From NCBI RefSeq assembly GCF_030143255.1, contig NZ_JARJNR010000001.1:434001-498000 (forward strand): a stretch of 64,000 bases of DNA, in the 5' to 3' direction. Positions 1 through 64,000 of this stretch are shown one piece after another; position 1 is the stretch's first letter; each line of letters starts with the position of its first letter. The position numbers were made by a program, and so were the translations under genes. The stretch is from Frigidibacter sp. SD6-1 (lineage in GTDB: Bacteria; Pseudomonadota; Alphaproteobacteria; Rhodobacterales; Rhodobacteraceae). The notes under the pieces are model-generated. The model was not told the DNA's origin. It saw only the letters and a program-made list of their open reading frames with translations, and did no database searches.

Positions 1-366
1 CGCAACATGTTCCGTGGCCGCCCGGAGGCTTTCGCGACGGATGACCTGGCCCGGCAGATGGCGCGGCGCGCGGTCGCCTCCGGCCAGGACCTGACGGTGC
101 AGGAACCTGAGCGGGTCTTCTTCTACATGCCCTTCGAACATTCCGAGGCGCTGGCCGACCAGGAGTGGGCCGTGGCGCTTCTGGAGGCACGGATCGGCCC
201 CCTGAGCAATTATTCGCTGCACGCGCGTGCCCACCGCGAGGTCATCCGCCGGTTCGGCCGCTTCCCGTTCCGCAATGTCGCCCTGTCGCGCGGCTCGACA
301 CCCGGGGAGGAGGCATTCCTGACCCAGGGCGGCTATGGCGCCATCGTCCGGGAACTGGGCGGATAG
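1..366 (+). CDS. DUF924 family protein, C-terminal part (cut by window edge)
   Basis: The reading frame is open from the first base of the window and closes at a TAG at 364-366, so only about 121 C-terminal residues are present; the N-terminal half lies outside. The visible part starts with RNMFRG, then ATDDLA, then FFYMPFEHSE, followed by HREVIRRFGRFPFRN. These are the conserved stretches of the DUF924 (YPO) family, whose N-terminus usually has the partner motif for this helical bundle. The biochemical function of the family is unknown. It is followed after 100 bp by lpdA on the same strand, with a palindrome in between, so the two are probably not one unit. The family call is from recalled motifs. 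Confidence 0.85.
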   Translation, partial: RNMFRGRPEAFATDDLARQMARRAVASGQDLTVQEPERVFFYMPFEHSEALADQEWAVALLEARIGPLSNYSLHARAHREVIRRFGRFPFRNVALSRGSTPGEEAFLTQGGYGAIVRELGG

Positions 367-424
367 CTATGCGTAGGGCGCAGATCAGCCCGCAATGCTG
401 CGCAAGTTGATCGGAATCGAAAAA

Positions 425-442
425 TAGTTTAATGCCAAACTA
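425..442. promoter_or_regulatory. 18-bp palindrome upstream of lpdA (possible operator)
   Basis: Perfect 6-bp arms TAGTTT and AAACTA separated by AATGCC, AT-rich in a GC-rich setting. It ends 8 bp before the GAGGGAGG ribosome-binding site of lpdA (451-458), so a bound regulator would sit at or just after the transcription start. A short T-rich run follows (TACTTTTTCT), so weak termination of the upstream DUF924 transcript is an alternative reading. No regulator can be assigned. Confidence 0.45.
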
Positions 443-466
443 CTTTTTCTGAGGGAGGAAAGTGAC

Positions 467-1858
467 GTGGCCCAGAGCTTTGATGCCATCGTGATCGGCG
501 CCGGTCCCGGCGGTTATGTGGCAGCGATCCGTGCAGCCCAGCTTGGCCAGAAGGTGGCCATCGTCGAACGCGAACATCTGGGCGGCATCTGCCTGAACTG
601 GGGCTGCATCCCCACGAAGGCGCTTCTGCGCTCGGCCGAGGTCTTTCACCTCATGCACCGCGCCAAGGAATTCGGCCTGAAAGCCGACGGGATCGGTTAC
701 GATCTTGACGCCGTCGTCGCCCGGTCGCGCGGCGTGGCCAAACAGCTGTCGGGCGGCATCGGCCATCTGATGAAGAAGAACAAGGTCACGGTCTTCATGG
801 GCGCCGCGACCCTGCCGAAAAAGGGCACGGTCAGCGTCAGGACCGACAAGGGGACCGAGGAACTGACGGCGAAGGCCATCATCCTCGCCACTGGCGCCCG
901 CGCCCGCGAACTGCCGGGGCTGGAAGCCGACGGCGATCTCGTCTGGACCTACAAGCATGCGCTGCAACCGAAGCGCATGCCGAAGAAACTGCTGGTCATC
1001 GGCTCGGGCGCCATCGGCATCGAATTCGCCTCGTTCTTCAATACACTCGGCGCTGACACCACTGTGGTCGAGGTGTTGGACCGGGTGCTGCCGGTCGAGG
1101 ACGCGGAAATCTCGGCCTTCGCCAAGAAGAGCTTCGTGAAACAGGGGATGAAGATCCTCGAAAAGACCACGGTGAAGAAGCTCGACCGCGCGCCCGGCAA
1201 GGTCACTGCCCATCTGGAATCGAACGGCCAGACCACCACGCAGGAGTTCGATACGGTCATTTCCGCGGTCGGTATCGTCGGAAATGTCGAAAACCTCGGG
1301 CTGGAGGCTCTGGGCGTCAAGATCGACCGCACCCATGTGGTGACCGATGAGTTCTGCCGGACCGGGGTCGAGGGGCTCTATGCCATCGGCGATATTGCCG
1401 GGGCACCCTGGCTTGCCCACAAGGCGAGCCACGAGGGCGTGATGGTCGCCGAACTGATCGCGGGTAAGCATCCCCATCCGATCAAGCCGAACTCGATCGC
1501 GGGCTGCACCTACTGCCATCCTCAGGTCGCCTCGGTCGGCCTGACAGAGGCGAAGGCGAAGGAGGCGGGCCATGAGATCAGGGTCGGCCGCTTCCCCTTC
1601 ATCGGCAACGGCAAGGCGATCGCTCTGGGCGAGGCCGAGGGCCTGATCAAAACCGTCTTCGACGCCAAGACCGGCGAGTTGCTGGGTGCCCATATGGTCG
1701 GCGCCGAAGTGACCGAACTGATCCAGGGCTATGTCGTCGGCCGCAGCCTCGAGACCACCGAGGGCGAGCTGATGGAAACCGTCTTCCCGCATCCGACGCT
1801 GAGCGAGATGATGCATGAGGCGGTGCTCGACGCCTACGGCCGGGCGCTCCATATCTGA
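467..1858 (+). CDS. lpdA: Dihydrolipoyl dehydrogenase (E3)
   Basis: 463 residues starting with GTG at 467, chosen because a strong GAGGGAGG lies 8 bp upstream. It reoxidises dihydrolipoamide of 2-oxoacid dehydrogenase complexes (pyruvate, 2-oxoglutarate or branched-chain) with NAD+ in the cytoplasm. The FAD-binding GAGPGGYVAA is at residues 11-20, the redox disulfide motif GGICLNWGCIPT gives Cys42 and Cys47, a second nucleotide-binding GSGAIGIEFAS lies mid-protein, and the C-terminal dimerisation domain carries the catalytic His-Glu region FPHPTLSEMMHE. Length is normal for the family. No E1 or E2 gene is in the window, so which complex it serves cannot be read here; the DUF924 gene upstream does not help. 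Confidence 0.95.
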   Translation: MAQSFDAIVIGAGPGGYVAAIRAAQLGQKVAIVEREHLGGICLNWGCIPTKALLRSAEVFHLMHRAKEFGLKADGIGYDLDAVVARSRGVAKQLSGGIGHLMKKNKVTVFMGAATLPKKGTVSVRTDKGTEELTAKAIILATGARARELPGLEADGDLVWTYKHALQPKRMPKKLLVIGSGAIGIEFASFFNTLGADTTVVEVLDRVLPVEDAEISAFAKKSFVKQGMKILEKTTVKKLDRAPGKVTAHLESNGQTTTQEFDTVISAVGIVGNVENLGLEALGVKIDRTHVVTDEFCRTGVEGLYAIGDIAGAPWLAHKASHEGVMVAELIAGKHPHPIKPNSIAGCTYCHPQVASVGLTEAKAKEAGHEIRVGRFPFIGNGKAIALGEAEGLIKTVFDAKTGELLGAHMVGAEVTELIQGYVVGRSLETTEGELMETVFPHPTLSEMMHEAVLDAYGRALHI

Positions 1859-2199
1859 GGGAAGGCGGGGGGCTCTGCCCCCCGGGCCTTCGGCCTCCCC
1901 CCGAGGTATTTCCGCCAAGATGAAAGAGCGGCACCCCGTCTCGGGCGGCCTCAGCCGGGGAGACGGGGTGCTTTCACCTTGGGCGGTCATCGGCGCCTCC
2001 GCCTGTACCGCGGAGCAACCTTCGCCCGTCAGGGTTCACAATTCCTTTCATCTTGGTCGAAATACCTCGGGGGTGTGGGGGCAGAGCCCCCACCGGGTCC
2101 GCCGCGCACGCGGCGGATGTTCGCTTTAAGTTCTCGATTTCCGGTTGGAGACTCAGCTCCTTTACACTATCTGTTAATCGGTTGACCCCGGGGACGGAT
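1859..2199. repeat. Intergenic region with two facing copies of repeat family A
   Basis: The 341 bp between lpdA and uvrA hold no gene. Two copies of a dispersed element face each other. Each copy has CTTTCATCTTGG, then CGAAATACCTCGGGGG or a close variant, then a GC hairpin. Copy one reads on the minus strand (about 1935 to 1867, hairpin GGGGGGC-TCT-GCCCCCC at 1867-1883); copy two reads on the plus strand (2046-2093, hairpin GTGGGGGC-AGA-GCCCCCAC at 2075-2093). Related copies occur at 17291-17384, 21311-21393, 36382-36440 and 39272-39325. The hairpins may end transcription of lpdA. The uvrA promoter should lie in 2100-2190; TTGACC at 2182-2187 is too close to the start to be useful. Confidence 0.6.
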
Positions 2200-5058
2200 A
2201 TGGCCGAGCAGAAATTCATCGAAGTGCGCGGGGCGCGCGAGCATAACCTCAAGAATGTCGATGTGGAGATTCCGCGCGACCGGCTGACCGTGATCACCGG
2301 GCTTTCGGGGTCGGGCAAGTCCTCTCTCGCTTTCGACACGATCTATGCCGAGGGCCAGCGGCGCTATGTCGAAAGCCTGAGCGCCTATGCGCGCCAATTC
2401 CTCGACATGATGGGCAAGCCCGATGTCGACCATATCTCGGGCCTCAGTCCCGCGATTTCGATCGAGCAGAAGACGACATCGAAGAACCCCCGTTCGACCG
2501 TCGGCACGGTCACGGAAATCTACGACTACCTGCGTCTTCTCTTCGCCCGCGTCGGCGTGCCCTACAGCCCCGCGACCGGCAAGCCGATTACCGCCCAGCA
2601 GGTGCAGGACATGGTCGATCAGATCATGGCGCTGCCCGAAGGCACGCGCGGCTATCTGATGGCGCCCGTGGTGCGCGACCGGAAGGGCGAATATCGCAAG
2701 GAATTCCTCGACTGGCGCAAGCAGGGCTTCCAGCGGGTCAAGGTGAACGGCCAGTTTTTCGAACTGGAAGAACCGCCGACGCTCGACAAGAAGTTCCGCC
2801 AGGATATCGACGTGGTCGTCGACCGGATCGTGGTGCGCGAGGGGCTGGAGACGCGGTTGGCGGACTCATTCCGCACCGCGCTGAACCTCGCCGACGGCAT
2901 TGCGGTTCTGGAAACGGCGCCGGCCGAGGGCGAACCCGAACGCATCACCTTCAGCGAGAAATTCGCCTGCCCGGTTTCGGGCTTCACCATCCCGGAAATC
3001 GAACCGCGGCTTTTCTCCTTCAACGCGCCGTTTGGTGCCTGTCCGTCTTGCGACGGGCTCGGCGTGGAACTTTTCTTCGACGAAAGGCTCGTGGTGCCCG
3101 ACGTCACGCTGAAACTGAAGGACGGTGCCCTCGCCCCCTGGTCCAAGACCAAGACCCCCTATTTCCTGCAGACCATCGATGCGATGGCCCGCCATTACGG
3201 GTTCGACGCGAAGAAGCCATGGAAAGACCTGCCTGAAAAGGTCAGGAACATCTTCCTCTATGGCTCCGACGGAGAGGAGATCGCCTTCCGCTTCGACGAG
3301 GGTGGGCGCGTCTATGAGGTGACGCGCACCTTCGAAGGGGTGATTCCCAACCTCGAACGACGCTACCGCGAAACCGACAGTGCCTGGAGCCGCGAGGATA
3401 TGGAGCGGTTCCAGAACAACCGACCCTGCGGCACCTGCGGCGGGCATCGTCTCCGCCCCGAGGCTTTGGCAGTGAAGATAGCCGATCTGCATGTGGGCGA
3501 GGTGGTGCAAATGTCGATCCGCGAGGCCTATGCCTGGATCGACACGGTGCCTGCGCGTCTGACCGGGCAGCAGAATGAAATCGCCCGGCTGATCCTGAAG
3601 GAAATCCGCGAACGGCTCGGGTTCCTGAACAATGTGGGCCTTGAATATCTGACGCTGTCGCGCGCGGCGGGGACGCTATCGGGCGGCGAGAGCCAGCGCA
3701 TCCGCCTCGCTTCGCAGATCGGCTCGGGCCTTACGGGCGTGCTTTATGTGCTGGACGAGCCCTCCATCGGCCTGCACCAGCGCGACAATGACCGGCTGCT
3801 GACGACGCTCAAGAACCTCCGCGATCAGGGCAATACCGTGCTGGTCGTCGAGCACGACGAGGAAGCGATCCGCGAGGCCGACTATGTGCTGGACATCGGC
3901 CCCGGGGCAGGCGTCCATGGCGGCCAGATCATCGCGCGCGGCACACCGGGCGAGATTGCGAGCGATCCGGCCTCGATCACCGGGCAGTATCTGTCGGGCA
4001 AACGCGAGATCGCGGTGCCGAAGGCAAGGCGCGAGGGCAACGGCAAGAAGCTGACGGTGGTGAAAGCCACGGGAAACAACCTCAAGGAAGTCACCGCCGA
4101 CTTCCCCCTGGGCAAGTTCGTCTGTGTGACCGGCGTGTCAGGCGGCGGCAAGTCGACCCTGACCATCGAGACGCTTTACAAGAATGCCGCGCTGAAACTG
4201 AATGGCGCGCATGAGACGCCGGCGCCCTGCGAGACGATCAAGGGGTTCGAGCATCTCGACAAGGTCATCGACATCGACCAGCGCCCGATCGGCCGCACGC
4301 CGCGATCAAACCCCGCGACCTATACCGGCGCCTTCACCCCGATCCGCGACTGGTTCGCGGGCCTGCCGGAAGCCAAGGCGCGCGGCTACCAGCCGGGGCG
4401 GTTCAGCTTCAACGTCAAGGGCGGGCGCTGCGAGGCCTGTCAGGGCGACGGGCTGATCAAGATCGAGATGCATTTCCTGCCGGACGTCTATGTGACCTGC
4501 GAGACCTGCAAGGGCCATCGCTATAACCGCGAGACGCTGGAGATCCATTTCAAGGGCAAGTCGATTGCCGATGTGCTGGACATGACGGTCGAGGATGCGC
4601 AGGACTTCTTCAAGGCGGTGCCCGCGATCCGCGAGAAGATGGATGCTTTGTGCCGCGTGGGCCTTGGCTATATCAAGGTCGGCCAGCAGGCGACCACGCT
4701 TTCGGGCGGCGAGGCGCAGCGGGTCAAGCTGTCGAAGGAACTCAGCCGTCGCTCGACCGGCCGCACGCTCTATATCCTCGACGAGCCGACGACGGGGCTG
4801 CATTTCGAGGATGTGAGGAAGCTTCTGGAGGTGCTGCACGAACTGGTCGAACAGGGCAACACGGTCGTGGTGATCGAACATAACCTCGACGTGATCAAGA
4901 CCGCCGACTGGATCATCGACATTGGCCCCGAGGGCGGTGACGGCGGCGGCCGGATCGTCGCAACCGGCACGCCGGAAGAGGTGGCAAAGGTCGCCGCAAG
5001 CCACACCGGCCGCTATCTGGCGCCGATGCTCAAGCCGCGGCGCATGGCGGCGGAGTAG
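2200..5058 (+). CDS. uvrA: Excinuclease ABC subunit A (UvrA)
   Basis: 952 residues from ATG 2200 ([19 protein letters not shown]), the usual family start; the open frame further upstream runs through repeat DNA and is not coding. UvrA is the damage-sensing ABC ATPase of nucleotide excision repair and loads UvrB. Visible features: first Walker [10 protein letters not shown] near residue 33, ABC signature LSGGESQR with Walker [12 protein letters not shown], a zinc module ending CPSCDGLG, second Walker [10 protein letters not shown] (usually GVSGSGKST), second zinc module CEACQGDG with [10 protein letters not shown], and second signature LSGGEAQR with [11 protein letters not shown]. Length and order are standard. 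No LexA box was recognised in the short leader; a paired hairpin terminator follows. Confidence 0.97.
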
Positions 5059-5084
5059 CGCCCCCATCTGCGGCCCGGGCACCG

Positions 5085-5130
5085 CAAAAGTCTTTGAAGA
5101 CTTTTGCCAAGGATTTTCGAGAATCCTTGG
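5085..5130. terminator. Double hairpin between uvrA and the DUF2892 gene
   Basis: Two adjacent perfect inverted repeats: CAAAAGTCTT-TG-AAGACTTTTG (5085-5106) and CCAAGGATT-TTCGAG-AATCCTTGG (5107-5130). They lie between the 3' ends of convergent genes and are nearly symmetrical, so they could end transcripts from both sides. There is no clean T-run after the second hairpin, but the first arm supplies a T-rich tail on either strand. Confidence 0.6.
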
Positions 5131-5155
5131 CCCGCGCCCTTTGCCGTGCGGTGCG

Positions 5156-5365
5156 TCAGGTCTGCTTCAGCGGGCAGGTGTTCAGGCCGAGCAGGGAATA
5201 GAGCGGACAGGTCCTCATGAGCCCGGTCGCAAGCGCCACGATCCCCAGCACCAGCGGAACCCAGCGCCAGCCGAAGCCCGGCGCGAAGAACCAAAGGGCG
5301 ATCAGGGCGACGCCCAGAAGAATGCGGATCGCGCGGTCCGCTGTGCCGACGTTGGTCTTGAACAT
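5156..5365 (-). CDS. DUF2892 inner-membrane protein (YgaP C-terminal-like)
   Basis: 69 residues from ATG 5365 (MFKTNVGTADRAIRILLG), preceded by GGAGG at 5370-5374. The protein has two hydrophobic segments (IRILLGVALIALWFF and VPLVLGIVALATGL) and ends with CPLYSLLGLNTCPL, the cysteine motif of DUF2892 proteins, which are often linked to rhodanese or sulfide/thiol handling. Function of the stand-alone form is unknown. It is the last gene of a minus-strand run behind a Crp/Fnr regulator, 81 bp away, and that gap holds a palindrome at about -41 from a good -10 element, so it is likely activated by its neighbour. Confidence 0.85.
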   Translation of the reverse strand: MFKTNVGTADRAIRILLGVALIALWFFAPGFGWRWVPLVLGIVALATGLMRTCPLYSLLGLNTCPLKQT

Positions 5366-5398
5366 CAGTGCCTCCATCCAGTGTGTCTGTCGGAGGCG

Positions 5399-5443
5399 AT
5401 TATCGGTCAAAGCCGGGTATCTGTCGGTGATAAGGTCACCGAC
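5399..5443 (-). promoter_or_regulatory. Predicted Crp/Fnr-activated promoter of the DUF2892 gene
   Basis: On the minus strand a perfect palindrome GTCGGTGA-N5-TCACCGAC (5443 to 5423) is followed by GATAAT (5404 to 5399), a 5/6 match to the -10 hexamer. With a start about 7 nt further on (near 5392), the palindrome centre at 5433 falls at about -41, the position of class II Crp/Fnr activator sites. The gene immediately upstream encodes a Crp/Fnr protein. The half-site GGTGA differs from both CRP (TGTGA) and FNR (TTGAT), and the 5-bp spacer is one short of the CRP spacing. Confidence 0.5.
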
Positions 5444-5446
5444 CTG

Positions 5447-6136
5447 TCAGTCGACCGCTGCGGCAAGGCGCCGCAGGGTGGCGATGTCCGTAATCCGGAC
5501 CAGGCCGCGTTCGGTCGTCACGAGGCCCTGGCGCGCCAAGGTTTCCAGCCGCCGCGAGACCACTTCGCGGGCCGAGCCGATGGCTGTGGCCAGTTCCTGA
5601 TGGGTGCTGCGGACCAGATCGCCCTCGGCGCGGGACAGGAGCGCCTCGGCAAGCCGCGCCTCGATCCTGAGGAACGCCACACGTTCAAGCACCTGCATCA
5701 TTGATTGCATCCGTTGCGCGAAGGCGGAAAAGACGAAGCCGCGGAAGGGGGCCGATGCCGCCATGAGGGCCAGAAATCGCTCTCTCGGGACGATGATGGC
5801 GCGCAGATCAGTGACCGCGATCGCCTCGCCCGAATAATCCTCGCCGCCCAGAAGCCCCAATGTGGTCTGCACGCAGCTTCCGCCCGGTTCGACCGGATAG
5901 AGCAAGATCTCGCGGCCGTTCGGGCCGGTCAGGAAGACTTCGATCCGGCCATCAAGCAGCATGAGGAAGCCGCGCGCGCTGTCGCCCGGGTGGAAGAGGA
6001 TCGTCCCCTTTCCGATAGCCGTGACCGGCAGGTCGGCGAGCGCGTCGCGGCTTTCCTTGTCGAGGCCGCTCAGGAAGGCGGCCTGTCTGATCCAAGGATG
6101 GCCGCCGGGCTCAGTCAAGGATCGCGTCGATGGCAT
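5447..6136 (-). CDS. Crp/Fnr family transcriptional regulator
   Basis: 229 residues. Residues 20-120 form a cyclic-nucleotide-binding-like beta roll (GTILFHPGDSARGFLMLLDGRIEVF); a long dimer helix follows and the C-terminal helix-turn-helix contains HQELATAIGSAREVVSRRLETL. The recognition helix keeps the E-x-x-S-R pattern of the FNR group, but the N-terminal cysteine cluster of oxygen-sensing FNR is missing; the only obvious cysteine is in GGSCVQTT. The ATG at 6136 overlaps the 3' end of the RcnB-like gene by 26 bp and lacks a good ribosome site; a TTG at 6118 is an alternative start. It probably controls the DUF2892 gene downstream. Confidence 0.88.
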   Translation of the reverse strand: MPSTRSLTEPGGHPWIRQAAFLSGLDKESRDALADLPVTAIGKGTILFHPGDSARGFLMLLDGRIEVFLTGPNGREILLYPVEPGGSCVQTTLGLLGGEDYSGEAIAVTDLRAIIVPRERFLALMAASAPFRGFVFSAFAQRMQSMMQVLERVAFLRIEARLAEALLSRAEGDLVRSTHQELATAIGSAREVVSRRLETLARQGLVTTERGLVRITDIATLRRLAAAVD

Positions 6137-6461
6137 TGAGGACGGTCACGACGCTATAGGTCGCCTCGTCCACCACCATCACCCGGTTCCCGACGATCAC
6201 ATAGCGCTGGCCGGGGTCCAGCGGCGGCAGGCCGTAGCGGTCGGGATAGCGGATGCGGTGATAGTCTTCATCGCCGACGTAATCGCCCCGGTCCCAGTGG
6301 CGCACGCCTTTCTTGGCGAGACCGGGCGGTACACAGGGCACGGCTTTTTTCGCAAGGCCGGGCGGGCACTGGCCCTTTTCGGCCAGGGCACCCTCGGCAG
6401 AAAGCGTCAGGAGCAGGAGTGCGCTGCTGGCGGCCGTCAGGACAAATCGTTTCGTTAACAC
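6111..6461 (-). CDS. RcnB-like small periplasmic protein
   Basis: 116 residues from GTG 6461, with GGGAG about 8 nt upstream. The N-terminus is a signal peptide (basic start, LTAASSALLLLTLSAEGALA). Then come two near-identical segments, CPPGLAKKAVP and CVPPGLAKKGV, and the conserved tail YGLPPLDPGQRYVIVGNRVMVVD. This domain is common in Rhodobacteraceae as small exported proteins related to RcnB (nickel/cobalt homeostasis in enterobacteria) and is often misnamed in databases. Metal binding by the paired cysteines is possible but unproven. The 3' end overlaps the regulator gene, so the two are probably co-transcribed. Confidence 0.7.
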   Translation of the reverse strand: MLTKRFVLTAASSALLLLTLSAEGALAEKGQCPPGLAKKAVPCVPPGLAKKGVRHWDRGDYVGDEDYHRIRYPDRYGLPPLDPGQRYVIVGNRVMVVDEATYSVVTVLNAIDAILD

Positions 6462-6599
6462 TTGGAACTCCCGAACTGTGGCAGTTGGCCCTGTCAAATC
6501 TTCAATACAGCAGCGAACGATCCGGTTCCATGGTCCCGCTCGGACCGGACCGTGACGCCATGAAAGTCGGCGAAACTCTGCCGCTTTGTCGACTGCCGC

Positions 6600-6629
6600 A
6601 AAGGAAAAGGGCGGGTCCGAGACCCGCCC
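6600..6629 (-). terminator. Rho-independent terminator of the minus-strand VPLPA-CTERM gene
   Basis: On the minus strand GGGCGGGTC-TCG-GACCCGCCC (6629 to 6609) is followed by TTTTCCTT. It sits 20 bp after the stop codon at 6650. Confidence 0.85.
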
Positions 6630-6649
6630 CTGTCCAGATTTCTTGCGTT

Positions 6650-7285
6650 TCAGGCCGCCCTGCGCCGCCGCGCCGCGAGGCCAAGGCCCCCGAGTGCGCC
6701 GATCAGCAGAACACCGGCCGCCGGGACAGGTACCGGGCTCGGCCCGTATTTGGTCGAACCGCCGCCAGTCAGGCCCTGCACGTGGATCATTGCCGAGGGA
6801 TTCGAACCGCTGCCGCTGCCGAAGAACAGGTTCGACAATTGCGCGCCGACCAGCGTGAATGCTGAAGATTCGCCGACATTCAGACGAAGCGCCCCGTTGC
6901 CCTTGTTCGAAGTGGCCCAGTTCACGACGAGGTCCCACGGGTTGTACGGGCCGATGCCGCCGCCCAGCGTGAAGCTCGACACCTGAACACCGCCGGTCCA
7001 TAGCACGCTGATGCCCGCGGTCGAACCATTGTACATCATCTGCAGCGCGGTATCGAACGCCCCCGAACCACCGACGATGCTCGTGTTGGTGAAGACCATG
7101 TCGACATTGTTGCCGTTCTGAGTGGCAGTCAGCGTCGCGAGCGTCGTCTGACCGAGATTCGTGCCGGTGATATATTGATCGAAGTTGATTGTCAGGGCAG
7201 ACGCGCCGGAGGCAGCAAGTCCCAAAGTAAGACCCGTGATTGCGCCCGCTACCCGCGCGCGCAGGGTCTTGATGAAACCGAACAT
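6650..7285 (-). CDS. VPLPA-CTERM sorting domain protein (minus strand)
   Basis: 211 residues from ATG 7285, with AAAGGA upstream. A signal peptide (MFGFIKTLRARVAGAITGLTLGLAASGASA region) is followed by a beta-rich, Gly/Ser/Asn-rich body without cysteines. It ends in the tripartite sorting tag: VPVPA, then a hydrophobic helix (AGVLLIGALGGLGLA), then RRRR. Such tags are processed by exosortase-type enzymes (XrtD for VPLPA tags), which are not in this window. The function of the body is unknown; proteins of this class are exported and surface-linked. It is transcribed divergently from the two paralogous VPLPA genes at 7750 and 8421. Confidence 0.88.
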   Translation of the reverse strand: MFGFIKTLRARVAGAITGLTLGLAASGASALTINFDQYITGTNLGQTTLATLTATQNGNNVDMVFTNTSIVGGSGAFDTALQMMYNGSTAGISVLWTGGVQVSSFTLGGGIGPYNPWDLVVNWATSNKGNGALRLNVGESSAFTLVGAQLSNLFFGSGSGSNPSAMIHVQGLTGGGSTKYGPSPVPVPAAGVLLIGALGGLGLAARRRRAA

Positions 7286-7749
7286 GATGGTTCCTTTCGC
7301 ACCAAATGGCTTTGGATGGTCCCCACCGCCCAAGCCGAAAACGATCCGCCATAAAATCAGCGGGAGTGCCTTATTAATGCCACTTTTGCGCCATTTCGAA
7401 AACAGAAACCCCGTGTCGCGCTGCCCGTGTCCCGAGGCGCGGAAAAACTGAAACAATAATAATATTAATCAGTCATTGATATAATATGCGGAACAGTAAT
7501 GTCGGTCGGCCCCTTATGCGGTAGGTCCGGAGCGTCACAAGCACTGATTCGCGACCGAGGAAGACCGGCGCTCATATGCTTCAAGCCGATGGTCCGATCC
7601 GCTCTGCACGGCGGAGGAAAAGCCACAAGACCTGGTCTGAAACCTCATTGGCGCCACGGAATCTTCCTTAACAGGACGTAAAGTCCGGGCAGTCTGATCC
7701 TTGGTGCTCTCCGCCCCGCGGAGGGATTCGAATTGGTGGTAGAGAGATC
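7286..7749. promoter_or_regulatory. Divergent control region of the VPLPA-CTERM cluster
   Basis: 464 bp without a supported gene. A stretch at about 7446-7490 is very AT-rich for this genome (AATAATAATATTAATC, then TATAATATG with a perfect TATAAT at 7480-7485), but no good -35 stands 17 bp away. On the minus strand TGGCATTAATAAGGCA (7382 to 7367) has the GG-N10-GC spacing of a sigma-54 promoter and lies 82 bp before the minus-strand gene; its -12 element is imperfect. Sigma-54 control is known for PEP-CTERM genes in other bacteria, so this is noted as weak evidence only. Confidence 0.35.
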
Positions 7750-8367
7750 ATGGCCAACCTTCCGACGATCGCTCGCGCGATGGCTGTTGCGGCTGCAGTG
7801 ACGCTGATGAGCGGTGCTGCAAGCCTTGCCGCGACCATCCAGGCGACCTTCAACCTGTCCGGTCCCGCCTATGCGGTCGACCCGGGCCTGCAGATCGGCA
7901 CGAGCACGACGAGCGGTTCCTTCACGCTGAACCTCTCGCTGGGGCAGTCGCAGGTGATCAACCTCTTTGACATCTGGTCGATGGAAAATCAGGTCAATGC
8001 CGACGATCTGACACCACGCGCGCTGTTTGCCGATTTTACGCTGGCCGGGACAGGCGCCACCGGCACGGCAATGGGCCTCGTAAACGGCTCGATTTCTGCG
8101 CCGTTCCAGTGGGGCAACATCAACTGGATGGCCCCGGTGATCCTGCAGGCACAGGGCGGCAATCAGGTGGTGATCTCGCTGACGAGTGCGATCTTCGGCT
8201 TCGCCAGCGGTACGCTCGCCTCCGGCAATCAGCCGTTTAGCAACGGTCATGTCCTTGCTGTCGTCTCCTACATTCCCGCCCCGGTGCCGCTGCCCGCCGC
8301 CGGGCTGATGCTTGTCGGCGCCCTAGGCGGTATCGTCGTGGTAAGACGGCGGCGGTCGAAGGTCTGA
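7750..8367 (+). CDS. VPLPA-CTERM sorting domain protein, paralogue 1
   Basis: 205 residues from ATG 7750, after TGGTAGAGAG. The protein has a signal peptide (residues about 1-27), then ATIQATFNLSG, a Ser/Thr/Gly-rich beta body containing GQSQVINLFDIW, DDLTPR and PFQWGNINW, and ends PAPVPLPAAG-hydrophobic-VVRRRRSK, the VPLPA sorting tag. It is clearly paralogous to the next gene, with the same order of motifs, so the pair arose by tandem duplication. It is probably exported and anchored or released through exosortase processing. No enzymatic motif is visible. Confidence 0.88.
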   Translation: MANLPTIARAMAVAAAVTLMSGAASLAATIQATFNLSGPAYAVDPGLQIGTSTTSGSFTLNLSLGQSQVINLFDIWSMENQVNADDLTPRALFADFTLAGTGATGTAMGLVNGSISAPFQWGNINWMAPVILQAQGGNQVVISLTSAIFGFASGTLASGNQPFSNGHVLAVVSYIPAPVPLPAAGLMLVGALGGIVVVRRRRSKV

Positions 8368-8420
8368 GGTTCCGGATACTATTGCCCGTAGCGGGCGCGA
8401 TTGGTTTAGAGGATTGGGAA

Positions 8421-9065
8421 ATGCACCTTGATACCGCGAAGTCCGTCGCTCTGGGCGTCTATTTCGCGCTCTTTGCCGGCGCAGCCGAGGCAGCGACGAT
8501 CAATGCGACATTCTCACTCTCTGGCTCAGCCTTCAGCAATCCGGGCCTTGAGGTCGAGACCAGCGCCGGTTCGGGCAGCTTTTCTGTGACGCTTGCACAA
8601 GGGCAAAGCCAGACGCTGAACCTGTTCAGCCTTTGGACAGAAGAGCCTACCGTGGATCCGGACGACCTTGTTGCACGGCAGATCTCGGCGGCATTCTCGC
8701 TGACGAACTACACTGCATCCGGCACGGTGAATGGCACGACGGTCGGCACTTCACTCTTCGGCGTGCTTCAGTGGGGGCAACTCAACTGGTCAGCACCTTT
8801 GACCCTGAACTACGGCAACGGTGGCCAGCTTCAGATAACGCTCAGCAATGGTCCATTCAACCTTGGCTTCCTCGGCCTCGCGACCGGGGCATTGAACGGT
8901 TTGAACGTGACTGCGACCATCACCAATCTGGTCGAACCCGCGCCCGTCCCGCTGCCGGCGTCCGGGCTGGCGCTGCTGGTCGGCCTTGGGTGCGTACCAC
9001 TCGTTCGCCGCCGCCGCACGATCCAGACCGCGCTCAGGTCGGGAAAGGAAAAAGCCGGGCGATGA
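8421..9065 (+). CDS. VPLPA-CTERM sorting domain protein, paralogue 2
   Basis: 214 residues from ATG 8421 with GAGGATTGGG upstream; an in-frame TTG at 8382 has no ribosome site. It has a signal peptide, then ATINATFSLSGSAF, GQSQTLNLFSLW, DDLVARQ, VLQWGQLNWSAP and a C-terminal VPLPASG-helix-VRRRR tag. These match the preceding gene block by block (ATIQATFNLSG, GQSQ, LFDIW, DDL, QWG-NW). The pair is separated by 53 bp and probably forms one transcript ending at the hairpin over the stop codon. Function is unknown beyond export and sorting. Confidence 0.87.
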   Translation: MHLDTAKSVALGVYFALFAGAAEAATINATFSLSGSAFSNPGLEVETSAGSGSFSVTLAQGQSQTLNLFSLWTEEPTVDPDDLVARQISAAFSLTNYTASGTVNGTTVGTSLFGVLQWGQLNWSAPLTLNYGNGGQLQITLSNGPFNLGFLGLATGALNGLNVTATITNLVEPAPVPLPASGLALLVGLGCVPLVRRRRTIQTALRSGKEKAGR

Positions 9066-9076
9066 TGCCCGGCTTT
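9051..9076. terminator. Bidirectional terminator between VPLPA paralogue 2 and mmsA
   Basis: Perfect 10-bp arms AAAGCCGGGC (9051-9060) and GCCCGGCTTT (9067-9076) with a GATGAT loop that contains the stop codon of the upstream gene. T-rich tails exist on both strands, suiting the convergent genes. Confidence 0.85.
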
Positions 9077-9095
9077 CTGCTGTCTGGGACCCTGA

Positions 9096-10595
9096 TCAGT
9101 CCATCTGCTTGAAGTTGAAGGCGGCGCCTTCCTTGATACCGGACGGCCAGCGCGACGTGATGGTCTTCGTGCGCGTGTAAAAGCGGAAGGCATCGGGCCC
9201 GTGCTGGTTCAGATCGCCGAAGGCCGATTTCTTCCAGCCGCCGAACGTGTGATAAGCCAGCGGCACCGGGATCGGGACGTTGATGCCGATCATGCCCACG
9301 TTCACCCGGTTCGCGAAGTCGCGCGCCGTGTCGCCGTCGCGGGTGAAGATCGCGGTGCCGTTGCCATATTCATGGTCCATGGCATGGCCGAGCGCCTCTT
9401 CGTAGGTCTTGCAGCGCACGGTCGAAAGAACCGGCCCGAAGATCTCCTTCTTGTAGATGTCCATGTCGGTGGTGACATGGTCGAAAAGGTGGGGGCCGAC
9501 GAAGAAGCCGTTCTCGTAGCCCTGCAGGCTGAAGTTCCGGCCATCGACGACGAGCTTCGCACCCTGCTGCACGCCGCTTTCGACGAGTTTCAGGATGTTG
9601 GCCTTGGCGGCGGCAGTGACCACGGGGCCGTAATCCACGTCATTGCCGGCGGTGTAGGGGGCGACCTTCAGCTTCTCGATGCGCGGGATGAGCTTCTGGA
9701 TCAGCGCATCGGCGGTCTTGTCGCCCACGGGCAACGCAACCGAGATCGCCATGCAACGCTCGCCCGCCGCGCCATAGCCTGCACCGACCAGCGCATCGGC
9801 CGCCTGATCCATGTCGGCGTCGGGCATGATGATCATGTGGTTCTTCGCGCCGCCGAAGCACTGGACGCGCTTGCCGTTCGAACAGCCGCGGCCGTAGATG
9901 TACTCGGCGATCGGGGTCGAGCCGACGAAGCCGATGGCGCCAATCTCGGGGTTGTCGAGGATCGCGTCGACGGCTTCCTTGTCACCGTTGATCACCTGCA
10001 GCACGCCGTCGGGCAGACCCGCTTCCTGCATCAGCTCGGCCAGCATCAGCGGCACGGACGGATCGCGCTCCGAGGGCTTCAGGATAAAGGCATTGCCGCA
10101 GGCAAGAGCGGGGCCCATCTTCCACATCGGGATCATGGCCGGGAAGTTGAAGGGCGTGATGCCCGCCGCCACGCCGACCGGCTGGCGCATCGAATACATG
10201 TCGATGCCGGGGCCCGCGCTGTCGGTGAATTCGCCTTTCAGCATCTGGGGCGCGCCGATGCAGAATTCCATGACCTCAAGCCCGCGCTGGATGTCGCCCT
10301 TCGCGTCGGGGATGGTCTTGCCATGCTCGGACGACAGCGCCTCGGCCAGCTTGTCCATGTCGCGGTTGAGAAGCCGGACGAATTCCATCATCACCCGCGC
10401 CCGGCGCTGGGGATTGGTGGCGCCCCATTTCACCTGGGCTTTCGCGGCGTCGGCGGTGGCCGCATCCAGTTCGGCCCTGGTGGCCAGCGCGACGCGGGCC
10501 TGAACCTCGCCGGTTGCCGGGTTGAAGACATCGGCGAAGCGGCCCGAAGTGCCCTTCACATGCTTGCCGTTGATCCAGTGACCGATCTCTTTCAT
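9096..10595 (-). CDS. mmsA: Methylmalonate-semialdehyde dehydrogenase (CoA-acylating)
   Basis: 499 residues from ATG 10595, with GGGAGGA upstream. It is an aldehyde dehydrogenase superfamily enzyme that converts methylmalonate semialdehyde or malonate semialdehyde to propionyl-CoA or acetyl-CoA in valine and inositol breakdown. Signs are FNFPAMIPMWK and ILKPSERDPS for NAD binding, the CoA-type FGGAKNH near residue 250, and the nucleophile in GERCMAIS, about Cys281. The general-base glutamate loop of hydrolytic ALDHs is replaced as expected for this CoA-dependent branch. It is divergent from a LysR-type gene with a LysR-type palindrome between them, which is probably its regulator. The rest of the valine pathway is not in the window. 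Confidence 0.93.
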   Translation of the reverse strand: MKEIGHWINGKHVKGTSGRFADVFNPATGEVQARVALATRAELDAATADAAKAQVKWGATNPQRRARVMMEFVRLLNRDMDKLAEALSSEHGKTIPDAKGDIQRGLEVMEFCIGAPQMLKGEFTDSAGPGIDMYSMRQPVGVAAGITPFNFPAMIPMWKMGPALACGNAFILKPSERDPSVPLMLAELMQEAGLPDGVLQVINGDKEAVDAILDNPEIGAIGFVGSTPIAEYIYGRGCSNGKRVQCFGGAKNHMIIMPDADMDQAADALVGAGYGAAGERCMAISVALPVGDKTADALIQKLIPRIEKLKVAPYTAGNDVDYGPVVTAAAKANILKLVESGVQQGAKLVVDGRNFSLQGYENGFFVGPHLFDHVTTDMDIYKKEIFGPVLSTVRCKTYEEALGHAMDHEYGNGTAIFTRDGDTARDFANRVNVGMIGINVPIPVPLAYHTFGGWKKSAFGDLNQHGPDAFRFYTRTKTITSRWPSGIKEGAAFNFKQMD

Positions 10596-10671
10596 CGGAA
10601 TCCTCCCTGAGTAGCTGGCGCCAGAATAGCCTTGCGGAAATGCTGGCGACAGAGGAAAGAATTCAAAGGAG

Positions 10672-10689
10672 CTTTGCGTTCTTGCAAAG
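10672..10689. promoter_or_regulatory. LysR-type box between mmsA and its divergent regulator
   Basis: CTTTGC-GTTCTT-GCAAAG, 6-bp perfect arms, containing a T-N11-A core. It sits about midway between the two starts (77 bp from mmsA, 72 bp from the LysR gene), the classic place for an autoregulated divergent LysR operator. Confidence 0.5.
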
Positions 10690-10694
10690 TAAGC

Positions 10695-10755
10695 CTCGTC
10701 GTCGCACTTCGTGCGCTCCTCGGGGCGACCGACGAGAAACGAAGTGCACGAGGAG
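10695..10755. repeat. Repeat family B, copy 1
   Basis: Order of blocks: CTCGTCG (10695-10701), small hairpin GCAC-TTC-GTGC, CTCCTCG (10716-10722), CGACGAG (10730-10736), ACGAAGTGC, CGAGGAG (10749-10755). The first block is complementary to the third and the second to the last, so the pairings cross. The last block doubles as the ribosome-binding site of the following LysR gene. The same order occurs at 32974-33041, and a degenerate form at 53901-53970. Confidence 0.55.
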
Positions 10756-10760
10756 GTGCC

Positions 10761-11648
10761 ATGGACTGGGACGATCTTCGCATATTCCTCGCCGTGGCGC
10801 GGGCTGAGAGCCTGTCGGCCGCCGGACGACAGCTGAAGATCGACCCGGCCACGGTCGGGCGGCGCATCTCGCGGCTGGAGGAAACCATCGGCGCGCGTCT
10901 GTTTGTGAAATCCCCTCAAGGCTATGCGCTGACTGAAGAAGGTGCGCGGCTCATGCCGCATGCCGAACGGGCAGAGGGCGCCTTCGACGGTGCGACGGAG
11001 GCACTCAGGGGGCCGGAGGGCCTGTCGGGCCAGATCCGCATCGGCGCGCCGGACGGCTGTGCCAACTATCTGCTGCCGCAGGTCCTTGCCCGGATCTGCG
11101 ATGAAAACCCGGGGCTGGAGGTGCAGATCGTGGCGCTGCCGCGCGTCTTCAACCTGTCGAAGCGCGAGGCCGACATGGCGATTTCCGTCTCGGCGCCGAC
11201 GGCAGGGCGCCTGTCAGTCCAGAAGATCACCGACTACCGCCTGCATCTCGCCGCGTCCAAGAACTATCTGGCGCGCACTGGTCCGATCCGGACCCGCGAC
11301 GACCTGAAGGGGCGGCGGATCATCGGCTATATCCCCGACATGATCTTCGACAAGGAGCTGGACTATCTGGCGGAGATCGGGGCCGAGTCAGTGCCGCTGG
11401 CTTCCAATTCCGTTTCCGTCCAGTTCAACTGGGTCAGGGCAGGCGCCGGCGTGGCAATCGTGCATGATTTCGCCGTGCCGACGGCGCCGGAGGTCACGCG
11501 GCTCCTCACCGACGAGTTTTCGCTCGTGCGATCCTTCTACCTCATCCGCCATCTAGACGACCGCCGCTCGGACCGGTTGAACCGGTTCGCCGAGGCGCTG
11601 GTCGGCGGTTTGCGGCGGGAGGTCGCGCGGCTTGAAGCGCTGACTTGA
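10761..11648 (+). CDS. LysR family transcriptional regulator (divergent from mmsA)
   Basis: 295 residues from ATG 10761, with GAGGAGG upstream. The N-terminal winged helix-turn-helix is MDWDDLRIFLAVARAESLSAAGRQLKIDPATVGRRISRLE, and the effector-binding domain begins near residue 90 (GLSGQIRIGAPDG). The start codon used matches the typical LysR N-terminus. The neighbourhood suggests control of mmsA, with the ligand perhaps a valine-degradation intermediate; that is inference from divergence alone. Its ribosome site is supplied by a copy of repeat family B, so the repeat, if folded in the mRNA, could affect translation. Confidence 0.9.
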   Translation: MDWDDLRIFLAVARAESLSAAGRQLKIDPATVGRRISRLEETIGARLFVKSPQGYALTEEGARLMPHAERAEGAFDGATEALRGPEGLSGQIRIGAPDGCANYLLPQVLARICDENPGLEVQIVALPRVFNLSKREADMAISVSAPTAGRLSVQKITDYRLHLAASKNYLARTGPIRTRDDLKGRRIIGYIPDMIFDKELDYLAEIGAESVPLASNSVSVQFNWVRAGAGVAIVHDFAVPTAPEVTRLLTDEFSLVRSFYLIRHLDDRRSDRLNRFAEALVGGLRREVARLEALT

Positions 11649-11711
11649 CAGAGGCCCCTTTCCCGGATGACCCTGAGGTTGAAAAGCGCTTTGCAATGAG
11701 GAGGTTCGCCC

Positions 11712-12146
11712 ATGCAGGTCCACCAGATACTCCGCTCGAAGCCTCAAGGCGCGGTGATCACGGTGCAGCCCGGGACGAGCGTCGCGGATGCGGCGCGTTT
11801 GCTGGCAGAGCGGCGGATCGGCGCGGTGATCGTCTCGTCCGACGGCAAGGCGCCGCTCGGCATCCTGTCGGAGCGTGACATCGTGCGTGATGTGGGCCGT
11901 CGCGGCGGGGCCTGCCTGACCGACAAGGTTGATGCGATGATGACCCGCAATATCGTGAGCTGCACCCCCGATGACAGCACCGACAGCGTGCTGGAGAAGA
12001 TGACGGCCGGGCGCTTCCGCCACATGCCGGTGCTCGCGGATGGCAAGATGGTCGGCATCATCTCGATCGGCGACGTTGTGGCCGCGCGGCTTTCGGAACT
12101 GGCGATGGAGAAGGATGCGCTGGCCGGGATGATCATGGGCAATTGA
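11712..12146 (+). CDS. CBS-domain pair protein
   Basis: 144 residues from ATG 11712, with ATGAGGAGG 8 bp upstream. It consists of two CBS motifs only: residues about 8-60 (PGTSVADAARLLAERRIGAVIV, then PLGILSERDIVRDV) and about 75-130 (CTPDDSTDSVLEKMTAGRFRHMPVLADGKMVGIISIGDVV). Stand-alone CBS pairs bind adenosyl nucleotides and regulate partners, but no partner is indicated. Sixty-odd base pairs separate it from the LysR gene upstream and it precedes coaD by about 70 bp. Both neighbours are on the same strand; an operon with coaD is possible. Confidence 0.9.
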   Translation: MQVHQILRSKPQGAVITVQPGTSVADAARLLAERRIGAVIVSSDGKAPLGILSERDIVRDVGRRGGACLTDKVDAMMTRNIVSCTPDDSTDSVLEKMTAGRFRHMPVLADGKMVGIISIGDVVAARLSELAMEKDALAGMIMGN

Positions 12147-12217
12147 TGCCGCAGCGCAGCGGGGGCTTGCTTTTCCCCGCGCAATAATGTTGCGTGCCGG
12201 CCAAAAGGGAGGTCCCC

Positions 12218-12724
12218 ATGCGCATCGGCCTTTATCCCGGCACGTTCGACCCGATCACGCTGGGCCATACCGACATCATCCAGCGCGCGATGGCGCTCGT
12301 GGACCGGCTGGTGATCGGCGTCGCGATCAACCGCGACAAGGGGCCGCTCTTCTCGCTTGAGGAGCGTGTTGCGATGGTCGAGGCGGAGTGCGCCGCGATC
12401 ATTGCGAAGACCGGCGGCGAGATCGTCGTGCATCCGTTCGAGAACCTGCTCATCGATTGCGCACGCGATGTGGGCGCGACGGTCATCGTGCGCGGGCTGA
12501 GGGCGGTCGCGGATTTCGAATATGAATTCCAGATGGTCGGGATGAACCGGGCGATGGACGACACGGTCGAGACCGTCTTTCTGATGGCCGATGCCCGCAG
12601 GCAGGCGATCGCCTCGAAACTCGTCAAGGAAATCGCGCGGCTGGGTGGCGACGTATCGCGCTTTGTCACGCCGCCGGTGAGGGAGGCGCTGGTCGCGCGC
12701 CTGGGCCAGCCTAAGGCAAGGTGA
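12218..12724 (+). CDS. coaD: Pantetheine-phosphate adenylyltransferase
   Basis: 168 residues from ATG 12218, with AAAGGGAGG upstream; the longer frame has no ribosome site. It transfers AMP from ATP to 4'-phosphopantetheine, the penultimate step of coenzyme A synthesis. The nucleotidyltransferase motif GTFDPITLGH is at residues 8-17, RGLRAVADFEYEFQM is the substrate region, and the C-terminal signature ends ISSK-like as IASKLVKEIA. Length is normal. Its last 14 bases overlap the 3' end of the convergent EEP gene. Confidence 0.95.
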   Translation: MRIGLYPGTFDPITLGHTDIIQRAMALVDRLVIGVAINRDKGPLFSLEERVAMVEAECAAIIAKTGGEIVVHPFENLLIDCARDVGATVIVRGLRAVADFEYEFQMVGMNRAMDDTVETVFLMADARRQAIASKLVKEIARLGGDVSRFVTPPVREALVARLGQPKAR

Positions 12725-13619
12725 TGTCGGCCACGACGGGATAATGGTCCGAAGGCCATTGCCCGCTGAACTTCTGTCTGAGGATCACGGGCGGACCCGC
12801 GAAGGTCGCGCCGTTCGCGAGTGCGATATGGTCGATCGCGGAGAAGAGATTGATCCCTCGATTGAAGTGATAGGATGCGCCTTTGGTTTGCGCGAAGGCC
12901 AGCCCCTGCGCCTCGAAAGCGGTGATGATGGCTGACCCCGCCCGCTCGTTCAGATCGCCGATGAGGATGACCGGTTCTCCCTCTGCGAGCCAGGTCGCAA
13001 GCCGTTCGCGCACCAGCGCGGCAGACCGGCGGCGGTTTTCGCGGCTGGAATAATCGAAATGCAGGTTCAGGACGATGAACGGTGTACCGCCTGCCTTCGG
13101 AGCAAACCGCGCCCAGGAGGCAAAGGCGGGGTAGGAGCCGTCGAAGGTGCGGGAATAGATCACCTCCGGGGTTTCGGAGAAGAAGAACCAGCCCTGATCC
13201 AGAAGCGACAGCCGGTTGGTCCGGTAGAAAATCGGCTGGGTCGAGGGGAAGCGGCGCCAATCGCCGGTCGCCGCCGCGCGGTAGCCGGGGTTTTCGGCCA
13301 GCAGGTAGTCGCGCGCCAGATTGATAGATCCGTCATCGCCGCGCGAAAAGCTCTCCATCTCCTGATAGGCGACGATATCAGCGTCGAGCGCGCGGAAGGC
13401 CGCGCCGAAAGCGCCCTTCCGCGCCTCCCATCCTGCGACCGACCAGGGGCCATCCTCGGCAGTCAGTACGATGTAGTGGGCATTATGGGTCGCAACCCGC
13501 AAGCTTCCCGGCGGTGGCGCGGGCAAAGGTGTCAGGCCGGAATTCTTCCATTGCGCCGCGCAGGCGATGAGCAGAAGGCCTACAAGGCCGAACCCCAGAA
13601 GACGGAATGCGCGTTTCAT
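12711..13619 (-). CDS. Endonuclease/exonuclease/phosphatase (EEP) family lipoprotein
   Basis: 302 residues from ATG 13619. The N-terminus MKRAFRLLGFGLVGLLLIACAAQ has a lipobox-like LLIAC, so it is probably a lipoprotein outside the cytoplasm. The EEP fold is visible in order: RVATHNAHY, VAYQEME (metal-binding Glu), FIVLNLHFDY, VILIGDLNE (Asp-x-Asn), and the terminal SDHYPVVADI (catalytic Asp-His). The substrate could be a nucleic acid, phospholipid or sugar phosphate; the sequence does not decide. It is a single gene convergent with coaD, overlapping it by 14 bp. Confidence 0.87.
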   Translation of the reverse strand: MKRAFRLLGFGLVGLLLIACAAQWKNSGLTPLPAPPPGSLRVATHNAHYIVLTAEDGPWSVAGWEARKGAFGAAFRALDADIVAYQEMESFSRGDDGSINLARDYLLAENPGYRAAATGDWRRFPSTQPIFYRTNRLSLLDQGWFFFSETPEVIYSRTFDGSYPAFASWARFAPKAGGTPFIVLNLHFDYSSRENRRRSAALVRERLATWLAEGEPVILIGDLNERAGSAIITAFEAQGLAFAQTKGASYHFNRGINLFSAIDHIALANGATFAGPPVILRQKFSGQWPSDHYPVVADITLP

Positions 13620-13671
13620 GCGCCGAGCCTAGCGATTTCGCTGGCCGCGGGGCAGGGGTCGCGCATCACAT

Positions 13672-14673
13672 TCAGATGAGCCGCCCCATCGCGACGGCCG
13701 TATCCGCCATCCGGTTCGAGAAGCCCCATTCATTGTCATACCAGGAGAGGATCGAACAGAAGGTCTCGTCCATCACCTTGGTCTGGTCCATGTGGAAGAT
13801 CGAGGAATGCGGGTCGTGGTTGAAGTCCGACGAGACATTCTTGAACATCGTATAGCCGAGGATGCCCTTCAGCGGCCCTTCCGCCGCCGCCTTGATCGCG
13901 GCATTGATTTCTTCGACGCTCGTGGCGCGTTTTGCAAGGAACTTCAGGTCGACGACGCTGACGTTCGGCGTCGGCACCCGGATTGCGAAGCCGTCGAGCC
14001 TGCCTTTCAGTTCCGGCAGCACCAGCCCCACGGCCTTGGCAGCCCCGGTCGAGGTCGGGATCATGGAAAGCGCCGCGGCGCGGGCGCGGTAGAGGTCCTT
14101 GTGCATCGTGTCGAGCGTCGGCTGGTCGCCGGTATAGGAGTGGATGGTGGTCATCATCCCCTTCTCGATGCCGATAGCCTCGTTCAGCACCTTGGCGACC
14201 GGCGAAAGGCAGTTCGTGGTGCAGGAGGCGTTCGAGACGACGATGTCGTCTTTCGTCAGCGTCCCGTGGTTCACGCCATAGACGATGGTCTTGTCCGCGC
14301 CCTCACCGGGGGCAGAGATCAGCACGCGCTTGGAGCCGTTTTCGAGATGGGCCGCGCATTTTTCCTTCGAGGTGAAGATGCCCGTGCATTCCATCACCAC
14401 GTCAACATGGCTCCACGGCAAGTCTGCGGGGTTCCTGATGGCAGTAACCACCATCGGGCCGCGGCCGACGTCGATGGTGGTCTCGCTCGTCGTCACCTCT
14501 GCCGGGAAGCGGCCATGGACAGAATCGAACCGCAACAGGTGGGCGTTGGTCTCGACCGGGCCGAGATCGTTGATCGCCACCACCTCGATATCCTTGCGCC
14601 CGCTCTCGATGATGCCGCGCAGCACATTGCGCCCGATGCGGCCAAACCCGTTGATCGCCACTTTGACTGCCAT
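13672..14673 (-). CDS. gap: Glyceraldehyde-3-phosphate dehydrogenase, NAD-type
   Basis: 333 residues from ATG 14673, with CAGGAGG upstream. It oxidises glyceraldehyde 3-phosphate to 1,3-bisphosphoglycerate. NAD binding starts at [15 protein letters not shown] keeps the Asp at the position equivalent to residue 32, which contacts the adenine ribose and favours NAD. The catalytic SNASCTTNC and HSYTGDQ follow, then [13 protein letters not shown]-like [11 protein letters not shown] and [12 protein letters not shown] near-palindromic site related to a LacI-family (CceR-like) operator lies 35 bp upstream of the start (14708-14721). It lies downstream of a tiny membrane protein gene and a second gap gene on the same strand. 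Confidence 0.95.
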
Positions 14674-14707
14674 CTCCGCCTCCTGTCGCCCGGGCGCATG
14701 CATGCAC

Positions 14708-14721
14708 CGTTACCGCTAACA
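14708..14721. promoter_or_regulatory. CceR-like operator upstream of gap
   Basis: Minus strand TGTTAGCGGTAACG, a near-palindrome. It matches sites at the second gap gene (16074-16106) and resembles, from memory, the operator of the LacI-family central-carbon regulator CceR in Rhodobacterales. It begins 35 bp before the gap start codon. Confidence 0.5.
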
Positions 14722-14773
14722 TCAAATAATCTGCGAAAGGTCAATCGCCGACTTCAGGGTCAGCCTGCCACAA

Positions 14774-14917
14774 TCAGCGCCAGAAGGCGATCCAGTCGAT
14801 GAAGACAAGGAGTTTGCGTGCGAGAAAGAAGCTGGCCGCCCCCTGGTTGAGGAGACGGTCGGCCAGAAGGGCGAGGATGACGAGGAGGGCGAGCGCAAGC
14901 GCGAGGCGATTCGTCAT
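14774..14917 (-). CDS. 47-residue single-span membrane protein between the two gap genes
   Basis: A small gene from ATG 14917 to TGA 14774. It begins MTNRLALALALLVILALL, one strong transmembrane helix, followed by ADRLLNQGAASFF and a conserved-looking tail LARKLLVFIDWIAFWR. Codon third positions are GC-rich as in neighbouring genes. I recall similar mini-proteins ending in a WxAFWR-type tail between gap genes in other Rhodobacteraceae, where they tend to be unannotated or misnamed; this is memory, not a search. The gene lies 33 bp after the second gap gene and 100 bp before the first, all on the minus strand. Role unknown; a membrane tether or regulator is speculation. Confidence 0.72.
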   Translation of the reverse strand: MTNRLALALALLVILALLADRLLNQGAASFFLARKLLVFIDWIAFWR

Positions 14918-14950
14918 GCTGACTGACAGGGCGCGGGGCGCCCGGGCTCC

Positions 14951-15955
14951 TTACTGCAGGAGCCGCCCCATCGCGCCGGCCACATCGGCCATCCGGCAGG
15001 AGAAGCCCCATTCATTGTCGTACCAGGCCAGCACCCGCACGGTGCGGCCGCCCACGACCTTGGTCTGGTCGGGCGCGAAGATAGAGCTATAGGGCGTGTG
15101 GTTGAAGTCAACGGAAACCTTGGGCTCCGGATCATAGGCCATGACCATGCCCATGTAGCCTGCGGCCGCTTCCCTTACGATTTCGTTGACGTCGGCGACC
15201 GTCACGTCCTTGCCCGCGACGAAGGTCAGATCGACGGCCGAGACATTGGGCGTCGGCACCCGGATCGCGGTCCCGTCAAGCTTGCCCGCCAGTTCCGGCA
15301 GCACCTCGCCAAGCGCCTTGGCCGCACCGGTCGAGGTCGGGATCATCGCCATCGCGGCGGCGCGGGCGCGGTAAAGGTCCTTGTGGCGGCGGTCGAGCGT
15401 CGGCTGGTCGCCGGTATAGGAATGGATCGTGGTCATGATGCCAGATTCAATGCCGATCGCGTCGTTCAGTACCTTGGCGAGCGGCGCGAGACAGTTCGTA
15501 GTGCAGGAGCCGTTCGAAACCACCAGATGGTCGGCCTTCAGCTCGCGATGGTTCACGCCATAGACCACGGTCTTGTCGGCGCGCTTGGCCGGGGCAGAGA
15601 CCAGAACCCGCTTCGCGCCGCGTGTCAGGTGGACGGCGGCCTTGTCGCGATCGTTGAACTTGCCGGTGCATTCCAGGACGACATCGACGCCTTCCCAGTC
15701 CAGCTCATCCGGATTGTAGGTCGACATGACCTCGATCGGACCGCGGCCAAGGTCCATCGAATTGCCCGAGACCTTCACCGGTCCGCCGAAGCGGCCATGC
15801 ACCGAATCATATTTCAGAAGATGCGCGTTGGTCTCGATCGGGCCGGTGGCGTTGATCTTGACGACCTGGACATCGTTGCGCGCCGCCTCCGCGATATGGG
15901 CGAGCGTGCAGCGGCCGATGCGGCCGAAACCGTTGATGCCGATGGTGACGGTCAT
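14951..15955 (-). CDS. gapB: Glyceraldehyde-3-phosphate dehydrogenase, predicted NADP-preferring
   Basis: 334 residues from ATG 15955 ([15 protein letters not shown]). The catalytic SNGSCTTNC (the usual Ala before Ser is Gly), HSYTGDQ and [11 protein letters not shown] are intact. The cofactor pocket differs from its neighbour: the NAD-selective Asp equivalent to residue 32 is Ala (KINATGP instead of AINDLGP), and the pair equivalent to Leu187-Pro188 is Arg-Arg (TLDRRHKDL). Loss of Asp32 and basic residues at 187-188 are the changes known to favour NADP. An anabolic (gluconeogenic or Calvin-cycle-like) role is therefore likely. Symbol is tentative. Two CceR-like sites lie 120-150 bp upstream in the interval shared with the DUF808 gene. 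Confidence 0.9.
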   Translation of the reverse strand: MTVTIGINGFGRIGRCTLAHIAEAARNDVQVVKINATGPIETNAHLLKYDSVHGRFGGPVKVSGNSMDLGRGPIEVMSTYNPDELDWEGVDVVLECTGKFNDRDKAAVHLTRGAKRVLVSAPAKRADKTVVYGVNHRELKADHLVVSNGSCTTNCLAPLAKVLNDAIGIESGIMTTIHSYTGDQPTLDRRHKDLYRARAAAMAMIPTSTGAAKALGEVLPELAGKLDGTAIRVPTPNVSAVDLTFVAGKDVTVADVNEIVREAAAGYMGMVMAYDPEPKVSVDFNHTPYSSIFAPDQTKVVGGRTVRVLAWYDNEWGFSCRMADVAGAMGRLLQ

Positions 15956-16073
15956 GTCTGTCTCCGGAGTGCGGGCGCGCGCCTGCGGCAGCCCGCGCGC
16001 GGATTTGGGAAATTGCGCTGTTTTTACACGTATCACCGGATCAGAGAAACCCGAAAGTGGATATTTTTCAGCA

Positions 16074-16106
16074 TGTTAGCGAAAACATCGGCTGTTAGCG
16101 GCACCA
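16074..16106. promoter_or_regulatory. Two CceR-like sites in the gapB/DUF808 interval
   Basis: TGTTAGCGAAAACA (16074-16087) and TGTTAGCGGCACCA (16093-16106), spaced 19 bp start to start, close to two helical turns. Both share TGTTAGCG with the site upstream of the other gap gene. They are placed to act on either divergent gene. Confidence 0.5.
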
Positions 16107-16207
16107 TCGGCGACAATTTCCGGAAAGTGATGCCGACTGTTGTCGCCCTCAGGGCTTGCGATCGGCTCGTTACCCGCTACCTATCTGGAAAGCGCGAAAG
16201 GATGGGC

Positions 16208-17167
16208 ATGAGCGGACTTCTGGCACTTCTCGACGATGTGGCGGCGATTGCCAAGGTGGCGGCCTCCTCGCTTGACGATGTGGCGGCAGCGGCCGGGAAG
16301 GCCGGGGCCAAGGCTGCGGGCGTGGTGATCGACGACACGGCGGTCACGCCGAAATATGTGCATGGCTTCGAGGCCGAGCGCGAATTGCCGATCATCGGTC
16401 GGATCGCTCTTGGCTCGTTGAAGAACAAGCTCTTGATCCTCCTGCCTGCAGCGCTCCTGCTCAACAGCTTCGCACCCTGGGCGGTGACGCCTCTTCTGGC
16501 ACTCGGCGGCGCATACCTCTGTTTCGAAGGCGCGGAGAAGATCTTTCATGTGCTCTTCCCGCATGGCGACGATGCGGTCGAACAGGATTTCGACGTGAAG
16601 GACCCCGCGCATCTCGAAGAGGAAAAGGTGCGCGGCGCGATCAAGACCGATTTCATCCTGTCGGCCGAGATCATGACCATCGCGCTTGCCGCGATACCCG
16701 CAAGCTCGGTCTGGATGCAGGGCGCTACGCTTGCGCTAGTGGGGGCCGGGATCACGGTCGCCGTCTATGGCGCGGTGGCGCTTATCGTGAAGATGGACGA
16801 TGTCGGCCTGTTCATGGCGCGGCGGGGCCGGTTTGCATCGACGCGCGCCGTCGGACGCGGGCTGGTGATCGCGATGCCGAGGGTGATGACCTTCTTGTCC
16901 AGCGTGGGCACGGCGGCGATGCTCTGGGTCGGCGGTTCGATCGTAATCCATGGGCTTGAGGAAAGAGGCTGGACCTGGATCGGCCATCACTTCCATGACT
17001 GGGCGGCGGCGGTGGGCCATGCTGCACCCAGGGTCGAGGGGCTAGCCGAATGGCTGACCAAAGCCACGCTCGATGGGCTGTTCGGGCTCGCGCTTGGCCT
17101 GTTGCTCATTCCGGTGGCGACCCGCGCCATCGGTCCCCTGATCGCGCGCCTGGCCCGCAGGGCTTGA
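16208..17167 (+). CDS. DUF808 family membrane protein
   Basis: 319 residues from ATG 16208, with AAAGGA upstream (an ATG at 16202 overlaps that ribosome site). It begins MSGLLALLDDVAAIAKVAASSLDDVAAAAGKAGAKAAGVVIDDTAVTP in the usual DUF808 way and continues with several hydrophobic helices (LLILLPAALLLNSFAPW, IMTIALAAIPAS, ALVGAGITVAVYGAVALIV, LFGLALGLLLIPV). DUF808 proteins (YedI in E. coli) are inner-membrane proteins of unknown role. It is divergent from gapB. Its last codons form the first unit of a 14-bp tandem repeat. Confidence 0.92.
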   Translation: MSGLLALLDDVAAIAKVAASSLDDVAAAAGKAGAKAAGVVIDDTAVTPKYVHGFEAERELPIIGRIALGSLKNKLLILLPAALLLNSFAPWAVTPLLALGGAYLCFEGAEKIFHVLFPHGDDAVEQDFDVKDPAHLEEEKVRGAIKTDFILSAEIMTIALAAIPASSVWMQGATLALVGAGITVAVYGAVALIVKMDDVGLFMARRGRFASTRAVGRGLVIAMPRVMTFLSSVGTAAMLWVGGSIVIHGLEERGWTWIGHHFHDWAAAVGHAAPRVEGLAEWLTKATLDGLFGLALGLLLIPVATRAIGPLIARLARRA

Positions 17168-17215
17168 TCGGCCGGGCTTGATCCGCCGGGCGTGATCCGC
17201 CGGGCGTGATCCGAT
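17160..17215. repeat. Four 14-bp tandem repeats at the 3' end of the DUF808 gene
   Basis: Units GGGCTTGATCGGCC, GGGCTTGATCCGCC, GGGCGTGATCCGCC and GGGCGTGATCCGAT run head to tail. The stop codon (TGA, 17165-17167) is inside the first unit. Likely a replication-slippage array; copy number may vary between strains. Confidence 0.75.
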
Positions 17216-17290
17216 TGCGCGCCCGTGTCCGGGCGCAAGCGATCTCTCGCGCCCCGGCCCCGGGGCCGGGGCACTCAGGGGCCTCCGGCG

Positions 17291-17384
17291 GGGATACTTT
17301 CAAACGGAAGGGCACGGGATGACACCTGCCCTCTTCCGTTTGAAAATATCCCGCGGGGGGTCCGGGGGGCGCGAAGCCCCCCGG
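17291..17384. repeat. Repeat family A, facing pair between DUF808 and tkt
   Basis: Two inverted 20-bp arms (17291-17310 and 17333-17352) carrying CTTCCGTTTGAAAATATCCC and its complement with one mismatch, followed by the GC hairpin CCGGGGGGC-GCGAA-GCCCCCCGG (17362-17384). The pair lies between convergent genes and could fold into one long hairpin, acting as a two-way terminator. Confidence 0.65.
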
Positions 17385-17415
17385 CGGGTCGGCCCGCACG
17401 AAGGGCGGGCCGAAA

Positions 17416-19434
17416 TCAGAGAAGTGCCCGCACTTTCGCCGCGATGGCCTCCGGCGTGATGCCGAACTTTTCGTAAAGCACCTCTGCCGGGGCCGAGGCG
17501 CCGAAACCCTCCATGCCGACAAACGCCGCTTTCTTCTCGCTTCCGCGCTCGCCCAGAAGCCAGCGGTCCCATGGCTGGCGCACGGCCGCCTCGACCGCGA
17601 CGCGCACCGGACCGGCGGGCAGGACCCGTCTGCGGTAGCTCTCCGGCTGGGCCGCAAACAGTTCCATCGACGGCATCGAGACGACGCGGGTGCCGATGCC
17701 TTCGGCCTCCAGGATCGCGCGGGCCTTCATGGCAATCTCGACTTCCGAGCCCGTGGCCAGCAGGATCGCACGGCGCTTGCCCGTCGCCTCGGCCAGGACA
17801 TAGGCGCCCTGCGCCGTCAGGTTCTTGGCCGTGAAGCTGGTGCGCAGCGTCGGCAGGTTCTGGCGCGACAGCGCGAGAACCGAGGGCGTCTTGTCGGTCG
17901 TCAGCGCCAGTTCCCAGGCCTCGGCCGTCTCGACCAGATCGGCGGGCCGGAAGGTCCAGGTGTTGGGCGTCGCGCGGCAGATCGCCAGATGTTCGACCGG
18001 CTGGTGGGTCGGGCCGTCTTCGCCGAGGCCGATGGAATCGTGGGTCATCACATAGACCGCCGGAACCCCCATCAGCGCCGACAGGCGCATGGCGCCGCGC
18101 GCATAATCGGTGAAGCACAGGAACGTGCCGCCATAGGCGCGGACCCCGCCATGCAGCGCCATGCCGTTCATCGCCGCCGCCATGCCATGTTCGCGAATGC
18201 CGTAATGGACATGGCGGCCCTTGCGGTTCTCGGGCGTGAAGATGCCGAGATCGGCGGTCTTGGTCAGGTTCGAACCGGTCAGGTCGGCAGACCCGCCGAT
18301 GGTTTCCGGCATCACCGGATTGACGGCGGCGAGCACCATTTCCGAGGCTTTGCGGGTCGCGACCTTGGGCGCCTTCTCGGCGGCGTCCTTCTTCACCGCG
18401 CGGATGGCGGCGGCGAGTTTCTTCGGGGCCGCGCCCGACATCTGTCGTTCGAATTCGGCGCGTTTCCCGGCGGGCAGGGTGGCTATACGGGCCTCCCAAT
18501 CCTTCCGGGCGGCAGTACCGCGGGCGCCGATCGCGCGCCATGCCTTCAGGATGCCCTCGGGCACGACGAAAGCCTCATGGTCCCAACCGTAGATCGCTTT
18601 CGTCGCCTTGATCTCGTCGGGCCCAAGCGGCGAGCCATGCGCGCCCGCCGTATCCTGCTTTGTGGGGCTGCCGAAGCCGATATGGGTCTTGCAGTCGACC
18701 AGCACCGGGCGGTCGGATGCCTTGGCCTCGGTCAGCGCCCGGTCGATATCCGCCGGATCGTGGCCGTCGCAGCTGAGGACCTTCCAGCCCGCCGCGGCGA
18801 AGCGCGCGCGCTGGTCGGTGATGTCCGACATCGAGACCGGACCGTCGATCGAGATATTGTTATTGTCCCACAGGACGATCAGCTTCGAGAGCTTCTGCAT
18901 GCCCGCAAGGCCGATCGCCTCGTGGCTGATGCCTTCCATCAGGCAGCCGTCACCGGCGATGACCCAGGTATGATGGTCGACGATCTTCGCGCCGAACCGG
19001 GCGCGCAGGCTTTCCTCGGCCATGGCAAAACCGACGGCATTCGATATACCCTGGCCCAGCGGTCCGGTCGTCGTCTCGACGCCCGCCACATGGCCATATT
19101 CCGGGTGGCCGGCGGTGATCGCGCCCCACTGGCGGAAGTTCTTCACCTGCTCGAGCGTCACGTCTTCGTAACCGGTCAGGTGCAGAAGCGCGTAGATCAG
19201 CATCGAGCCATGACCGGCCGACAGGATGAACCGGTCGCGGTCGGCCCATCTGGGCTGGCTCGCGTCGAACTTGAGATGTTTCTCGAAAAGCACCGTCGCC
19301 ACGTCGGCCATGCCCATCGGCATGCCGGGATGACCTGAATTGGCGGCCTGGACCGCATCCATGGCCAAAGCGCGGATGGCGCAGGCCTTGGCCCAGTGAT
19401 CTGCATGCTGCGAGCGGAGCGTGGCGATGTCCAA
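17416..19434 (-). CDS. tkt: Transketolase
   Basis: 672 residues from TTG 19434 ([23 protein letters not shown]), the standard transketolase N-terminus, with AAAGGAAG 7 nt upstream; no ATG fits. It transfers two-carbon ketol units in the pentose phosphate pathway using thiamine diphosphate. Visible: [45 protein letters not shown] and [10 protein letters not shown] (diphosphate/Mg binding), the pyrimidine domain FVVP to [12 protein letters not shown], and [19 protein letters not shown]. Length is normal. It is a single gene; its promoter is embedded in a 10-bp-armed inverted repeat (19466-19504). The carbon-metabolism neighbours gap/gapB are on the same strand but separated by the DUF808 gene. 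Confidence 0.95.
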
Positions 19435-19465
19435 GGCGGGCTTCCTTTGGCTGAGGGCGGATTTG

Positions 19466-19504
19466 CGCGCTTGATATGGGCGGGGAGGGGCAAGATCAAG
19501 CGCG
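19466..19504 (-). promoter_or_regulatory. tkt promoter inside an inverted repeat
   Basis: On the minus strand TTGATC (19499 to 19494), 17 bp, TATCAA (19476 to 19471) forms a plausible -35/-10 pair about 30 nt before the TTG start. Both hexamers lie in the perfect 10-bp arms CGCGCTTGAT and ATCAAGCGCG (19-bp spacer), so a dimeric regulator bound to the arms would cover the whole promoter. Confidence 0.5.
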
Positions 19505-19634
19505 GCGCCCCCGTCTGAGCTAAGTCACTGGCCAAAAAGGGGGGCGTCGCGGAAGATCATTGGCTAATATCGGCGGGACATGGGGCGCGCGGCGATTCGG
19601 TAAAGCGCGGCGGCCGGACCGACAGGGTAGGACA

Positions 19635-20120
19635 ATGAGCGACATTGCCGAGTTCGAACGACGTATTCTCTATGCGCTGGAGCGGATCGGTGCCGGACTG
19701 GACCGGATGGGCGACGGCGCTGGCGCCTCTGCCGCGGTCGCTTCGATCGACGTCGATGTGCTGCGGGCGGAACTGGAGGCGGAGCGGGCGACCAATGCCC
19801 AGTTGACCGAACGCGTCCGCGCGATCAAGGAGCGGCAGGAGACGCTGGTTTCGGGACTTGAACGCAAGGTGGCGCGGCTGAGCGAACAGCTTGGTCAGCT
19901 CGAGGCCGAGCTGGGGCGTCAACGGCAGCTGAACGGGGATCTGGCGGCGCTGACCCGCAAGCTGTCGGATGCCGCGCGTGAGGGCGGGGCGGATGCAGGT
20001 CTGATCAACGAGGCGCTGGCCGCCGAGGTCGAGGCGCTCAGGGCCGAGCGGGCGGGCGAGATGGCGGAGATGGCCGATATCCTTGCCGAACTGAAACCTC
20101 TGATCGGGGAGATGGCCTGA
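19635..20120 (+). CDS. Coiled-coil protein co-encoded with ZapA
   Basis: 161 residues from ATG 19635 (MSDIAEFERRILYALERIGAGLDRM), with GGTAGGA upstream. Residues about 40-110 form a strong coiled coil (LRAELEAERATNAQLTERVRAIKERQETLVSGLERKV region) and residues 125-161 a second (LAAEVEALRAERAGEMAEMADIL). No transmembrane segment or enzymatic motif. Its stop codon shares a base with the ZapA start, so it is translationally coupled to a cell-division gene, and a structural role at the Z ring is a reasonable inference. No named family recognised. Confidence 0.85.
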   Translation: MSDIAEFERRILYALERIGAGLDRMGDGAGASAAVASIDVDVLRAELEAERATNAQLTERVRAIKERQETLVSGLERKVARLSEQLGQLEAELGRQRQLNGDLAALTRKLSDAAREGGADAGLINEALAAEVEALRAERAGEMAEMADILAELKPLIGEMA

Positions 20121-20503
20121 TGCCGGACGTGCGGATCGTGATCGGGGGGCGGGAATTCGACGTCTCCTGCCAGCCGGGGGAGGACCATTTCCTGCGCGCG
20201 GCGGCAAAGCTTCTGGACAATGAGGCGCAATCGCTGGTGAGCCAGATCGGACGGCTGCCCGAGGCACGGATGCTGTTGATGGCGGGGCTGATGCTCGCTG
20301 ACAAGACCGCGGGGCTGGAAGATCAGCTGCGCGCCGCCGAGGATCGGGCGGCGCTGGCCGAGCGGGTGGCGAGCGATGCGCGGACCCAGGTCGAGCGGGT
20401 CGAGGTGCCGGTCATGCCGCAGCCGGTGCTCGACACGATGGCCGAGATCGCCGCGCGGGCGGAGGCGCTTGCGGACCAGATCGAGGAGCGCGTCGCGGGC
20501 TGA
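20120..20503 (+). CDS. zapA: Cell division protein ZapA
   Basis: 127 residues from ATG 20120, overlapping the upstream stop codon by one base. ZapA binds and bundles FtsZ filaments. The N-terminal globular part reads MPDVRIVIGGREFDVSCQPGEDHFLRAAAKLLD, the typical ZapA beta-strand/helix start (xxVxIxGxxYxVxCxxGEExxLxxAAxxLD), and the rest is a long helical coil (QLRAAEDRAALAERVA). Length is a little above the E. coli protein. It is the second gene of the pair with the coiled-coil protein and is followed by a strong terminator. Confidence 0.9.
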   Translation: MPDVRIVIGGREFDVSCQPGEDHFLRAAAKLLDNEAQSLVSQIGRLPEARMLLMAGLMLADKTAGLEDQLRAAEDRAALAERVASDARTQVERVEVPVMPQPVLDTMAEIAARAEALADQIEERVAG

Positions 20504-20561
20504 TGCGGCGTGCCCCCTCGGGCGCGTCCCGCCCGCCCGCCCCCGCGCCCTCGGGGGCACG

Positions 20562-20589
20562 AAAAAGGCGCCCCTCGGGGCGCCTTTTT
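20562..20589. terminator. Bidirectional terminator between zapA and grxD
   Basis: AAAAAGGCGCCCC-TC-GGGGCGCCTTTTT, 13-bp perfect arms with A and T runs on either side, between convergent genes. Confidence 0.93.
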
Positions 20590-20610
20590 GATCGGGCGGC
20601 GAAGTTGCGC

Positions 20611-20979
20611 TCAGGCGTTGGCTTCGCGGATCTTCTCGGCGGCGCCCTTGTTATAACCGACGCCCTTCTGGTCGAAGAGCTGGTCAAGCTCGCCCGACAG
20701 CGTCATCTCGGTGACGATATCGCAGCCGCCGACGAATTCGCCCTTCACGTAAAGCTGCGGGATGGTCGGCCAGTCGGAGAAATCCTTGATCCCCTGGCGG
20801 ATGTCGGCATCGGAGAGCACGTCCACATCGACATAATCGACGCCGAGATAGTTCAGGACCCCCGCCACGCGGCTGGAAAAGCCGCACTGCGGCATGGCCT
20901 TGGTGCCCTTCATGTAAAGCACGACGTCGTTCTTCCCGATCGTGTCGCGTATCTGGTCGAGGGCGGTTGCGGTGGTCAT
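20611..20979 (-). CDS. grxD: Monothiol glutaredoxin, Grx4 family
   Basis: 122 residues from ATG 20979; the adjacent ATG at 20982 is only 3 nt from the CGGAG ribosome site, so the second is preferred. The active-site motif is CGFS (KAMPQCGFSSRV), followed by WPTIPQLYVKGEFVGGCDI, the glutathione and Fe-S binding region. Such proteins hold a [2Fe-2S] cluster between two subunits or with BolA and act in iron-sulfur delivery. bolA lies directly upstream with no intergenic space, matching the known BolA-Grx4 partnership. Confidence 0.95.
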   Translation of the reverse strand: MTTATALDQIRDTIGKNDVVLYMKGTKAMPQCGFSSRVAGVLNYLGVDYVDVDVLSDADIRQGIKDFSDWPTIPQLYVKGEFVGGCDIVTEMTLSGELDQLFDQKGVGYNKGAAEKIREANA

Positions 20980-20982
20980 CAT

Positions 20983-21225
20983 CTACTCCGGTGCTTTTGT
21001 GGTGAGGGCCAACGCATGCAGTTCGCCATGCGCGCCGTCCATCTTGCCTTTCAGCGCGGCATAGACCGCGCGCTGCTGCTGGACGCGGTTCTGGCCGCGG
21101 AAGCTTTCGTCAATCACCTCGGCCGCCCAATGGTTGCCGTCCCCGGCGAGGTCGGTGATCGTGATCTTCGCCCTGGGCAAGGCGGCCCGGATCAGGTCCT
21201 CGATATCCTGTGCTTCCATCGGCAT
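20983..21225 (-). CDS. bolA: BolA family protein
   Basis: 80 residues from ATG 21225, with GCGAGGA upstream. It contains the BolA core: DIEDLIRAALPRAKITITDLAGDGNHWAAEVIDESF, then RVQQQRAVYAAL and a C-terminal GELHALALTT, with the His that ligates the shared cluster with Grx4. The stop codon abuts the grxD start, so the two are coupled. It is downstream of purL on the same strand, 171 bp away across a pair of repeat A elements, so it probably has its own promoter. Confidence 0.93.
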   Translation of the reverse strand: MPMEAQDIEDLIRAALPRAKITITDLAGDGNHWAAEVIDESFRGQNRVQQQRAVYAALKGKMDGAHGELHALALTTKAPE

Positions 21226-21310
21226 GGGCCGTCCTCGCTGCTTCGGGTGTCAATGTAAGCTGCCCGCCCCATGCCCGCAAGGCCGCGCGGGCGGGTGGGT
21301 CGCATGCCTC

Positions 21311-21393
21311 CGGCGGGGATATTTGATCCACAGTGAAAACGAATGTGTCTTCATTCTGGTCCAAATATCCCGGGGTGCGGGGCAGCGCCCCGC
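21311..21393. repeat. Repeat family A, facing pair between purL and bolA
   Basis: One copy on the minus strand (AAATATCCCCGCCGG, 21326 to 21311) and one on the plus strand (CCAAATATCCCGGGG, 21361-21375, then hairpin GCGGGGC-AGC-GCCCCGC at 21377-21393). The plus copy ends 4 bp from the purL stop codon. Likely acts as the 3' end of the purL transcript. Confidence 0.55.
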
Positions 21394-21396
21394 TCC

Positions 21397-23556
<2,160 letters not shown>

Positions 23557-23883
23557 CGGCATTCCTCTCCTCGGGATGATGCGGCGCCTCATAAGGTATG
23601 GGCGCGGGCAGGGAAAGGGGTGGTGGCGGGTCGCGGGGAAGGGCCGGAATATTTTTCGCGGGCTTTGTCGAAATTCGCCAGGGTCGCGCGTCCCAGGGTC
23701 GCGCGTCCCTATTTCGTACGAACATGGAGGAGCGACTGACCTTTCCGCGCGGCCAAAGCCGCTCTTGCCGATAGCAGCCCGGCGATTGACCTGCCTTCTG
23801 TTCGCAGCACGCAGCATCATTGTTCAAGCGCCTGCCGGAACTGCCGAACGATGCAGCAGGTGCAGACTGGCCAGCGAACAGCC

Positions 23884-23963
23884 AAAAAAAAGGCCGAGAC
23901 AAGCTCGGCCCAAGTCCAACAGGGAGGTATGAACGGGGGGAGTTGCCTCGACCGCCGCCCATG
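23884..23963 (-). ncRNA. Predicted small RNA with anti-Shine-Dalgarno motifs
   Basis: In the 507-bp gap between purL and the LysR gene, a clean Rho-independent terminator stands alone on the minus strand: GGCCGAG-CTTGT-CTCGGCC (23910 to 23892) followed by eight T (23891-23884). About 55 nt upstream is a promoter-like CTTGAA (23998 to 23993), 17 bp, CTAGAT (23975 to 23970), similar to RpoH-type promoters of Rhodobacter. The ~80-nt transcript would carry ACTCCCCCC (23943 to 23935) and CCTCCC (23927 to 23922), framed by CAAC/GTTG, which can form a stem presenting both motifs in one loop. CU-rich anti-SD loops and heat-shock-sigma promoters are features of CuckooS-type RNAs in Rhodobacteraceae (recalled). 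The rest of the gap shows no gene. Confidence 0.55.
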
Positions 23964-24063
23964 AGCGTCATCTAGTGCCCGGGAATTCAGCGTTCAAGGA
24001 AAATCATGCTGCAGATGCAACATGGCCGTCATGCGTTGCGCGCATGCCTCACTTTCCGGCCTC

Positions 24064-24969
24064 TCAGGCAGCTTCCTCGCGCAGCTGGCGCTTGCGGTAG
24101 CTTGCGATCTCTTCCGAGACGAAATCGCGGAAGGCCGCGACGCGCTTGGATTGCCTGAGTTCCTCGGGGTAGGCGAGGAAGACCGGCACCTCTTCGCTTT
24201 CCACGTCCGGCAGGACCCGGACGAGATGCGGGAAGTCGGCGGTCAGATAATCGGGCAGAACCCCGATGCCGAGATGGTTCAGCACCGCCTGCAGCACGCC
24301 GAAGTAATTGTTCACCGTCAGCGTCGAGCGGATTTCATATTCCATCAGCCGCTGCACGAGGTCGGCGCCCGCCGCAACCTGCGGCGTATTGGGGTTTTGC
24401 GCGATCAGCCTGTGGGCGGAAATCTCTGACATCCGCTGCGGCGTTCCGTTCATCGACAGGTATTCCGGCGTTGCATAAAGCCGCATGCGGATGTTCATCA
24501 GCCGCCGCCGGATCAGGTCGGCCTGGCTGGGTTCCTTCATGCGGATGGCCACATCCGCCTCGCGCATCGGCAGGTCGAGGACGCGCTCTTCCAGCATCAG
24601 CTCGATCTTCAGGTCGGGATATTTCGCGTAAAGCTTCGGCAGGCGCGGCGCGAGCCAGAGCGTACCGAAACCCGTGGTCGTGGTGACCCTGAGGACGCCG
24701 AACACCTCTTCCTCGCTGTCGCGGATACGCGCGGCGGCGGCCTCGAGCCGGTTGTTCATCGACTTGGTCGCCTCGAACAGGAGTTCGCCCTGTTCGGTCA
24801 GAATCAGTCCGCGCGCATGGCGGTGGAAAAGCGTGGTGTCGAGGCTTTCCTCAAGCGCCCGAACCTGGCGGCTGACAGCCGACTGGCTGAGGTGCAGGAC
24901 ATCGCCCGCATGGGTCAGCGACCCCGCGTCCGCGACTGCATGAAATATCCTGAGCTTGTCCCAGTCCAT
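24064..24969 (-). CDS. LysR family transcriptional regulator (divergent from the indolepyruvate oxidoreductase gene)
   Basis: 301 residues from ATG 24969 (MDWDKLRIFHAVADAGSLTHAGDVLHLSQSAVSRQVRALEE), a typical LysR start; the ribosome site is weak and an ATG at 25008 exists. The effector domain follows (VFGVLRVTTTTGFGTLWLAPRL). It is divergent from the fused indolepyruvate ferredoxin oxidoreductase gene across 199 bp that contain a T-N11-A palindrome over a good promoter for that gene. Control of the oxidoreductase is inferred from this arrangement. The predicted small RNA follows downstream on the same strand and appears to be a separate unit. Confidence 0.9.
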   Translation of the reverse strand: MDWDKLRIFHAVADAGSLTHAGDVLHLSQSAVSRQVRALEESLDTTLFHRHARGLILTEQGELLFEATKSMNNRLEAAAARIRDSEEEVFGVLRVTTTTGFGTLWLAPRLPKLYAKYPDLKIELMLEERVLDLPMREADVAIRMKEPSQADLIRRRLMNIRMRLYATPEYLSMNGTPQRMSEISAHRLIAQNPNTPQVAAGADLVQRLMEYEIRSTLTVNNYFGVLQAVLNHLGIGVLPDYLTADFPHLVRVLPDVESEEVPVFLAYPEELRQSKRVAAFRDFVSEEIASYRKRQLREEAA

Positions 24970-25110
24970 CCGCTTCGATCCGTTCGTATTCCCGCCCGCC
25001 CGCCGCATTTTCTGACTGCGGATGGTGGAAGGTGCGATTGCCCGCACTGATAGCCCGAAAGCAGATAGTCACCAAAGCCAAATATGGAAAGGGTCTGACA
25101 AATCTCTTTA

Positions 25111-25136
25111 TTGGTCAGCAATTATGACCTATACTG
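25111..25136 (+). promoter_or_regulatory. Promoter and LysR-type box of the indolepyruvate oxidoreductase gene
   Basis: GGTCA-N7-TGACC (25114-25130) contains a T-N11-A core, and TATACT (25131-25136) is a 5/6 match to the -10 hexamer. A start near 25143 would put the box at about -21 and give a leader of some 26 nt to ATG 25169, excluding the earlier in-frame ATG at 25124 as the start. Confidence 0.45.
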
Positions 25137-25168
25137 ACGAAGCCAGCAGCATCGCCGGGGAGGCCAGG

Positions 25169-28100
25169 ATGACGCGCCAGGACATTTCGCTTTCCGACAA
25201 GTTCGACCTTTCCAAATCTCCCGTATTGATGAACGGCACTCAGGCTCTGGTACGGCTGATGCTGATGCAGAAGGCCCGCGACCGGGCGGCGGGACTGAAC
25301 ACGGCGGGCTATGTCACCGGTTATCGCGGATCGCCCCTTGGCGCGGTCGACCTGCAGATGGGGCGCGAGGAGAAGCGGCTGAAGGAGGCCGATGTGCTCT
25401 TTCAGCCCGGCCTGAACGAGGATCTGGCCGCGACAGCGGTCTGGGGCACGCAGCAGGCCGAGATGCGCGGCGAGGGCAAGTATGACGGGGTCTTCGCCCT
25501 TTGGTATGGCAAGGGGCCCGGGGTGGACCGGTCGGGCGATGTGATGCGGCATGCCAACATGGCCGGAACCTCGCCCCATGGCGGGGTCATCATGGCGATG
25601 GGGGACGATCACACGGGTGAAAGCTCGACCGTGCTGCACCAGTCGGACTGGGCGATGGTCGACGCCTATATTCCGGTGGTTTCTCCCGCCGGGGTGCAGG
25701 AAATCCTCGATTACGGGCTTTATGCCTGGGCTTTGTCGCGCTTTGCCGGTGTCTGGGTCGGCCTGAAGACGATGAAGGACACGGTCGAGGCGACGTCGGT
25801 CGTCGATGGCGACCCGTTTCGGCTGTCCTTCGTCAACCCGGATTTCCCGATGCCCGAAGGCGGGCTGAATATCCGTGTCGGCGACACGCCGGTCGCGCAA
25901 GAAGCCCGCATGATCGACTACAAGCGCTTCGCTGCCGAGGCTTTCGCGCGGGCGAACCGCATCGACAAACGGGTCTGGGGCCGGTCGGGCGCCAAGATCG
26001 GCTTCGTGGCGGCGGGCAAGAACTGGCTCGACCTTACCCACGCGCTTGATCTCTTGGGGATCGACGCGGGAGAAGCCGAGCGGCTGGGAATCACCACCTA
26101 CAAGGTCGGCCAGACCTTCCCGCTCGACATGACCTCGTTCCACGAATGGGCCGAAGGGCTGGACCTGATCGTGGTGGTCGAGGAAAAGCGCAAGCTTCTG
26201 GAAGTGCAGATCAAGGAAGCGATCTTCGACGACCGCCGGGGCCGCCGCGTCTATGGCTGGTACAAGGGCGGCGCGGGCGGCATGCATAGGGAAGAGCTGT
26301 TCCCGACCCGCTATGCGCTTGACCCGATCATGATCGCCGAAAAGATCGGCGGCATCCTGATCGAGGAGGGGCGCGGCACCGACGAGGTGAAGAAGGGCCT
26401 CGCCGCGATCGCAGAGGCGCAGCGCGCCGACAATGCCCCCGAGATCATCGCGCGCAAGCCCTGGTTCTGTTCGGGCTGTCCGCACAATTCCTCGACCCGC
26501 CTGCCCGAGGGCAGCCGCGCCTATGCGGGGATCGGCTGCCACTACATGGTGCAGTGGATGGACCGCGACACGGTCGGCTTCACGCAGATGGGCGGCGAGG
26601 GCGCGAACTGGGTGGGCGAGGCGCCGTTCTCGAAACGCGGCCATGTTTTCCAGAACCTCGGCGACGGCACCTACAACCATTCCGGTTCGCTCGCCATCCG
26701 CGCGGCTTTGGCGGCGGGGACGACCATCACCTACAAGATCCTCTACAATGACGCGGTCGCCATGACCGGAGGCCAGAAGGCTGAAGGTGACCTGAGCGCC
26801 CCGCAGATCGCGCGCGAGCTTCTGGCGATGGGCGTGAAACATGTAGCGCTGGTCTATGATCCGAAAGAGGCGGTCGAGCTTTCAGACTTCCCGCCCGGAA
26901 TCGAAGTGCATCTGCGCGACGATCTGATGACGGTTCAGGAGAAATATCGCGAGATCAAGGGCGTATCGGCCATTCTTTACGTCCAGACCTGCGCCGCCGA
27001 AAAGCGCCGACGGCGCAAGAAGGGCACCTTTCCCGATCCCGACCGGCGGGTCTTCATCAACACCGATGTCTGCGAGGGCTGCGGCGATTGCTCGGTCCAA
27101 TCGAACTGTGTCTCGATCGTGCCGGTCGAGACCGAACTCGGCACCAAGCGCGCCATCGATCAGTCGTCCTGCAACAAGGATTTCTCCTGCCTCAAGGGTT
27201 TCTGCCCCTCTTTCGTGACCGTTGCTGGCGGCACGGTCCGCAAGGCAGGCGCCAAGGGTTTCCGTCTGCCCGACCTGCCCGAACCGGTGCTTCCCGCCAT
27301 CCGGGGCACGCACAACACCGTGCTGACCGGGGTTGGCGGCACCGGCGTGGTGACAGTCGGCGCGGTTCTGGCGATGGCTGCCCACCTCGACGGCAAGGGG
27401 GCCGGCATGATGGAAATGGCGGGCCTCGCCCAGAAGGGTGGCGCGGTTCATATCCACCTGAGGATCGCCGAGCAACCTTCTGATATTTCGGCAATCCGCG
27501 TCGCAACAGGCGAGGCCGACTGCGTGATTGGCGGCGATCTGGTGGTGACGGCGGGGGCCAAGACGCTCGGCCTCATGACCGAAGGGCGGACGGGCGCGGT
27601 GGTGAATGGCCATGAGATCGTCACCGGCGATTTCACCAGGAACCGCGACTTCAAGCTGCCCGCCGACCGGCTGCGCCTGTCGCTGGAGGCGCGGCTGAGG
27701 GAGGGTGTCAGTTTCTTCGATGCCTCGACGCTTGCCGAAAAGCTTCTCGGCGACTCGATCTATTCCAACATGATCGTGCTTGGCGCCGCCTGGCAACGCG
27801 GGCTCCTGCCCCTGTCGCGTCAGGCGATCCTGCGGGCGGTGGAACTGAACGGCGCTGCCGTGAAGGGCAACCAAAGCGCCTTTGAAATCGGTCGCTGGGC
27901 GGCGGTCGATCCGGCAGCGGTTGCCGAGGTTACGCTCGAACAGTCAAACAAGCCTCTGACTCTGAAAGAGAAAATCGAAGATCGTGCGCGACGCCTGACC
28001 GAGTATCAGGACGCAGCCTACGCGGAAAGGTACCGCCGCCTGGTGGCCTCGGCGCCCGAAGCGCTGAAGGCGGCGGTTGCCGAGAATTTCTACAAGCTCC

Positions 28101-28582
28101 TCGCCTACAAGGATGAATATGAGGTGGCGCGGCTGCATCTGACGAGCGCCGATCGGGCGCGCGCGATCTTTGACGGCGATCTGAAGCTGTCGTTTCACCT
28201 GGCGCCGCCGCTTCTCGGTGGCAAGGGGCCCGAGGGACGACCGAAGAAGCGCGAATTCGGCGCCTGGATGCTGCCGGTCTTCAGGCTTCTCGCGCGGATG
28301 AAGCGGTTACGCGGTACGGCGTTCGACCCGTTCGGGCGCACCGCGGAGCGGCGGACGGAACGGGCGCTGATTGCCCAGTACGAGGAAGACATGGTGTTCG
28401 CTTTCTCCCGATTGTCGCCGACGACCGAGGCGCCCGCGCTGGCGCTCGCCGGTCTGCCGCAGGATATCCGCGGTTATGGCCCGGTGAAGGAAGCCTCGGT
28501 GAAGATGGCCGCAGCGCGGCGCGAGGAGTTGCTGACGGTGATCCGCGCGGGCGGCGCGCCCACCCGGCAGGCGGCGGAATAG
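25169..28582 (+). CDS. Indolepyruvate ferredoxin oxidoreductase, fused subunits
   Basis: 1137 residues from ATG 25169, with GGGGAGG upstream. It oxidatively decarboxylates aryl-2-oxoacids such as indolepyruvate to acyl-CoA, reducing ferredoxin, in aromatic amino acid breakdown. Order: an N-terminal pyrimidine-type domain ([18 protein letters not shown]), a central thiamine-diphosphate domain with [16 protein letters not shown] and GIGCHYM, then [10 protein letters not shown]; a cysteine-rich Fe-S region ([13 protein letters not shown], then [16 protein letters not shown]); and the gamma-type domain ([42 protein letters not shown]). The alpha, beta and gamma parts are one chain, as in many proteobacteria, about 1140 residues. 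The nearby LysR gene is the likely regulator. Confidence 0.93.
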
Positions 28583-28585
28583 GCC

Positions 28586-28622
28586 GCTCATCGCTGGGCG
28601 TAGCCCCGCACCGGCGATGAGC
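28586..28622. terminator. Hairpin after the indolepyruvate oxidoreductase gene
   Basis: GCTCATCG (28586-28593) and CGATGAGC (28615-28622), 8-bp perfect arms with a 21-nt loop, beginning 3 bp after the stop codon. No T-run follows, so it may stabilise the 3' end or act with Rho. Its arm resembles CGATGAGCGG in the degenerate repeat B copy near 53961. Confidence 0.4.
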
Positions 28623-28718
28623 CGCGTCAGCCCGCGAAGAGCGGCCGCAATGCTGCCCAGGCTTGGGATGGATTTCCCGCGCATGCCTGCTATGACACTG
28701 GGAATGACAGGAGGCAGC

Positions 28719-29531
28719 ATGGCGGTTGGCATATTCGATTCCGGTCTTGGCGGGCTGACCGTCTATCAGGCGGTTGTCGAACGGCTGCCCGACGTGCCCT
28801 TTGTCTACTATGGCGACAATGCCCATGCGCCCTATGGTGTGCGCGATTCCGATGATATCTTCCGGCTGACCTGCGCGGGGGTGGAACGGCTCTGGGCAGA
28901 GGGCTGCGATCTGGTGATCCTCGCCTGCAACACCGCCTCCGCCGCCGCGCTGAAACGGATGCAGGAAACCTGGGTGCCCGAGGGCAAGCGGGTACTCGGC
29001 GTCTTCGTGCCGCTGATCGAGGCCTTGACCGAACGTCAGTGGGGCGACAATTCGCCGCCGCGCGAGGTGGCCGTTAAGCATGTGGCCCTTTTCGCGACAC
29101 CGGCGACAGTCGCGAGCCGCGCCTTCCAGCGCGAACTGGCCTTCCGCGCCATCGGCGTCGATGTCGAGGCGCAGCCCTGCGGCGGTGTCGTCGATGCGAT
29201 CGAACAGGGGGACGAGATCCTCGCCGAGGCGCTGGTGCGCTCCCATGTCGAGGCGCTGAAGCGACGGATGCCGAACCCCGAGGCGGCGATCCTCGGCTGC
29301 ACACATTACCCATTGATGCAGAAGACTTTTCAGGAAGCGCTCGGCCCCTCGGTCCGGGTCTTTTCGCAGGCCGGTCTGGTGGCCGAAAGCCTTGCCGACT
29401 ACCTTGCTCGACGTCCGGAGTTCACCGGTGCCGGGACTGAGGCGAAGCTCTTGACGACGGGTGATCCGCGCGCCGTCTCCGACCGCGCGACGCAGTTCCT
29501 GAAACGTCGGATCGCCTTCGAAGCGGCCTGA
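28719..29531 (+). CDS. murI: Glutamate racemase
   Basis: 270 residues from ATG 28719 ([19 protein letters not shown]), with CAGGAGG upstream; the longer frame lacks a ribosome site. It makes D-glutamate for peptidoglycan. The two catalytic cysteines are in [12 protein letters not shown] and [10 protein letters not shown], and [11 protein letters not shown] is the substrate loop. Length is normal. It is a single gene followed by the fourth VPLPA-CTERM gene after 111 bp. Confidence 0.95.
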
Positions 29532-29642
29532 ACGCCGCCGCATTTTTGCTCATATTCGCCCGCGCGCATGCATGATCTTGCCATGCTGCGGCCCCTATTC
29601 GCCCCTAGTTTGCAAGGAACAAACGGCGAAGCAGGGACCTGA

Positions 29643-30272
29643 ATGACCATTCGGATGGTCATACGCGGGGCGGTCCGCGCGGTTTTGGGAGTTGCCTTGG
29701 GCAGCGCCCTCTTTGTGGCTGCCCATGCGGCACCCGTCTTCGATGTCCGTTTCGGCAGCATCAACCTGGCGCTGGACATGCCCGAGCCGACGGTCAGGAA
29801 ACCGCGGCTCAGCAAGGTCGTCTCGCTCAGCGGCAGTGCGCCCGCGCCGACGGTGAAGCGCCTTCTGATCCCGGGCCTGTCCGACGGTCGATGGCGGCAT
29901 GCCTTTTCCTTCTCGGGCCTCTTCGGCTATTCGGCCTACCGGACGCTGAATGCGCGTATGAGCCTGAGCGAGGTCGAGGCTTTCACAGTCCTGACCGGGC
30001 AGGGCGGCGGGTCGTTCCTTGCGGCCTACCGGGCGCCCGCGGGCGATTTCGGCCTGGCGCTGCGCGTCCATGCAAACGGGGTGGTGCGGATCGCGTTCGA
30101 CTATCCCGCCCGGCCCGAGATGCGGGCGGGCAGCGGGCTCCTGCCGGTGAACGGGATCGCCTACACGCCGACGCCGGTGCCTTTGCCGCCTGCGGCCGTC
30201 CTGATGCTCGGGGCGCTTCTGCCGCTTGCCGTCTCGGCCCGCCGCAGGCGGCGGCGTGCGCAGCGCGCCTGA
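29643..30272 (+). CDS. VPLPA-CTERM-like sorting domain protein
   Basis: 209 residues from ATG 29643. A signal peptide (to about residue 29, GSALFVAAHAAP) leads into a body rich in Ala, Arg and Ser without recognised domains, then [29 protein letters not shown], a variant of the VPLPA tag with Pro in the fifth position. It is unrelated in body sequence to the three proteins at 6.6-9.1 kb. The upstream region holds GTTTG-N7-CAAAC (29608-29624) that might be an operator. Export and exosortase processing are inferred from the tag. Confidence 0.8.
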   Translation: MTIRMVIRGAVRAVLGVALGSALFVAAHAAPVFDVRFGSINLALDMPEPTVRKPRLSKVVSLSGSAPAPTVKRLLIPGLSDGRWRHAFSFSGLFGYSAYRTLNARMSLSEVEAFTVLTGQGGGSFLAAYRAPAGDFGLALRVHANGVVRIAFDYPARPEMRAGSGLLPVNGIAYTPTPVPLPPAAVLMLGALLPLAVSARRRRRRAQRA

Positions 30273-30346
30273 GGCCATCCGGACAATTTTGCGATTGAAT
30301 CTCACCGCCCGGCCCGGCATCACGCGCTGAGCACAGGGAGGCGGCC

Positions 30347-31375
30347 ATGGCCAAGCGAATCGCCATTCTCGGAGCATCCGGATACACCGGGGCCGAACTG
30401 GTGCGCCTGATCGCCACCCATCCGGGGCTGGAGGTCGCGGCGCTCTCGGCTGACCGCAAGGCGGGCATGGCGATGGCCGAGGTCTTTCCCTTCCTCGCCC
30501 ATCTGAAGCTGCCGGTCCTGCAAAAGATCGAAGAGATCGACTTTTCCGGGATTGATCTCTGTTTCTGCGCGCTGCCGCACGCGACCAGTCAGGCGGTCAT
30601 CGCCCAATTGCCGCGCGATCTGAAGGTGGTCGATCTGTCGGCCGATTTCCGGCTGCGCGATCCGGCCGCTTACGAAAAGTGGTATGGCAAGCCGCATGCG
30701 GCAGTCGAATTGCAGAAAGAGGCCGTCTACGGCCTGACCGAATTCTACCGCGACGAGATCTGCGCCGCGCGGCTTGTGGCAGGCACCGGCTGCAATGCCG
30801 CGACCGGGCAATATGCGATCCGGCCGCTGATCGAGGCGGGCGTGATCGACCTTGACGAGATCATCCTCGACCTCAAGGCGGGGGTCAGCGGCGCGGGCCG
30901 GTCGCTGAAGGAAAACCTGCTGCATGCCGAACTGTCGGGCGGCACCCATCCCTATTCGGCGGGCGGCGCCCATCGGCATCTGGGCGAATTCGATCAGGAG
31001 TTTTCAAAGGTCGCGGGTCGCCCCGTCCATATCCAGTTCACGCCGCACCTCATGCCCTTCAACCGGGGCATCCTCGCGACCGTCTATGTCCGGGGCGATG
31101 CGGCGGCGATCCACAAGGCGCTGGCCGACCGCTATGCGGATGAACCGTTCCTGCATGTCCTACCCACGGGCCAACTGCCCTCGACCCGCTCGATCGCAGG
31201 GTCGAACTTCGTGCACCTCGGCGTTGTGGGCGACCGGTTGCCGGGGCGGGCGATCGTGGTGGCAGCGCTTGACAACCTGACCAAGGGCTCTTCGGGCCAG
31301 GCGATCCAGAACGCGAACCTTATGCTTGGCCTTCCCGAGACCGAAGGGCTGATGCTGGCGCCGGTGTTTCCATGA
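30347..31375 (+). CDS. argC: N-acetyl-gamma-glutamyl-phosphate reductase
   Basis: 342 residues from ATG 30347, with AGGGAGG upstream. It reduces N-acetylglutamyl phosphate with NADPH in arginine synthesis. The dinucleotide-binding start is [21 protein letters not shown]; the catalytic Cys149 is in [12 protein letters not shown], the alphaproteobacterial form of the GCYPT motif; [15 protein letters not shown] and [11 protein letters not shown] carry the catalytic His region. Its stop codon overlaps the ccmE start (ATGA), so expression of cytochrome c maturation is coupled to this gene. Confidence 0.95.
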
Positions 31376-31836
31376 GAAGCCTGAAGAAAACCCGCCGGAT
31401 ACAGGTGATCCTCCTCGCCTTCGCCGCGCTGATCGGCGCGACGGCGCTGGTCGGTTACGGCTTCAGGGACGGGATCAACTTCTTCTATTCTCCGACACAG
31501 GTCGCCGAGAAGGCACCGTCCGACGGCGAAATCTTCCGTCTGGGCGGGCTGGTTAAGGAAGGCTCGATCCTGCCGGGCGAGGGTGTGCATTTCACCTTCA
31601 CCATCACTGACACGAACGCCGACGTGCTGGTGGCCTATGTGGGCGACAATCCCCGGCCCGATCTCTTCGGCGAAGGGCAGGGGACGGTGGCGACCGGGCG
31701 CATGGAGGACGGGGTTTTCCAGGCGACCGAGCTTCTGGCCAAGCATGACGAGACCTACATGCCGAAGGAAGTGATCGATTCTCTGAAAGAGCAGGGCGTC
31801 TACGTCGATCCGAACGCTGCGCCTGCCACGAATTAA
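31372..31836 (+). CDS. ccmE: Cytochrome c maturation heme chaperone CcmE
   Basis: 154 residues from ATG 31372, overlapping argC by 4 bp. CcmE is a membrane-anchored periplasmic protein that binds heme covalently and passes it to the CcmF/H lyase. The N-terminal anchor is [21 protein letters not shown], the beta barrel follows ([24 protein letters not shown]), and the heme-binding His125 and Tyr129 are in [14 protein letters not shown]. ccmF and ccmH lie downstream, but two lysis genes are inserted in between. Confidence 0.95.
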
Positions 31837-31850
31837 CCTTTCGGCGCGAG

Positions 31851-31876
31851 CCTTCCCCGGCGTTTCTCGGGGAAGG
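31851..31876 (+). promoter_or_regulatory. Hairpin sequestering the endolysin ribosome-binding site
   Basis: CCTTCCCCG (31851-31859), GCGTTTCT, CGGGGAAGG (31868-31876): perfect 9-bp arms. The 3' arm is the ribosome-binding site (GGGGAAGGA) of the endolysin gene that starts at 31879. Folding would hide it. It could also attenuate transcription from ccmE, but there is no T-run. A TTAACC (31833-31838), a possible half site for the cell-cycle regulator CtrA, overlaps the ccmE stop codon. Confidence 0.6.
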
Positions 31877-31878
31877 AC

Positions 31879-32490
31879 ATGCAGACAGTCCAGGACATTG
31901 CCAAGGCCATCGTTGCTCGCGAGGGCGGCTATGTGAACGATCCCGATGATCCGGGCGGGGCGACCAAGCATGGCGTGACGCTGGCGACGCTCAAGCGCCT
32001 TGGGCGCGACCTGAACGGCGACGGCAGGGTGAGCGAGGCCGATGTGCAAGCGCTGACCGAGGCGGTGGCGGCTGAGATTTTCGTCGATCACTATTTTACC
32101 CGACCCGGCCTCGAGGCGCTGCCGGAGGCGCTGCAGCCATCGATCTTCGACATGTATGTCAATGCGGGTGCCAATGCGGTGAAGCTGTTGCAGCGGCTTC
32201 TGAACGATCTCGGCCATGCGCTGAAGGTCGACGGGTTGATGGGCCCCGCGACCGCGACCGCTGCGGCCGCAGCCGCCGCGCCCGATCCGCTTCTGCTGGC
32301 CGATGCCTACGGGATCGCGCGGCGCAACTACTACTACCGTCTGGCGGACCAGCGTCCGGCAAGCCGCAAATATGCCCGGCGCAAGGATGGCGGCAAGGGC
32401 GGCTGGATCGTGCGGGCCGAGGAATTCATCTCGCCGCGCTTTCATCTGACGGACGCCGAGCATCGGGAAAGGACGAAAGCATGGGGCTGA
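31879..32490 (+). CDS. Holin-associated N-acetylmuramidase (GTA-type endolysin)
   Basis: 203 residues from ATG 31879. The N-terminal glycoside hydrolase 108 domain has AIVAREGGYVNDPDDPGGATKHGVT, with the catalytic Glu in REGG; the C-terminal peptidoglycan-binding part contains QRLLNDLGHALKVDGLMGPAT. No signal peptide, so it needs a holin to reach the wall, and the next gene is one. In Rhodobacter capsulatus a comparable endolysin/holin pair releases gene transfer agent particles; no other GTA gene lies here, but the release genes are known to sit apart from the main cluster. Its ribosome site is in a stable hairpin, implying tight translational control. Confidence 0.88.
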   Translation: MQTVQDIAKAIVAREGGYVNDPDDPGGATKHGVTLATLKRLGRDLNGDGRVSEADVQALTEAVAAEIFVDHYFTRPGLEALPEALQPSIFDMYVNAGANAVKLLQRLLNDLGHALKVDGLMGPATATAAAAAAAPDPLLLADAYGIARRNYYYRLADQRPASRKYARRKDGGKGGWIVRAEEFISPRFHLTDAEHRERTKAWG

Positions 32491-32972
32491 TCGGCAGGGC
32501 TTTGGGCGGCCCCGGCGGGGCGGCGGCACTCGGGCGGGCTGCGGCCGGTGTTGCCGAGGTCTTCACGCCCAACGCCACCCGCAAGATGGAGGCCGCACAC
32601 GAGGCCTATATGGCGGCGATCGACGAGCATGGGGCGGAGTTTCAATATGCGATGCCGGGCGTCTTCGACCGGTTCGTGAACGGGCTGAACCGCCTGCCGC
32701 GCCCCTTCCTTGCCTTCGGCACGCTCGGCCTCTTCGCCTATGCGATGGTCGATCCAGACGGGTTTTCGCGCCGCATGGTCGGCCTGAATTTCGTGCCGGA
32801 ACCGCTCTGGTGGCTGTTGGCCGCGATCGTGGGCTTCTATTTCGGCGCGCGCGAGGCGCATTATTTTCGGATGAAGGCGCCCGCGCCGCAACCGGCGCCG
32901 AAACCAGCCAAGCCGCGCGCCAGCGAGGAGAATGCCGCGCTCAGGGAACTGCAGCGCCGCCGCGACCGCTAG
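32481..32972 (+). CDS. Holin, GTA release type
   Basis: 163 residues from ATG 32481, overlapping the endolysin gene by 10 bp. The N-terminal part is an amphipathic region (GRALGGPGGAAALGRAAAGVAEVFTPN), the centre holds helices FLAFGTLGLFAYAMV and PLWWLLAAIVGFYFGAR, and the C-terminus is charged and Pro/Ala-rich (APAPQPAPKPAKPRA). This agrees with the three-helix holin family named for gene-transfer release. It should form membrane lesions that let the endolysin reach peptidoglycan. It sits between ccmE and ccmF on the same strand. Confidence 0.85.
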   Translation: MGLIGRALGGPGGAAALGRAAAGVAEVFTPNATRKMEAAHEAYMAAIDEHGAEFQYAMPGVFDRFVNGLNRLPRPFLAFGTLGLFAYAMVDPDGFSRRMVGLNFVPEPLWWLLAAIVGFYFGAREAHYFRMKAPAPQPAPKPAKPRASEENAALRELQRRRDR

Positions 32973-32973
32973 G

Positions 32974-33041
32974 CTCGTCGAAGGTCTTCGACCACTCCTC
33001 GCACGCCGCCCGCACCGACGAGCCACGAAGTGGCCGAGGAG
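32974..33041. repeat. Repeat family B, copy 2
   Basis: CTCGTCG (32974-32980), hairpin GGTC-TTC-GACC (32983-32993), CTCCTCG (32995-33001), CGACGAG (33016-33022), hairpin CCAC-GAA-GTGG (33023-33033), CGAGGAG (33035-33041). The block order equals copy 1 at 10695-10755. It lies right after the holin stop codon and before ccmF. Confidence 0.6.
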
Positions 33042-33108
33042 GCCGGGCGGCGGGATGACGCAGCGCCGCCCCATTTCCCTTTCGGGGCCAACCGTCTAAA
33101 GTCGGGCC

Positions 33109-35064
33109 ATGATCACCGAGCTTGGCCATTTCTGTCTCATCCTCGCCTTTGCCACGGCGGCCCTTCAGGCCGTGCTGCCGCTTCTGGGCGCCGAGACCGG
33201 GCGGCTGCGCTGGATGGCACTCGGCCCGCCGCTCGCCACCCTGCAGGTCGCGCTGATCGCCGCCGCCTTTGCGGCCCTTGTCCATGCGTTCGTGACCTCG
33301 GATTTTTCGCTGAAGGTCGTCTACGAAAACTCCCATACGGCGAAACCGTTGATTTACAAGGTCGCCGGAACCTGGGGCAACCATGAAGGCTCGATGCTTC
33401 TGTGGGTGCTGATCCTCGCGCTCTTCGGCGCCTGCGCGGGCTGGTTCGGGGCCGGTCTGCCGCCAGCGCTGCGTGCACGCGTCCTGTCGGTTCAGGCGAT
33501 GATCGGCCTCTCGTTCCTCGCCTTCATCCTCTTCACCTCGAACCCGTTCCTCAGGCTCGCCTCGCCGCCCTTCGACGGGCGCGACCTCAATCCGCTTCTG
33601 CAAGATGTGGGCCTCGCCCTCCATCCGCCCTTCCTCTATCTCGGCTATGTCGGCCTCTCGATGGCCTTCTCCTTCGCCATGGCGGCGCTGATCGAAGGCC
33701 GGGTCGATGCGGCCTGGGCGCGCTGGGTCCGGCCCTGGACGCTTGCCGCCTGGATATTCCTGACGATCGGCATCGCGCTCGGGTCCTGGTGGGCCTATTA
33801 CGAGCTGGGCTGGGGCGGGTTCTGGTTCTGGGACCCGGTCGAGAATGCCTCGCTCATGCCCTGGCTCTTCGCGGGCGCGCTGCTTCATTCCGCCATCGTG
33901 GTCGAAAAGCGCGAAGTTCTGAAGGCCTGGACCATCCTCTTGGCAATCCTCGCCTTCGGCTTTTCGCTGATTGGCACCTTCCTAGTGCGCTCGGGCGTCA
34001 TCACCTCGGTCCATGCTTTCGCCAATGACCCCGAACGCGGGGTGTTCATCCTGATGATCCTCGGGGTGTTCATCGGCGGCGGGCTGACGCTTTTTGCGCT
34101 CCGCGCCGACCGGATGCAGGCGCGCGGCGCCTTCGCGCTTGTCAGCCGAGAGGGCGCGCTGGTTCTCAACAACATCCTCTTGGCGGTCGCGGCCTTCGTC
34201 GTCTTCATCGGCACGATCTGGCCCCTGGTGGCCGAGGCGGCTTTCGCCCGGAAACTCTCGGTCGGCGCGCCCTTCTTCGATGCGGCCTTCACGCCGCTGA
34301 TGGTGATCCTCGCCATTGCGCTGCCCCTCGGCGCCATCCTGCCCTGGAAGCGTGGGCGGCTGACCGGCGCGGCCCGGACGCTTGCCGCCGCGGCGCTGCT
34401 CGCCCTAGCGTTCATGGCGCTTGCCTTTGCCGTGAACAGCGGCCGCTCGGCCCTCGCGCCCGTCGGTGTCCTCCTCGGGGTCTGGCTGATCGCGGGCGCC
34501 TGCATCGACCTGTGGCTGCGCGCGGGCCGCACGCAAGCGCGCCTCGCCCGCCTGCCGCGCGCCGACTGGGGCCGGGGCCTTGCCCATTCAGGGCTCGGCG
34601 TCACCTTCATCGGCATCGCCTGCCTGACCGGATGGAGCATCGAGGACATCCGCACCGTGAAAGTCGGCGAAAGCTTCCCGCTCGGCGCCTATCAGGTGGT
34701 GCTGGAGGCTGTCGAAGAGGGCGAGGGGCCGAATTACCTCACCACGATGGCGACCATGCGGGTGATGAAGGGCGGAGCGGAGGTTGCGGTCCTTCATCCC
34801 GAGAAGCGGGTCTATCCCGTCGCGGCCATGCCGACGACCGAAGCCGCGATCGCGAACGGGTTCCGCGATGACATCTACCTCGTGCTCGGCGACCCGCAGG
34901 CGGATGGCAGCTGGGCGGTCAGAAGCTATGTGAAGGCCTTCGCCAACTGGATATGGACCGGGGCGCTGATGATGGCCCTTGGCGGCGCACTAAGTCTCAG
35001 CGACCGGCGGCTGCGCGTGGGCGCGGGTGCGCGGCGCCAGCCGCTTGCCCAGCCGGCGGAATGA
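33109..35064 (+). CDS. ccmF: Cytochrome c heme lyase subunit CcmF
   Basis: 651 residues from ATG 33109. It is a polytopic membrane protein of the heme ligation complex. Many helices are visible; the WWD-type heme-handling region is WAYYELGWGGFWFWDPVENASLMPWL (about residues 227-252), flanked by histidines in ALHPPFLYLGYVG and LLHSAIVVEKRE. Length is typical. It is followed directly by ccmH with a 4-bp overlap; the lysis genes separate it from ccmE, so ccmFH may depend on read-through or on a promoter near 32975-33105. Confidence 0.95.
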   Translation: MITELGHFCLILAFATAALQAVLPLLGAETGRLRWMALGPPLATLQVALIAAAFAALVHAFVTSDFSLKVVYENSHTAKPLIYKVAGTWGNHEGSMLLWVLILALFGACAGWFGAGLPPALRARVLSVQAMIGLSFLAFILFTSNPFLRLASPPFDGRDLNPLLQDVGLALHPPFLYLGYVGLSMAFSFAMAALIEGRVDAAWARWVRPWTLAAWIFLTIGIALGSWWAYYELGWGGFWFWDPVENASLMPWLFAGALLHSAIVVEKREVLKAWTILLAILAFGFSLIGTFLVRSGVITSVHAFANDPERGVFILMILGVFIGGGLTLFALRADRMQARGAFALVSREGALVLNNILLAVAAFVVFIGTIWPLVAEAAFARKLSVGAPFFDAAFTPLMVILAIALPLGAILPWKRGRLTGAARTLAAAALLALAFMALAFAVNSGRSALAPVGVLLGVWLIAGACIDLWLRAGRTQARLARLPRADWGRGLAHSGLGVTFIGIACLTGWSIEDIRTVKVGESFPLGAYQVVLEAVEEGEGPNYLTTMATMRVMKGGAEVAVLHPEKRVYPVAAMPTTEAAIANGFRDDIYLVLGDPQADGSWAVRSYVKAFANWIWTGALMMALGGALSLSDRRLRVGAGARRQPLAQPAE

Positions 35065-35516
35065 CCATGCGCCAGCTTGTCCTCCTCGTCTTCCTGGCAT
35101 TCGCTTCGCCCGCGCTGGCCGTCCAGCCCGGCGAAGTCCTCGCCGATCCGGCGCTGGAGGCGCGCGCCCGGGCCCTGTCGGAGGGGCTGCGTTGCCCCGT
35201 CTGCCAGGGAGAGACAATCGACGAATCGAATGCCCCCATCGCGCGCGACATGCGACTAGTCTTGCGCGAAAGGCTGGTGGCGGGCGACAGCGATGAGGCG
35301 GCGGTGGCCTATCTCACCGACCGTTACGGAGAATTCATCCTCTTCCGCCCGCGCGCGACCGGGGCGAACCTTGTCCTATGGCTCGCACCTCCTTTCCTGC
35401 TGCTTTCGGCGCTGGCAGGGGCAGGTCTCTATGTGCGCCGCTCGCGCGCGGCCGAAAGGTCGGGTCCGCTGAGCGAGGCGGAAGAAGCGCGGCTTGCCGA
35501 GATTCTGAAAGACTGA
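35061..35516 (+). CDS. ccmH: Cytochrome c maturation thiol-disulfide protein CcmH
   Basis: 151 residues from ATG 35061 (ATGA overlap with ccmF). A signal peptide (QLVLLVFLAFASPALA) precedes the periplasmic domain with the redox motif LRCPVCQGETIDESNAP; this keeps apocytochrome cysteines reduced or binds them during heme attachment. DRYGEFILFRP and a C-terminal membrane anchor (LVLWLAPPFLLLSALAGAGLYV) complete the standard short CcmH. No ccmI gene follows; the next gene is a PaaG-like isomerase 91 bp away. Confidence 0.94.
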   Translation: MTMRQLVLLVFLAFASPALAVQPGEVLADPALEARARALSEGLRCPVCQGETIDESNAPIARDMRLVLRERLVAGDSDEAAVAYLTDRYGEFILFRPRATGANLVLWLAPPFLLLSALAGAGLYVRRSRAAERSGPLSEAEEARLAEILKD

Positions 35517-35607
35517 GGTTCCACGCTTTGCCGCAACGTCAGACAGCGCGCGCGCTTTCCGACTGCGTGCCGAGCGCCTAGCATCGGCGCGACCAACGGA
35601 GGCGAGC

Positions 35608-36381
35608 ATGAGTGACAGCGTGATCTATGACCTGCAGCACGGCATTGCCACGCTGCGGCTGAACCGGCCCGACGTCATGAATGCGCTGAACCGCGATCTG
35701 CGGCTTCAGTTGCGTGCCGCGCTCGCGCGCGCCGAGGGCGAGGCGCGCGTCATCGTCCTGACCGGCACGGGAAAGGCCTTCTGTTCCGGTCAGGACCTCG
35801 CCGATGCCGGAACCCCCGGCGCGGTGGATTTCGAGGCGGTTCTCAGGGACGAATATGAACCCCTCCTGAAGGCGATCTATCACTGCCCGCTGCCGACCAT
35901 CGCCGCCGTCAATGGCGCTGCCGCCGGGGCAGGGGCGAACCTGGCGCTGGCGGCGGATGTGGTCATCGCGGCGGAAAGTGCAAGCTTCATCCAGGCCTTC
36001 ACCCGGATCGGCCTTCTGCCGGACGCGGGCGGCACCTATTGGTTGCCGCGCCAGGTAGGGTTCGCCCGCGCCATGGGGGCGATGCTCTTCGCCGACAAGA
36101 TCGGCGCGCGGCAGGCCGCCGACTGGGGCATGATCTGGGAGGCGGTGCCGGACGAGGGCTTTGAGGCTCATTGGCGGGCCCGTGCCGCCCAGTTGGCGGC
36201 GGGGCCGGGCCTTGCCTACCGGGCGGTGAAAGAGGCGCTGCGTGCAAGCTATGCCAATGATCTGAACGCTCAGCTGGCGCTGGAGGCGCGGCTGCAGGGC
36301 ACCTGCGGGCAGAGTGCAGATTTCCTCGAAGGGGTCACTGCCTTTCTCGAAAAGCGCGCGCCGCGGTTCGAAGGGCGCTGA
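35608..36381 (+). CDS. Enoyl-CoA hydratase/isomerase, PaaG-like
   Basis: 257 residues from ATG 35608, with CGGAGG-type site upstream. It is a crotonase-fold enzyme: the oxyanion-hole segments are FCSGQDLAD (near residue 55) and AAVNGAAAGAGANLALAADVVIA (near 100). FCSGQDL and PDAGGTYWLPR favour the PaaG (phenylacetyl-CoA ring isomerase) subgroup over FadB-type hydratases: the second catalytic Glu of classical hydratases is replaced by Asp (PDAGG). No other phenylacetate genes are nearby, so the physiological substrate is open. It stands alone between ccmH and an EF-G-like gene. Confidence 0.88.
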   Translation: MSDSVIYDLQHGIATLRLNRPDVMNALNRDLRLQLRAALARAEGEARVIVLTGTGKAFCSGQDLADAGTPGAVDFEAVLRDEYEPLLKAIYHCPLPTIAAVNGAAAGAGANLALAADVVIAAESASFIQAFTRIGLLPDAGGTYWLPRQVGFARAMGAMLFADKIGARQAADWGMIWEAVPDEGFEAHWRARAAQLAAGPGLAYRAVKEALRASYANDLNAQLALEARLQGTCGQSADFLEGVTAFLEKRAPRFEGR

Positions 36382-36440
36382 GGGGCTCCGCCCCTCCCCC
36401 GGACAAGTCCGGGGTTCACCCCGGAGTATTTCAGGACAGA
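36382..36440. repeat. Repeat family A copy after the PaaG-like gene
   Basis: Starting directly after the stop codon: GGGGC-TCC-GCCCC (36382-36394), CCCCGGAC-AA-GTCCGGGG (36397-36414, perfect 8-bp arms), and the family core AAATACTCCGGGG on the minus strand, followed by CTGTCCTG in place of the usual tail. Likely the 3' end of the transcript. Confidence 0.55.
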
Positions 36441-36604
36441 AAGTGTAGCCGCCCGGTTTCGTCCGCGACGGGCACGGGAAAACGCGGCCTTGACCGGTCC
36501 GGTTTCGGGGCAGAGAGTGAAAGGCAGGGCGGATCGGCCCGATGGCACGCGGGTCGCGGCATTTCGCCGGCGCCTCCCGCTCGTGCCGGAAGGGAGCGAT
36601 CATC

Positions 36605-38530
36605 ATGCGGCTCATCACAGTCATGGGGCCCTCGCAGTCGGGCAAGACCGAGCTCGTGAAGCAGATGGCCCAGCTGGACGGCCATCCGCCGAAGGTGGAA
36701 CAGGCGGGGCATCTTTCCCTGTCGCGCTTCACCTTCATGGGCGAGCCCTGGTGCGCAATCGACCTCGCGGGCGGCCCCGAATATGCGCGCATGGTCGGTC
36801 AGTCACTTCTGGCCTCCGACGCCGCCGTCCTCTGCGTCGCGCCTGACCCGAACGAGGCGGTGCTGGCCGCGCCCTATCTGCGCGCCATCGAAGCCTCAGG
36901 CACGCCCTGTCTGATCTTCATCAACCGGATGGACGCGCCGAAGGGCCAGATCCGCGACGTGGTGTCCGAGCTGCAGGCCTATACGTCGCACGCCATCGTG
37001 CTGCGCCAGATCCCGATCCGCGAGGGCGGCCAGATCGTCGGCGCGGTCGACCTGATTTCCGAGCGCGCCTGGCGCTACCGCGAGGGCCTGCCCTCGGTTC
37101 TGGTCGAGATGCCCGCCTCGGAGACCGAGCGCGAGCAGGAGGCGCGCACAGCACTTCTGGAACATATGTCGGAATATGACGATCACCTGCTGGAGGAACT
37201 GATCGAGGATCACGAGCCGGCCAAGGGCGCGCTTTTCGAGATTGCCCGGCGCGAGACCCAGGAAAGCGTGATCCTGCCCTGTTTCCTCGGCGCGGCGAGC
37301 CATGCCAATGGCGTGACGCGGCTGATGAAGGCCTTGCGGCACGAGGCACCCGGGGTCGAGGCGCTGCGCGACCGGCTTGGCGCGGGCGAGGCGCTTGCGG
37401 TTGGTTTTCATGCCCAGAACCGCAAGCATCTGGGCAAATGCACCTTCCTGCGCGCCCTTGGCGATGGCGTGGCGCAGGGCGCGGCGCTTGGCGGCTCCAC
37501 CATCGGCGGCCTGTCGGAGCTGGGCGGCAAGTCCGGCCATGACCGGCTTGCCCCTGGCGATGTTGCGATTTCGGTGAAGGCCGACCATCTGAATGCCGGG
37601 CGGGTCTATACGGCGTCGGGCGCTGCGCCCGCTCCTGACTGGGCGGCCAGCGCGCCGCCCGCAATGGCGCGGCTGCTGACGCCCGCGCATGAGAAGGACG
37701 ACGCGCGCCTCTCCGCCGCGCTGGCGAAGCTCGGCGAGACCGACCCGGGCCTGACAATCGCCCAGGACGAGGCGACCGGCCATGCGGTCGTGCGCCTGCA
37801 GGGGCCAATGCATCTGCGCGCCGTCGTGACGCAATTGTCGGACGGGTTCGGGGTGGATGTCGATCCCCATGTCCCGGCGCCGAGCTACCGCGAGACGATT
37901 TCTGCGCGCGTCGAGGAAAACTACCGCCACCGCAAGCAATCGGGCGGGGCGGGCCAGTTCGCCGATGTGGCAATGACCGTGGCGCCCCAGGCGCGCGGCG
38001 CGGGCTTCGCCTTCACCGAGGTGGTGAAGGGTGGCGCGGTGCCGAGGAACTATATCCCTTCGGTCGAGGAGGGCGCGCGCGATGCCCTGGTCAAGGGGCC
38101 GCTCGGCTTTCCGGTCATTGATGTCGCGGTCACCCTGACCGACGGCAAGCATCATGCCGTCGACAGTTCCGACTTCGCCTTCCGCACCGCCGGACGGCAG
38201 GGGGTGAAGGAGGCGCTCGCCAAGGCCGGGCCGGTGCTGCTGCAGCCCGTGGACCGGGTGGAGATCCATATCCCCTCGATCTACGCGGGGTCCATGGTCT
38301 CGCTCATCTCCTCTCTGAAGGGTCAGGTCCTCGGTTTCGACCGCGATCCCGCCTGCCGGGGCTGGGACATCTTCCGCGCGCTGCTACCGGCGGCGGCCGA
38401 AGAGGAACTGGTCACCGCGCTCGGCTCGGCCACCCAGGGCACGGCGTGGCATGAAGCAGGCTTCGATCATTATGAGGAGCTTTACGGGCGCGAGGCCGAG
38501 CGGATTTCCAAAGAACATGCGGAGGCCTGA
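36605..38530 (+). CDS. EF-G-like GTPase (FusA paralogue)
   Basis: 641 residues from ATG 36605, with GGAAGGGAG upstream. GTPase motifs: P-loop GPSQSGKTELVKQM (G1), DLAGGPEYARM (G3, DxxG), FINRMDAPKG (G4, NRMD in place of NKxD). The rest follows EF-G domains II-V (HLGKCTFLRALGDGV, YRETISARVEENYRHRKQSGGAGQFADV, IDVAVTLTDGKHHAVDSSDFAFR, PVDRVEIHIPSIYAGSMVSLISS). It is about 50 residues shorter than a true EF-G and lacks the usual rpsL-rpsG-tuf context, so it is a stand-alone paralogue whose role (translation factor under special conditions, or other) is unknown. Confidence 0.88.
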   Translation: MRLITVMGPSQSGKTELVKQMAQLDGHPPKVEQAGHLSLSRFTFMGEPWCAIDLAGGPEYARMVGQSLLASDAAVLCVAPDPNEAVLAAPYLRAIEASGTPCLIFINRMDAPKGQIRDVVSELQAYTSHAIVLRQIPIREGGQIVGAVDLISERAWRYREGLPSVLVEMPASETEREQEARTALLEHMSEYDDHLLEELIEDHEPAKGALFEIARRETQESVILPCFLGAASHANGVTRLMKALRHEAPGVEALRDRLGAGEALAVGFHAQNRKHLGKCTFLRALGDGVAQGAALGGSTIGGLSELGGKSGHDRLAPGDVAISVKADHLNAGRVYTASGAAPAPDWAASAPPAMARLLTPAHEKDDARLSAALAKLGETDPGLTIAQDEATGHAVVRLQGPMHLRAVVTQLSDGFGVDVDPHVPAPSYRETISARVEENYRHRKQSGGAGQFADVAMTVAPQARGAGFAFTEVVKGGAVPRNYIPSVEEGARDALVKGPLGFPVIDVAVTLTDGKHHAVDSSDFAFRTAGRQGVKEALAKAGPVLLQPVDRVEIHIPSIYAGSMVSLISSLKGQVLGFDRDPACRGWDIFRALLPAAAEEELVTALGSATQGTAWHEAGFDHYEELYGREAERISKEHAEA

Positions 38531-38732
38531 CGCGCCACAGGCTTGACCGCAAAAGCCGACCGGCGCTATCAAGGCGCCGGTCCGCAGTTCACCAAGGCGT
38601 TGCCGATCCGGCCCGGCCGGAATGCTAAACCTGCATCTCTTGAGCGAGGCGTTTCTTTCACACGCTCTCACCGTCAAGCGGCGACCGGCGGACTTTCCCC
38701 CGAAAGCGGAGCGTACCGAAAGGACGTAACCC

Positions 38733-39263
38733 ATGGCCCGTGACGCCATTTCCCTGTCGATCCCCGATCTGTCGGACTTCGCCAAACGCCTGCGCCGCGA
38801 CCTTCAGGGCGCGGGACAGGTGCCTTTCCATCTCGGCCTTCTCAACATGCTCGCCCGCGCAGCGGGGCTCGGCAATTACCAGCATCTGCGCGCAGCGCCT
38901 GCCGCTGGCGCCCCCGCCGCCCCGCCCCAATTGGACGCAAGGCGCCTGGCGAAGGCGCTGCGTCTCTTCGACGGTCAGGGCCGGCTCACCCGCTGGCCCA
39001 ACCGGACATCGCTTCAGAACCTATGTCTCTGGGTGCTCTGGTCGCATCTTCCGGCCCGGCAGGTGATGAGCGAAGCCGACGTGAATCAGCTGATGGACCG
39101 CTGGCATCTTTTCGGCGACCGCGCCATCCTGCGCCGCTCGCTCATCGGCCACGGGCTGGCTGAACGCACCGCCGACGGGCGCGAATACCGAAGGATCGAA
39201 CGCGCCCCGACAGCCGAAGCACTCGCCCTTCTGCGCAGCATTTCCAGCCATCGGGACGACTGA
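38733..39263 (+). CDS. DUF2087 domain protein
   Basis: 176 residues from ATG 38733, with GAAAGGA upstream. The C-terminal half is DUF2087-like: ALRLFDGQGRLTRWPNRTSLQNLCLWVLWSHL, then MSEADVNQLMDRWHLFGDRAILRRSLIGHGLAERTADGREYRRIE, i.e. the E-x-D-V-N and D-x-x-x-L-R-R-x-L pattern ending YRR. This looks like a winged-helix fold. The N-terminal 60 residues (PFHLGLLNMLARAAGLGNYQHLRA) belong to a short domain often found in front of it. DNA binding is plausible but not shown. It stands alone, convergent with the symporter gene. Confidence 0.82.
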   Translation: MARDAISLSIPDLSDFAKRLRRDLQGAGQVPFHLGLLNMLARAAGLGNYQHLRAAPAAGAPAAPPQLDARRLAKALRLFDGQGRLTRWPNRTSLQNLCLWVLWSHLPARQVMSEADVNQLMDRWHLFGDRAILRRSLIGHGLAERTADGREYRRIERAPTAEALALLRSISSHRDD

Positions 39264-39271
39264 CCGGCCTT

Positions 39272-39325
39272 CTTCCGTTTGCAAATATCCCGGAGGGGGT
39301 CCGGGGGAGGCAGCGCCTCCCCCGG
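39272..39325. repeat. Repeat family A copy after the DUF2087 gene
   Basis: CTTCCGTTTGCAAATATCCC on the plus strand, then CCGGGGGAGGC-AGC-GCCTCCCCCGG (39301-39325, 11-bp perfect arms). Same architecture as the copy at 17333-17384. It lies between convergent genes. Confidence 0.65.
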
Positions 39326-39430
39326 CGGATCGGCCGGGCGCAGCCCGGACGAAATCCCGCTTCCGCTCCGGGCCAGCCTTGGCGCAGTCCGGCGGCAAGG
39401 GGCCGCCCGGGACAGGCGGCCCTCGCAGCG

Positions 39431-40861
39431 TCATTTCCAGTGGCGGGCATCCCAGGCCTCGCGATCGATATCGAGGTCGGGGAAGGTCGCGGGATCGAAT
39501 ACCGGCCGGTCGACACCGCTCCTGAGCTGGCGTTCATAGTCGCGCACCACCCGCATCGCGGTCGGGAACAGCATCAGGATCGCCACTAGGTTCACCAGCG
39601 CCAGCACGCCCATCAGCGGGTCGGAGAAGAAGAAGACCGAGGTTGCGTTCGGCGCAACCGCCCCCAGGAACACCAGCCCCAGGATGACCGCCCTGAGCAC
39701 GAGGACCGCCTCTTTCGACCGGGTCACGACCGCAAGCGCATTCTCGCCGAGATAGACATTGTAGATGATCGACGAGAAGGCAAAGAGCAGGATCGCGGCC
39801 GTCAGCCCGTAACGCGACCATTCGCCGTAGTGATCGGCCAGCGCATGCTGGGTCAGCACCACGCCGTCGATCCCTTCGGCGCCGGCGACGTAGCTGTCGC
39901 TCAGAAGAATGATGAAGGCCGTGCAGGAGCAGATGACGATCGTGTCGATGAAGACCGAGAAGGACTGGGTGATCCCCTGGCTCATCGGATGACGCACGGT
40001 TGCGGTCGCGGCGACGTTCGGGGCAGAGCCGAGGCCCGCTTCGTTCGAGAAGAGACCGCGCCGGAGCCCCTGGGCAATGGCTGCCCCCATGCCGCCTGCA
40101 ATGGCCGGTTCGTAGCCGAAGGCGGCCGAGACGATGCGGCTGATCACCCCCGGCACTTCGGTGATGTTGATCAAGATCGCCCCGATCGCCAGTGCCAGAT
40201 AACCAAGCGCCATGACCGGCACGATCACGTCGGCGGCCTTGGCGATGCGCCTGATGCCGCCGAAGATCACCAGCGCCGTGACGATGGTCAGAATGGTGCC
40301 GGTCACATAGCGGCTGACGCCAAGCGACCCTTCGACCGCACCCGCGACGGTATTGCCCTGGAAGGCGTTGAACCCGAGGCCGAAGGCCGCCAGCAGGCAG
40401 ATCGCATAGACGACCGCGAGCCAGTTGTACTCCTTGCCGAGCCCGTGGCGGATATAGTCCGCCGGGCCGCCCCGGAAGATGCTCTCGCCTGCGCTGCGCT
40501 TGAAGACCTGGGCCAGCGTGCATTCGACAAGGCTCGTGGCCATGCCGACCAGGGCGATGCACCACATCCAGAAGACCGCGCCGGGGCCGCCGACGCTGAT
40601 CGCCACCGCCACCCCGGCGATATTGCCGCCGCCGACCCGGCCGCCGACCGAGACGAGAAGCGCCTCGCGCGCGCTGATCGCGTTCGGATCGGCGGTCTGG
40701 TTCTTGCCCGACAGGACGCTGAACATCCGGATGAAGTAGCGAAACTGCACGAGGCCCGACATGATCGTGATGAACACGCCGAACACGACGAGGATGGGGA
40801 TGAGTGCCCAGCCCCAGGTCAGGCTATCGATATAGCCGAAGAACGATTTCAGGAATTCCAA
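39431..40861 (-). CDS. Alanine/glycine:cation symporter (AGCS family)
   Basis: 476 residues from TTG 40861, chosen because GGGAGGGAC lies just upstream and the N-terminus MEFLKSFFGYIDSLTWGWALIPILVVFGVFITI is typical. It is a Na+-coupled amino acid carrier with about eleven helices. Family signatures are VGGRVGGGNIAGVAVAISVGGPGAVFWMW, AFQGNTVAGAVEGSLGV and RRGLFSNEAGLGSAPNVAATA. The C-terminal tail is hydrophilic (VDRPVFDPATFPDLDIDREAWDARHWK). The usual substrates are alanine and glycine. It is a single gene. Confidence 0.93.
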   Translation of the reverse strand: MEFLKSFFGYIDSLTWGWALIPILVVFGVFITIMSGLVQFRYFIRMFSVLSGKNQTADPNAISAREALLVSVGGRVGGGNIAGVAVAISVGGPGAVFWMWCIALVGMATSLVECTLAQVFKRSAGESIFRGGPADYIRHGLGKEYNWLAVVYAICLLAAFGLGFNAFQGNTVAGAVEGSLGVSRYVTGTILTIVTALVIFGGIRRIAKAADVIVPVMALGYLALAIGAILINITEVPGVISRIVSAAFGYEPAIAGGMGAAIAQGLRRGLFSNEAGLGSAPNVAATATVRHPMSQGITQSFSVFIDTIVICSCTAFIILLSDSYVAGAEGIDGVVLTQHALADHYGEWSRYGLTAAILLFAFSSIIYNVYLGENALAVVTRSKEAVLVLRAVILGLVFLGAVAPNATSVFFFSDPLMGVLALVNLVAILMLFPTAMRVVRDYERQLRSGVDRPVFDPATFPDLDIDREAWDARHWK

Positions 40862-41172
40862 CTGTCCCTCCCTAGCGATGCGCGGATTGATCCGCTGCCC
40901 TGGCGGCGGATGCCTGCCAGCGTGCCCTATGCTAGGAGGCTGATTGCCCGAAAAGAAGCAGGAAAACCGGCGTTTTGTGGTGAAATCCGATACAATAAGC
41001 AGCGGACCTCAGGTCAACTCGACGGAAGAACGCGCCGAAACGCCAGTGCCGCCCCGATGCCGGGGTGCCGCTGCCCTTGGAAGGCCCGTCCGTCAGGGAT
41101 GCGCCGCAGGTCCCGCCACCGGTCACTGCCGGTTTCGGGGCCTGACGCACGGCTGCGCGGTCGGGCGTTGCC
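40862..41172. other. Intergenic region upstream of the symporter gene, downstream of gltA
   Basis: 311 bp between two minus-strand genes. I see no convincing gene on either strand. A small hairpin CCCCG-ATGC-CGGGG (41052-41065) lies 107 bp past the gltA stop codon without a T-run. The symporter promoter should be near 40930-41000, but I could not pick a strong -35/-10 pair. Confidence 0.5.
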
Positions 41173-42465
41173 TCAGCGTCCGCCGACCTCGACATAATCG
41201 CGCCGGGTCGGGCCGACATACAATTGCCGCGGGCGGCCGATCTTCTGGGTCGGATCGCCGATCATCTCCTTCCACTGCGAAATCCAGCCGATGGTGCGCG
41301 AGATCGCGAAGATCGGCGTGAACATCGAGGTGGGGAAACCCATCGCCTCAAGGATGATGCCCGAATAGAAATCGACGTTGGGGTAAAGCTTCTTGGCGAT
41401 GAAATAGTCGTCTTCCAGCGCGATCCGTTCCAGCTCCTTCGCCACCTGCAACAACGGGTTGTTGTGGACACCGAGCAGCTCCAGCACCTCGTCGGCGCTT
41501 TCCTTCATCACCTTGGCGCGCGGATCGAAGTTCTTGTAGACCCGGTGACCGAAACCCATAAGCCGGAAGCCAGAGGTCTTGTCCTTGGCCTTGGCGATGT
41601 ATTCGGGAATGCGGTCGACGGTGCCGATTTCCTTCAGCATCTCGAGACAGGCCTGGTTGGCGCCGCCATGCGCTGGCCCCCAGAGGCAGGCGATGCCCGC
41701 CGCGATGCAGGCGAACGGATTGGCGCCCGAAGAGCCCGCCAGACGCACGGTCGAGGTCGAGGCATTCTGCTCATGATCGGCATGCAGCATCATGATCCGG
41801 TCCATCGCCCGTTCGAGTTCCGGCTGGACGACATAATCCTCGCAGGGCACGGCAAAGCACATATGCAGGAAGTTCCCCGCATAGGAGTGCGAGTTCTTCG
41901 GGTAAACGAACGGCTGGCCGATCGAATATTTGTAGGCCATCGCGGCGATCGTGGGCAGCTTGGCGATCATGCGGATCGCTGCCACTTCGCGCTGCCAGGG
42001 ATCGTTGATGTCGAGACTGTCGTGATAGAAGGCCGACATCGCGCCGACGACGCCCACCATCGTCGCCATCGGATGGCTGTCGCGGCGGAAACCGCGGAAG
42101 AAATTGTGCATCTGCTCGTGCACCATCGTGTGACGGGTCACGCGCAGTTCGAAATCCTTCATCTGCGCTTCCGTCGGCAGTTCGCCGTAAAGCAGCAGGT
42201 AGCAGACTTCGAGGTGATGGGACTTGTCGGCGAGTTGCTCGATCGGATAGCCGCGATAAAGCAGTTCGCCCAGATCACCGTCGATATAGGTGATCGCGCT
42301 GTCGCAGGCCGCCGTCGAGGTGAAACCCGGATCGTAGGTGAAAACGTCCCCTTCGGCATAGAGCTTGCGGATGTCGATCACGTCCGGCCCGACGGTCGGT
42401 TTCAGGATCGGGAGCTCGAGTGTCTTGTCGCCGAAGCTCAGCGTCGCCTTGGTTCTGTCGGCCAT
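41173..42465 (-). CDS. gltA: Citrate synthase
   Basis: 430 residues from ATG 42465 ([36 protein letters not shown]). It is the type II (hexameric, gamma/alphaproteobacterial) citrate synthase that condenses acetyl-CoA and oxaloacetate. Catalytic residues lie in [17 protein letters not shown] (His), [18 protein letters not shown] (His) and [15 protein letters not shown] (Asp). [24 protein letters not shown] is also conserved. It is transcribed in the same direction as gltX, 43 bp downstream of it. Confidence 0.97.
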
Positions 42466-42508
42466 TCTCTTATCCCCTTGGTTCGGGCGCCCGTCCGGTG
42501 AGGGCCGG

Positions 42509-43909
42509 TCAGGCTGCCGCATCCATCAACCGGGCGAGCGTTTCCTCCCGCCCCAGTACAAGCATCATGTCGAAGACCGACGGCGTGGCCGTTCGTCCGG
42601 CGAGCGCGGCGCGCAGGGGGGCGGCAAGCTTGCCCAGGCCCAACCCGTGCGCCTCGGCCACGCGGGCCACGGCAGTCTCGAGTTCTTCGCGTTCCCAGCT
42701 AGCATTTCGCAGCTGCGGCGTCAATTCTTGCAGTATACCACGGGATACCGGATCGAGTGCCTTTGCTGCCGCCTCGTCCGGCGCGATCGGCCGGGATTGC
42801 AGGATGAAATGTGCCTTTTCAATGAGTTGACCAAAAGTCTTGGCCCGGTCCTTCAGGCAGTAAAGACCGCGTGACATCAGGTCGTGCTGCGTCTCGGTCA
42901 GGCCCGGCTGGCCAGACACCGCCAGAAATGCCTCAATTTCAGGCAGCAATGCTGCATCTGCACTGGCGGCGATATGCTGGCCCGAGATATTTTCCAGTTT
43001 CTTGAAATCGAGCCGCGAGGGCGAGCGGCCGATTCCATCCAGATCGAACCAGTCCCGCGCCTGATCGTCGGTGAAGAACTCGTCGTCGCCATGGCTCCAG
43101 CCGAGACGGCAGAGGTAGTTGCGCATGGCCGACGCCGGGTAACCCATCGCCTGGTAATCATGCAGGCCGACCGCGCCATGACGCTTCGACAGTTTCTTGC
43201 CGTCCGGCCCGTGAATGAGCGGGATATGGGCCCAGACCGGCACCGGCCAGTCCATCGCCTTGTAGATCTGGGTCTGCCGCGCGGCGTTGGTCAAATGGTC
43301 GTCCCCACGGATCACATGCGTAACGCCCATGTCGTGATCATCGACAACGACCGCCAGCATGTAGGTGGGTGTACCATCGGCGCGTAAACAAACCATATCA
43401 TCGAGCTGGTCGTTGCCGAAGGTCACATCGCCCTGCACGCGGTCCTCGATCACCGTCTGGCCCTCGCGCGGCGCCTTCAGGCGGATGACATAGGGCATGT
43501 CGGGAAAGGTCGAGGGATCGGCGTCACGCCAGGGGCTCTGGAACAGGGTCGAGCGGCCTTCGGCCCGCGCGGCCTCGCGGAAGGCCTCGATTTCCTCTTG
43601 CGAGCAGAAGCATTTGTAGGCCGAACCGCGCGCCAGCATCTCGCGCGCCACTTCGGCATGGCGGTCCTTGCGGTCGAACTGGCTGACCACCTCGCCGTCC
43701 CAGTCGAGACCGAGCCAGCTGAGGCCCTTCAGGATCGCCTCGGTCGCCTCGGGGGTCGAGCGTTCGCGGTCGGTATCCTCGATCCGCAGCAGGAACCTGC
43801 CGCCCCGGCCGCGCGCGTAAAGCCAGTTGAAGAGCGCGGTCCGCGCCCCGCCGATATGCAGATAGCCGGTCGGAGAGGGGGCAAAGCGGGTGACGACGGG
43901 GGAGGACAT
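42509..43909 (-). CDS. gltX: Glutamyl-tRNA synthetase
   Basis: 466 residues from ATG 43909 ([33 protein letters not shown]). It is a class I aminoacyl-tRNA synthetase: the HIGH-type motif is in [11 protein letters not shown], the KMSKS-type motif is KLSKRHG, and the all-alpha anticodon-binding domain is at the C-terminus. The ribosome site is weak (AAAGG about 10 nt away). It overlaps nothing but is divergent from comEC by 78 bp and precedes gltA. Confidence 0.96.
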
Positions 43910-43987
43910 GGAAACGTTAACCTTTCGGAAACCAGAATGAGGAAATCCTGACCGCAGCGTTCTAGGCAATCGAAGGAAGCGAGACAA

Positions 43988-46057
43988 GTGCGGCACCTTT
44001 GGCAGGGACTGTCGGGCTGGCTCGCGTCACCGCTCGTGGCGCTCGTGGCGCGGCGCGGCACGCTCTTGCCCTGGGCGCCGGTCTTTCTGTCGGTGGGCAT
44101 CGGGTTCTATTTCGCGCTGAGAGCGGAGCCGACGGGGCCGGTTGTCGCCGTGGCCCTGGGCCTTGCCCTTCTTCTCTGGGCAGGGGGGCTCTTCGGGCCC
44201 GACCTCGGCCGGTCCCCGGCCTTCGCCATAGCCCTCATCGCCGGAGGCTTCGTCCTTGCGGTGGCGCGCGCCCATCTGGTTGCCGCGCCGGTCCTGCCTT
44301 TCCGCTATTACGGCCCGGTCGAGGGGCGGGTCGTCGATATCGACCGCTCCTTCTCGGACCAGATCCGTATCACGCTCGACGAGGTTCGCCTGAATGATGT
44401 TGCCACTAGAAAGACGCCTGCGCGGGTGCGGGTGGCGCTGCATGGCGACCAGATGGGGTTCGTGCCCGAGCCGGGCCTGATCGTCATGGTCACCGCCCAT
44501 CTGTCGCCCCCGGACGGGCCCGTGGCGCCCGGGGGCTTCGATTTCCAGCGCCTCGCCTGGTTTTCGGGCCTCGGCGCCGTCGGTTATGCCCGCAGCCCGC
44601 CAATGGTGGTCGAGCGGCCCGAGGGACATGGTTCGCTCGCCGCTTTCCGGCTGCGCATGCGTTTGTCGGCGGCGATGCAGGCGGGGCGCGAGGGGCAGGC
44701 GATGGCTTTTGCCTCTGCACTGATGACCGGTGACCGGTCGGGCGTGACCGCCGAGACGAACGATGCGCTGCGCGCCTCGAACCTCTCGCACATGGTGTCG
44801 ATCTCGGGCCTGCACATGGGGCTTCTGACCGGCTTCGTGTTCGCGCTTTTCCGCTACGGGCTCGCCCTGGTGCCGGTCCTCGGCCTCAGGACCGACGGCA
44901 AGAAGATCGCCGCTGTCGCGGCGCTTGGGGCCGCGACCTTCTATCTGTTCCTTGCGGGGCCCGAGGTCGCCACCCGCCGCGCCTATGTGATGGCGGCAGT
45001 GATGCTTGTCGCCGTGCTTTTCGACCGGCGGGCGATCTCGCTCCGCTCGCTCGCCATCGCGGCGCTCATCTGTCTGGTGCTGGAACCCGAAAGCCTGACC
45101 GAGCCCGGTTTCCAGATGTCCTTTGGCGCAACGGCGGCGCTGATCGCGGGGTTCGAGCAATGGACGAAGTACCAGCACCATGTGCCCGCGGCCCTGAGGC
45201 CCGGGCTTGTGATGGTCTTGTCCTCGCTTCTTGCCGGGACGGCGACCGCGCCGATTGCGGCGGCGCATTTCAACCGGATCGCGGAATATGGGCTTCTGGC
45301 GAATCTCCTGACCGTGCCGGTGATGGGCACCGTGGTGATGCCTGCCGGTGTCATCGCGGCGCTTCTCGCGCCTTTCGGGCTGGCGGGTCCCGCAATTTGG
45401 GTGATGGAGAAGGGCTCGGCCTTCATCCTTTGGGTCGCGACGTGGGTGGCCGGAATGAAGGGCGCGGTGGTGACGGTGCCGACGCCGCCCGACATCGTCC
45501 TGCCGCTTCTGGGCTTCTTCGGCGCGGCGCTTATGATCGGTGGCGCGCGCTGGGTCAGGGCAGGGGGCGCGGGCGGGGTGGTGCTGGCGCTTCTCCTCTG
45601 GGGCGGGGCGGAGCGGCCGGACCTGCTGATCTCCGGCGACGGGACGCTTGTCGGGTTGATGACGGCGGAGGGGCGCGCTTTGTCGAAGGACAAGGGCGCG
45701 GGGTTCGTCGCCAAGAGCTGGCTTGAGGATGACGGCGATGCGGCCGACCAGCCGACGGCGGCCAAACGCGCGGCTTTCACGGGCAAGAAGGGCGCGCTTC
45801 AGGCCGCGTTCGCCGACCTGCGGCTTTTGGTCTTCGCGGGCAAGGGATCGGCGGTTCGGGCAGCCGATGCCTGCGCGGCGGGGACGCTTGTCGTCCTCAG
45901 CGAGGATTGGGGTGGGGCGGGCGGGGACTGCGCGCTGTTCGACCGGCGCAAGCTGAGGGAAAGCGGTGCGCTGGCGCTGTACCGCGAGGCGGACGGGCTG
46001 CGCATCCTCTCGGCGAAGGACTGGGCGGGCGACCGGCTGTGGAACCGCCGCAGGTAA
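43988..46057 (+). CDS. comEC: ComEC/Rec2-type membrane protein
   Basis: 689 residues from GTG 43988, with GGAAG upstream. An N-terminal region with helices and an OB-like DUF4131 segment ([26 protein letters not shown]) precedes the Competence domain ([28 protein letters not shown], then [24 protein letters not shown]). The C-terminal part, where the metallo-beta-lactamase-like domain sits in longer homologues, is short and lacks the HxHxDH motif, as in many alphaproteobacteria. It should be the inner-membrane channel for DNA uptake. It faces ung with a 2-bp gap. Confidence 0.92.
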
Positions 46058-46059
46058 CC

Positions 46060-46695
46060 TCAGGCCCAGCGGATCGGCGCTTCGCCCCGCTCGACGAGCC
46101 AGCGATTGATCCGGCTGAACGGGCGGGAGCCGAAGAAACCGCGCCGGGCGGAGAGCGGTGAGGGGTGAGCGCTTTCGAGGATCAGGTGATCACTCGGCGC
46201 GATATGCCGCGCCAGAGCCTGCGCGTGGCCACCCCAGAGGAGGAAGGCCGTCGGCCTTTGCGAGACGCGCGCCAGCACCTCCTCTGCCAGCCTTTGCCAG
46301 CCGAGGCGGGCATGGCCGCCCGCCTCGCCCGCAGGCACGCTGAGGCAGGTGTTGAGAAGCAACACCCCCTGGTGCGCCCAGAAACGCAGATCGCCGCTTT
46401 CGGGTCGGGTGCCGATGTCGGCCTCCATCTCCTTGAAAATATTGGAAAGCGAGCGGGGCAGGGGGCGGACGTCCGGCTCGACCGAAAAGGCCAGGCCATG
46501 GGCGTGGCCCGGTGTGGGATAGGGGTCCTGACCGAGGATCACGACCCGCACTGCTGCGGGCGGTATCAGCGCCAGCGCGGCGAAGCGCTGGTGCTCGGGC
46601 GGCAGGATCGGGCGCGGATCGGCGGCGATGGCCGCGGCGAGACCGGGCCAGTCGCGGCTGAAGAAGGGCAGATCGGCCCAGGCGGGCGGGATCAT
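46060..46695 (-). CDS. ung: Uracil-DNA glycosylase
   Basis: 211 residues from ATG 46695, with TGAGGGG upstream. It removes uracil from DNA. The catalytic Asp is in VILGQDPYPTPGHAHGLAFS, LLLNTCLSVPAG is the base-binding segment, and the leucine intercalation loop is ESAHPSPLSARRGFFGSRPFS. Its start codon lies 4 bp after the trpD stop, so it appears to be read from the trpGD transcript. In relatives I recall trpC, moaC and lexA at this position, so the context here is rearranged. Confidence 0.94.
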   Translation of the reverse strand: MIPPAWADLPFFSRDWPGLAAAIAADPRPILPPEHQRFAALALIPPAAVRVVILGQDPYPTPGHAHGLAFSVEPDVRPLPRSLSNIFKEMEADIGTRPESGDLRFWAHQGVLLLNTCLSVPAGEAGGHARLGWQRLAEEVLARVSQRPTAFLLWGGHAQALARHIAPSDHLILESAHPSPLSARRGFFGSRPFSRINRWLVERGEAPIRWA

Positions 46696-46699
46696 CCCC

Positions 46700-47716
46700 T
46701 CAGGCCGCCGAGGTGATGCGGGCAAGCGCCGCGATCTTTTCCTTCGCGGCCCCGTTATCGATGCTGTCTGCCGCAAGTCCCACGCCGTCTGAGAGCTTGC
46801 TCACCCGGCCCGCGACCATCAGCGCGGCGGCGGCGTTCAGCAGAACCGCATCGCGGTAGGCCCCGCCCTCGCCATCGAGCAGCGCGCGGAAGGCGACCGC
46901 ATTCTCTTCGGGCGTGCCGCCCATGATCGCCTCGAACGGATGGCTTGCAAGACCCGCATCGGCGGGCGTGACCTCGAACTCGGTGACGCGGCCACCATCG
47001 AGTGCCGCGACGAAGGTCGGCCCGGCGATGGAAAGCTCGTCGGTGCCGTCGGAGCCGTGCACCAGCCAGGCCCTTTCCGAGCCAAGCGCGCCCAGCACTT
47101 CGGCCATCGGCCTTATCCAGGCACGGGCAAAGGCACCGGTCAACTGACGCTTCACCCCGGCGGGGTTGGTGAGCGGGCCGAGAAGGTTGAAGACGGTGCG
47201 CGTGCCGAGTTCGGCCCGCGTCGGCATCACATGGCGGATCGCCGGATGGTGCATTGGCGCCATCATGAAGGCGATGCCCGCCTCGGAGAGCGCCTGTTCA
47301 ACGACCTCCGGCCCGACCATCACGTTGACGCCAAGCTGGGTCAGCGCATCCGCCGCGCCGGACTTGGAAGAAAGATTGCGGTTGCCGTGCTTGGCCACCA
47401 CCTGACCGGTGCCCGCCACAACGAAGGCGGTCGCGGTCGAGATGTTCAGCGTGCCCTTGCCGTCGCCGCCGGTGCCGACGATATCCATCGCACCTTCGGG
47501 CGCCCGGACCGCATGGCATTTCGAGCGCATCACATGGGCGGCCGCGGCAATCTCCTCGACCGTCTCGCCGCGTGTGCGCAGCGCCATCAGAAGGCCGCCC
47601 ATCTGGCTTGGCGTCGCGGCACCTTCGAAAAGCGCCTCGAACGCCGTCTCCGCCTCGGCCCGCGTCAGCGGCCGGTCCGCGGCGATGCCGATCAGCGGGC
47701 GCAGATCGGCGCTCAT
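46700..47716 (-). CDS. trpD: Anthranilate phosphoribosyltransferase
   Basis: 338 residues from ATG 47716, overlapping trpG by 4 bp. It transfers phosphoribose to anthranilate in tryptophan synthesis. The PRPP-binding loop is [17 protein letters not shown], followed by [21 protein letters not shown] and [32 protein letters not shown]. Length is normal. trpC does not follow; ung does. Confidence 0.96.
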
Positions 47717-48318
47717 GCCGCTGCCCCTGAAGCCGCATCAAGCGGCACTCCGGCGCTTTCCAGGAAGCTCCGCAGCATCTGGTGGCCATGTTCGGAGGCG
47801 ATGCTTTCGGGGTGGAACTGCACGCCCTCGATCGGCAGGTCGCGGTGCCTCAGCCCCATGATCGTGCCATCCTCAAGCCAGGCCGTGACCTCAAGACAAT
47901 CCGGCAGGCTCTCGCGCTCGACGATCAGCGAGTGATAGCGCGTGGCCTCGAAGGGCGAGGGCAGGCCGCGGAACATGCCCTGGCCGGAATGGTGCATCGT
48001 GCCCATCTTGCCATGCACGATCTCATGGCAGCGCACGACCCGGCCGCCGAACGCTTCGCCGATGGTCTGATGGCCGAGGCAGACGCCCAGAAGCGGCGTG
48101 CGCGTCTCGGCGGCAGCGGCGGTCAGCGCAAGGCAAATGCCCGCCTGCGCTGGATCGCAGGGCCCGGGCGACAGCACGATCGCGTCAGCCTTCATCGCCA
48201 TCGCTTCCTGCACATCCAGCGCATCATTGCGCCTCACGACGACATTCGCCCCGATCTCGCCGAAATAATGCACGAGATTATAGGTGAAACTGTCGTAATT
48301 ATCGATGAGCAGAAGCAT
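47713..48318 (-). CDS. trpG: Anthranilate synthase component II (glutamine amidotransferase)
   Basis: 201 residues from ATG 48318, with GAAAGGA upstream. The class I glutaminase triad is visible: [16 protein letters not shown] (nucleophile Cys) and [14 protein letters not shown] (His and Glu). [23 protein letters not shown] is the standard start. It supplies ammonia to TrpE, whose gene lies 2 kb away on the same strand, beyond an oppositely oriented deacetylase gene. It is coupled to trpD by ATGA. Confidence 0.95.
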
Positions 48319-48496
48319 CGCGTGTCCTTTCAGCGGCGCTTGGGCAGGAAATGGACGACCGTCACATTCTGGGTGAACCCCGGCGCATGTCGGGCTATAC
48401 ATGAGGGAAGCCGTATCCCGGGGTCAAGGGCGGGTCGTCACGATCCGGCCGGGGATGGGGAAGAAAAGAGCCGAGGCAGAGGCACCGGAGGTCAGG

Positions 48497-50416
48497 GTGA
48501 GCAGAAGCTATGTCGCCGGAAGCGTGACGGGGGTCGTCCTGTCGCTTGTGGGCTTTGGCGTGATCTCGACGGTCGCGGCGCCGCCGCCGGGGCACCGGGA
48601 TCACACAGAGCCGCCTGAGGAGACCGCCACTCAGGCGCCGACTTCCGCGGCGCCCTCGGCCGTTGTGCCAGCGTCCCCCAAGGCTGATGCCCCCAAGATC
48701 AATGCCCCCGATGCCGAGGCCGCTTTGACTGAGGCCGTCGTGACAGAGGACGAAGCGCCAGCAGCGACCGAAAGCGGCACTGCGGATACGCCGCAGGCAG
48801 CGATCCTCGATGTACCCGAAGGGTCGGAGTTCGACGTGGCAAAGGGCGATACGGCCGCCGCCCTGCCCGAGGCCGAGCCAGCACCCGAGGTGGCGGCGGA
48901 TCAGGCTGCCGATGCGCCGACCGCAGAGCCTGCGCCCGCGCTTGCCGAAACCGCGCCGCCCGCTGCGCCCGACAGCGGGCCGGTTGCGACGCTGAACAGC
49001 GATCAGGCCGCGACGGAGGCAGTCACGCCCGATCTGCCGGATGCGGACGCGCCCGTTGCGGAACCGGCCGCAGCGGCCGCGCTTGAGGCGCCCGAGGGTT
49101 CGGCACATGCTTCGGGAGCGGGGCAGGAGGGCGGACCACCCGCGCCCGGCCAGTCGGTCGACATCGCGCTGGCCGAGCCGGTTTCCGAGCCCCAGACAGC
49201 GGGGCAAAGCCCCGCTGCGCCGGTCGGGGACACGGCCGTGGAGCCTCTGCCAGAACCGGCCCCCGAAGTCCCTGCATCCGAACCGCCTGCCGCTGAAGAA
49301 CCGGCTGTTGCCGCTGAGACCTCGCCAGATGCGACGGTGGCCGAAGCGGCGCCCGTGCCGGAGCCGGTGACGGAGCCAGCCGCTGAAACACTACCTGAGA
49401 CGGTTACCGAACCTGCGCCGGAGGCAGCGGCGCAGACAGCGACGGAGGCGGAGGCGGAGGCGGAGGTGCAGGCGGAAGAGCCTGCTTCCCAGCCCGAGGC
49501 AGCGCCTGAGGCCCTGCCGGAAGAGAGCGGCAAGCCGAAGATCCTGACGCTCGATCCCGCCACCGTGCCAGAGGGGCAGGGGACAGCCGCGCTGGGTCGC
49601 GAGGTGCCGGGCGTGAAGATCCTGAAGCGACCGGGGTCCGAGGGTGCCGCGCCGGACCAGCCCGCCGGGCTGGTGCCAGAGGCCGAGGCAGTGCCAGATG
49701 CGACAGCGGAGGCGGTCCCGGACGACGGCTTACCGCCCTTGCGGGCTTTCGCGGCGGCCTTTGAAAACCCCGACGCGCGTCCCGCCCTTGCGGTGGTCAT
49801 CCTCGACGTGGGCGCTGCCGCAGGCGGGCTTGACCCTTCGGCGCTGACCGCCCTGCCGTTCGCGGCGACTGTGGCCGTCGATCCGCTGGCGGCGGATGCG
49901 GCAGAGCGCGAGGCGGCGCTGCGGGCGGCCGGTGCGGAAGTTGCGATTCTTGCGGGCGACCTGCCGCAGGGCGCCACGCCCGCCGACATGGAAGTGGCCT
50001 ATCAAAGCTATGTGCAGGCCCTGCCACAGTCCGTCGCCCTGATCGGACTGCCGGGTGCGTCTTTCCAGAAGCAAAGCCTGGATGCCCAGCATATGGCGGC
50101 GCTCTTGGCCGCGGATGGGCGCGGCTTCATCACCTTCGCCCAGGGCCTGAACGCCGCCCGCCGTGCCGCGGAAAAGGCCGGCGCGCCCGTGGCCTCGGTC
50201 GACCGTCTTGTCACGGCGGAGGATGCGAAGGGTGGCGCACTGGCGCGCGAGCTGGACAAGCTTGCCTTCATCGCCGCGCAGAAAGGATCTGCGGTGATCG
50301 CGCTTCCCTCGACGGCAGAAGCGATCACCGGCCTGATCGCCTGGAGCGGCAGCAATGCCGCGCGATCGGTGGCGCTGGCGCCGGTTTCGGCACTGATGAC
50401 CGCGAACGGCGGCTAG
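48497..50416 (+). CDS. Divergent polysaccharide deacetylase family protein with long acidic/Ala-Pro linker
   Basis: 639 residues from GTG 48497, with GGAGG 5 bp upstream. A membrane anchor (SRSYVAGSVTGVVLSLVGFGVISTV) is followed by about 370 residues very rich in Ala, Pro and Glu, then the C-terminal catalytic-fold domain (RPALAVVILDVGAAAGGLDPSALTALPFAATVAV onward, with VALIGLPG and GRGFITFAQG). This is the YibQ-type divergent deacetylase domain; several usual metal ligands look absent, so activity is uncertain. The linker probably spans the periplasm. It lies between trpE and trpG on the opposite strand. Confidence 0.83.
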   Translation: MSRSYVAGSVTGVVLSLVGFGVISTVAAPPPGHRDHTEPPEETATQAPTSAAPSAVVPASPKADAPKINAPDAEAALTEAVVTEDEAPAATESGTADTPQAAILDVPEGSEFDVAKGDTAAALPEAEPAPEVAADQAADAPTAEPAPALAETAPPAAPDSGPVATLNSDQAATEAVTPDLPDADAPVAEPAAAAALEAPEGSAHASGAGQEGGPPAPGQSVDIALAEPVSEPQTAGQSPAAPVGDTAVEPLPEPAPEVPASEPPAAEEPAVAAETSPDATVAEAAPVPEPVTEPAAETLPETVTEPAPEAAAQTATEAEAEAEVQAEEPASQPEAAPEALPEESGKPKILTLDPATVPEGQGTAALGREVPGVKILKRPGSEGAAPDQPAGLVPEAEAVPDATAEAVPDDGLPPLRAFAAAFENPDARPALAVVILDVGAAAGGLDPSALTALPFAATVAVDPLAADAAEREAALRAAGAEVAILAGDLPQGATPADMEVAYQSYVQALPQSVALIGLPGASFQKQSLDAQHMAALLAADGRGFITFAQGLNAARRAAEKAGAPVASVDRLVTAEDAKGGALARELDKLAFIAAQKGSAVIALPSTAEAITGLIAWSGSNAARSVALAPVSALMTANGG

Positions 50417-50431
50417 GCGCCGCCCTTCGCC

Positions 50432-51943
50432 TCAGCCGTTGCCGCGCCGGATGAAGAGGCCCGCGTCTTCGGCCGCGCGCTTCAGCGCCTTGGATTTGTT
50501 CACGGTTTCCTGGAATTCCGCCTCGGGGTCGCTGTCATAGACGACGCCGCCGCCCGCCTGGATATAGAGCTTCTCGTCCTTCACCACAGCGGTGCGCAGC
50601 GCGATGCACATGTCCATCTCGCCGTTGGCGGCGAAATAGCCGACGCCGCCGCCATAGATGCCGCGCTTTTCGGGTTCCAGCTCGTCGATGATCTCCATTG
50701 CCCGCACCTTGGGCGCGCCCGAGACGGTGCCTGCGGGCAGGCCCGCGAGCAGCGCCGACAGGGCGTCATGGTCAGGGCCAAGCTCACCCACCACGTTCGA
50801 GACGATATGCATGACATGGCTGTAGCGTTCGATGATGAACTTCTCGGTCGGATGAACCGTACCGACCTTCGCCACCCGGCCCACATCGTTGCGCCCGAGA
50901 TCGAGCAGCATCAGATGTTCCGCCAGTTCCTTCTTGTCGGCCAGAAGATCGGCCTCATGCGCGCGATCCTCTTCCGGCGTGCGGCCGCGTGGCCGGGTGC
51001 CGGCAATCGGGCGGATCGTCACCTCGCCGTCGCGGACGCGCACAAGGATCTCGGGTGAACAGCCGACGATATGGAAGCTGCCGAAATTGAAGAAGGTCAG
51101 GAAGGGCGAGGGGTTCGTCCGCCTGACCGAGCGGTAGAAGGCGAAGGGCGGCAGCTTGAAGTCGGCCGTCCAGCGCTGCGAGGGCACGACCTGAAAGATG
51201 TCGCCCGCGCGGATGTACTCTTTCGCCTTCTCGACCGCCGCCCGATAGCCCTCGGGCGTGAAGTTCGACTTCATCTCTCCCAGATGCGCCGCATCGCCGA
51301 GCGCCCGCGTCTCGCCCGCAGGCGCGCGTTCCAGATCGCGCACCGCATCCATCACCCGCTCTGCCGCCTGTGCGTAAGCGGCGCGCGCCGTCAGACCAGA
51401 ACCGGCCCAGGCGGGCGAGCAGACGGTGACTTCGCCCTTCACCCCGTCCAGAACGGCCACCACGGTAGGCCGCATCAGGACGGCATCGGGTACGCCGATC
51501 GGATCGGGATTGACGTTCGGCAGATGCTCGACCAGCCGGATCATGTCATAGCCGAGATAGCCGAAAAGCCCCGCCGCGATGGCGGGAATGCCCTCGGGCA
51601 TCTCCATCCGGCTTTCAGCAATCAGCGCGCGCAGCGTTTCCAGCGGATGGCCCGCGAGCGGCTCGAACGCATCTTGATCGAACCGGGCCTGCCGGTTGAT
51701 CCGGCTTTGCTCGCCCCGGCACTCCCAGATCACGTCGGGCTTGAGGCCCACGACCGAGTAACGCCCGCGCACCTCGCCGCCGGTCACCGATTCCAGCATG
51801 AAGCTCATCGGTCCGGCATCGGCGAGCTTCAGCATCAGCGAAACCGGCGTGTCCAGATCGGCCGCAAGGCGGGCATGGACCAGCTGGTTCTCGCCGCGCG
51901 CCCAGCCCGCCTCGAAGGCCTCGTATGTAGGAAAAAGCGCCAA
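50432..51943 (-). CDS. trpE: Anthranilate synthase component I
   Basis: 503 residues from TTG 51943 (MALFPTYEAFEAGWARGENQLVHARLAAD); TAGGA is upstream and no ATG fits the alignment. It makes anthranilate from chorismate and ammonia from TrpG. The tryptophan-feedback element is near residue 45 (FMLESVTGGEVRGRYSVVG, the LLES-type motif), and the active site carries IAGTRPRGRTPEEDRAHEADLLADKKELAEHLMLLDLGRNDVGRVAKVG and AGTVSGAPKVRAMEII. It follows the ppiD-like gene by 8 bp, so they likely share a transcript. No attenuator-type leader peptide was seen. Confidence 0.96.
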   Translation of the reverse strand: MALFPTYEAFEAGWARGENQLVHARLAADLDTPVSLMLKLADAGPMSFMLESVTGGEVRGRYSVVGLKPDVIWECRGEQSRINRQARFDQDAFEPLAGHPLETLRALIAESRMEMPEGIPAIAAGLFGYLGYDMIRLVEHLPNVNPDPIGVPDAVLMRPTVVAVLDGVKGEVTVCSPAWAGSGLTARAAYAQAAERVMDAVRDLERAPAGETRALGDAAHLGEMKSNFTPEGYRAAVEKAKEYIRAGDIFQVVPSQRWTADFKLPPFAFYRSVRRTNPSPFLTFFNFGSFHIVGCSPEILVRVRDGEVTIRPIAGTRPRGRTPEEDRAHEADLLADKKELAEHLMLLDLGRNDVGRVAKVGTVHPTEKFIIERYSHVMHIVSNVVGELGPDHDALSALLAGLPAGTVSGAPKVRAMEIIDELEPEKRGIYGGGVGYFAANGEMDMCIALRTAVVKDEKLYIQAGGGVVYDSDPEAEFQETVNKSKALKRAAEDAGLFIRRGNG

Positions 51944-51951
51944 GGTCGGTC

Positions 51952-53802
51952 CTATTGCATCTGCGCGTTCACGGCGGCGACGGCCGCCTGGTCGAGGCTC
52001 AGCCCGGCATTCGCCTGCAGGGTGCGGGCGAACTGTTCGAAGACGTCACGCGCGAGCGACTGGCTGAGCGTCGCCTCGGTCTGGGCGCGTCTGGCCGCCA
52101 CCGCAGCGTCAGCCGGATCGGCCGGAGTGACGGCGTTGAGCGTGACGAGGAAAACCCGGCCCGCCGCCTCGACCACCCGGCTTTCGCCTGCAACCATCGC
52201 AAAGATCGCCTGTCCGACCTCCGGCACTGCATCGGGCACGAACTCATTGCGCGCGAACCTGTCGTCACGCGTAGTGACAAGACCCAGCGCCTCGAGCGTC
52301 ACGCCGTTCTGCAGTTGCGCAAGGTCCTCGCCCGCGAGCGCCACAAGCGCTGCATGGGTCTGGTCGGCCGTCCAGTCGGCGGCGACCTTCTCGCGCACCT
52401 CGTCGAGCGGGCGGAGCGCGGGGGGGGCGATGTCGTCAAGGCGGATGGCGAAGATCCCGCCATCCTCGAGCCCCACCAGCGTCGGGAAGCTCTCGGTTGT
52501 CACCTGCGCCGCGGCCTGGCGGAAGGTCTCGTAGGCCGCAAGACCGCCCTCGGTCTCGCTGTTGACCTCGATCTGGCCGAATTCCAGCCCCTCGTCCTTC
52601 GCGACCTCTTCCAGCGTCGCGCCGGAGGCGAGCAGATCCTCGATCGCCTCCTGACGGTCGGCGATCGCGCGCCGCGCCCGGTCCATCGCCACTTCCGAGC
52701 GGAGATCGTCGCGGGCATCCTCGAATGTGGTGATCTGCGCCGAGAGGACACCGTTCATCGCGAAAAGCGCGGGGCCGAGGTTGGTCTCGAGCGGCCCGGT
52801 GACACCCGGTTCGGTGAGGGCGAAGACGGCATCGCCCGCCGTGTCGAGGTCTTCCTTCGCGACCTCGCCCATGTCGACATCCTCGATGGTCAGGCCGCGC
52901 TCCGTCGCCAGATCCTCGAAGCTCGCCTCGCCCTTGTCGAGGCGTGCCCTGGCGGCGGCGGCTTCCTCGGCCGTGGGATAGATCAGCCGCGCGACAAGGC
53001 GGCGTTCGGGGATCACGAATTCCGATTTGCGCTCTTCGTACGCCTTCTTCAGCGTCTCTTCATCGACCTCGACCTTGTCGAGAAGATCCTCTGGCTTCAG
53101 CCATATGTAGGAAATCTGCCGGGTTTCGGGGCGCATGTAGCTCTCGCCATGGCTGTCGTACCAGCCCTTGATCTCGTCCTCGGACGGTGCGGCGATCGGC
53201 GCGGGCAGGTCGCTGGCGATGAGTTCGGCGAAAGTGTAATCGCGGGTCTCCATTTCCCAGCCGGTCAGCCGGTCGGTGAGCGCGCCCGGTGCCTTGACGC
53301 CGCCAAGGACCGCACCCTGCAGGATGGTGCGGGCGGCCTCGGCGCGCAGGGTCTTCTCGAACTCCGCCGCACTCATCCGCTGCAACTGCAGGAATTGTGC
53401 ATAGAGGTCCTGGCTGAAGGCGCCGCTTGCATCCTGCAGCGCGGGCGCCGCCATCAGCTTGTCGCGCACCTGCGCATCGCCGACCGAGACACCGACGGCG
53501 TCGGCTTCGTTCTCAAGCGTCGCCGCCGTGACGAGCTGCTGCAGGACCACGCGGTCGAGCCCCATCTGCTGGGCCTGTTCGAAGGTCACCTGCTGGCCGA
53601 ACTGGGCCGACAGTGCCCGCATCTCGGAATGGAGCGCGCGGGCATAATCGTTCACGGTGATCACCCGTGCGCCGACATGGCCAAGCTCGGTCTTGCCGCC
53701 CGAGAAGGAGGTCACGCCATAACCACCGAGCCCGAGCATCACCAGCGCCAGAACGGCCCAGACGACCGAATTGGCCTTTTTCCTGCGCAGGCGCGTGGAC
53801 AT
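51952..53802 (-). CDS. PpiD/SurA-like peptidylprolyl isomerase, membrane-anchored
   Basis: 616 residues from ATG 53802. The N-terminal anchor is NSVVWAVLALVMLGLGGYGVTSF; the SurA_N-like chaperone part covers residues about 35-170 (VTFEQAQQMGLDRVVLQQLVTAATLENEADAVGVSVGDAQVRDKLM), and a parvulin-like rotamase region follows (RRLVARLIYPTAEEAAAARARLDKGEASFEDLATERGL). It should help outer-membrane and periplasmic proteins fold. Length matches PpiD. It is 8 bp upstream of trpE; this pairing is common in Rhodobacteraceae. Confidence 0.9.
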   Translation of the reverse strand: MSTRLRRKKANSVVWAVLALVMLGLGGYGVTSFSGGKTELGHVGARVITVNDYARALHSEMRALSAQFGQQVTFEQAQQMGLDRVVLQQLVTAATLENEADAVGVSVGDAQVRDKLMAAPALQDASGAFSQDLYAQFLQLQRMSAAEFEKTLRAEAARTILQGAVLGGVKAPGALTDRLTGWEMETRDYTFAELIASDLPAPIAAPSEDEIKGWYDSHGESYMRPETRQISYIWLKPEDLLDKVEVDEETLKKAYEERKSEFVIPERRLVARLIYPTAEEAAAARARLDKGEASFEDLATERGLTIEDVDMGEVAKEDLDTAGDAVFALTEPGVTGPLETNLGPALFAMNGVLSAQITTFEDARDDLRSEVAMDRARRAIADRQEAIEDLLASGATLEEVAKDEGLEFGQIEVNSETEGGLAAYETFRQAAAQVTTESFPTLVGLEDGGIFAIRLDDIAPPALRPLDEVREKVAADWTADQTHAALVALAGEDLAQLQNGVTLEALGLVTTRDDRFARNEFVPDAVPEVGQAIFAMVAGESRVVEAAGRVFLVTLNAVTPADPADAAVAARRAQTEATLSQSLARDVFEQFARTLQANAGLSLDQAAVAAVNAQMQ

Positions 53803-53900
53803 GATCGTTGGCTCCCCTTCACTGTCACTGAGGCTGTTTAGGGCCTATGCGGGGCCCGGGCAAGGCCGCTTGGTGGCGGCGCCGCCTGTCGGGCGCGAGG

Positions 53901-53970
53901 CTCCTCGTCGGTCTTCGACCGCTCGTCGCGGGGCGTCCGAGCGAAGAGCGCCGAAGGCCGCGATGAGCGG
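53901..53970. repeat. Repeat family B, degenerate copy 3
   Basis: CTCCTCG (53901-53907), hairpin GGTC-TTC-GACC (53910-53920), CTCGTCG (53922-53928), then CGAGCGAAG and GCGCCGAAGGCCGCGATGAG. The two left blocks are swapped relative to copies 1 and 2 and the right half is eroded. It lies between the aminotransferase 3' end and the ppiD promoter. Confidence 0.4.
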
Positions 53971-53983
53971 CCCGGCGCTTGTG

Positions 53984-55162
53984 TCAGAGGCGCCAGGCGG
54001 CGAGGCGGTCGATCAGCCGGGCCACGCCGTCGGCATCGACATTGGCGAAGGCGATGCGGAACTGCCGCGCGCCGGCGGGGTCGTCCCCGGGCATGAACAT
54101 CGTACCGGGCAGCATCAGGACGCCCGCCTCCGCCACCAGCCGCTTGGCCATTTCCGGCGAGGGTAGGGGATGAGGATGTTCGGCATAGGCGAAATAGGCG
54201 CCGCAGCCCAGCAGACGCCAACCGGGAAGCCGTTTGAATCCCTCGACCATCGCGGCGCGGCGGGCGAGGATTTCAGCGCGTTCGCCCGCAACCCATTGCC
54301 GCAGGTGCTGCATCCCCCAGAGTGCAGCGATCTGTCCAAGCTGGCCGGGACAGATCGCGACCGTATCAAGGAATTTCTCGATCTGGGCGAGGAAGACGCG
54401 GTCGGCGACGATGGCGCCGACCCGGTGCCCGGTCAGCCGGTAGGCCTTCGAGAAGGAATAGAGGTGGATGAAGGTTCCGCGCCAGTCTGGATCGGCGAAG
54501 ACATCGTGGGGGGCGCCGGTGCGGCTGTCGAAGTCGCGATAGGTCTCGTCCACGATCAGCGCGAGCCCGCGCGCGCGGGCGAGATCGAAGAAGGCGCGGA
54601 TCAGCGCGGCGGGATATTCGACCCCGCCGGGATTGTTGGGCGAGACGAGGGCGATGGCGCGGGTGCGCGGCGTGACCAGCGCCGCCGCGCGGTCCGGATC
54701 CGGCAGAAGGTCGGCGCCGGTCGGAAGCGGCACCGCACGGACGCCCGCCATGTCGAGCCACATTTTATGGTTGAAATACCAAGGCGTTGGCAGGATGACT
54801 TCATCCCCCGCGCCCGCCAGTGTCGCCAGCGCCGCGCAGAAGGCCTGGTTGCAGCCCTGGGTGATCGCGACCTCTCCCGCGGCGATATCCCCGCCATAGG
54901 CCGCCGACCACTGCGCGGCGACTTCCGCCCGCAGGTCCGGCAGGCCGAGGACGGGGCCGTAAAGATGCGCCTCGGGCTGCGACAAGGCCGCCTCGGCGAT
55001 CGCCTGCCGCAGGCCCTCGGGAGGCGGATCGACCGGCGCGGCCTGGCTGACGTTGATCAGCGGCCGGTCGGGAGCGAATGTAACGCCCTCCAGCCAGCGG
55101 CGCGCCTCCATCACCGGAGGGGCGAAGGTGGCGGACATCGCAGGATTGAGCGGCAGGGTCAT
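53984..55162 (-). CDS. Pyridoxal-phosphate aminotransferase, class I/II fold
   Basis: 392 residues from ATG 55162. It is a fold type I aminotransferase: VAITQGCNQAFCAAL is the cofactor phosphate region, VSPNNPGGVEYPAALI the substrate/Asn region, LIVDETYRDFDSR holds the PLP-pyridine Asp, and the Schiff-base Lys is in YSFSKAYRLTGHRVGAI. A C-terminal Arg in GARQFRIAFANVD binds the substrate carboxylate. The specific amino donor cannot be told. It is a single gene flanked by the immunity-gene island upstream. Confidence 0.88.
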   Translation of the reverse strand: MTLPLNPAMSATFAPPVMEARRWLEGVTFAPDRPLINVSQAAPVDPPPEGLRQAIAEAALSQPEAHLYGPVLGLPDLRAEVAAQWSAAYGGDIAAGEVAITQGCNQAFCAALATLAGAGDEVILPTPWYFNHKMWLDMAGVRAVPLPTGADLLPDPDRAAALVTPRTRAIALVSPNNPGGVEYPAALIRAFFDLARARGLALIVDETYRDFDSRTGAPHDVFADPDWRGTFIHLYSFSKAYRLTGHRVGAIVADRVFLAQIEKFLDTVAICPGQLGQIAALWGMQHLRQWVAGERAEILARRAAMVEGFKRLPGWRLLGCGAYFAYAEHPHPLPSPEMAKRLVAEAGVLMLPGTMFMPGDDPAGARQFRIAFANVDADGVARLIDRLAAWRL

Positions 55163-55316
55163 CGGTCCTCTCCCATGCTGGCTGAAACGCAGTTAGATAC
55201 GTCCGGCGCCGTGACGGCAAGCGTCCCGTCACCGTCCCGCAAGCGTATGGCATCCGTCCCGACACCGACGGGACACCTCCGCCAGACGCCCCGATACTCA
55301 AACATCCTCATCCCGG

Positions 55317-55541
55317 TCAATCGAAGCGGTTTCGGCCGCTCCGGGACGGCGTCGGAAACAGCCGGTCGGAAAGGAACCTGTCGCCCCGGGCGTGGCGCGC
55401 GTAGATGCGGGCGGCGTGATCATGCCCGGCATTGCCCTTCCAGCCCGGAAAGCTTTCTGCCATCAGGTCCTGAAACCAGGGTTCGCGCTGAATCTCGATC
55501 GGGATCAGATCATGGATGGCAAGGCCATGCGTGGTAGACAT
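55317..55541 (-). CDS. Small ORF, AHH-toxin-tip-like (duplicate copy 2)
   Basis: 74 residues from ATG 55541, with AAAGGAAG 7 nt upstream, 2 nt after the stop of the Imm11-like gene. The first 45 residues (THGLAIHDLIPIEI, then QREPWFQDLMAESFPGWKG) match the other small ORF at 56209-56469; a 61-bp stretch is identical between them (55433-55493 versus 56355-56415). The IHDLIPIEI...FQDL pattern recalls the start of AHH-type HNH/EndoVII nuclease toxin tips, but the second catalytic His is Asp, and the protein is too short to hold a full nuclease. The tail (SDRLFPTPSRSGRNRFD) is unrelated. Decayed toxin tip, regulatory peptide or other small protein: open. Confidence 0.55.
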   Translation of the reverse strand: MSTTHGLAIHDLIPIEIQREPWFQDLMAESFPGWKGNAGHDHAARIYARHARGDRFLSDRLFPTPSRSGRNRFD

Positions 55542-55543
55542 TC

Positions 55544-56224
55544 TCAGACTTCCTTTACCTTGTACTGTTTCGGCATGCGCAGGCCCGCCTTGGCGATCTC
55601 TGCCTGCAGCGCGTCGGACATGAAGATTTGGCCGCCGGTGATCTGCTGGTCGCGCCACAGATGGGCCCCGCCGGTCACCGCCTTTGACAGGGCAATCCCG
55701 GCACAACCCGCCTTCGACTCACGGATCCTGTACAAAATCACCCCGGGGTAGATCTCCCCCCCACTCCAGCATTCCCTGTCGCTCGCCTCGGGCAGGAAGG
55801 CGTTCAGATGGCGATGGATGACCAGCCCGTGGAAATCCCTGGGGTAGACCTGGTCTTTCGGCATGCTGACCGTCATCGGCCAGAATTGATGCACCCCCGG
55901 CTCCAGCCGCTCGATGATCTCTTTCATCGCGCCGTCGACAGCCAGAATCCCCGCAGGCAGGATCCAGGAGGCGAGGTTGCGTTCGGTCTTGTCGGTGCGA
56001 AATTCCCGGGGCAATTCCTGCGGGGCGAGCAGGCCCTTGTCCTCGTCGAACTTCCTGGTGAATGCCAGCCCGCTATATTCGTCTACCTTCATGCCCTGCG
56101 CGATCTTCTCCGCGTCCGACATTTCGGTCCAGAAATAGCGCTCCCGCGCCTCGCGCCAGCCCACGAAACTTCCAAAGGGTTGATAATCACCCATCCCCGA
56201 CGGTCGCATCACTGCCCATGCCAT
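55544..56224 (-). CDS. Imm11-like immunity protein, copy 2
   Basis: 226 residues from ATG 56224, with GAGGAGA upstream. It is closely related to the protein encoded at 56472-57149: both begin MAWAVMRPSGMGDY, share APQELPREFRTDKTERNLASW, then MKEIIERLEPGVHQFWP, VSMPKDQVYP and a C-terminal SDALQAEIAKAGLRMPKQYK. The LEPGVHxFxP segment and the closing pattern fit the Imm11 (formerly DUF1629) family of immunity proteins that neutralise polymorphic toxins. It overlaps the preceding small ORF by 16 bp, suggesting coupled translation. No full-length toxin lies in the window. Confidence 0.68.
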   Translation of the reverse strand: MAWAVMRPSGMGDYQPFGSFVGWREARERYFWTEMSDAEKIAQGMKVDEYSGLAFTRKFDEDKGLLAPQELPREFRTDKTERNLASWILPAGILAVDGAMKEIIERLEPGVHQFWPMTVSMPKDQVYPRDFHGLVIHRHLNAFLPEASDRECWSGGEIYPGVILYRIRESKAGCAGIALSKAVTGGAHLWRDQQITGGQIFMSDALQAEIAKAGLRMPKQYKVKEV

Positions 56225-56469
56225 CTCAATTCTCCTCTGCTGGCGGGAAAACCGGCGCCATGATGCACGCGGGCGGCTCCGCTTCGGACAATTTCGCCAA
56301 GCTGGGCAGCCCCGACCATGCTCATATGGCGCGGGTCGTAATTATACCCCGCACTGCCCTTCCAGCCCGGAAAGCTTTCTGCCATCAGGTCCTGAAACCA
56401 GGGTTCGCGCTGAATCTGGATCGCAATCAGATCATGCGCCGACAGACCATGGTTCAAGGTATTCCCCAT
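56209..56469 (-). CDS. Small ORF, AHH-toxin-tip-like (duplicate copy 1)
   Basis: 86 residues from ATG 56469, with AAGGAAG upstream and 2 nt after the stop of the first Imm11-like gene. It contains LSAHDLIAIQI and QREPWFQDLMAESFPGWKG, then AGYNYDPRHM; the last 20 residues run into DNA that is otherwise the leader of the second immunity gene, so its C-terminus is a fusion created by the duplication. The same leader sequence before the first immunity gene encodes a matching tail (VYHGAGFPASRGEMRW) with no ORF in front. The AHH-like reading is an inference from AHDLI-x-I and the FQDL block. Confidence 0.55.
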   Translation of the reverse strand: MGNTLNHGLSAHDLIAIQIQREPWFQDLMAESFPGWKGSAGYNYDPRHMSMVGAAQLGEIVRSGAARVHHGAGFPASRGELRWHGQ

Positions 56470-56471
56470 TC

Positions 56472-57149
56472 TCAGACTTCCTTGGCCTTGTAATGTTTCG
56501 GCATCCGCAGGCCCGCCTTCGCGATCTCGGCCTGCAGCAGGTCCGACATGAAGATCCCGCGACCGCTAAACCGCGATTCGCGCCACAGATGCGCCCCGCC
56601 GATCACCGCCTTCGACAGGGCGATCCCGGCATATCCCGCCTTCGATTCGCGTATCACGCTGTAGAGGATGTTCCCGGGCGTCGGCTGAAAGCTCCTCCAG
56701 GCTTCCGGGGTGCTTGCCTCGGGCAGGAAGGCTGGCAGATGGCGGCGGATCACCAACCCATAGTAATTCTTGGGATAGACCTGGTCCTTGGGCATGCTGA
56801 CCTTGATCGGCCAGAAAAGATGCACCCCCGGTTCCACCCGTTCGATGATCTCCTTCATCGCCTCGTCGATGGCCAGAATGCCAAGCAGGAGCCAGGAGGC
56901 GAGGTTGCGCTCGGTCTTGTCGGTGCGAAATTCCCGCGGCAGTTCCTGCGGGGCGATGGGTCCCAGGTCACGGCTGAACTTGAGGACGAAATCCAGACTG
57001 GAAAAATGCTTCTCTATGCCCATCGCGATCTTGTCCGCTTCGGGCATCTCATTCTTGTAATAGTGCTTGAGCGCCTCGTCCCAGCCCACAAGCTCTCCGT
57101 ACGGGTGATAATCACCCATCCCCGACGGTCGCATCACTGCCCATGCCAT
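56472..57149 (-). CDS. Imm11-like immunity protein, copy 1
   Basis: 225 residues from ATG 57149, with AGAGGAG 7 nt upstream. Same family as copy 2 (MKEIIERVEPGVHLFWPIKVSMPKDQVYP, SKAVIGGAHLWRE, FMSDLLQAEIAKAGLRMPKHYKAKEV). Differences cluster in residues 20-60 and around residue 160, as expected if the two protect against different toxin variants. Copy 1 is preceded by a short unexplained frame at 57216-57392. The pair and the small ORFs are slightly less GC-rich than neighbouring genes by eye, suggesting acquisition; this was not computed. Confidence 0.68.
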   Translation of the reverse strand: MAWAVMRPSGMGDYHPYGELVGWDEALKHYYKNEMPEADKIAMGIEKHFSSLDFVLKFSRDLGPIAPQELPREFRTDKTERNLASWLLLGILAIDEAMKEIIERVEPGVHLFWPIKVSMPKDQVYPKNYYGLVIRRHLPAFLPEASTPEAWRSFQPTPGNILYSVIRESKAGYAGIALSKAVIGGAHLWRESRFSGRGIFMSDLLQAEIAKAGLRMPKHYKAKEV

Positions 57150-57215
57150 CTCATCTCTCCTCTGCTGGCGGGAAAACCGGCGCCATGATAGACGCCGGGC
57201 GACGCGCGGCAATCC

Positions 57216-57392
57216 TCACGCCGCCGAACCGTCCGCCGCCACCCCTGCCTGCGCCGCCCCGATCTTTCTCAGCATCTCGGCGTCGATCAGCCCGCCGATC
57301 TGGGGATGCATCCTGAGGTCGCCTTCCTTCACCACCTGGCGGAAGTTGGCGATGACGCGCCCGGTCGTGGCGCGGTCGGGACCGCGCGCCAA
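57216..57392 (-). CDS. Possible small or remnant gene upstream of the immunity island
   Basis: A frame open from about 57452 to a TGA at 57216. It has very GC-rich third positions like real genes here, and would encode ATTGRVIANFRQVVKEGD, then LRMHPQIGGLIDAEMLRKIG, ending AAQAGVAADGSAA. The only start candidates are TTG 57392 and CTG codons, with no good ribosome site, and the first bases overlap the end of the DUF2127 gene. It may be a 58-residue protein or the 3' stump of a gene cut when the island arrived. No family recognised. Confidence 0.35.
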   Translation of the reverse strand: MARGPDRATTGRVIANFRQVVKEGDLRMHPQIGGLIDAEMLRKIGAAQAGVAADGSAA

Positions 57393-57394
57393 TC

Positions 57395-57904
57395 TCAGGC
57401 CATCCGCCTCAAGCGGCCATATTCCCGCCCGACCAGCCAGATCATGAATGTGTCAAAACCGCAGAGCATCAGGAGATAGACCGAATGGGTGCGGGTGAAC
57501 TCGATGCCCTGATAGACGACGAAGGCGGCGAGGAGCGTCATGGCGGCGGGGTAGGCCCAGCGGACCTTGCGGGCGAGAAGGCTTACCATCACGAGCTTCA
57601 GGAGCCCGTGCATCACGAGGTAGAAATAGTAGAAATTGTCGGCGGGCATCAGGGGAAGGTGCTGGGCCTGTTCGGCCAGCGTCCGCACCACGGGGTCGTC
57701 GGCGTCCTGCGTCAGGTCGTGCTGCGTCAGCCAATCGATCGAGCTTTCGACCGGCAGCTCCGGCGCCGCTGGGAACTGCGCCCGCACCCAAAGCCAGGCA
57801 CCAACCGCCGCTTCGACAGTCGCGAGGCTGCCCTTGACCGCGAGCGTGGCGGTGAACAGCCGGTGCAGCAGCCCCTGAGCCCAGGCTGCGGTCTGGCGGA
57901 CCAT
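57395..57904 (-). CDS. DUF2127-type membrane protein
   Basis: 169 residues from ATG 57904. It starts with LHRLFTATLAVKGSLATVEAAVGAWLWV, has NFYYFYLVMHGLLKLVMVSLLARKVRWAYPAAMTLLAAFVVYQ and ends LLMLCGFDTFMIWLVGREYGRLRR, giving about four helices in the order of DUF2127 proteins, whose function is unknown. It follows gpt by 6 bp on the same strand and is probably the third gene of the fabI-gpt run. Confidence 0.8.
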   Translation of the reverse strand: MVRQTAAWAQGLLHRLFTATLAVKGSLATVEAAVGAWLWVRAQFPAAPELPVESSIDWLTQHDLTQDADDPVVRTLAEQAQHLPLMPADNFYYFYLVMHGLLKLVMVSLLARKVRWAYPAAMTLLAAFVVYQGIEFTRTHSVYLLMLCGFDTFMIWLVGREYGRLRRMA

Positions 57905-57910
57905 GATGGG

Positions 57911-58417
57911 TCAGTCTTTCCCGCGATAGGGTTCGACATATTGCAGCGCCATGTCCCAGGGGAAGAAGATCCAGGTGTCCTGGCTGACCTCTGTGATGTA
58001 AGTGTCCACCATCCCACGACCCTCGGGCTTGGCGTAGACCGTGGCGAAATGCGCCTTGGGATAGAGATTGCGCACCAGTTCCAGCGTCTTGCCGGTATCG
58101 ACGAGGTCATCGACGATCAGCACGCCCTCGCCGTCGTCGCCCATGATGTCGGCCTGCGGCGCCTTGATCACGCGCGGCATCGTCTGTTCCTGATGGTTGT
58201 AGGACTTGACCGAGATCGTATCGACGACGCGGATATCGAGCTCGCGCGAGACGATCATCGCAGGCGCCATGCCGCCGCGCGTGATCGCCACGACAGCGCG
58301 CCAGGCGCCGTTGTCCGGGCCCTTGCCGTCCAGCCGCCAGGCCAGTGCGCGGGCATCGCGGTGAATCTGGTCCCAGCTGACGTGGAACCCTTTCTCGTGC
58401 GGAAGACGATCGCGCAT
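57911..58417 (-). CDS. gpt: Xanthine phosphoribosyltransferase
   Basis: 168 residues from ATG 58417, with AAGGAGG upstream, immediately after the fabI stop codon. It salvages xanthine (and guanine) with PRPP. The PRPP motif is [36 protein letters not shown] carries the PPi loop, and the C-terminal [17 protein letters not shown] is the hood typical of Gpt (FPWE in E. coli). Length is slightly above the 152-residue E. coli enzyme. Confidence 0.93.
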
Positions 58418-58418
58418 C

Positions 58419-59243
58419 TCAGCCCTCCTTGCGGCCGGTGACCACGTCGATATCGGGCGCATCGACCGACTTCATGCCAACGACATGATAGCCGCAATCG
58501 ACATGGTGCACCTCGCCCGTCACGCCCGAGCCGAGATCGGACAGAAGATAGAGCGCCGACTTGCCGACCTCTTCCTGATTGACATTGCGGCGCAAGGGCG
58601 AGTTCAGTTCGTTCCATTTCAGGATATAGCGGAAATCGCCGATGCCGCTTGCCGCCAGAGTCTTGATCGGCCCCGCAGAGATGGCGTTGCAGCGGATGCC
58701 GTCCTTGCCGAGGTCTTCGGCGATATAGCGCACCGAAGCCTCGAGCGCCGCCTTGGCCACCCCCATCACATTGTAATGCGGCATCACCCGTTCGGCGCCG
58801 TAGTATGTGAGGGTGAGGAGTGACCCGCCATCCGGCATCATCGCGGCGGCGCGGCGACAGACTGCGGTGAAGGAATAGACGGAAATATCCATCGTCATTC
58901 GGAAATTGTCGGGGCCAGTATCGACATAGCGGCCGCGAAGTTCGTTCTTGTCCGAAAAACCAATGGCATGGACAACGAAGTCCAGCTTGCCCCAGGCGGA
59001 TTGCAAGTGGTCGAACAGACGGTCGAGCGATCCTTCGTCCGCAACGTCACATTCGACGATCTGTGTGCAGCCGATATCCGCCGCCAGCGGCTGGACGCGC
59101 TTCAGAAGCGCATCGCCTTGATAAGACAGGGCAATCTCTGCGCCTTCAGTGGCGCAGGCCTTGGCGATCCCCCAGGCGATCGACTTGTCGTTCGCAAGCC
59201 CCATGATCAGGCCGCGCTTGCCTGCCATCAGTCCGTTTGCCAT
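58419..59243 (-). CDS. fabI: Enoyl-[acyl-carrier-protein] reductase (NADH)
   Basis: 274 residues from ATG 59243. It completes each cycle of fatty acid elongation. NADH-binding segments are [22 protein letters not shown] and the catalytic Tyr-x6-Lys pair is in [32 protein letters not shown] (the second Tyr, then Lys). [15 protein letters not shown] is the substrate loop. It is the first gene of a run with gpt and the DUF2127 gene, and is divergent from pdxH across 108 bp. Confidence 0.96.
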
Positions 59244-59351
59244 ATCTGTCCCCGCGCCTGATCCTTGTGGGCGAAGCTTTAGGGCAAGTTCCGGACTGCT
59301 TCAAGGGCGGGGCGGTCCGCGCCCGCCAACCGAAATCAAGAGAAGAAGACC

Positions 59352-59963
59352 ATGGACGCAGGCGACAGAACCGGGATTTTCGCAGGCGACAATCCGTTCG
59401 CCATTGCGCGCAGCTGGCTTGCCGAAGCCGAGGGAAGCGAGCCGAACGACCCCAACGCGATCGCGCTGGCGACCGTGGACGCTGACGGGCTTCCGAACGT
59501 ACGGATGGTGCTCTTGAAAGAAATCACCGATCAGGACTTCGTCTTCTACACCAACTACGGTTCCGCCAAGGCCCGCGAGATCGAGGGCGCGGGGAAAGCC
59601 GCTTTCGTCATGCATTGGAAGAGCTTGCGCCGCCAGCTTCGCGTACGCGGTGTCGTCCGGCGCGAGGAGGGCAGCGAGGCGGACGCCTACTTCGCCTCGC
59701 GCTCGCTCAAAAGCAGACTCGGCGCCTGGGCATCGAAACAATCCGAACCGCTTGCATCACGGGCCGCGTTAATGGCAGAAGTGGCGCGGGTGACTGTGAG
59801 TATGGGGGTGAATCCTCCAAGACCGCCTTTTTGGGGCGGGTTCAGATTGTGTCCGCTGGAGGTCGAGTTCTGGGCGGATGGTGCGTTTAGGCTTCATGAT
59901 CGTTTCCAGTGGCGACGCGATAGGGTCGCTGACAAGTGGGACGTCAAGAGGCTCAACCCATAG
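59352..59963 (+). CDS. pdxH: Pyridoxamine 5'-phosphate oxidase
   Basis: 203 residues from ATG 59352, with AGAGAAG upstream. It makes pyridoxal phosphate from pyridoxine or pyridoxamine phosphate using FMN. Conserved parts: [73 protein letters not shown] and the C-terminal [19 protein letters not shown]...W. Length is normal. It is divergent from fabI and is followed 77 bp later by the cold-shock gene. Confidence 0.95.
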
Positions 59964-60040
59964 TACGAGTAGAGAGGTAGAAGGTCCCGGTGCCTTTGAA
60001 GAGCAGGCCGAGGGAACAGTAGGATGGAAAGTCGTTGACG

Positions 60041-60574
60041 ATGACGGAACAAGAAGAGGCGCACCGCGTGGTCAAGGGCCGCGTGAAGTGGTTTGACGCC
60101 TCCAAGGGCTTTGGCTTCATTATCGCCGACGAAGGGCTCGGCGATATTCTCCTGCATGCCAATGTGCTCAGGAACTTCGGTCAGGGTTCGGTCGCCGACA
60201 ATGCCCATATCACCGTGAAGATTCAGCAGACCGCGCGTGGCCATCAGGCCACCGAAGTGATCGAGATCGCGCCCCCCGAAGAGGAGGAGCGCGCGCCGAT
60301 CGAGGATCTGGGCATGAGCGATGCCGCCACGATCGCCGCTCTGCCGCTGGAGCCCGCGCGGGTGAAATGGTTCGACAAGGGCAAAGGCTTTGGTTTTGCA
60401 AATGTTTTCGGCCGACCTGAAGACGTGTTCATCCATATCGAGGTGCTGCGGCGATCAGGTTTTGCCGATCTCGCGCCCGGCGAGGCGGTCGGGCTGCGTG
60501 TGATCGAGGGCAAGCGCGGCCGGATGGCCGCCATGGTGACGAGTTGGGAAAGCGCCATTCGAGATCGCAAGTAG
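60041..60574 (+). CDS. Double cold-shock-domain protein
   Basis: 177 residues from ATG 60041; an in-frame TTG at 60035 is an alternative. Two cold-shock domains are present: residues about 12-75 (VKGRVKWFDASKGFGFIIADEG, with the RNP1-like KGFGFI) and about 106-170 (ARVKWFDKGKGFGFANVFG, then DVFIHIEVL). An acidic linker (PPEEEERAPIED) joins them. It should bind single-stranded nucleic acid. Tandem-domain CSPs of this size are common in Rhodobacterales. Its 3' end overlaps the DUF192 gene by 31 bp, so the two are coupled. Confidence 0.92.
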   Translation: MTEQEEAHRVVKGRVKWFDASKGFGFIIADEGLGDILLHANVLRNFGQGSVADNAHITVKIQQTARGHQATEVIEIAPPEEEERAPIEDLGMSDAATIAALPLEPARVKWFDKGKGFGFANVFGRPEDVFIHIEVLRRSGFADLAPGEAVGLRVIEGKRGRMAAMVTSWESAIRDRK

Positions 60575-61044
60575 CGCTTGCGGCGCTGTGGCTGATCTGC
60601 GCCACCGAAAGGGGCGCCGCCGAAACCGCTTGTTCAGAGAGCAGGGTTGATCTGCGTTGGCCGGATGGCGGCGCCGTCTTCACGGTCGAGGTCGCCGATG
60701 ACGATGCGGAGCGGCGCCTCGGACTGATGAACCGCGACCGTATGTCGGCTGGCCATGGCATGCTCTTCGTCTATGACACGCCGCGGACCGTCGCCTTCTG
60801 GATGAAGAATACCCGCATACCGCTCGACATGATTTTCGTCGGCGCCGATGGCAGGGTGCGCAAGGTGCATGAGAGTGCCGAGCCGCTCGACGAAACGCCG
60901 ATACCGGGCGGCGAGGACATCCAGTTCGTGCTCGAGATCAACGGCGGCCTTGCGCGACGGCTGGGAATCACCCCCGGCGCCGAACTGCGCCATCCGGCGA
61001 TTGATTCGGATGTCGCCGCCTGGGTCTGTGACGCCAAGTCCTGA
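60544..61044 (+). CDS. DUF192 family exported protein
   Basis: 166 residues from TTG 60544, chosen because it gives a signal peptide (SQVALAALWLICATERGAAETA) and no ATG or GTG exists before the domain. The DUF192 domain is clear: FTVEVADDDAERRLGLMNRDRMSAGHGMLFVYDTPRTVAFWMKNTRIPLDMIFVGADGRV, ending VLEINGG. The family is exported and of unknown function. The start lies 31 bp inside the cold-shock gene, an unusually long overlap. tRNA-Pro follows 89 bp later. Confidence 0.86.
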   Translation: MGKRHSRSQVALAALWLICATERGAAETACSESRVDLRWPDGGAVFTVEVADDDAERRLGLMNRDRMSAGHGMLFVYDTPRTVAFWMKNTRIPLDMIFVGADGRVRKVHESAEPLDETPIPGGEDIQFVLEINGGLARRLGITPGAELRHPAIDSDVAAWVCDAKS

Positions 61045-61133
61045 GACCTGCCGGTTCGCCGCGCGGGTTTTCAACGGGCGCCGGGCACTGCGGGCTTCCC
61101 ATTGCGGCGTCGACCGGCTAGAGGGATGGCAAT

Positions 61134-61210
61134 CGGGGCGTAGCGCAGTCTGGTAGCGCGACGGTTTTGGGTACCGTAGGCCGGGGGTTCGAATCCTCTC
61201 GCCCCGACCA
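61134..61210 (+). tRNA. tRNA-Pro (anticodon TGG)
   Basis: 77 nt including the encoded CCA end. The acceptor stem is CGGGGCG with CGCCCCG (7 bp), the D-arm contains TAGCGCAGTCTGGTAGC, the anticodon loop reads TTTTGGGTA with anticodon TGG, and the T-arm has GGTTCGAATCC. All expected invariant positions are present. Confidence 0.95.
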
Positions 61211-61716
61211 TTCATCAGCCATCATGCGCCCTGTCCGCGCCCTCTCCGTCACAGGCCCGGCGTCCAGACTGTCATCTTTCTGCAATTGTCTTCGACTAGG
61301 CATCAAGGCGTTAACGAAGGTTGACGCCTGTGGACAAATTCAAGCATTGCCTCAGAGACCAGCGTCAAACCTCGATCATGCTTGGAAAATCCGGTTCCGC
61401 CTCGCGTCGACTGGTCTGTGCATGAATCGGCCTCGGTCGGAACCCGGCCCGTCGCGGCGGCGGGGTCAATGAAAATTTCGCCCCGGCAAGCCAAATTTCC
61501 TCGTTGACGTCCCTGCCGATTTTACGCCACTTTGTGTGGGCTGAGAGGGGCAGATACCATATCTAGTATGCCGCAACCGCGGTCGTTATGTTCGAAGCGA
61601 GTCTGGCGCGCGGTTGGTGCGGCGGGCGGCTGTTTTTCCTGACCTCGGCAAAGACGGCGCGACGCACCCTTTAGAGGAGCGGAGACGCCACAGAAAAAAC
61701 TTGACCGGGGGCAGAG
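61211..61716. other. Intergenic region between tRNA-Pro and nrdJ
   Basis: 506 bp without a supported gene. Noted: a hairpin AGGCGT...ACGCCT (61306-61329) with inner AAC/GTT pairing, and the NrdR-like boxes at 61524-61569. No cobalamin-riboswitch B12 box was found although nrdJ needs the cofactor. The nrdJ promoter should be near the boxes, but no strong -35/-10 pair stood out. Confidence 0.5.
61524..61569 (+). promoter_or_regulatory. nrdR box: NrdR-like boxes upstream of nrdJ
   Basis: ATACCATATCTAGTAT (61554-61569) matches 12 of 16 positions of the NrdR box consensus (acaCwAtATaTwGtgt, from memory). A second, weaker site ACGCCACTTTGTGTGG (61524-61539, 9 of 16) starts 30 bp upstream, close to the 31-32 bp spacing of paired NrdR boxes. 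They are about 150-190 bp before the nrdJ start. Confidence 0.5.
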
Positions 61717-64000
61717 ATGAAAATCGAACGCAAATTTACCAAGGCCGGGCAGGATGCCTATGCGGGCATCGGCTTTGCGACCACCACGTCGGAGATCCGC
61801 AATCCCGATGGCAAGATCGTTTTCCGCAACGAGGCCGTGGAAGTGCCGGAGGGCTGGAGCCAGGTCGCATCCGATGTGCTCGCCCAGAAATACTTCCGCA
61901 AGGCGGGCGTCGCGGCGCGGCTGAAGAAGGTCAAGGAAAAGGGCGTACCGGAATTCCTCTGGCGCTCGGTCCCCGATGAGGCAGCGCTTGAAAAGCTGCC
62001 GAAGGAAGAGCGGATCGTCGGCGAAACGTCGGCCAAGCAGGTCTTCGACCGTCTCGCCGGTGCCTGGGCCTACTGGGGCTGGAAGGGCGGTTATTTCACC
62101 ACCGAGGCAGACGCCAGCGCCTATTTCGATGAAATGCGCTTCATGCTGGCCGAACAGATGGCCGCGCCGAACAGCCCGCAGTGGTTCAACACCGGACTCC
62201 ATTGGGCCTATGGCATCGACGGGCCGAGCCAGGGCCATTTCTACGTCGATTTCAAGTCGGGCGAGCTGGTGAAGTCCAACTCCGCCTATGAACATCCCCA
62301 GCCGCATGCCTGCTTCATCCAGTCCGTCTCGGACGATCTGGTGAACGATGGCGGGATCATGGACCTCTGGGTCCGCGAGGCGCGGCTCTTCAAATATGGC
62401 TCGGGCACAGGGACCAACTTCTCCTCGCTTCGTGGCGAGGGCGAGAAACTGTCGGGCGGCGGCAAGTCCAGCGGTCTGATGGGCTTCCTGAAGATCGGCG
62501 ACCGGGCGGCGGGTGCCATCAAGTCGGGCGGCACCACGCGGCGTGCCGCCAAGATGGTGATCTGCGACATGGATCACCCCGATATCGAGGCCTTCATCAA
62601 CTGGAAGGTCATCGAGGAACAGAAGGTCGCCTCGCTGGTCGCCGGATCGAAGATCCATGAGCGTCAGCTGAACGAGATCTTCGCGGCGATCCGCCAGTGG
62701 GACGGATCGTCCGAAGACGCCGTCGATCCGGTGAAGAACGATGCGCTGAAGGCCGCCATTCGCGGCGCCAAGAAGGCGATGATCCCGGAAACCTATGTGA
62801 AGCGCGTGCTCGACTACGCGAAACAGGGTTTCGGCTCGATTGAATTCCCGACCTATGACACCGACTGGGATTCAGAGGCCTATGCCTCGGTCTCCGGCCA
62901 GAATTCCAACAATTCGGTCCGCGTCACCGACGCCTTCCTGAAGGCGGTCAAGGACGATGCCGACTGGGAGCTGATCCGCCGCACCGACGGCAAGATCGCC
63001 AAGACCGTGAAGGCGCGCGATCTGTGGGAACAGGTCGGCCATGCCGCCTGGGCCTGCGCCGACCCCGGCATCCAGTTCCATGACACGGTGAATGCCTGGC
63101 ACACCTGCCCCGAGGACGGGGCGATCCGGGGCTCGAATCCTTGCTCGGAATACATGTTCCTCGACGATACGGCCTGTAACCTTGCCTCGATGAACCTCCT
63201 GACCTTCTACAAGGGGGCGAAGTTCGACGCCGAGGCTTATGTCCATGCAACCCGTCTCTGGACGGTTACCTTGGAAATCTCGGTCCTGATGGCGCAGTTC
63301 CCCTCGAAGGAAATCGCGCAGCGGTCTTACGATTTCCGCACGCTCGGCCTTGGCTATGCCAATATCGGCGGCCTTCTGATGAACATGGGCCTTGGCTACG
63401 ATAGCGACGAGGGCCGGGCGCTTTGCGGCGCGCTGACGGCGGTGATGACCGGCGTCTCCTATGCCACCTCGGCCGAGATGGCGGGCGAGCTCGGCGCCTT
63501 CCCGTCCTACGGCAAGAACGCGGCCCACATGCTGCGGGTGATCCGCAACCACCGCAACGCGGCCTATGGCAAGACCGACGGTTACGAGGCGCTGGCGGTG
63601 AAGCCAGTCGCGCTCGACCATGCCAACTGCCCGGACAAGGCGCTGATCAAGCTGGCGAAATCCGCCTGGGACGAGGCGCTGGAGCTGGGCGAGAAGCACG
63701 GCTACCGCAATGCGCAGGCGACCGTGATCGCGCCCACGGGCACCATCGGCCTGGTGATGGACTGCGATACGACCGGGATCGAGCCCGACTTCGCACTGGT
63801 GAAGTTCAAGAAGCTCGCGGGCGGCGGCTATTTCAAGATCATCAACCGCTCGGTCCCGGCGGCGCTCGAAACCCTTGGCTATGGCTCGGCCCAGATCGAG
63901 GAGATCGTCGCCTATGCCGTCGGCCATGCCTCGCTTGGCAACTGCCCGGGCATCAACCACACCGCGCTGATCGGTCATGGCTTCGGGCCGCGAGAGATCG
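61717..64000 (+). CDS. nrdJ: Adenosylcobalamin-dependent (class II) ribonucleotide reductase, N-terminal part
   Basis: Open from ATG 61717 to the window end, 761 codons of a protein that usually has about 1200 residues. It reduces ribonucleotides to deoxyribonucleotides using a B12-derived radical. It begins MKIERKFTKAGQDAYAGIGF; substrate-site segments are MAAPNSPQWFNTGLHWAYGIDGPSQGHFYVDF, HPQPHACFIQSVSDDLVNDGGIMDLW, GSGTGTNFSSLRGEGEKLSGGGKSSGLM and SGQNSNNSVRVTDAFL. The catalytic N-x-x-C-x-E triad is in SNPCSEYMF. The later cysteine and C-terminal redox tail are outside the window. It is preceded by NrdR-like boxes, not by a cobalamin riboswitch. Confidence 0.96.
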   Translation, partial: MKIERKFTKAGQDAYAGIGFATTTSEIRNPDGKIVFRNEAVEVPEGWSQVASDVLAQKYFRKAGVAARLKKVKEKGVPEFLWRSVPDEAALEKLPKEERIVGETSAKQVFDRLAGAWAYWGWKGGYFTTEADASAYFDEMRFMLAEQMAAPNSPQWFNTGLHWAYGIDGPSQGHFYVDFKSGELVKSNSAYEHPQPHACFIQSVSDDLVNDGGIMDLWVREARLFKYGSGTGTNFSSLRGEGEKLSGGGKSSGLMGFLKIGDRAAGAIKSGGTTRRAAKMVICDMDHPDIEAFINWKVIEEQKVASLVAGSKIHERQLNEIFAAIRQWDGSSEDAVDPVKNDALKAAIRGAKKAMIPETYVKRVLDYAKQGFGSIEFPTYDTDWDSEAYASVSGQNSNNSVRVTDAFLKAVKDDADWELIRRTDGKIAKTVKARDLWEQVGHAAWACADPGIQFHDTVNAWHTCPEDGAIRGSNPCSEYMFLDDTACNLASMNLLTFYKGAKFDAEAYVHATRLWTVTLEISVLMAQFPSKEIAQRSYDFRTLGLGYANIGGLLMNMGLGYDSDEGRALCGALTAVMTGVSYATSAEMAGELGAFPSYGKNAAHMLRVIRNHRNAAYGKTDGYEALAVKPVALDHANCPDKALIKLAKSAWDEALELGEKHGYRNAQATVIAPTGTIGLVMDCDTTGIEPDFALVKFKKLAGGGYFKIINRSVPAALETLGYGSAQIEEIVAYAVGHASLGNCPGINHTALIGHGFGPREI

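Follow-up and report, generated by a model that had tools for sequence, protein, structure and literature searches.

Between a LysR-type regulator gene and purL, the Frigidibacter sp. SD6-1 genome contains a minus-strand intrinsic terminator. The question raised by this locus is whether the terminator belongs to a small RNA (sRNA) gene and, if so, which sRNA it is, what it acts on, and whether the neighboring regulator controls it. An earlier sequence-only reading of the 64,000-nucleotide stretch analyzed here (the window) had proposed an sRNA gene that stands by itself and has an RpoH-like promoter, regarded it as an orphan, and placed it among the CuckooS/CcsR-type RNAs. Judged by sequence and gene order, the gene is a sorY orthologue, a known kind of stress sRNA. 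We consider it highly probable that the account as a whole holds, namely, a sorY gene with an RpoH-type promoter, a transcript that would act through pairing of its linker, with takP first, and an upstream LysR-type regulator that probably sets its expression.

RESULTS

The locus contains a sorY orthologue

The features of the locus are as follows.

23884 to 23963, minus strand: SorY-orthologue sRNA gene, predicted transcript of ~80 nt (Rfam SorY 50.3 bits, E 4.6e-9 at 23884-23962; synteny)
23929 to 23962, minus strand: 5' hairpin, including paired ACTCCCCCC (predicted fold)
23912 to 23928, minus strand: core seed ACCUCCCUGUUGGACUU in a single-stranded linker (predicted fold and conservation)
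23884 to 23911, minus strand: intrinsic terminator with U8 tail (stem 23911-23891, eight T ending at 23884)
23993 to 23998, minus strand: -35 element CTTGAA (sequence)
23970 to 23975, minus strand: -10 element CTAGAT, 17-nt spacer to the -35 element (sequence)
24019 to 24035, minus strand: candidate LsrB/VtlR-type box CGCATGACGGCCATGTT, GCAT-N3-GG-N3-T (matrix from abcR promoters)
24005 to 24024, minus strand: second dyad CATGTTGCATCTGCAGCATG, a second LysR site or the lysR terminator (8-bp stem, then ATTTTCC)
24064 to 24969, minus strand: LysR-type regulator gene, LsrB/VtlR counterpart, no cysteine (PDB match, reverse search, sequence)
21397 to 23556, minus strand: purL, start at 23556, conserved downstream neighbor (open reading frame [ORF])

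The promoter elements and their spacing, the minus-strand terminator with its eight T, and the position between the LysR gene (24969-24064) and the start of purL were all found as the sequence-only reading had described them. The transcription start site (TSS) at 23963 was set 7 nt past the -10 element, a rule that reproduces the published R. sphaeroides TSS. A terminator-like match by itself is no more than chance, since 9 were found in 19 kb compared to 13.0 expected from shuffled sequences, with the sRNA's own terminator listed first. The whole element, unlike a lone terminator, is above chance by its Rfam SorY match of 50.3 bits (E = 4.6e-9). In the same permissive Rfam scan, the same bases also matched SorX (40.5 bits, E = 2.6e-8), and both matches were under their curated cutoffs. 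For SorY (RF02651), the gathering cutoff is 111 bits, which leaves the window gene outside curated membership. That cutoff was passed by 1 of 394 Rhodobacteraceae genomes, at G079:C4:1632645-1632727; because this match coincides with the published 5' end of R. sphaeroides SorY at position 1,632,642 (PMC6238624), G079 was taken to be the R. sphaeroides genome. At E <= 1e-8, the SorY model had matches in 224 of the 394 family genomes. A DNA search gave matches in 32 of 61 related genomes, 32 of 37 inside the Rhodobacteraceae and 0 of 24 outside.

R. sphaeroides sorY is flanked by lysR and purL as in the window, and the proteins are 81% (LysR) and 90% (PurL) identical. The locus order lysR-sRNA-purL, the core ACCUCCCUGUUGGACUU, and the terminator type are all equal to those of R. 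sphaeroides, so the gene is not the orphan that it had been called, and it has an RpoH-type promoter of its own, in sequence form. Among the family loci, 29 of 30 from the DNA search and 28 of 30 from the SorY-model search have lysR inside the 1.5-kb flank, and purL was at most 1.5 kb away in 21 of the 30 loci from the DNA search. SorY of R. sphaeroides (RSs1543) has the core, the terminator, the CTTG-N17 promoter, the locus, and a predicted takP pairing in common with the window gene; it differs in the sequence of the 5' hairpin, and the window score is under the curated Rfam cutoff. SorX (RSs2461, Rfam RF02784) shares the CCUCCCUGUUGGAC core and the terminator type but is described as having another locus, a 3'-UTR origin, and potA as its target (PMC9438474). 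The Frigidibacter genome also contains a SorX-type gene just behind an OmpR-type regulator gene (L002), and because that gene sits elsewhere, the window gene is assigned to SorY rather than SorX. In one family genome, a second sRNA copy lies ~180 nt past the SorY counterpart (L029:1319-1362).

R. sphaeroides SorY is reported to have its own promoter and TSS (PMC6238624), and RpoHI/HII dependence and Hfq binding are described in the literature. By analogy with R. sphaeroides, we infer RpoHI/HII dependence, Hfq binding, and takP targeting for the window organism; the 3' end with its U8 tail is probably of the Hfq type. Elsewhere in the window, Rfam placed a COG3860 cis-regulatory RNA (RF02940) at 38578-38636 on the plus strand, with 56.4 bits and thus over its cutoff, and a tRNA gene lies at 61134-61207, also on the plus strand.

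The linker is constant and the 5' hairpin varies among family loci

Sixty family loci were collected, 30 from the DNA search and 30 from the SorY-model search, and 55 were analyzed after the SorX-type L036, L050 (without an exact core), and the duplicates L056, L064, and L067 had been left out. The linker motif CCTCCCTGTTG was present in 59 of the 60 loci (30/30 from the DNA search and 29/30 from the SorY-model search). This is the free count, since the loci were picked by CCTCCCTGTTG and the constancy of its letters among the 55 is by construction. Beside the motif, A precedes it in all 55 loci, and it is followed by G in 54, by A, C, and T in 55 each, and by T in 53. The -35 element reads CTTG in 51 of 55 loci, the spacer is 17 nt in 45, and the commonest -10 form is CTAAAT. 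A promoter score of at least 11 was reached in 35 of 55 loci compared to 1 of 1,100 shuffles; the shuffled control was used because the scan takes the best site and its consensus was derived from the same loci. The sorY match and the recurrence of this promoter form among the family loci bear out the sequence-only reading where it proposed an sRNA gene standing by itself behind an RpoH-like promoter.

Hardly any two of the 5' parts share a sequence (54 distinct sequences among 55), yet at least 8 base pairs are predicted in 55 of 55, with a mean z of -4.0 against mononucleotide shuffles. RNAalifold on an alignment of 40 of 54 prepared sequences (A1) returned the terminator and a 2-pair helix alone; the 5' hairpin was missed because hairpins vary in length, and sequences were therefore folded individually. 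The 7-pair terminator stem was retained in 40 of 40 aligned sequences. The sequence-only reading had put two anti-Shine-Dalgarno motifs, ACTCCCCCC and CCTCCC, in one potential loop. Both are present, but in the predicted fold ACTCCCCCC is paired, as part of the 5' hairpin's 3' arm, and CCUCCC falls between this hairpin and the terminator, in the linker, which leaves one exposed motif instead of two. The mean predicted probability that CCUCCC is unpaired was 0.72 in the window and 0.65 over the 55 loci versus 0.43 for the whole molecule. No conservation of ACTCCCCCC was seen across the 40 aligned orthologues.

These features also bear on what else the locus might be. The sRNA is on the same strand as lysR and ~100 nt downstream of it, and its paralogue SorX is described as being of the 3'-UTR type (PMC9438474), as would suit a mere lysR mRNA terminator, the case that the sequence-only reading had named as its refutation, or a promoterless sRNA cut from the lysR 3' UTR. 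We regard this as improbable given that the CTTG promoter form recurs across the family loci, that the SorY 5' end is reported as a TSS in R. sphaeroides (PMC6238624), and that another hairpin lies right behind lysR. An ATG at the predicted 5' end might indicate that the transcript mainly encodes a small protein, but the 5' parts vary in both sequence and length while the linker and terminator are constant, and the frame continues through the terminator; we give this reading hardly any credence. The CuckooS/CcsR-type assignment of the sequence-only reading drew on the CU-rich anti-Shine-Dalgarno motif and the RpoH-like promoter, and CcsR1-4/cuckoo RNAs are indeed RpoH dependent and CU rich like SorY. 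CcsR/cuckoo RNAs show the motif in a hairpin loop, however, and the exposed motif here is in a linker. The top Rfam matches were SorY and SorX, and neither CcsR nor cuckoo appeared as a name among the 13 matches listed. The four CcsR homologues are described as lying behind ccaF1 and cotranscribed with it (PMC8307010), unlike the window gene between lysR and purL. With no ccaF1 neighbor, a motif in the linker, and a match to SorY in both sequence and locus, CcsR/cuckoo membership was ruled out, and we put its probability close to nil. The sorY assignment is the reading used below.

takP fits as a predicted target in the window genome

The target of SorY in R. sphaeroides is takP according to the literature. 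The TakP counterpart of the window genome (G000:C11:506742) had 2hzk as its best PDB match (E = 4.7e-132). We take 2hzk to be R. sphaeroides TakP. Upstream of the start codon, the takP leader contains CAACCGGGAGGTA, which complements the core save for one base. With that base left open, CAACNGGGAGGTA has 2 sites in the 3.9-Mb genome, sorY itself and the takP leader; the pattern was picked after the takP leader had been seen, and with one mismatch allowed anywhere, ~5 chance sites are estimated. When the sRNA-takP duplex energy was compared to that of shuffles, the fraction was 0.01 in the window genome and 0.03 in R. sphaeroides, where another TRAP leader (L314) equals takP with 0.03 as well. 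By these comparisons, the predicted pairing is strong in both genomes, and takP fits as a predicted target in the window genome.

Just 19 of 149 family genomes gave a TakP counterpart at E <= 1e-120, far below the number with SorY. takP is therefore not a family-wide target, and the conserved seed must have other targets. Twenty takP-like leaders paired moderately better than 10 other TRAP leaders (mean of -17.5 versus -14.8 kcal/mol), and the ungapped match was 10.5 versus 10.4 of 18. As candidate target sites, CAACAGGGAGG-N-ATG occurred in 156 of 198 family genomes compared to 28 of 198 for one permuted pattern, but they were dropped as target evidence because 18 of 30 inspected loci proved to be such sRNA genes read backwards. 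Several of the 12 ORFs left from that inspection look, by eye, like transport proteins. In the window genome, AACAGGGAGG-N-ATG occurs twice, once at the SorX-type gene and once at a phosphatase-like gene.

The upstream LysR is the LsrB/VtlR counterpart

The best PDB match of the window LysR was 9hh1, A. tumefaciens LsrB (E = 2.6e-72; runner-up, 7.7e-30). In the reverse search, LsrB had one match at E <= 1e-40 in the genome, which was the window LysR (5.6e-73). By this reciprocal best match, the window LysR is the genome's one clear LsrB/VtlR counterpart. LsrB is described as occurring solely in Rhizobiales in the report on 9HH1 (PMC11975290) and VtlR/LsrB as conserved in many Alphaproteobacteria in another (PMC7486931); in our search, 141 of 289 class genomes each had one LysR match at E <= 1e-70.

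A. tumefaciens LsrB is reported to have four cysteines, C144, C236, C244, and C273, that form two redox-active pairs (PMC11975290). Each was present in 0 of 55 in-family rows, among which the window LysR was counted twice, and the window LysR is cysteine free. Among Rhizobiaceae and their relatives, 79 of 80 rows have C144 and C273; of 106 other rows, 9 have C144 and 1 has C273. Since the four LsrB cysteines are absent, the LysR, if it controls sorY, would not sense oxidants by those thiols; the RpoH-type promoter is likely the stress input for sorY.

Divergent from lysR is a large gene, the plus-strand ORF at 25022-28582, which was within the flank in 40 of 60 SorY/SorX-type loci. We take it to resemble indolepyruvate ferredoxin oxidoreductase. 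Two loci from genomes titled Bacillus subtilis (L287) and Arenimonas (L243) are rhizobial lsrB loci with 69% and 93% identity, respectively, to A. tumefaciens LsrB; these assemblies are probably mislabeled or contaminated.

A candidate LsrB/VtlR-type box precedes sorY

The published VtlR box is GCAT-N3-TG-N3-T (PMC7486931). Using 46 distinct boxes from abcR promoters, we built a box matrix with no sorY promoters included. Over the 55 sorY loci, its mean score was 10.9, whereas shuffles averaged -4.9 and two control regions -8.7 and -9.3. In most loci, the site lay ~110 nt ahead of the core. The score beat all 50 of a locus's own shuffles in 34 of 55 loci and failed to do so in 21. The window box, which differs from the published box at one fixed letter, scored 8.4 against a mean of -1.7 and a best of 11.2 for its own shuffles, and the R. 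sphaeroides box, at 9.8, was above the shuffle mean and below the best shuffle, 12.4. Because neither of these scores exceeds its own best shuffle, the support for the box is collective. At 69 other lsrB-linked loci, the mean was 5.0 versus -5.9, and the shuffle fraction was at most 0.05 in 47 of 69, with the position varying. The pattern GCATRNCKGNNATGY had 15 sites in the window organism's own genome, one of them that of sorY, and 0 for the reversed pattern; these could include further LysR targets.

The conserved upstream dyad might instead be the lysR terminator or the site of an unrelated factor, with no control of sorY by LysR, a reading that we find rather unlikely. The 8-bp stem followed by ATTTTCC at 24024-24005 would suit a terminator, one fixed letter of the published box is changed in the window and at many of the 55 sorY loci, and the window, R. 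sphaeroides, and 21 of the 55 loci do not exceed their best shuffles. RpoH alone could drive sorY, and we know of no experiment that ties LysR to sorY. Even the link between AbcR and LsrB varies, since AbcR1 alone depends on VtlR in A. tumefaciens and the S. meliloti reports disagree (PMC7486931, PMC8844928). Against this stand the abcR-trained matrix, with its mean far above shuffles and control regions at about -110 over the 55 loci, and the low shuffle fractions at most lsrB-linked loci of other families, where the position varies. Control by LysR is the reading that we retain: LysR probably sets sorY expression via the candidate box at 24035-24019, and for any of the Rhodobacteraceae, it is from sequence that we infer such control.

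A predicted lsrB-linked sRNA occurs across the class

The linkage was assessed starting from the 141 class genomes with a LysR match, of which 110 loci were fetched (the 31 left unfetched were near-duplicate, contig-edge, or low-scoring) and 4 in-family loci were excluded to give 106; at a few of the class loci, the contig ends before 1,200 nt. Within 1,200 nt downstream of lysR and on its strand, CCTCCCTGTT was found in 60 of the 106 loci outside the Rhodobacteraceae, compared to 0 of 106 each for the opposite strand, upstream, and upstream opposite. The corresponding counts for CCTCCCTG were 69 downstream on the lysR strand, 0 opposite, 0 upstream, and 3 upstream opposite, which leaves 37 of 106 class loci without it downstream of LysR. 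A run of at least four T followed CCTCCCTG within 62 nt in 68 of the 69 loci. Several class loci have two or three copies of the predicted sRNA core. Core and terminator stand in tandem behind one lysR three times at L076 and twice each at L074 and L083, which recalls the AbcR1/AbcR2 tandem.

Rfam on 18 class loci gave subthreshold matches to SorX, SorY, and suhB, one SorX match just above its cutoff, and one subthreshold match to an unrelated family. The mmgR/suhB family (RF00519), which is in the same Rfam clan as ar15, shows a subthreshold likeness to the window gene (21.2 bits) and reaches up to 35.1 bits at lsrB-linked loci of other families, under its 41-bit cutoff in the window and all 18 loci. 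A sequence model, R1, was made from an alignment of 48 of 68 class sRNA references (A2), none from the Rhodobacteraceae; RNAalifold predicted no pairs for this class-wide alignment, so the model contains sequence only, and its matches are mainly to core and terminator. In the window, R1 finds the sRNA gene (E = 2.3e-6) as the sole match in 64 kb at E <= 10. It also matched the SorX-type gene and 53 of 53 SorY loci, covering mainly core and terminator. No match was obtained at 20 loci of Rhizobiaceae and relatives or at 15 control loci.

At the same position in Rhizobiaceae and relatives is AbcR (ar15), with 67 to 121 bits in 5 of 6 scanned loci; there, 80 of 80 loci lack CCTCCCTGTT, and 76 of 80 have CCTCCC downstream. 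No ar15 (RF02345) match was listed in the window at E <= 10 in the Rfam scan. In A. tumefaciens and S. meliloti, abcR1/2 are described directly downstream of vtlR/lsrB; AbcR1 is reported as VtlR dependent and AbcR2 as independent in A. tumefaciens, and one S. meliloti paper reports no LsrB effect (PMC7486931). A later S. meliloti paper reports AbcR1 as dependent on LsrB and AbcR2 on RpoH1 (PMC8844928). Taken together, the sequence comparisons suggest that the lsrB-sRNA pairing is old and present in many Alphaproteobacteria.

DISCUSSION

In the mechanism that we propose, a trans-acting sRNA of ~80 nt would start near 23963 at an RpoH-type promoter and stop at its own terminator. Three parts make up the predicted molecule: a 5' hairpin that varies among species, the constant single-stranded linker ACCUCCCUGUUGGACUU, and a terminator whose U8 tail is probably bound by Hfq. 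The linker would pair with Shine-Dalgarno regions and the bases upstream of them, first of all in takP, a TRAP keto-acid/malate uptake gene, and this pairing would lower mRNA translation or stability, with less substrate import under oxidative or heat stress as the outcome. The upstream LysR, the LsrB/VtlR counterpart, would probably set sorY expression via the box at 24035-24019.

AbcR1/AbcR2 resemble SorY in lying directly downstream of an lsrB/vtlR counterpart. According to the sources cited above, the likeness extends to a VtlR box upstream (AbcR1), for which sorY has a candidate counterpart, to anti-Shine-Dalgarno motifs, Hfq, and transporter targets, and the reported RpoH1 dependence of S. 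meliloti AbcR2 is a further one (PMC8844928). The two have the locus and, over the sorY loci taken together, a box-like site in common, but no sequence match between them was detected; AbcR, unlike SorY, has a second motif in a hairpin loop, and the LsrB linked to AbcR carries redox cysteines. We lean slightly toward the view that sorY represents, in the Rhodobacteraceae, an ancestral alphaproteobacterial module made up of an LsrB-type LysR and an adjacent anti-Shine-Dalgarno sRNA, which the regulator turns on and which silences nutrient uptake. Under this proposal, the module would have become VtlR-AbcR in Rhizobiaceae and would be represented in many other families by an sRNA that has yet to be named (typically ...ACGUCUCCCAGACGUGAAGCCUCCCUGUUCAACUU-terminator, at some loci in tandem). 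In the Rhodobacteraceae, the cysteines would have gone and the RpoH promoter would have taken over the stress input, while the box stayed.

Our literature search gave no paper joining SorX/SorY with AbcR/LsrB, apart from two matches that look like chance words, and a remark in the original SorY/SorX papers is possible. It likewise gave no paper combining mmgR, SorX, SorY, ar15, LsrB, and Rhodobacterales three at a time and none with the sequence strings tried. The gene itself is of a known kind; the surprising part is the tie of sorY to LsrB and to a class-wide, largely unannotated sRNA family, and Rfam's SorY cutoff passes just 1 of 394 genomes even within the Rhodobacteraceae. The result bears on the disagreement in print over whether LsrB is unique to Rhizobiales (PMC11975290) or found in many Alphaproteobacteria (PMC7486931). 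If true, the wider result would join the Rhodobacter SorX/SorY and rhizobial VtlR-AbcR literatures, and it would offer a natural experiment in which a redox-sensing regulator and a heat shock sigma factor have swapped places before one sRNA.
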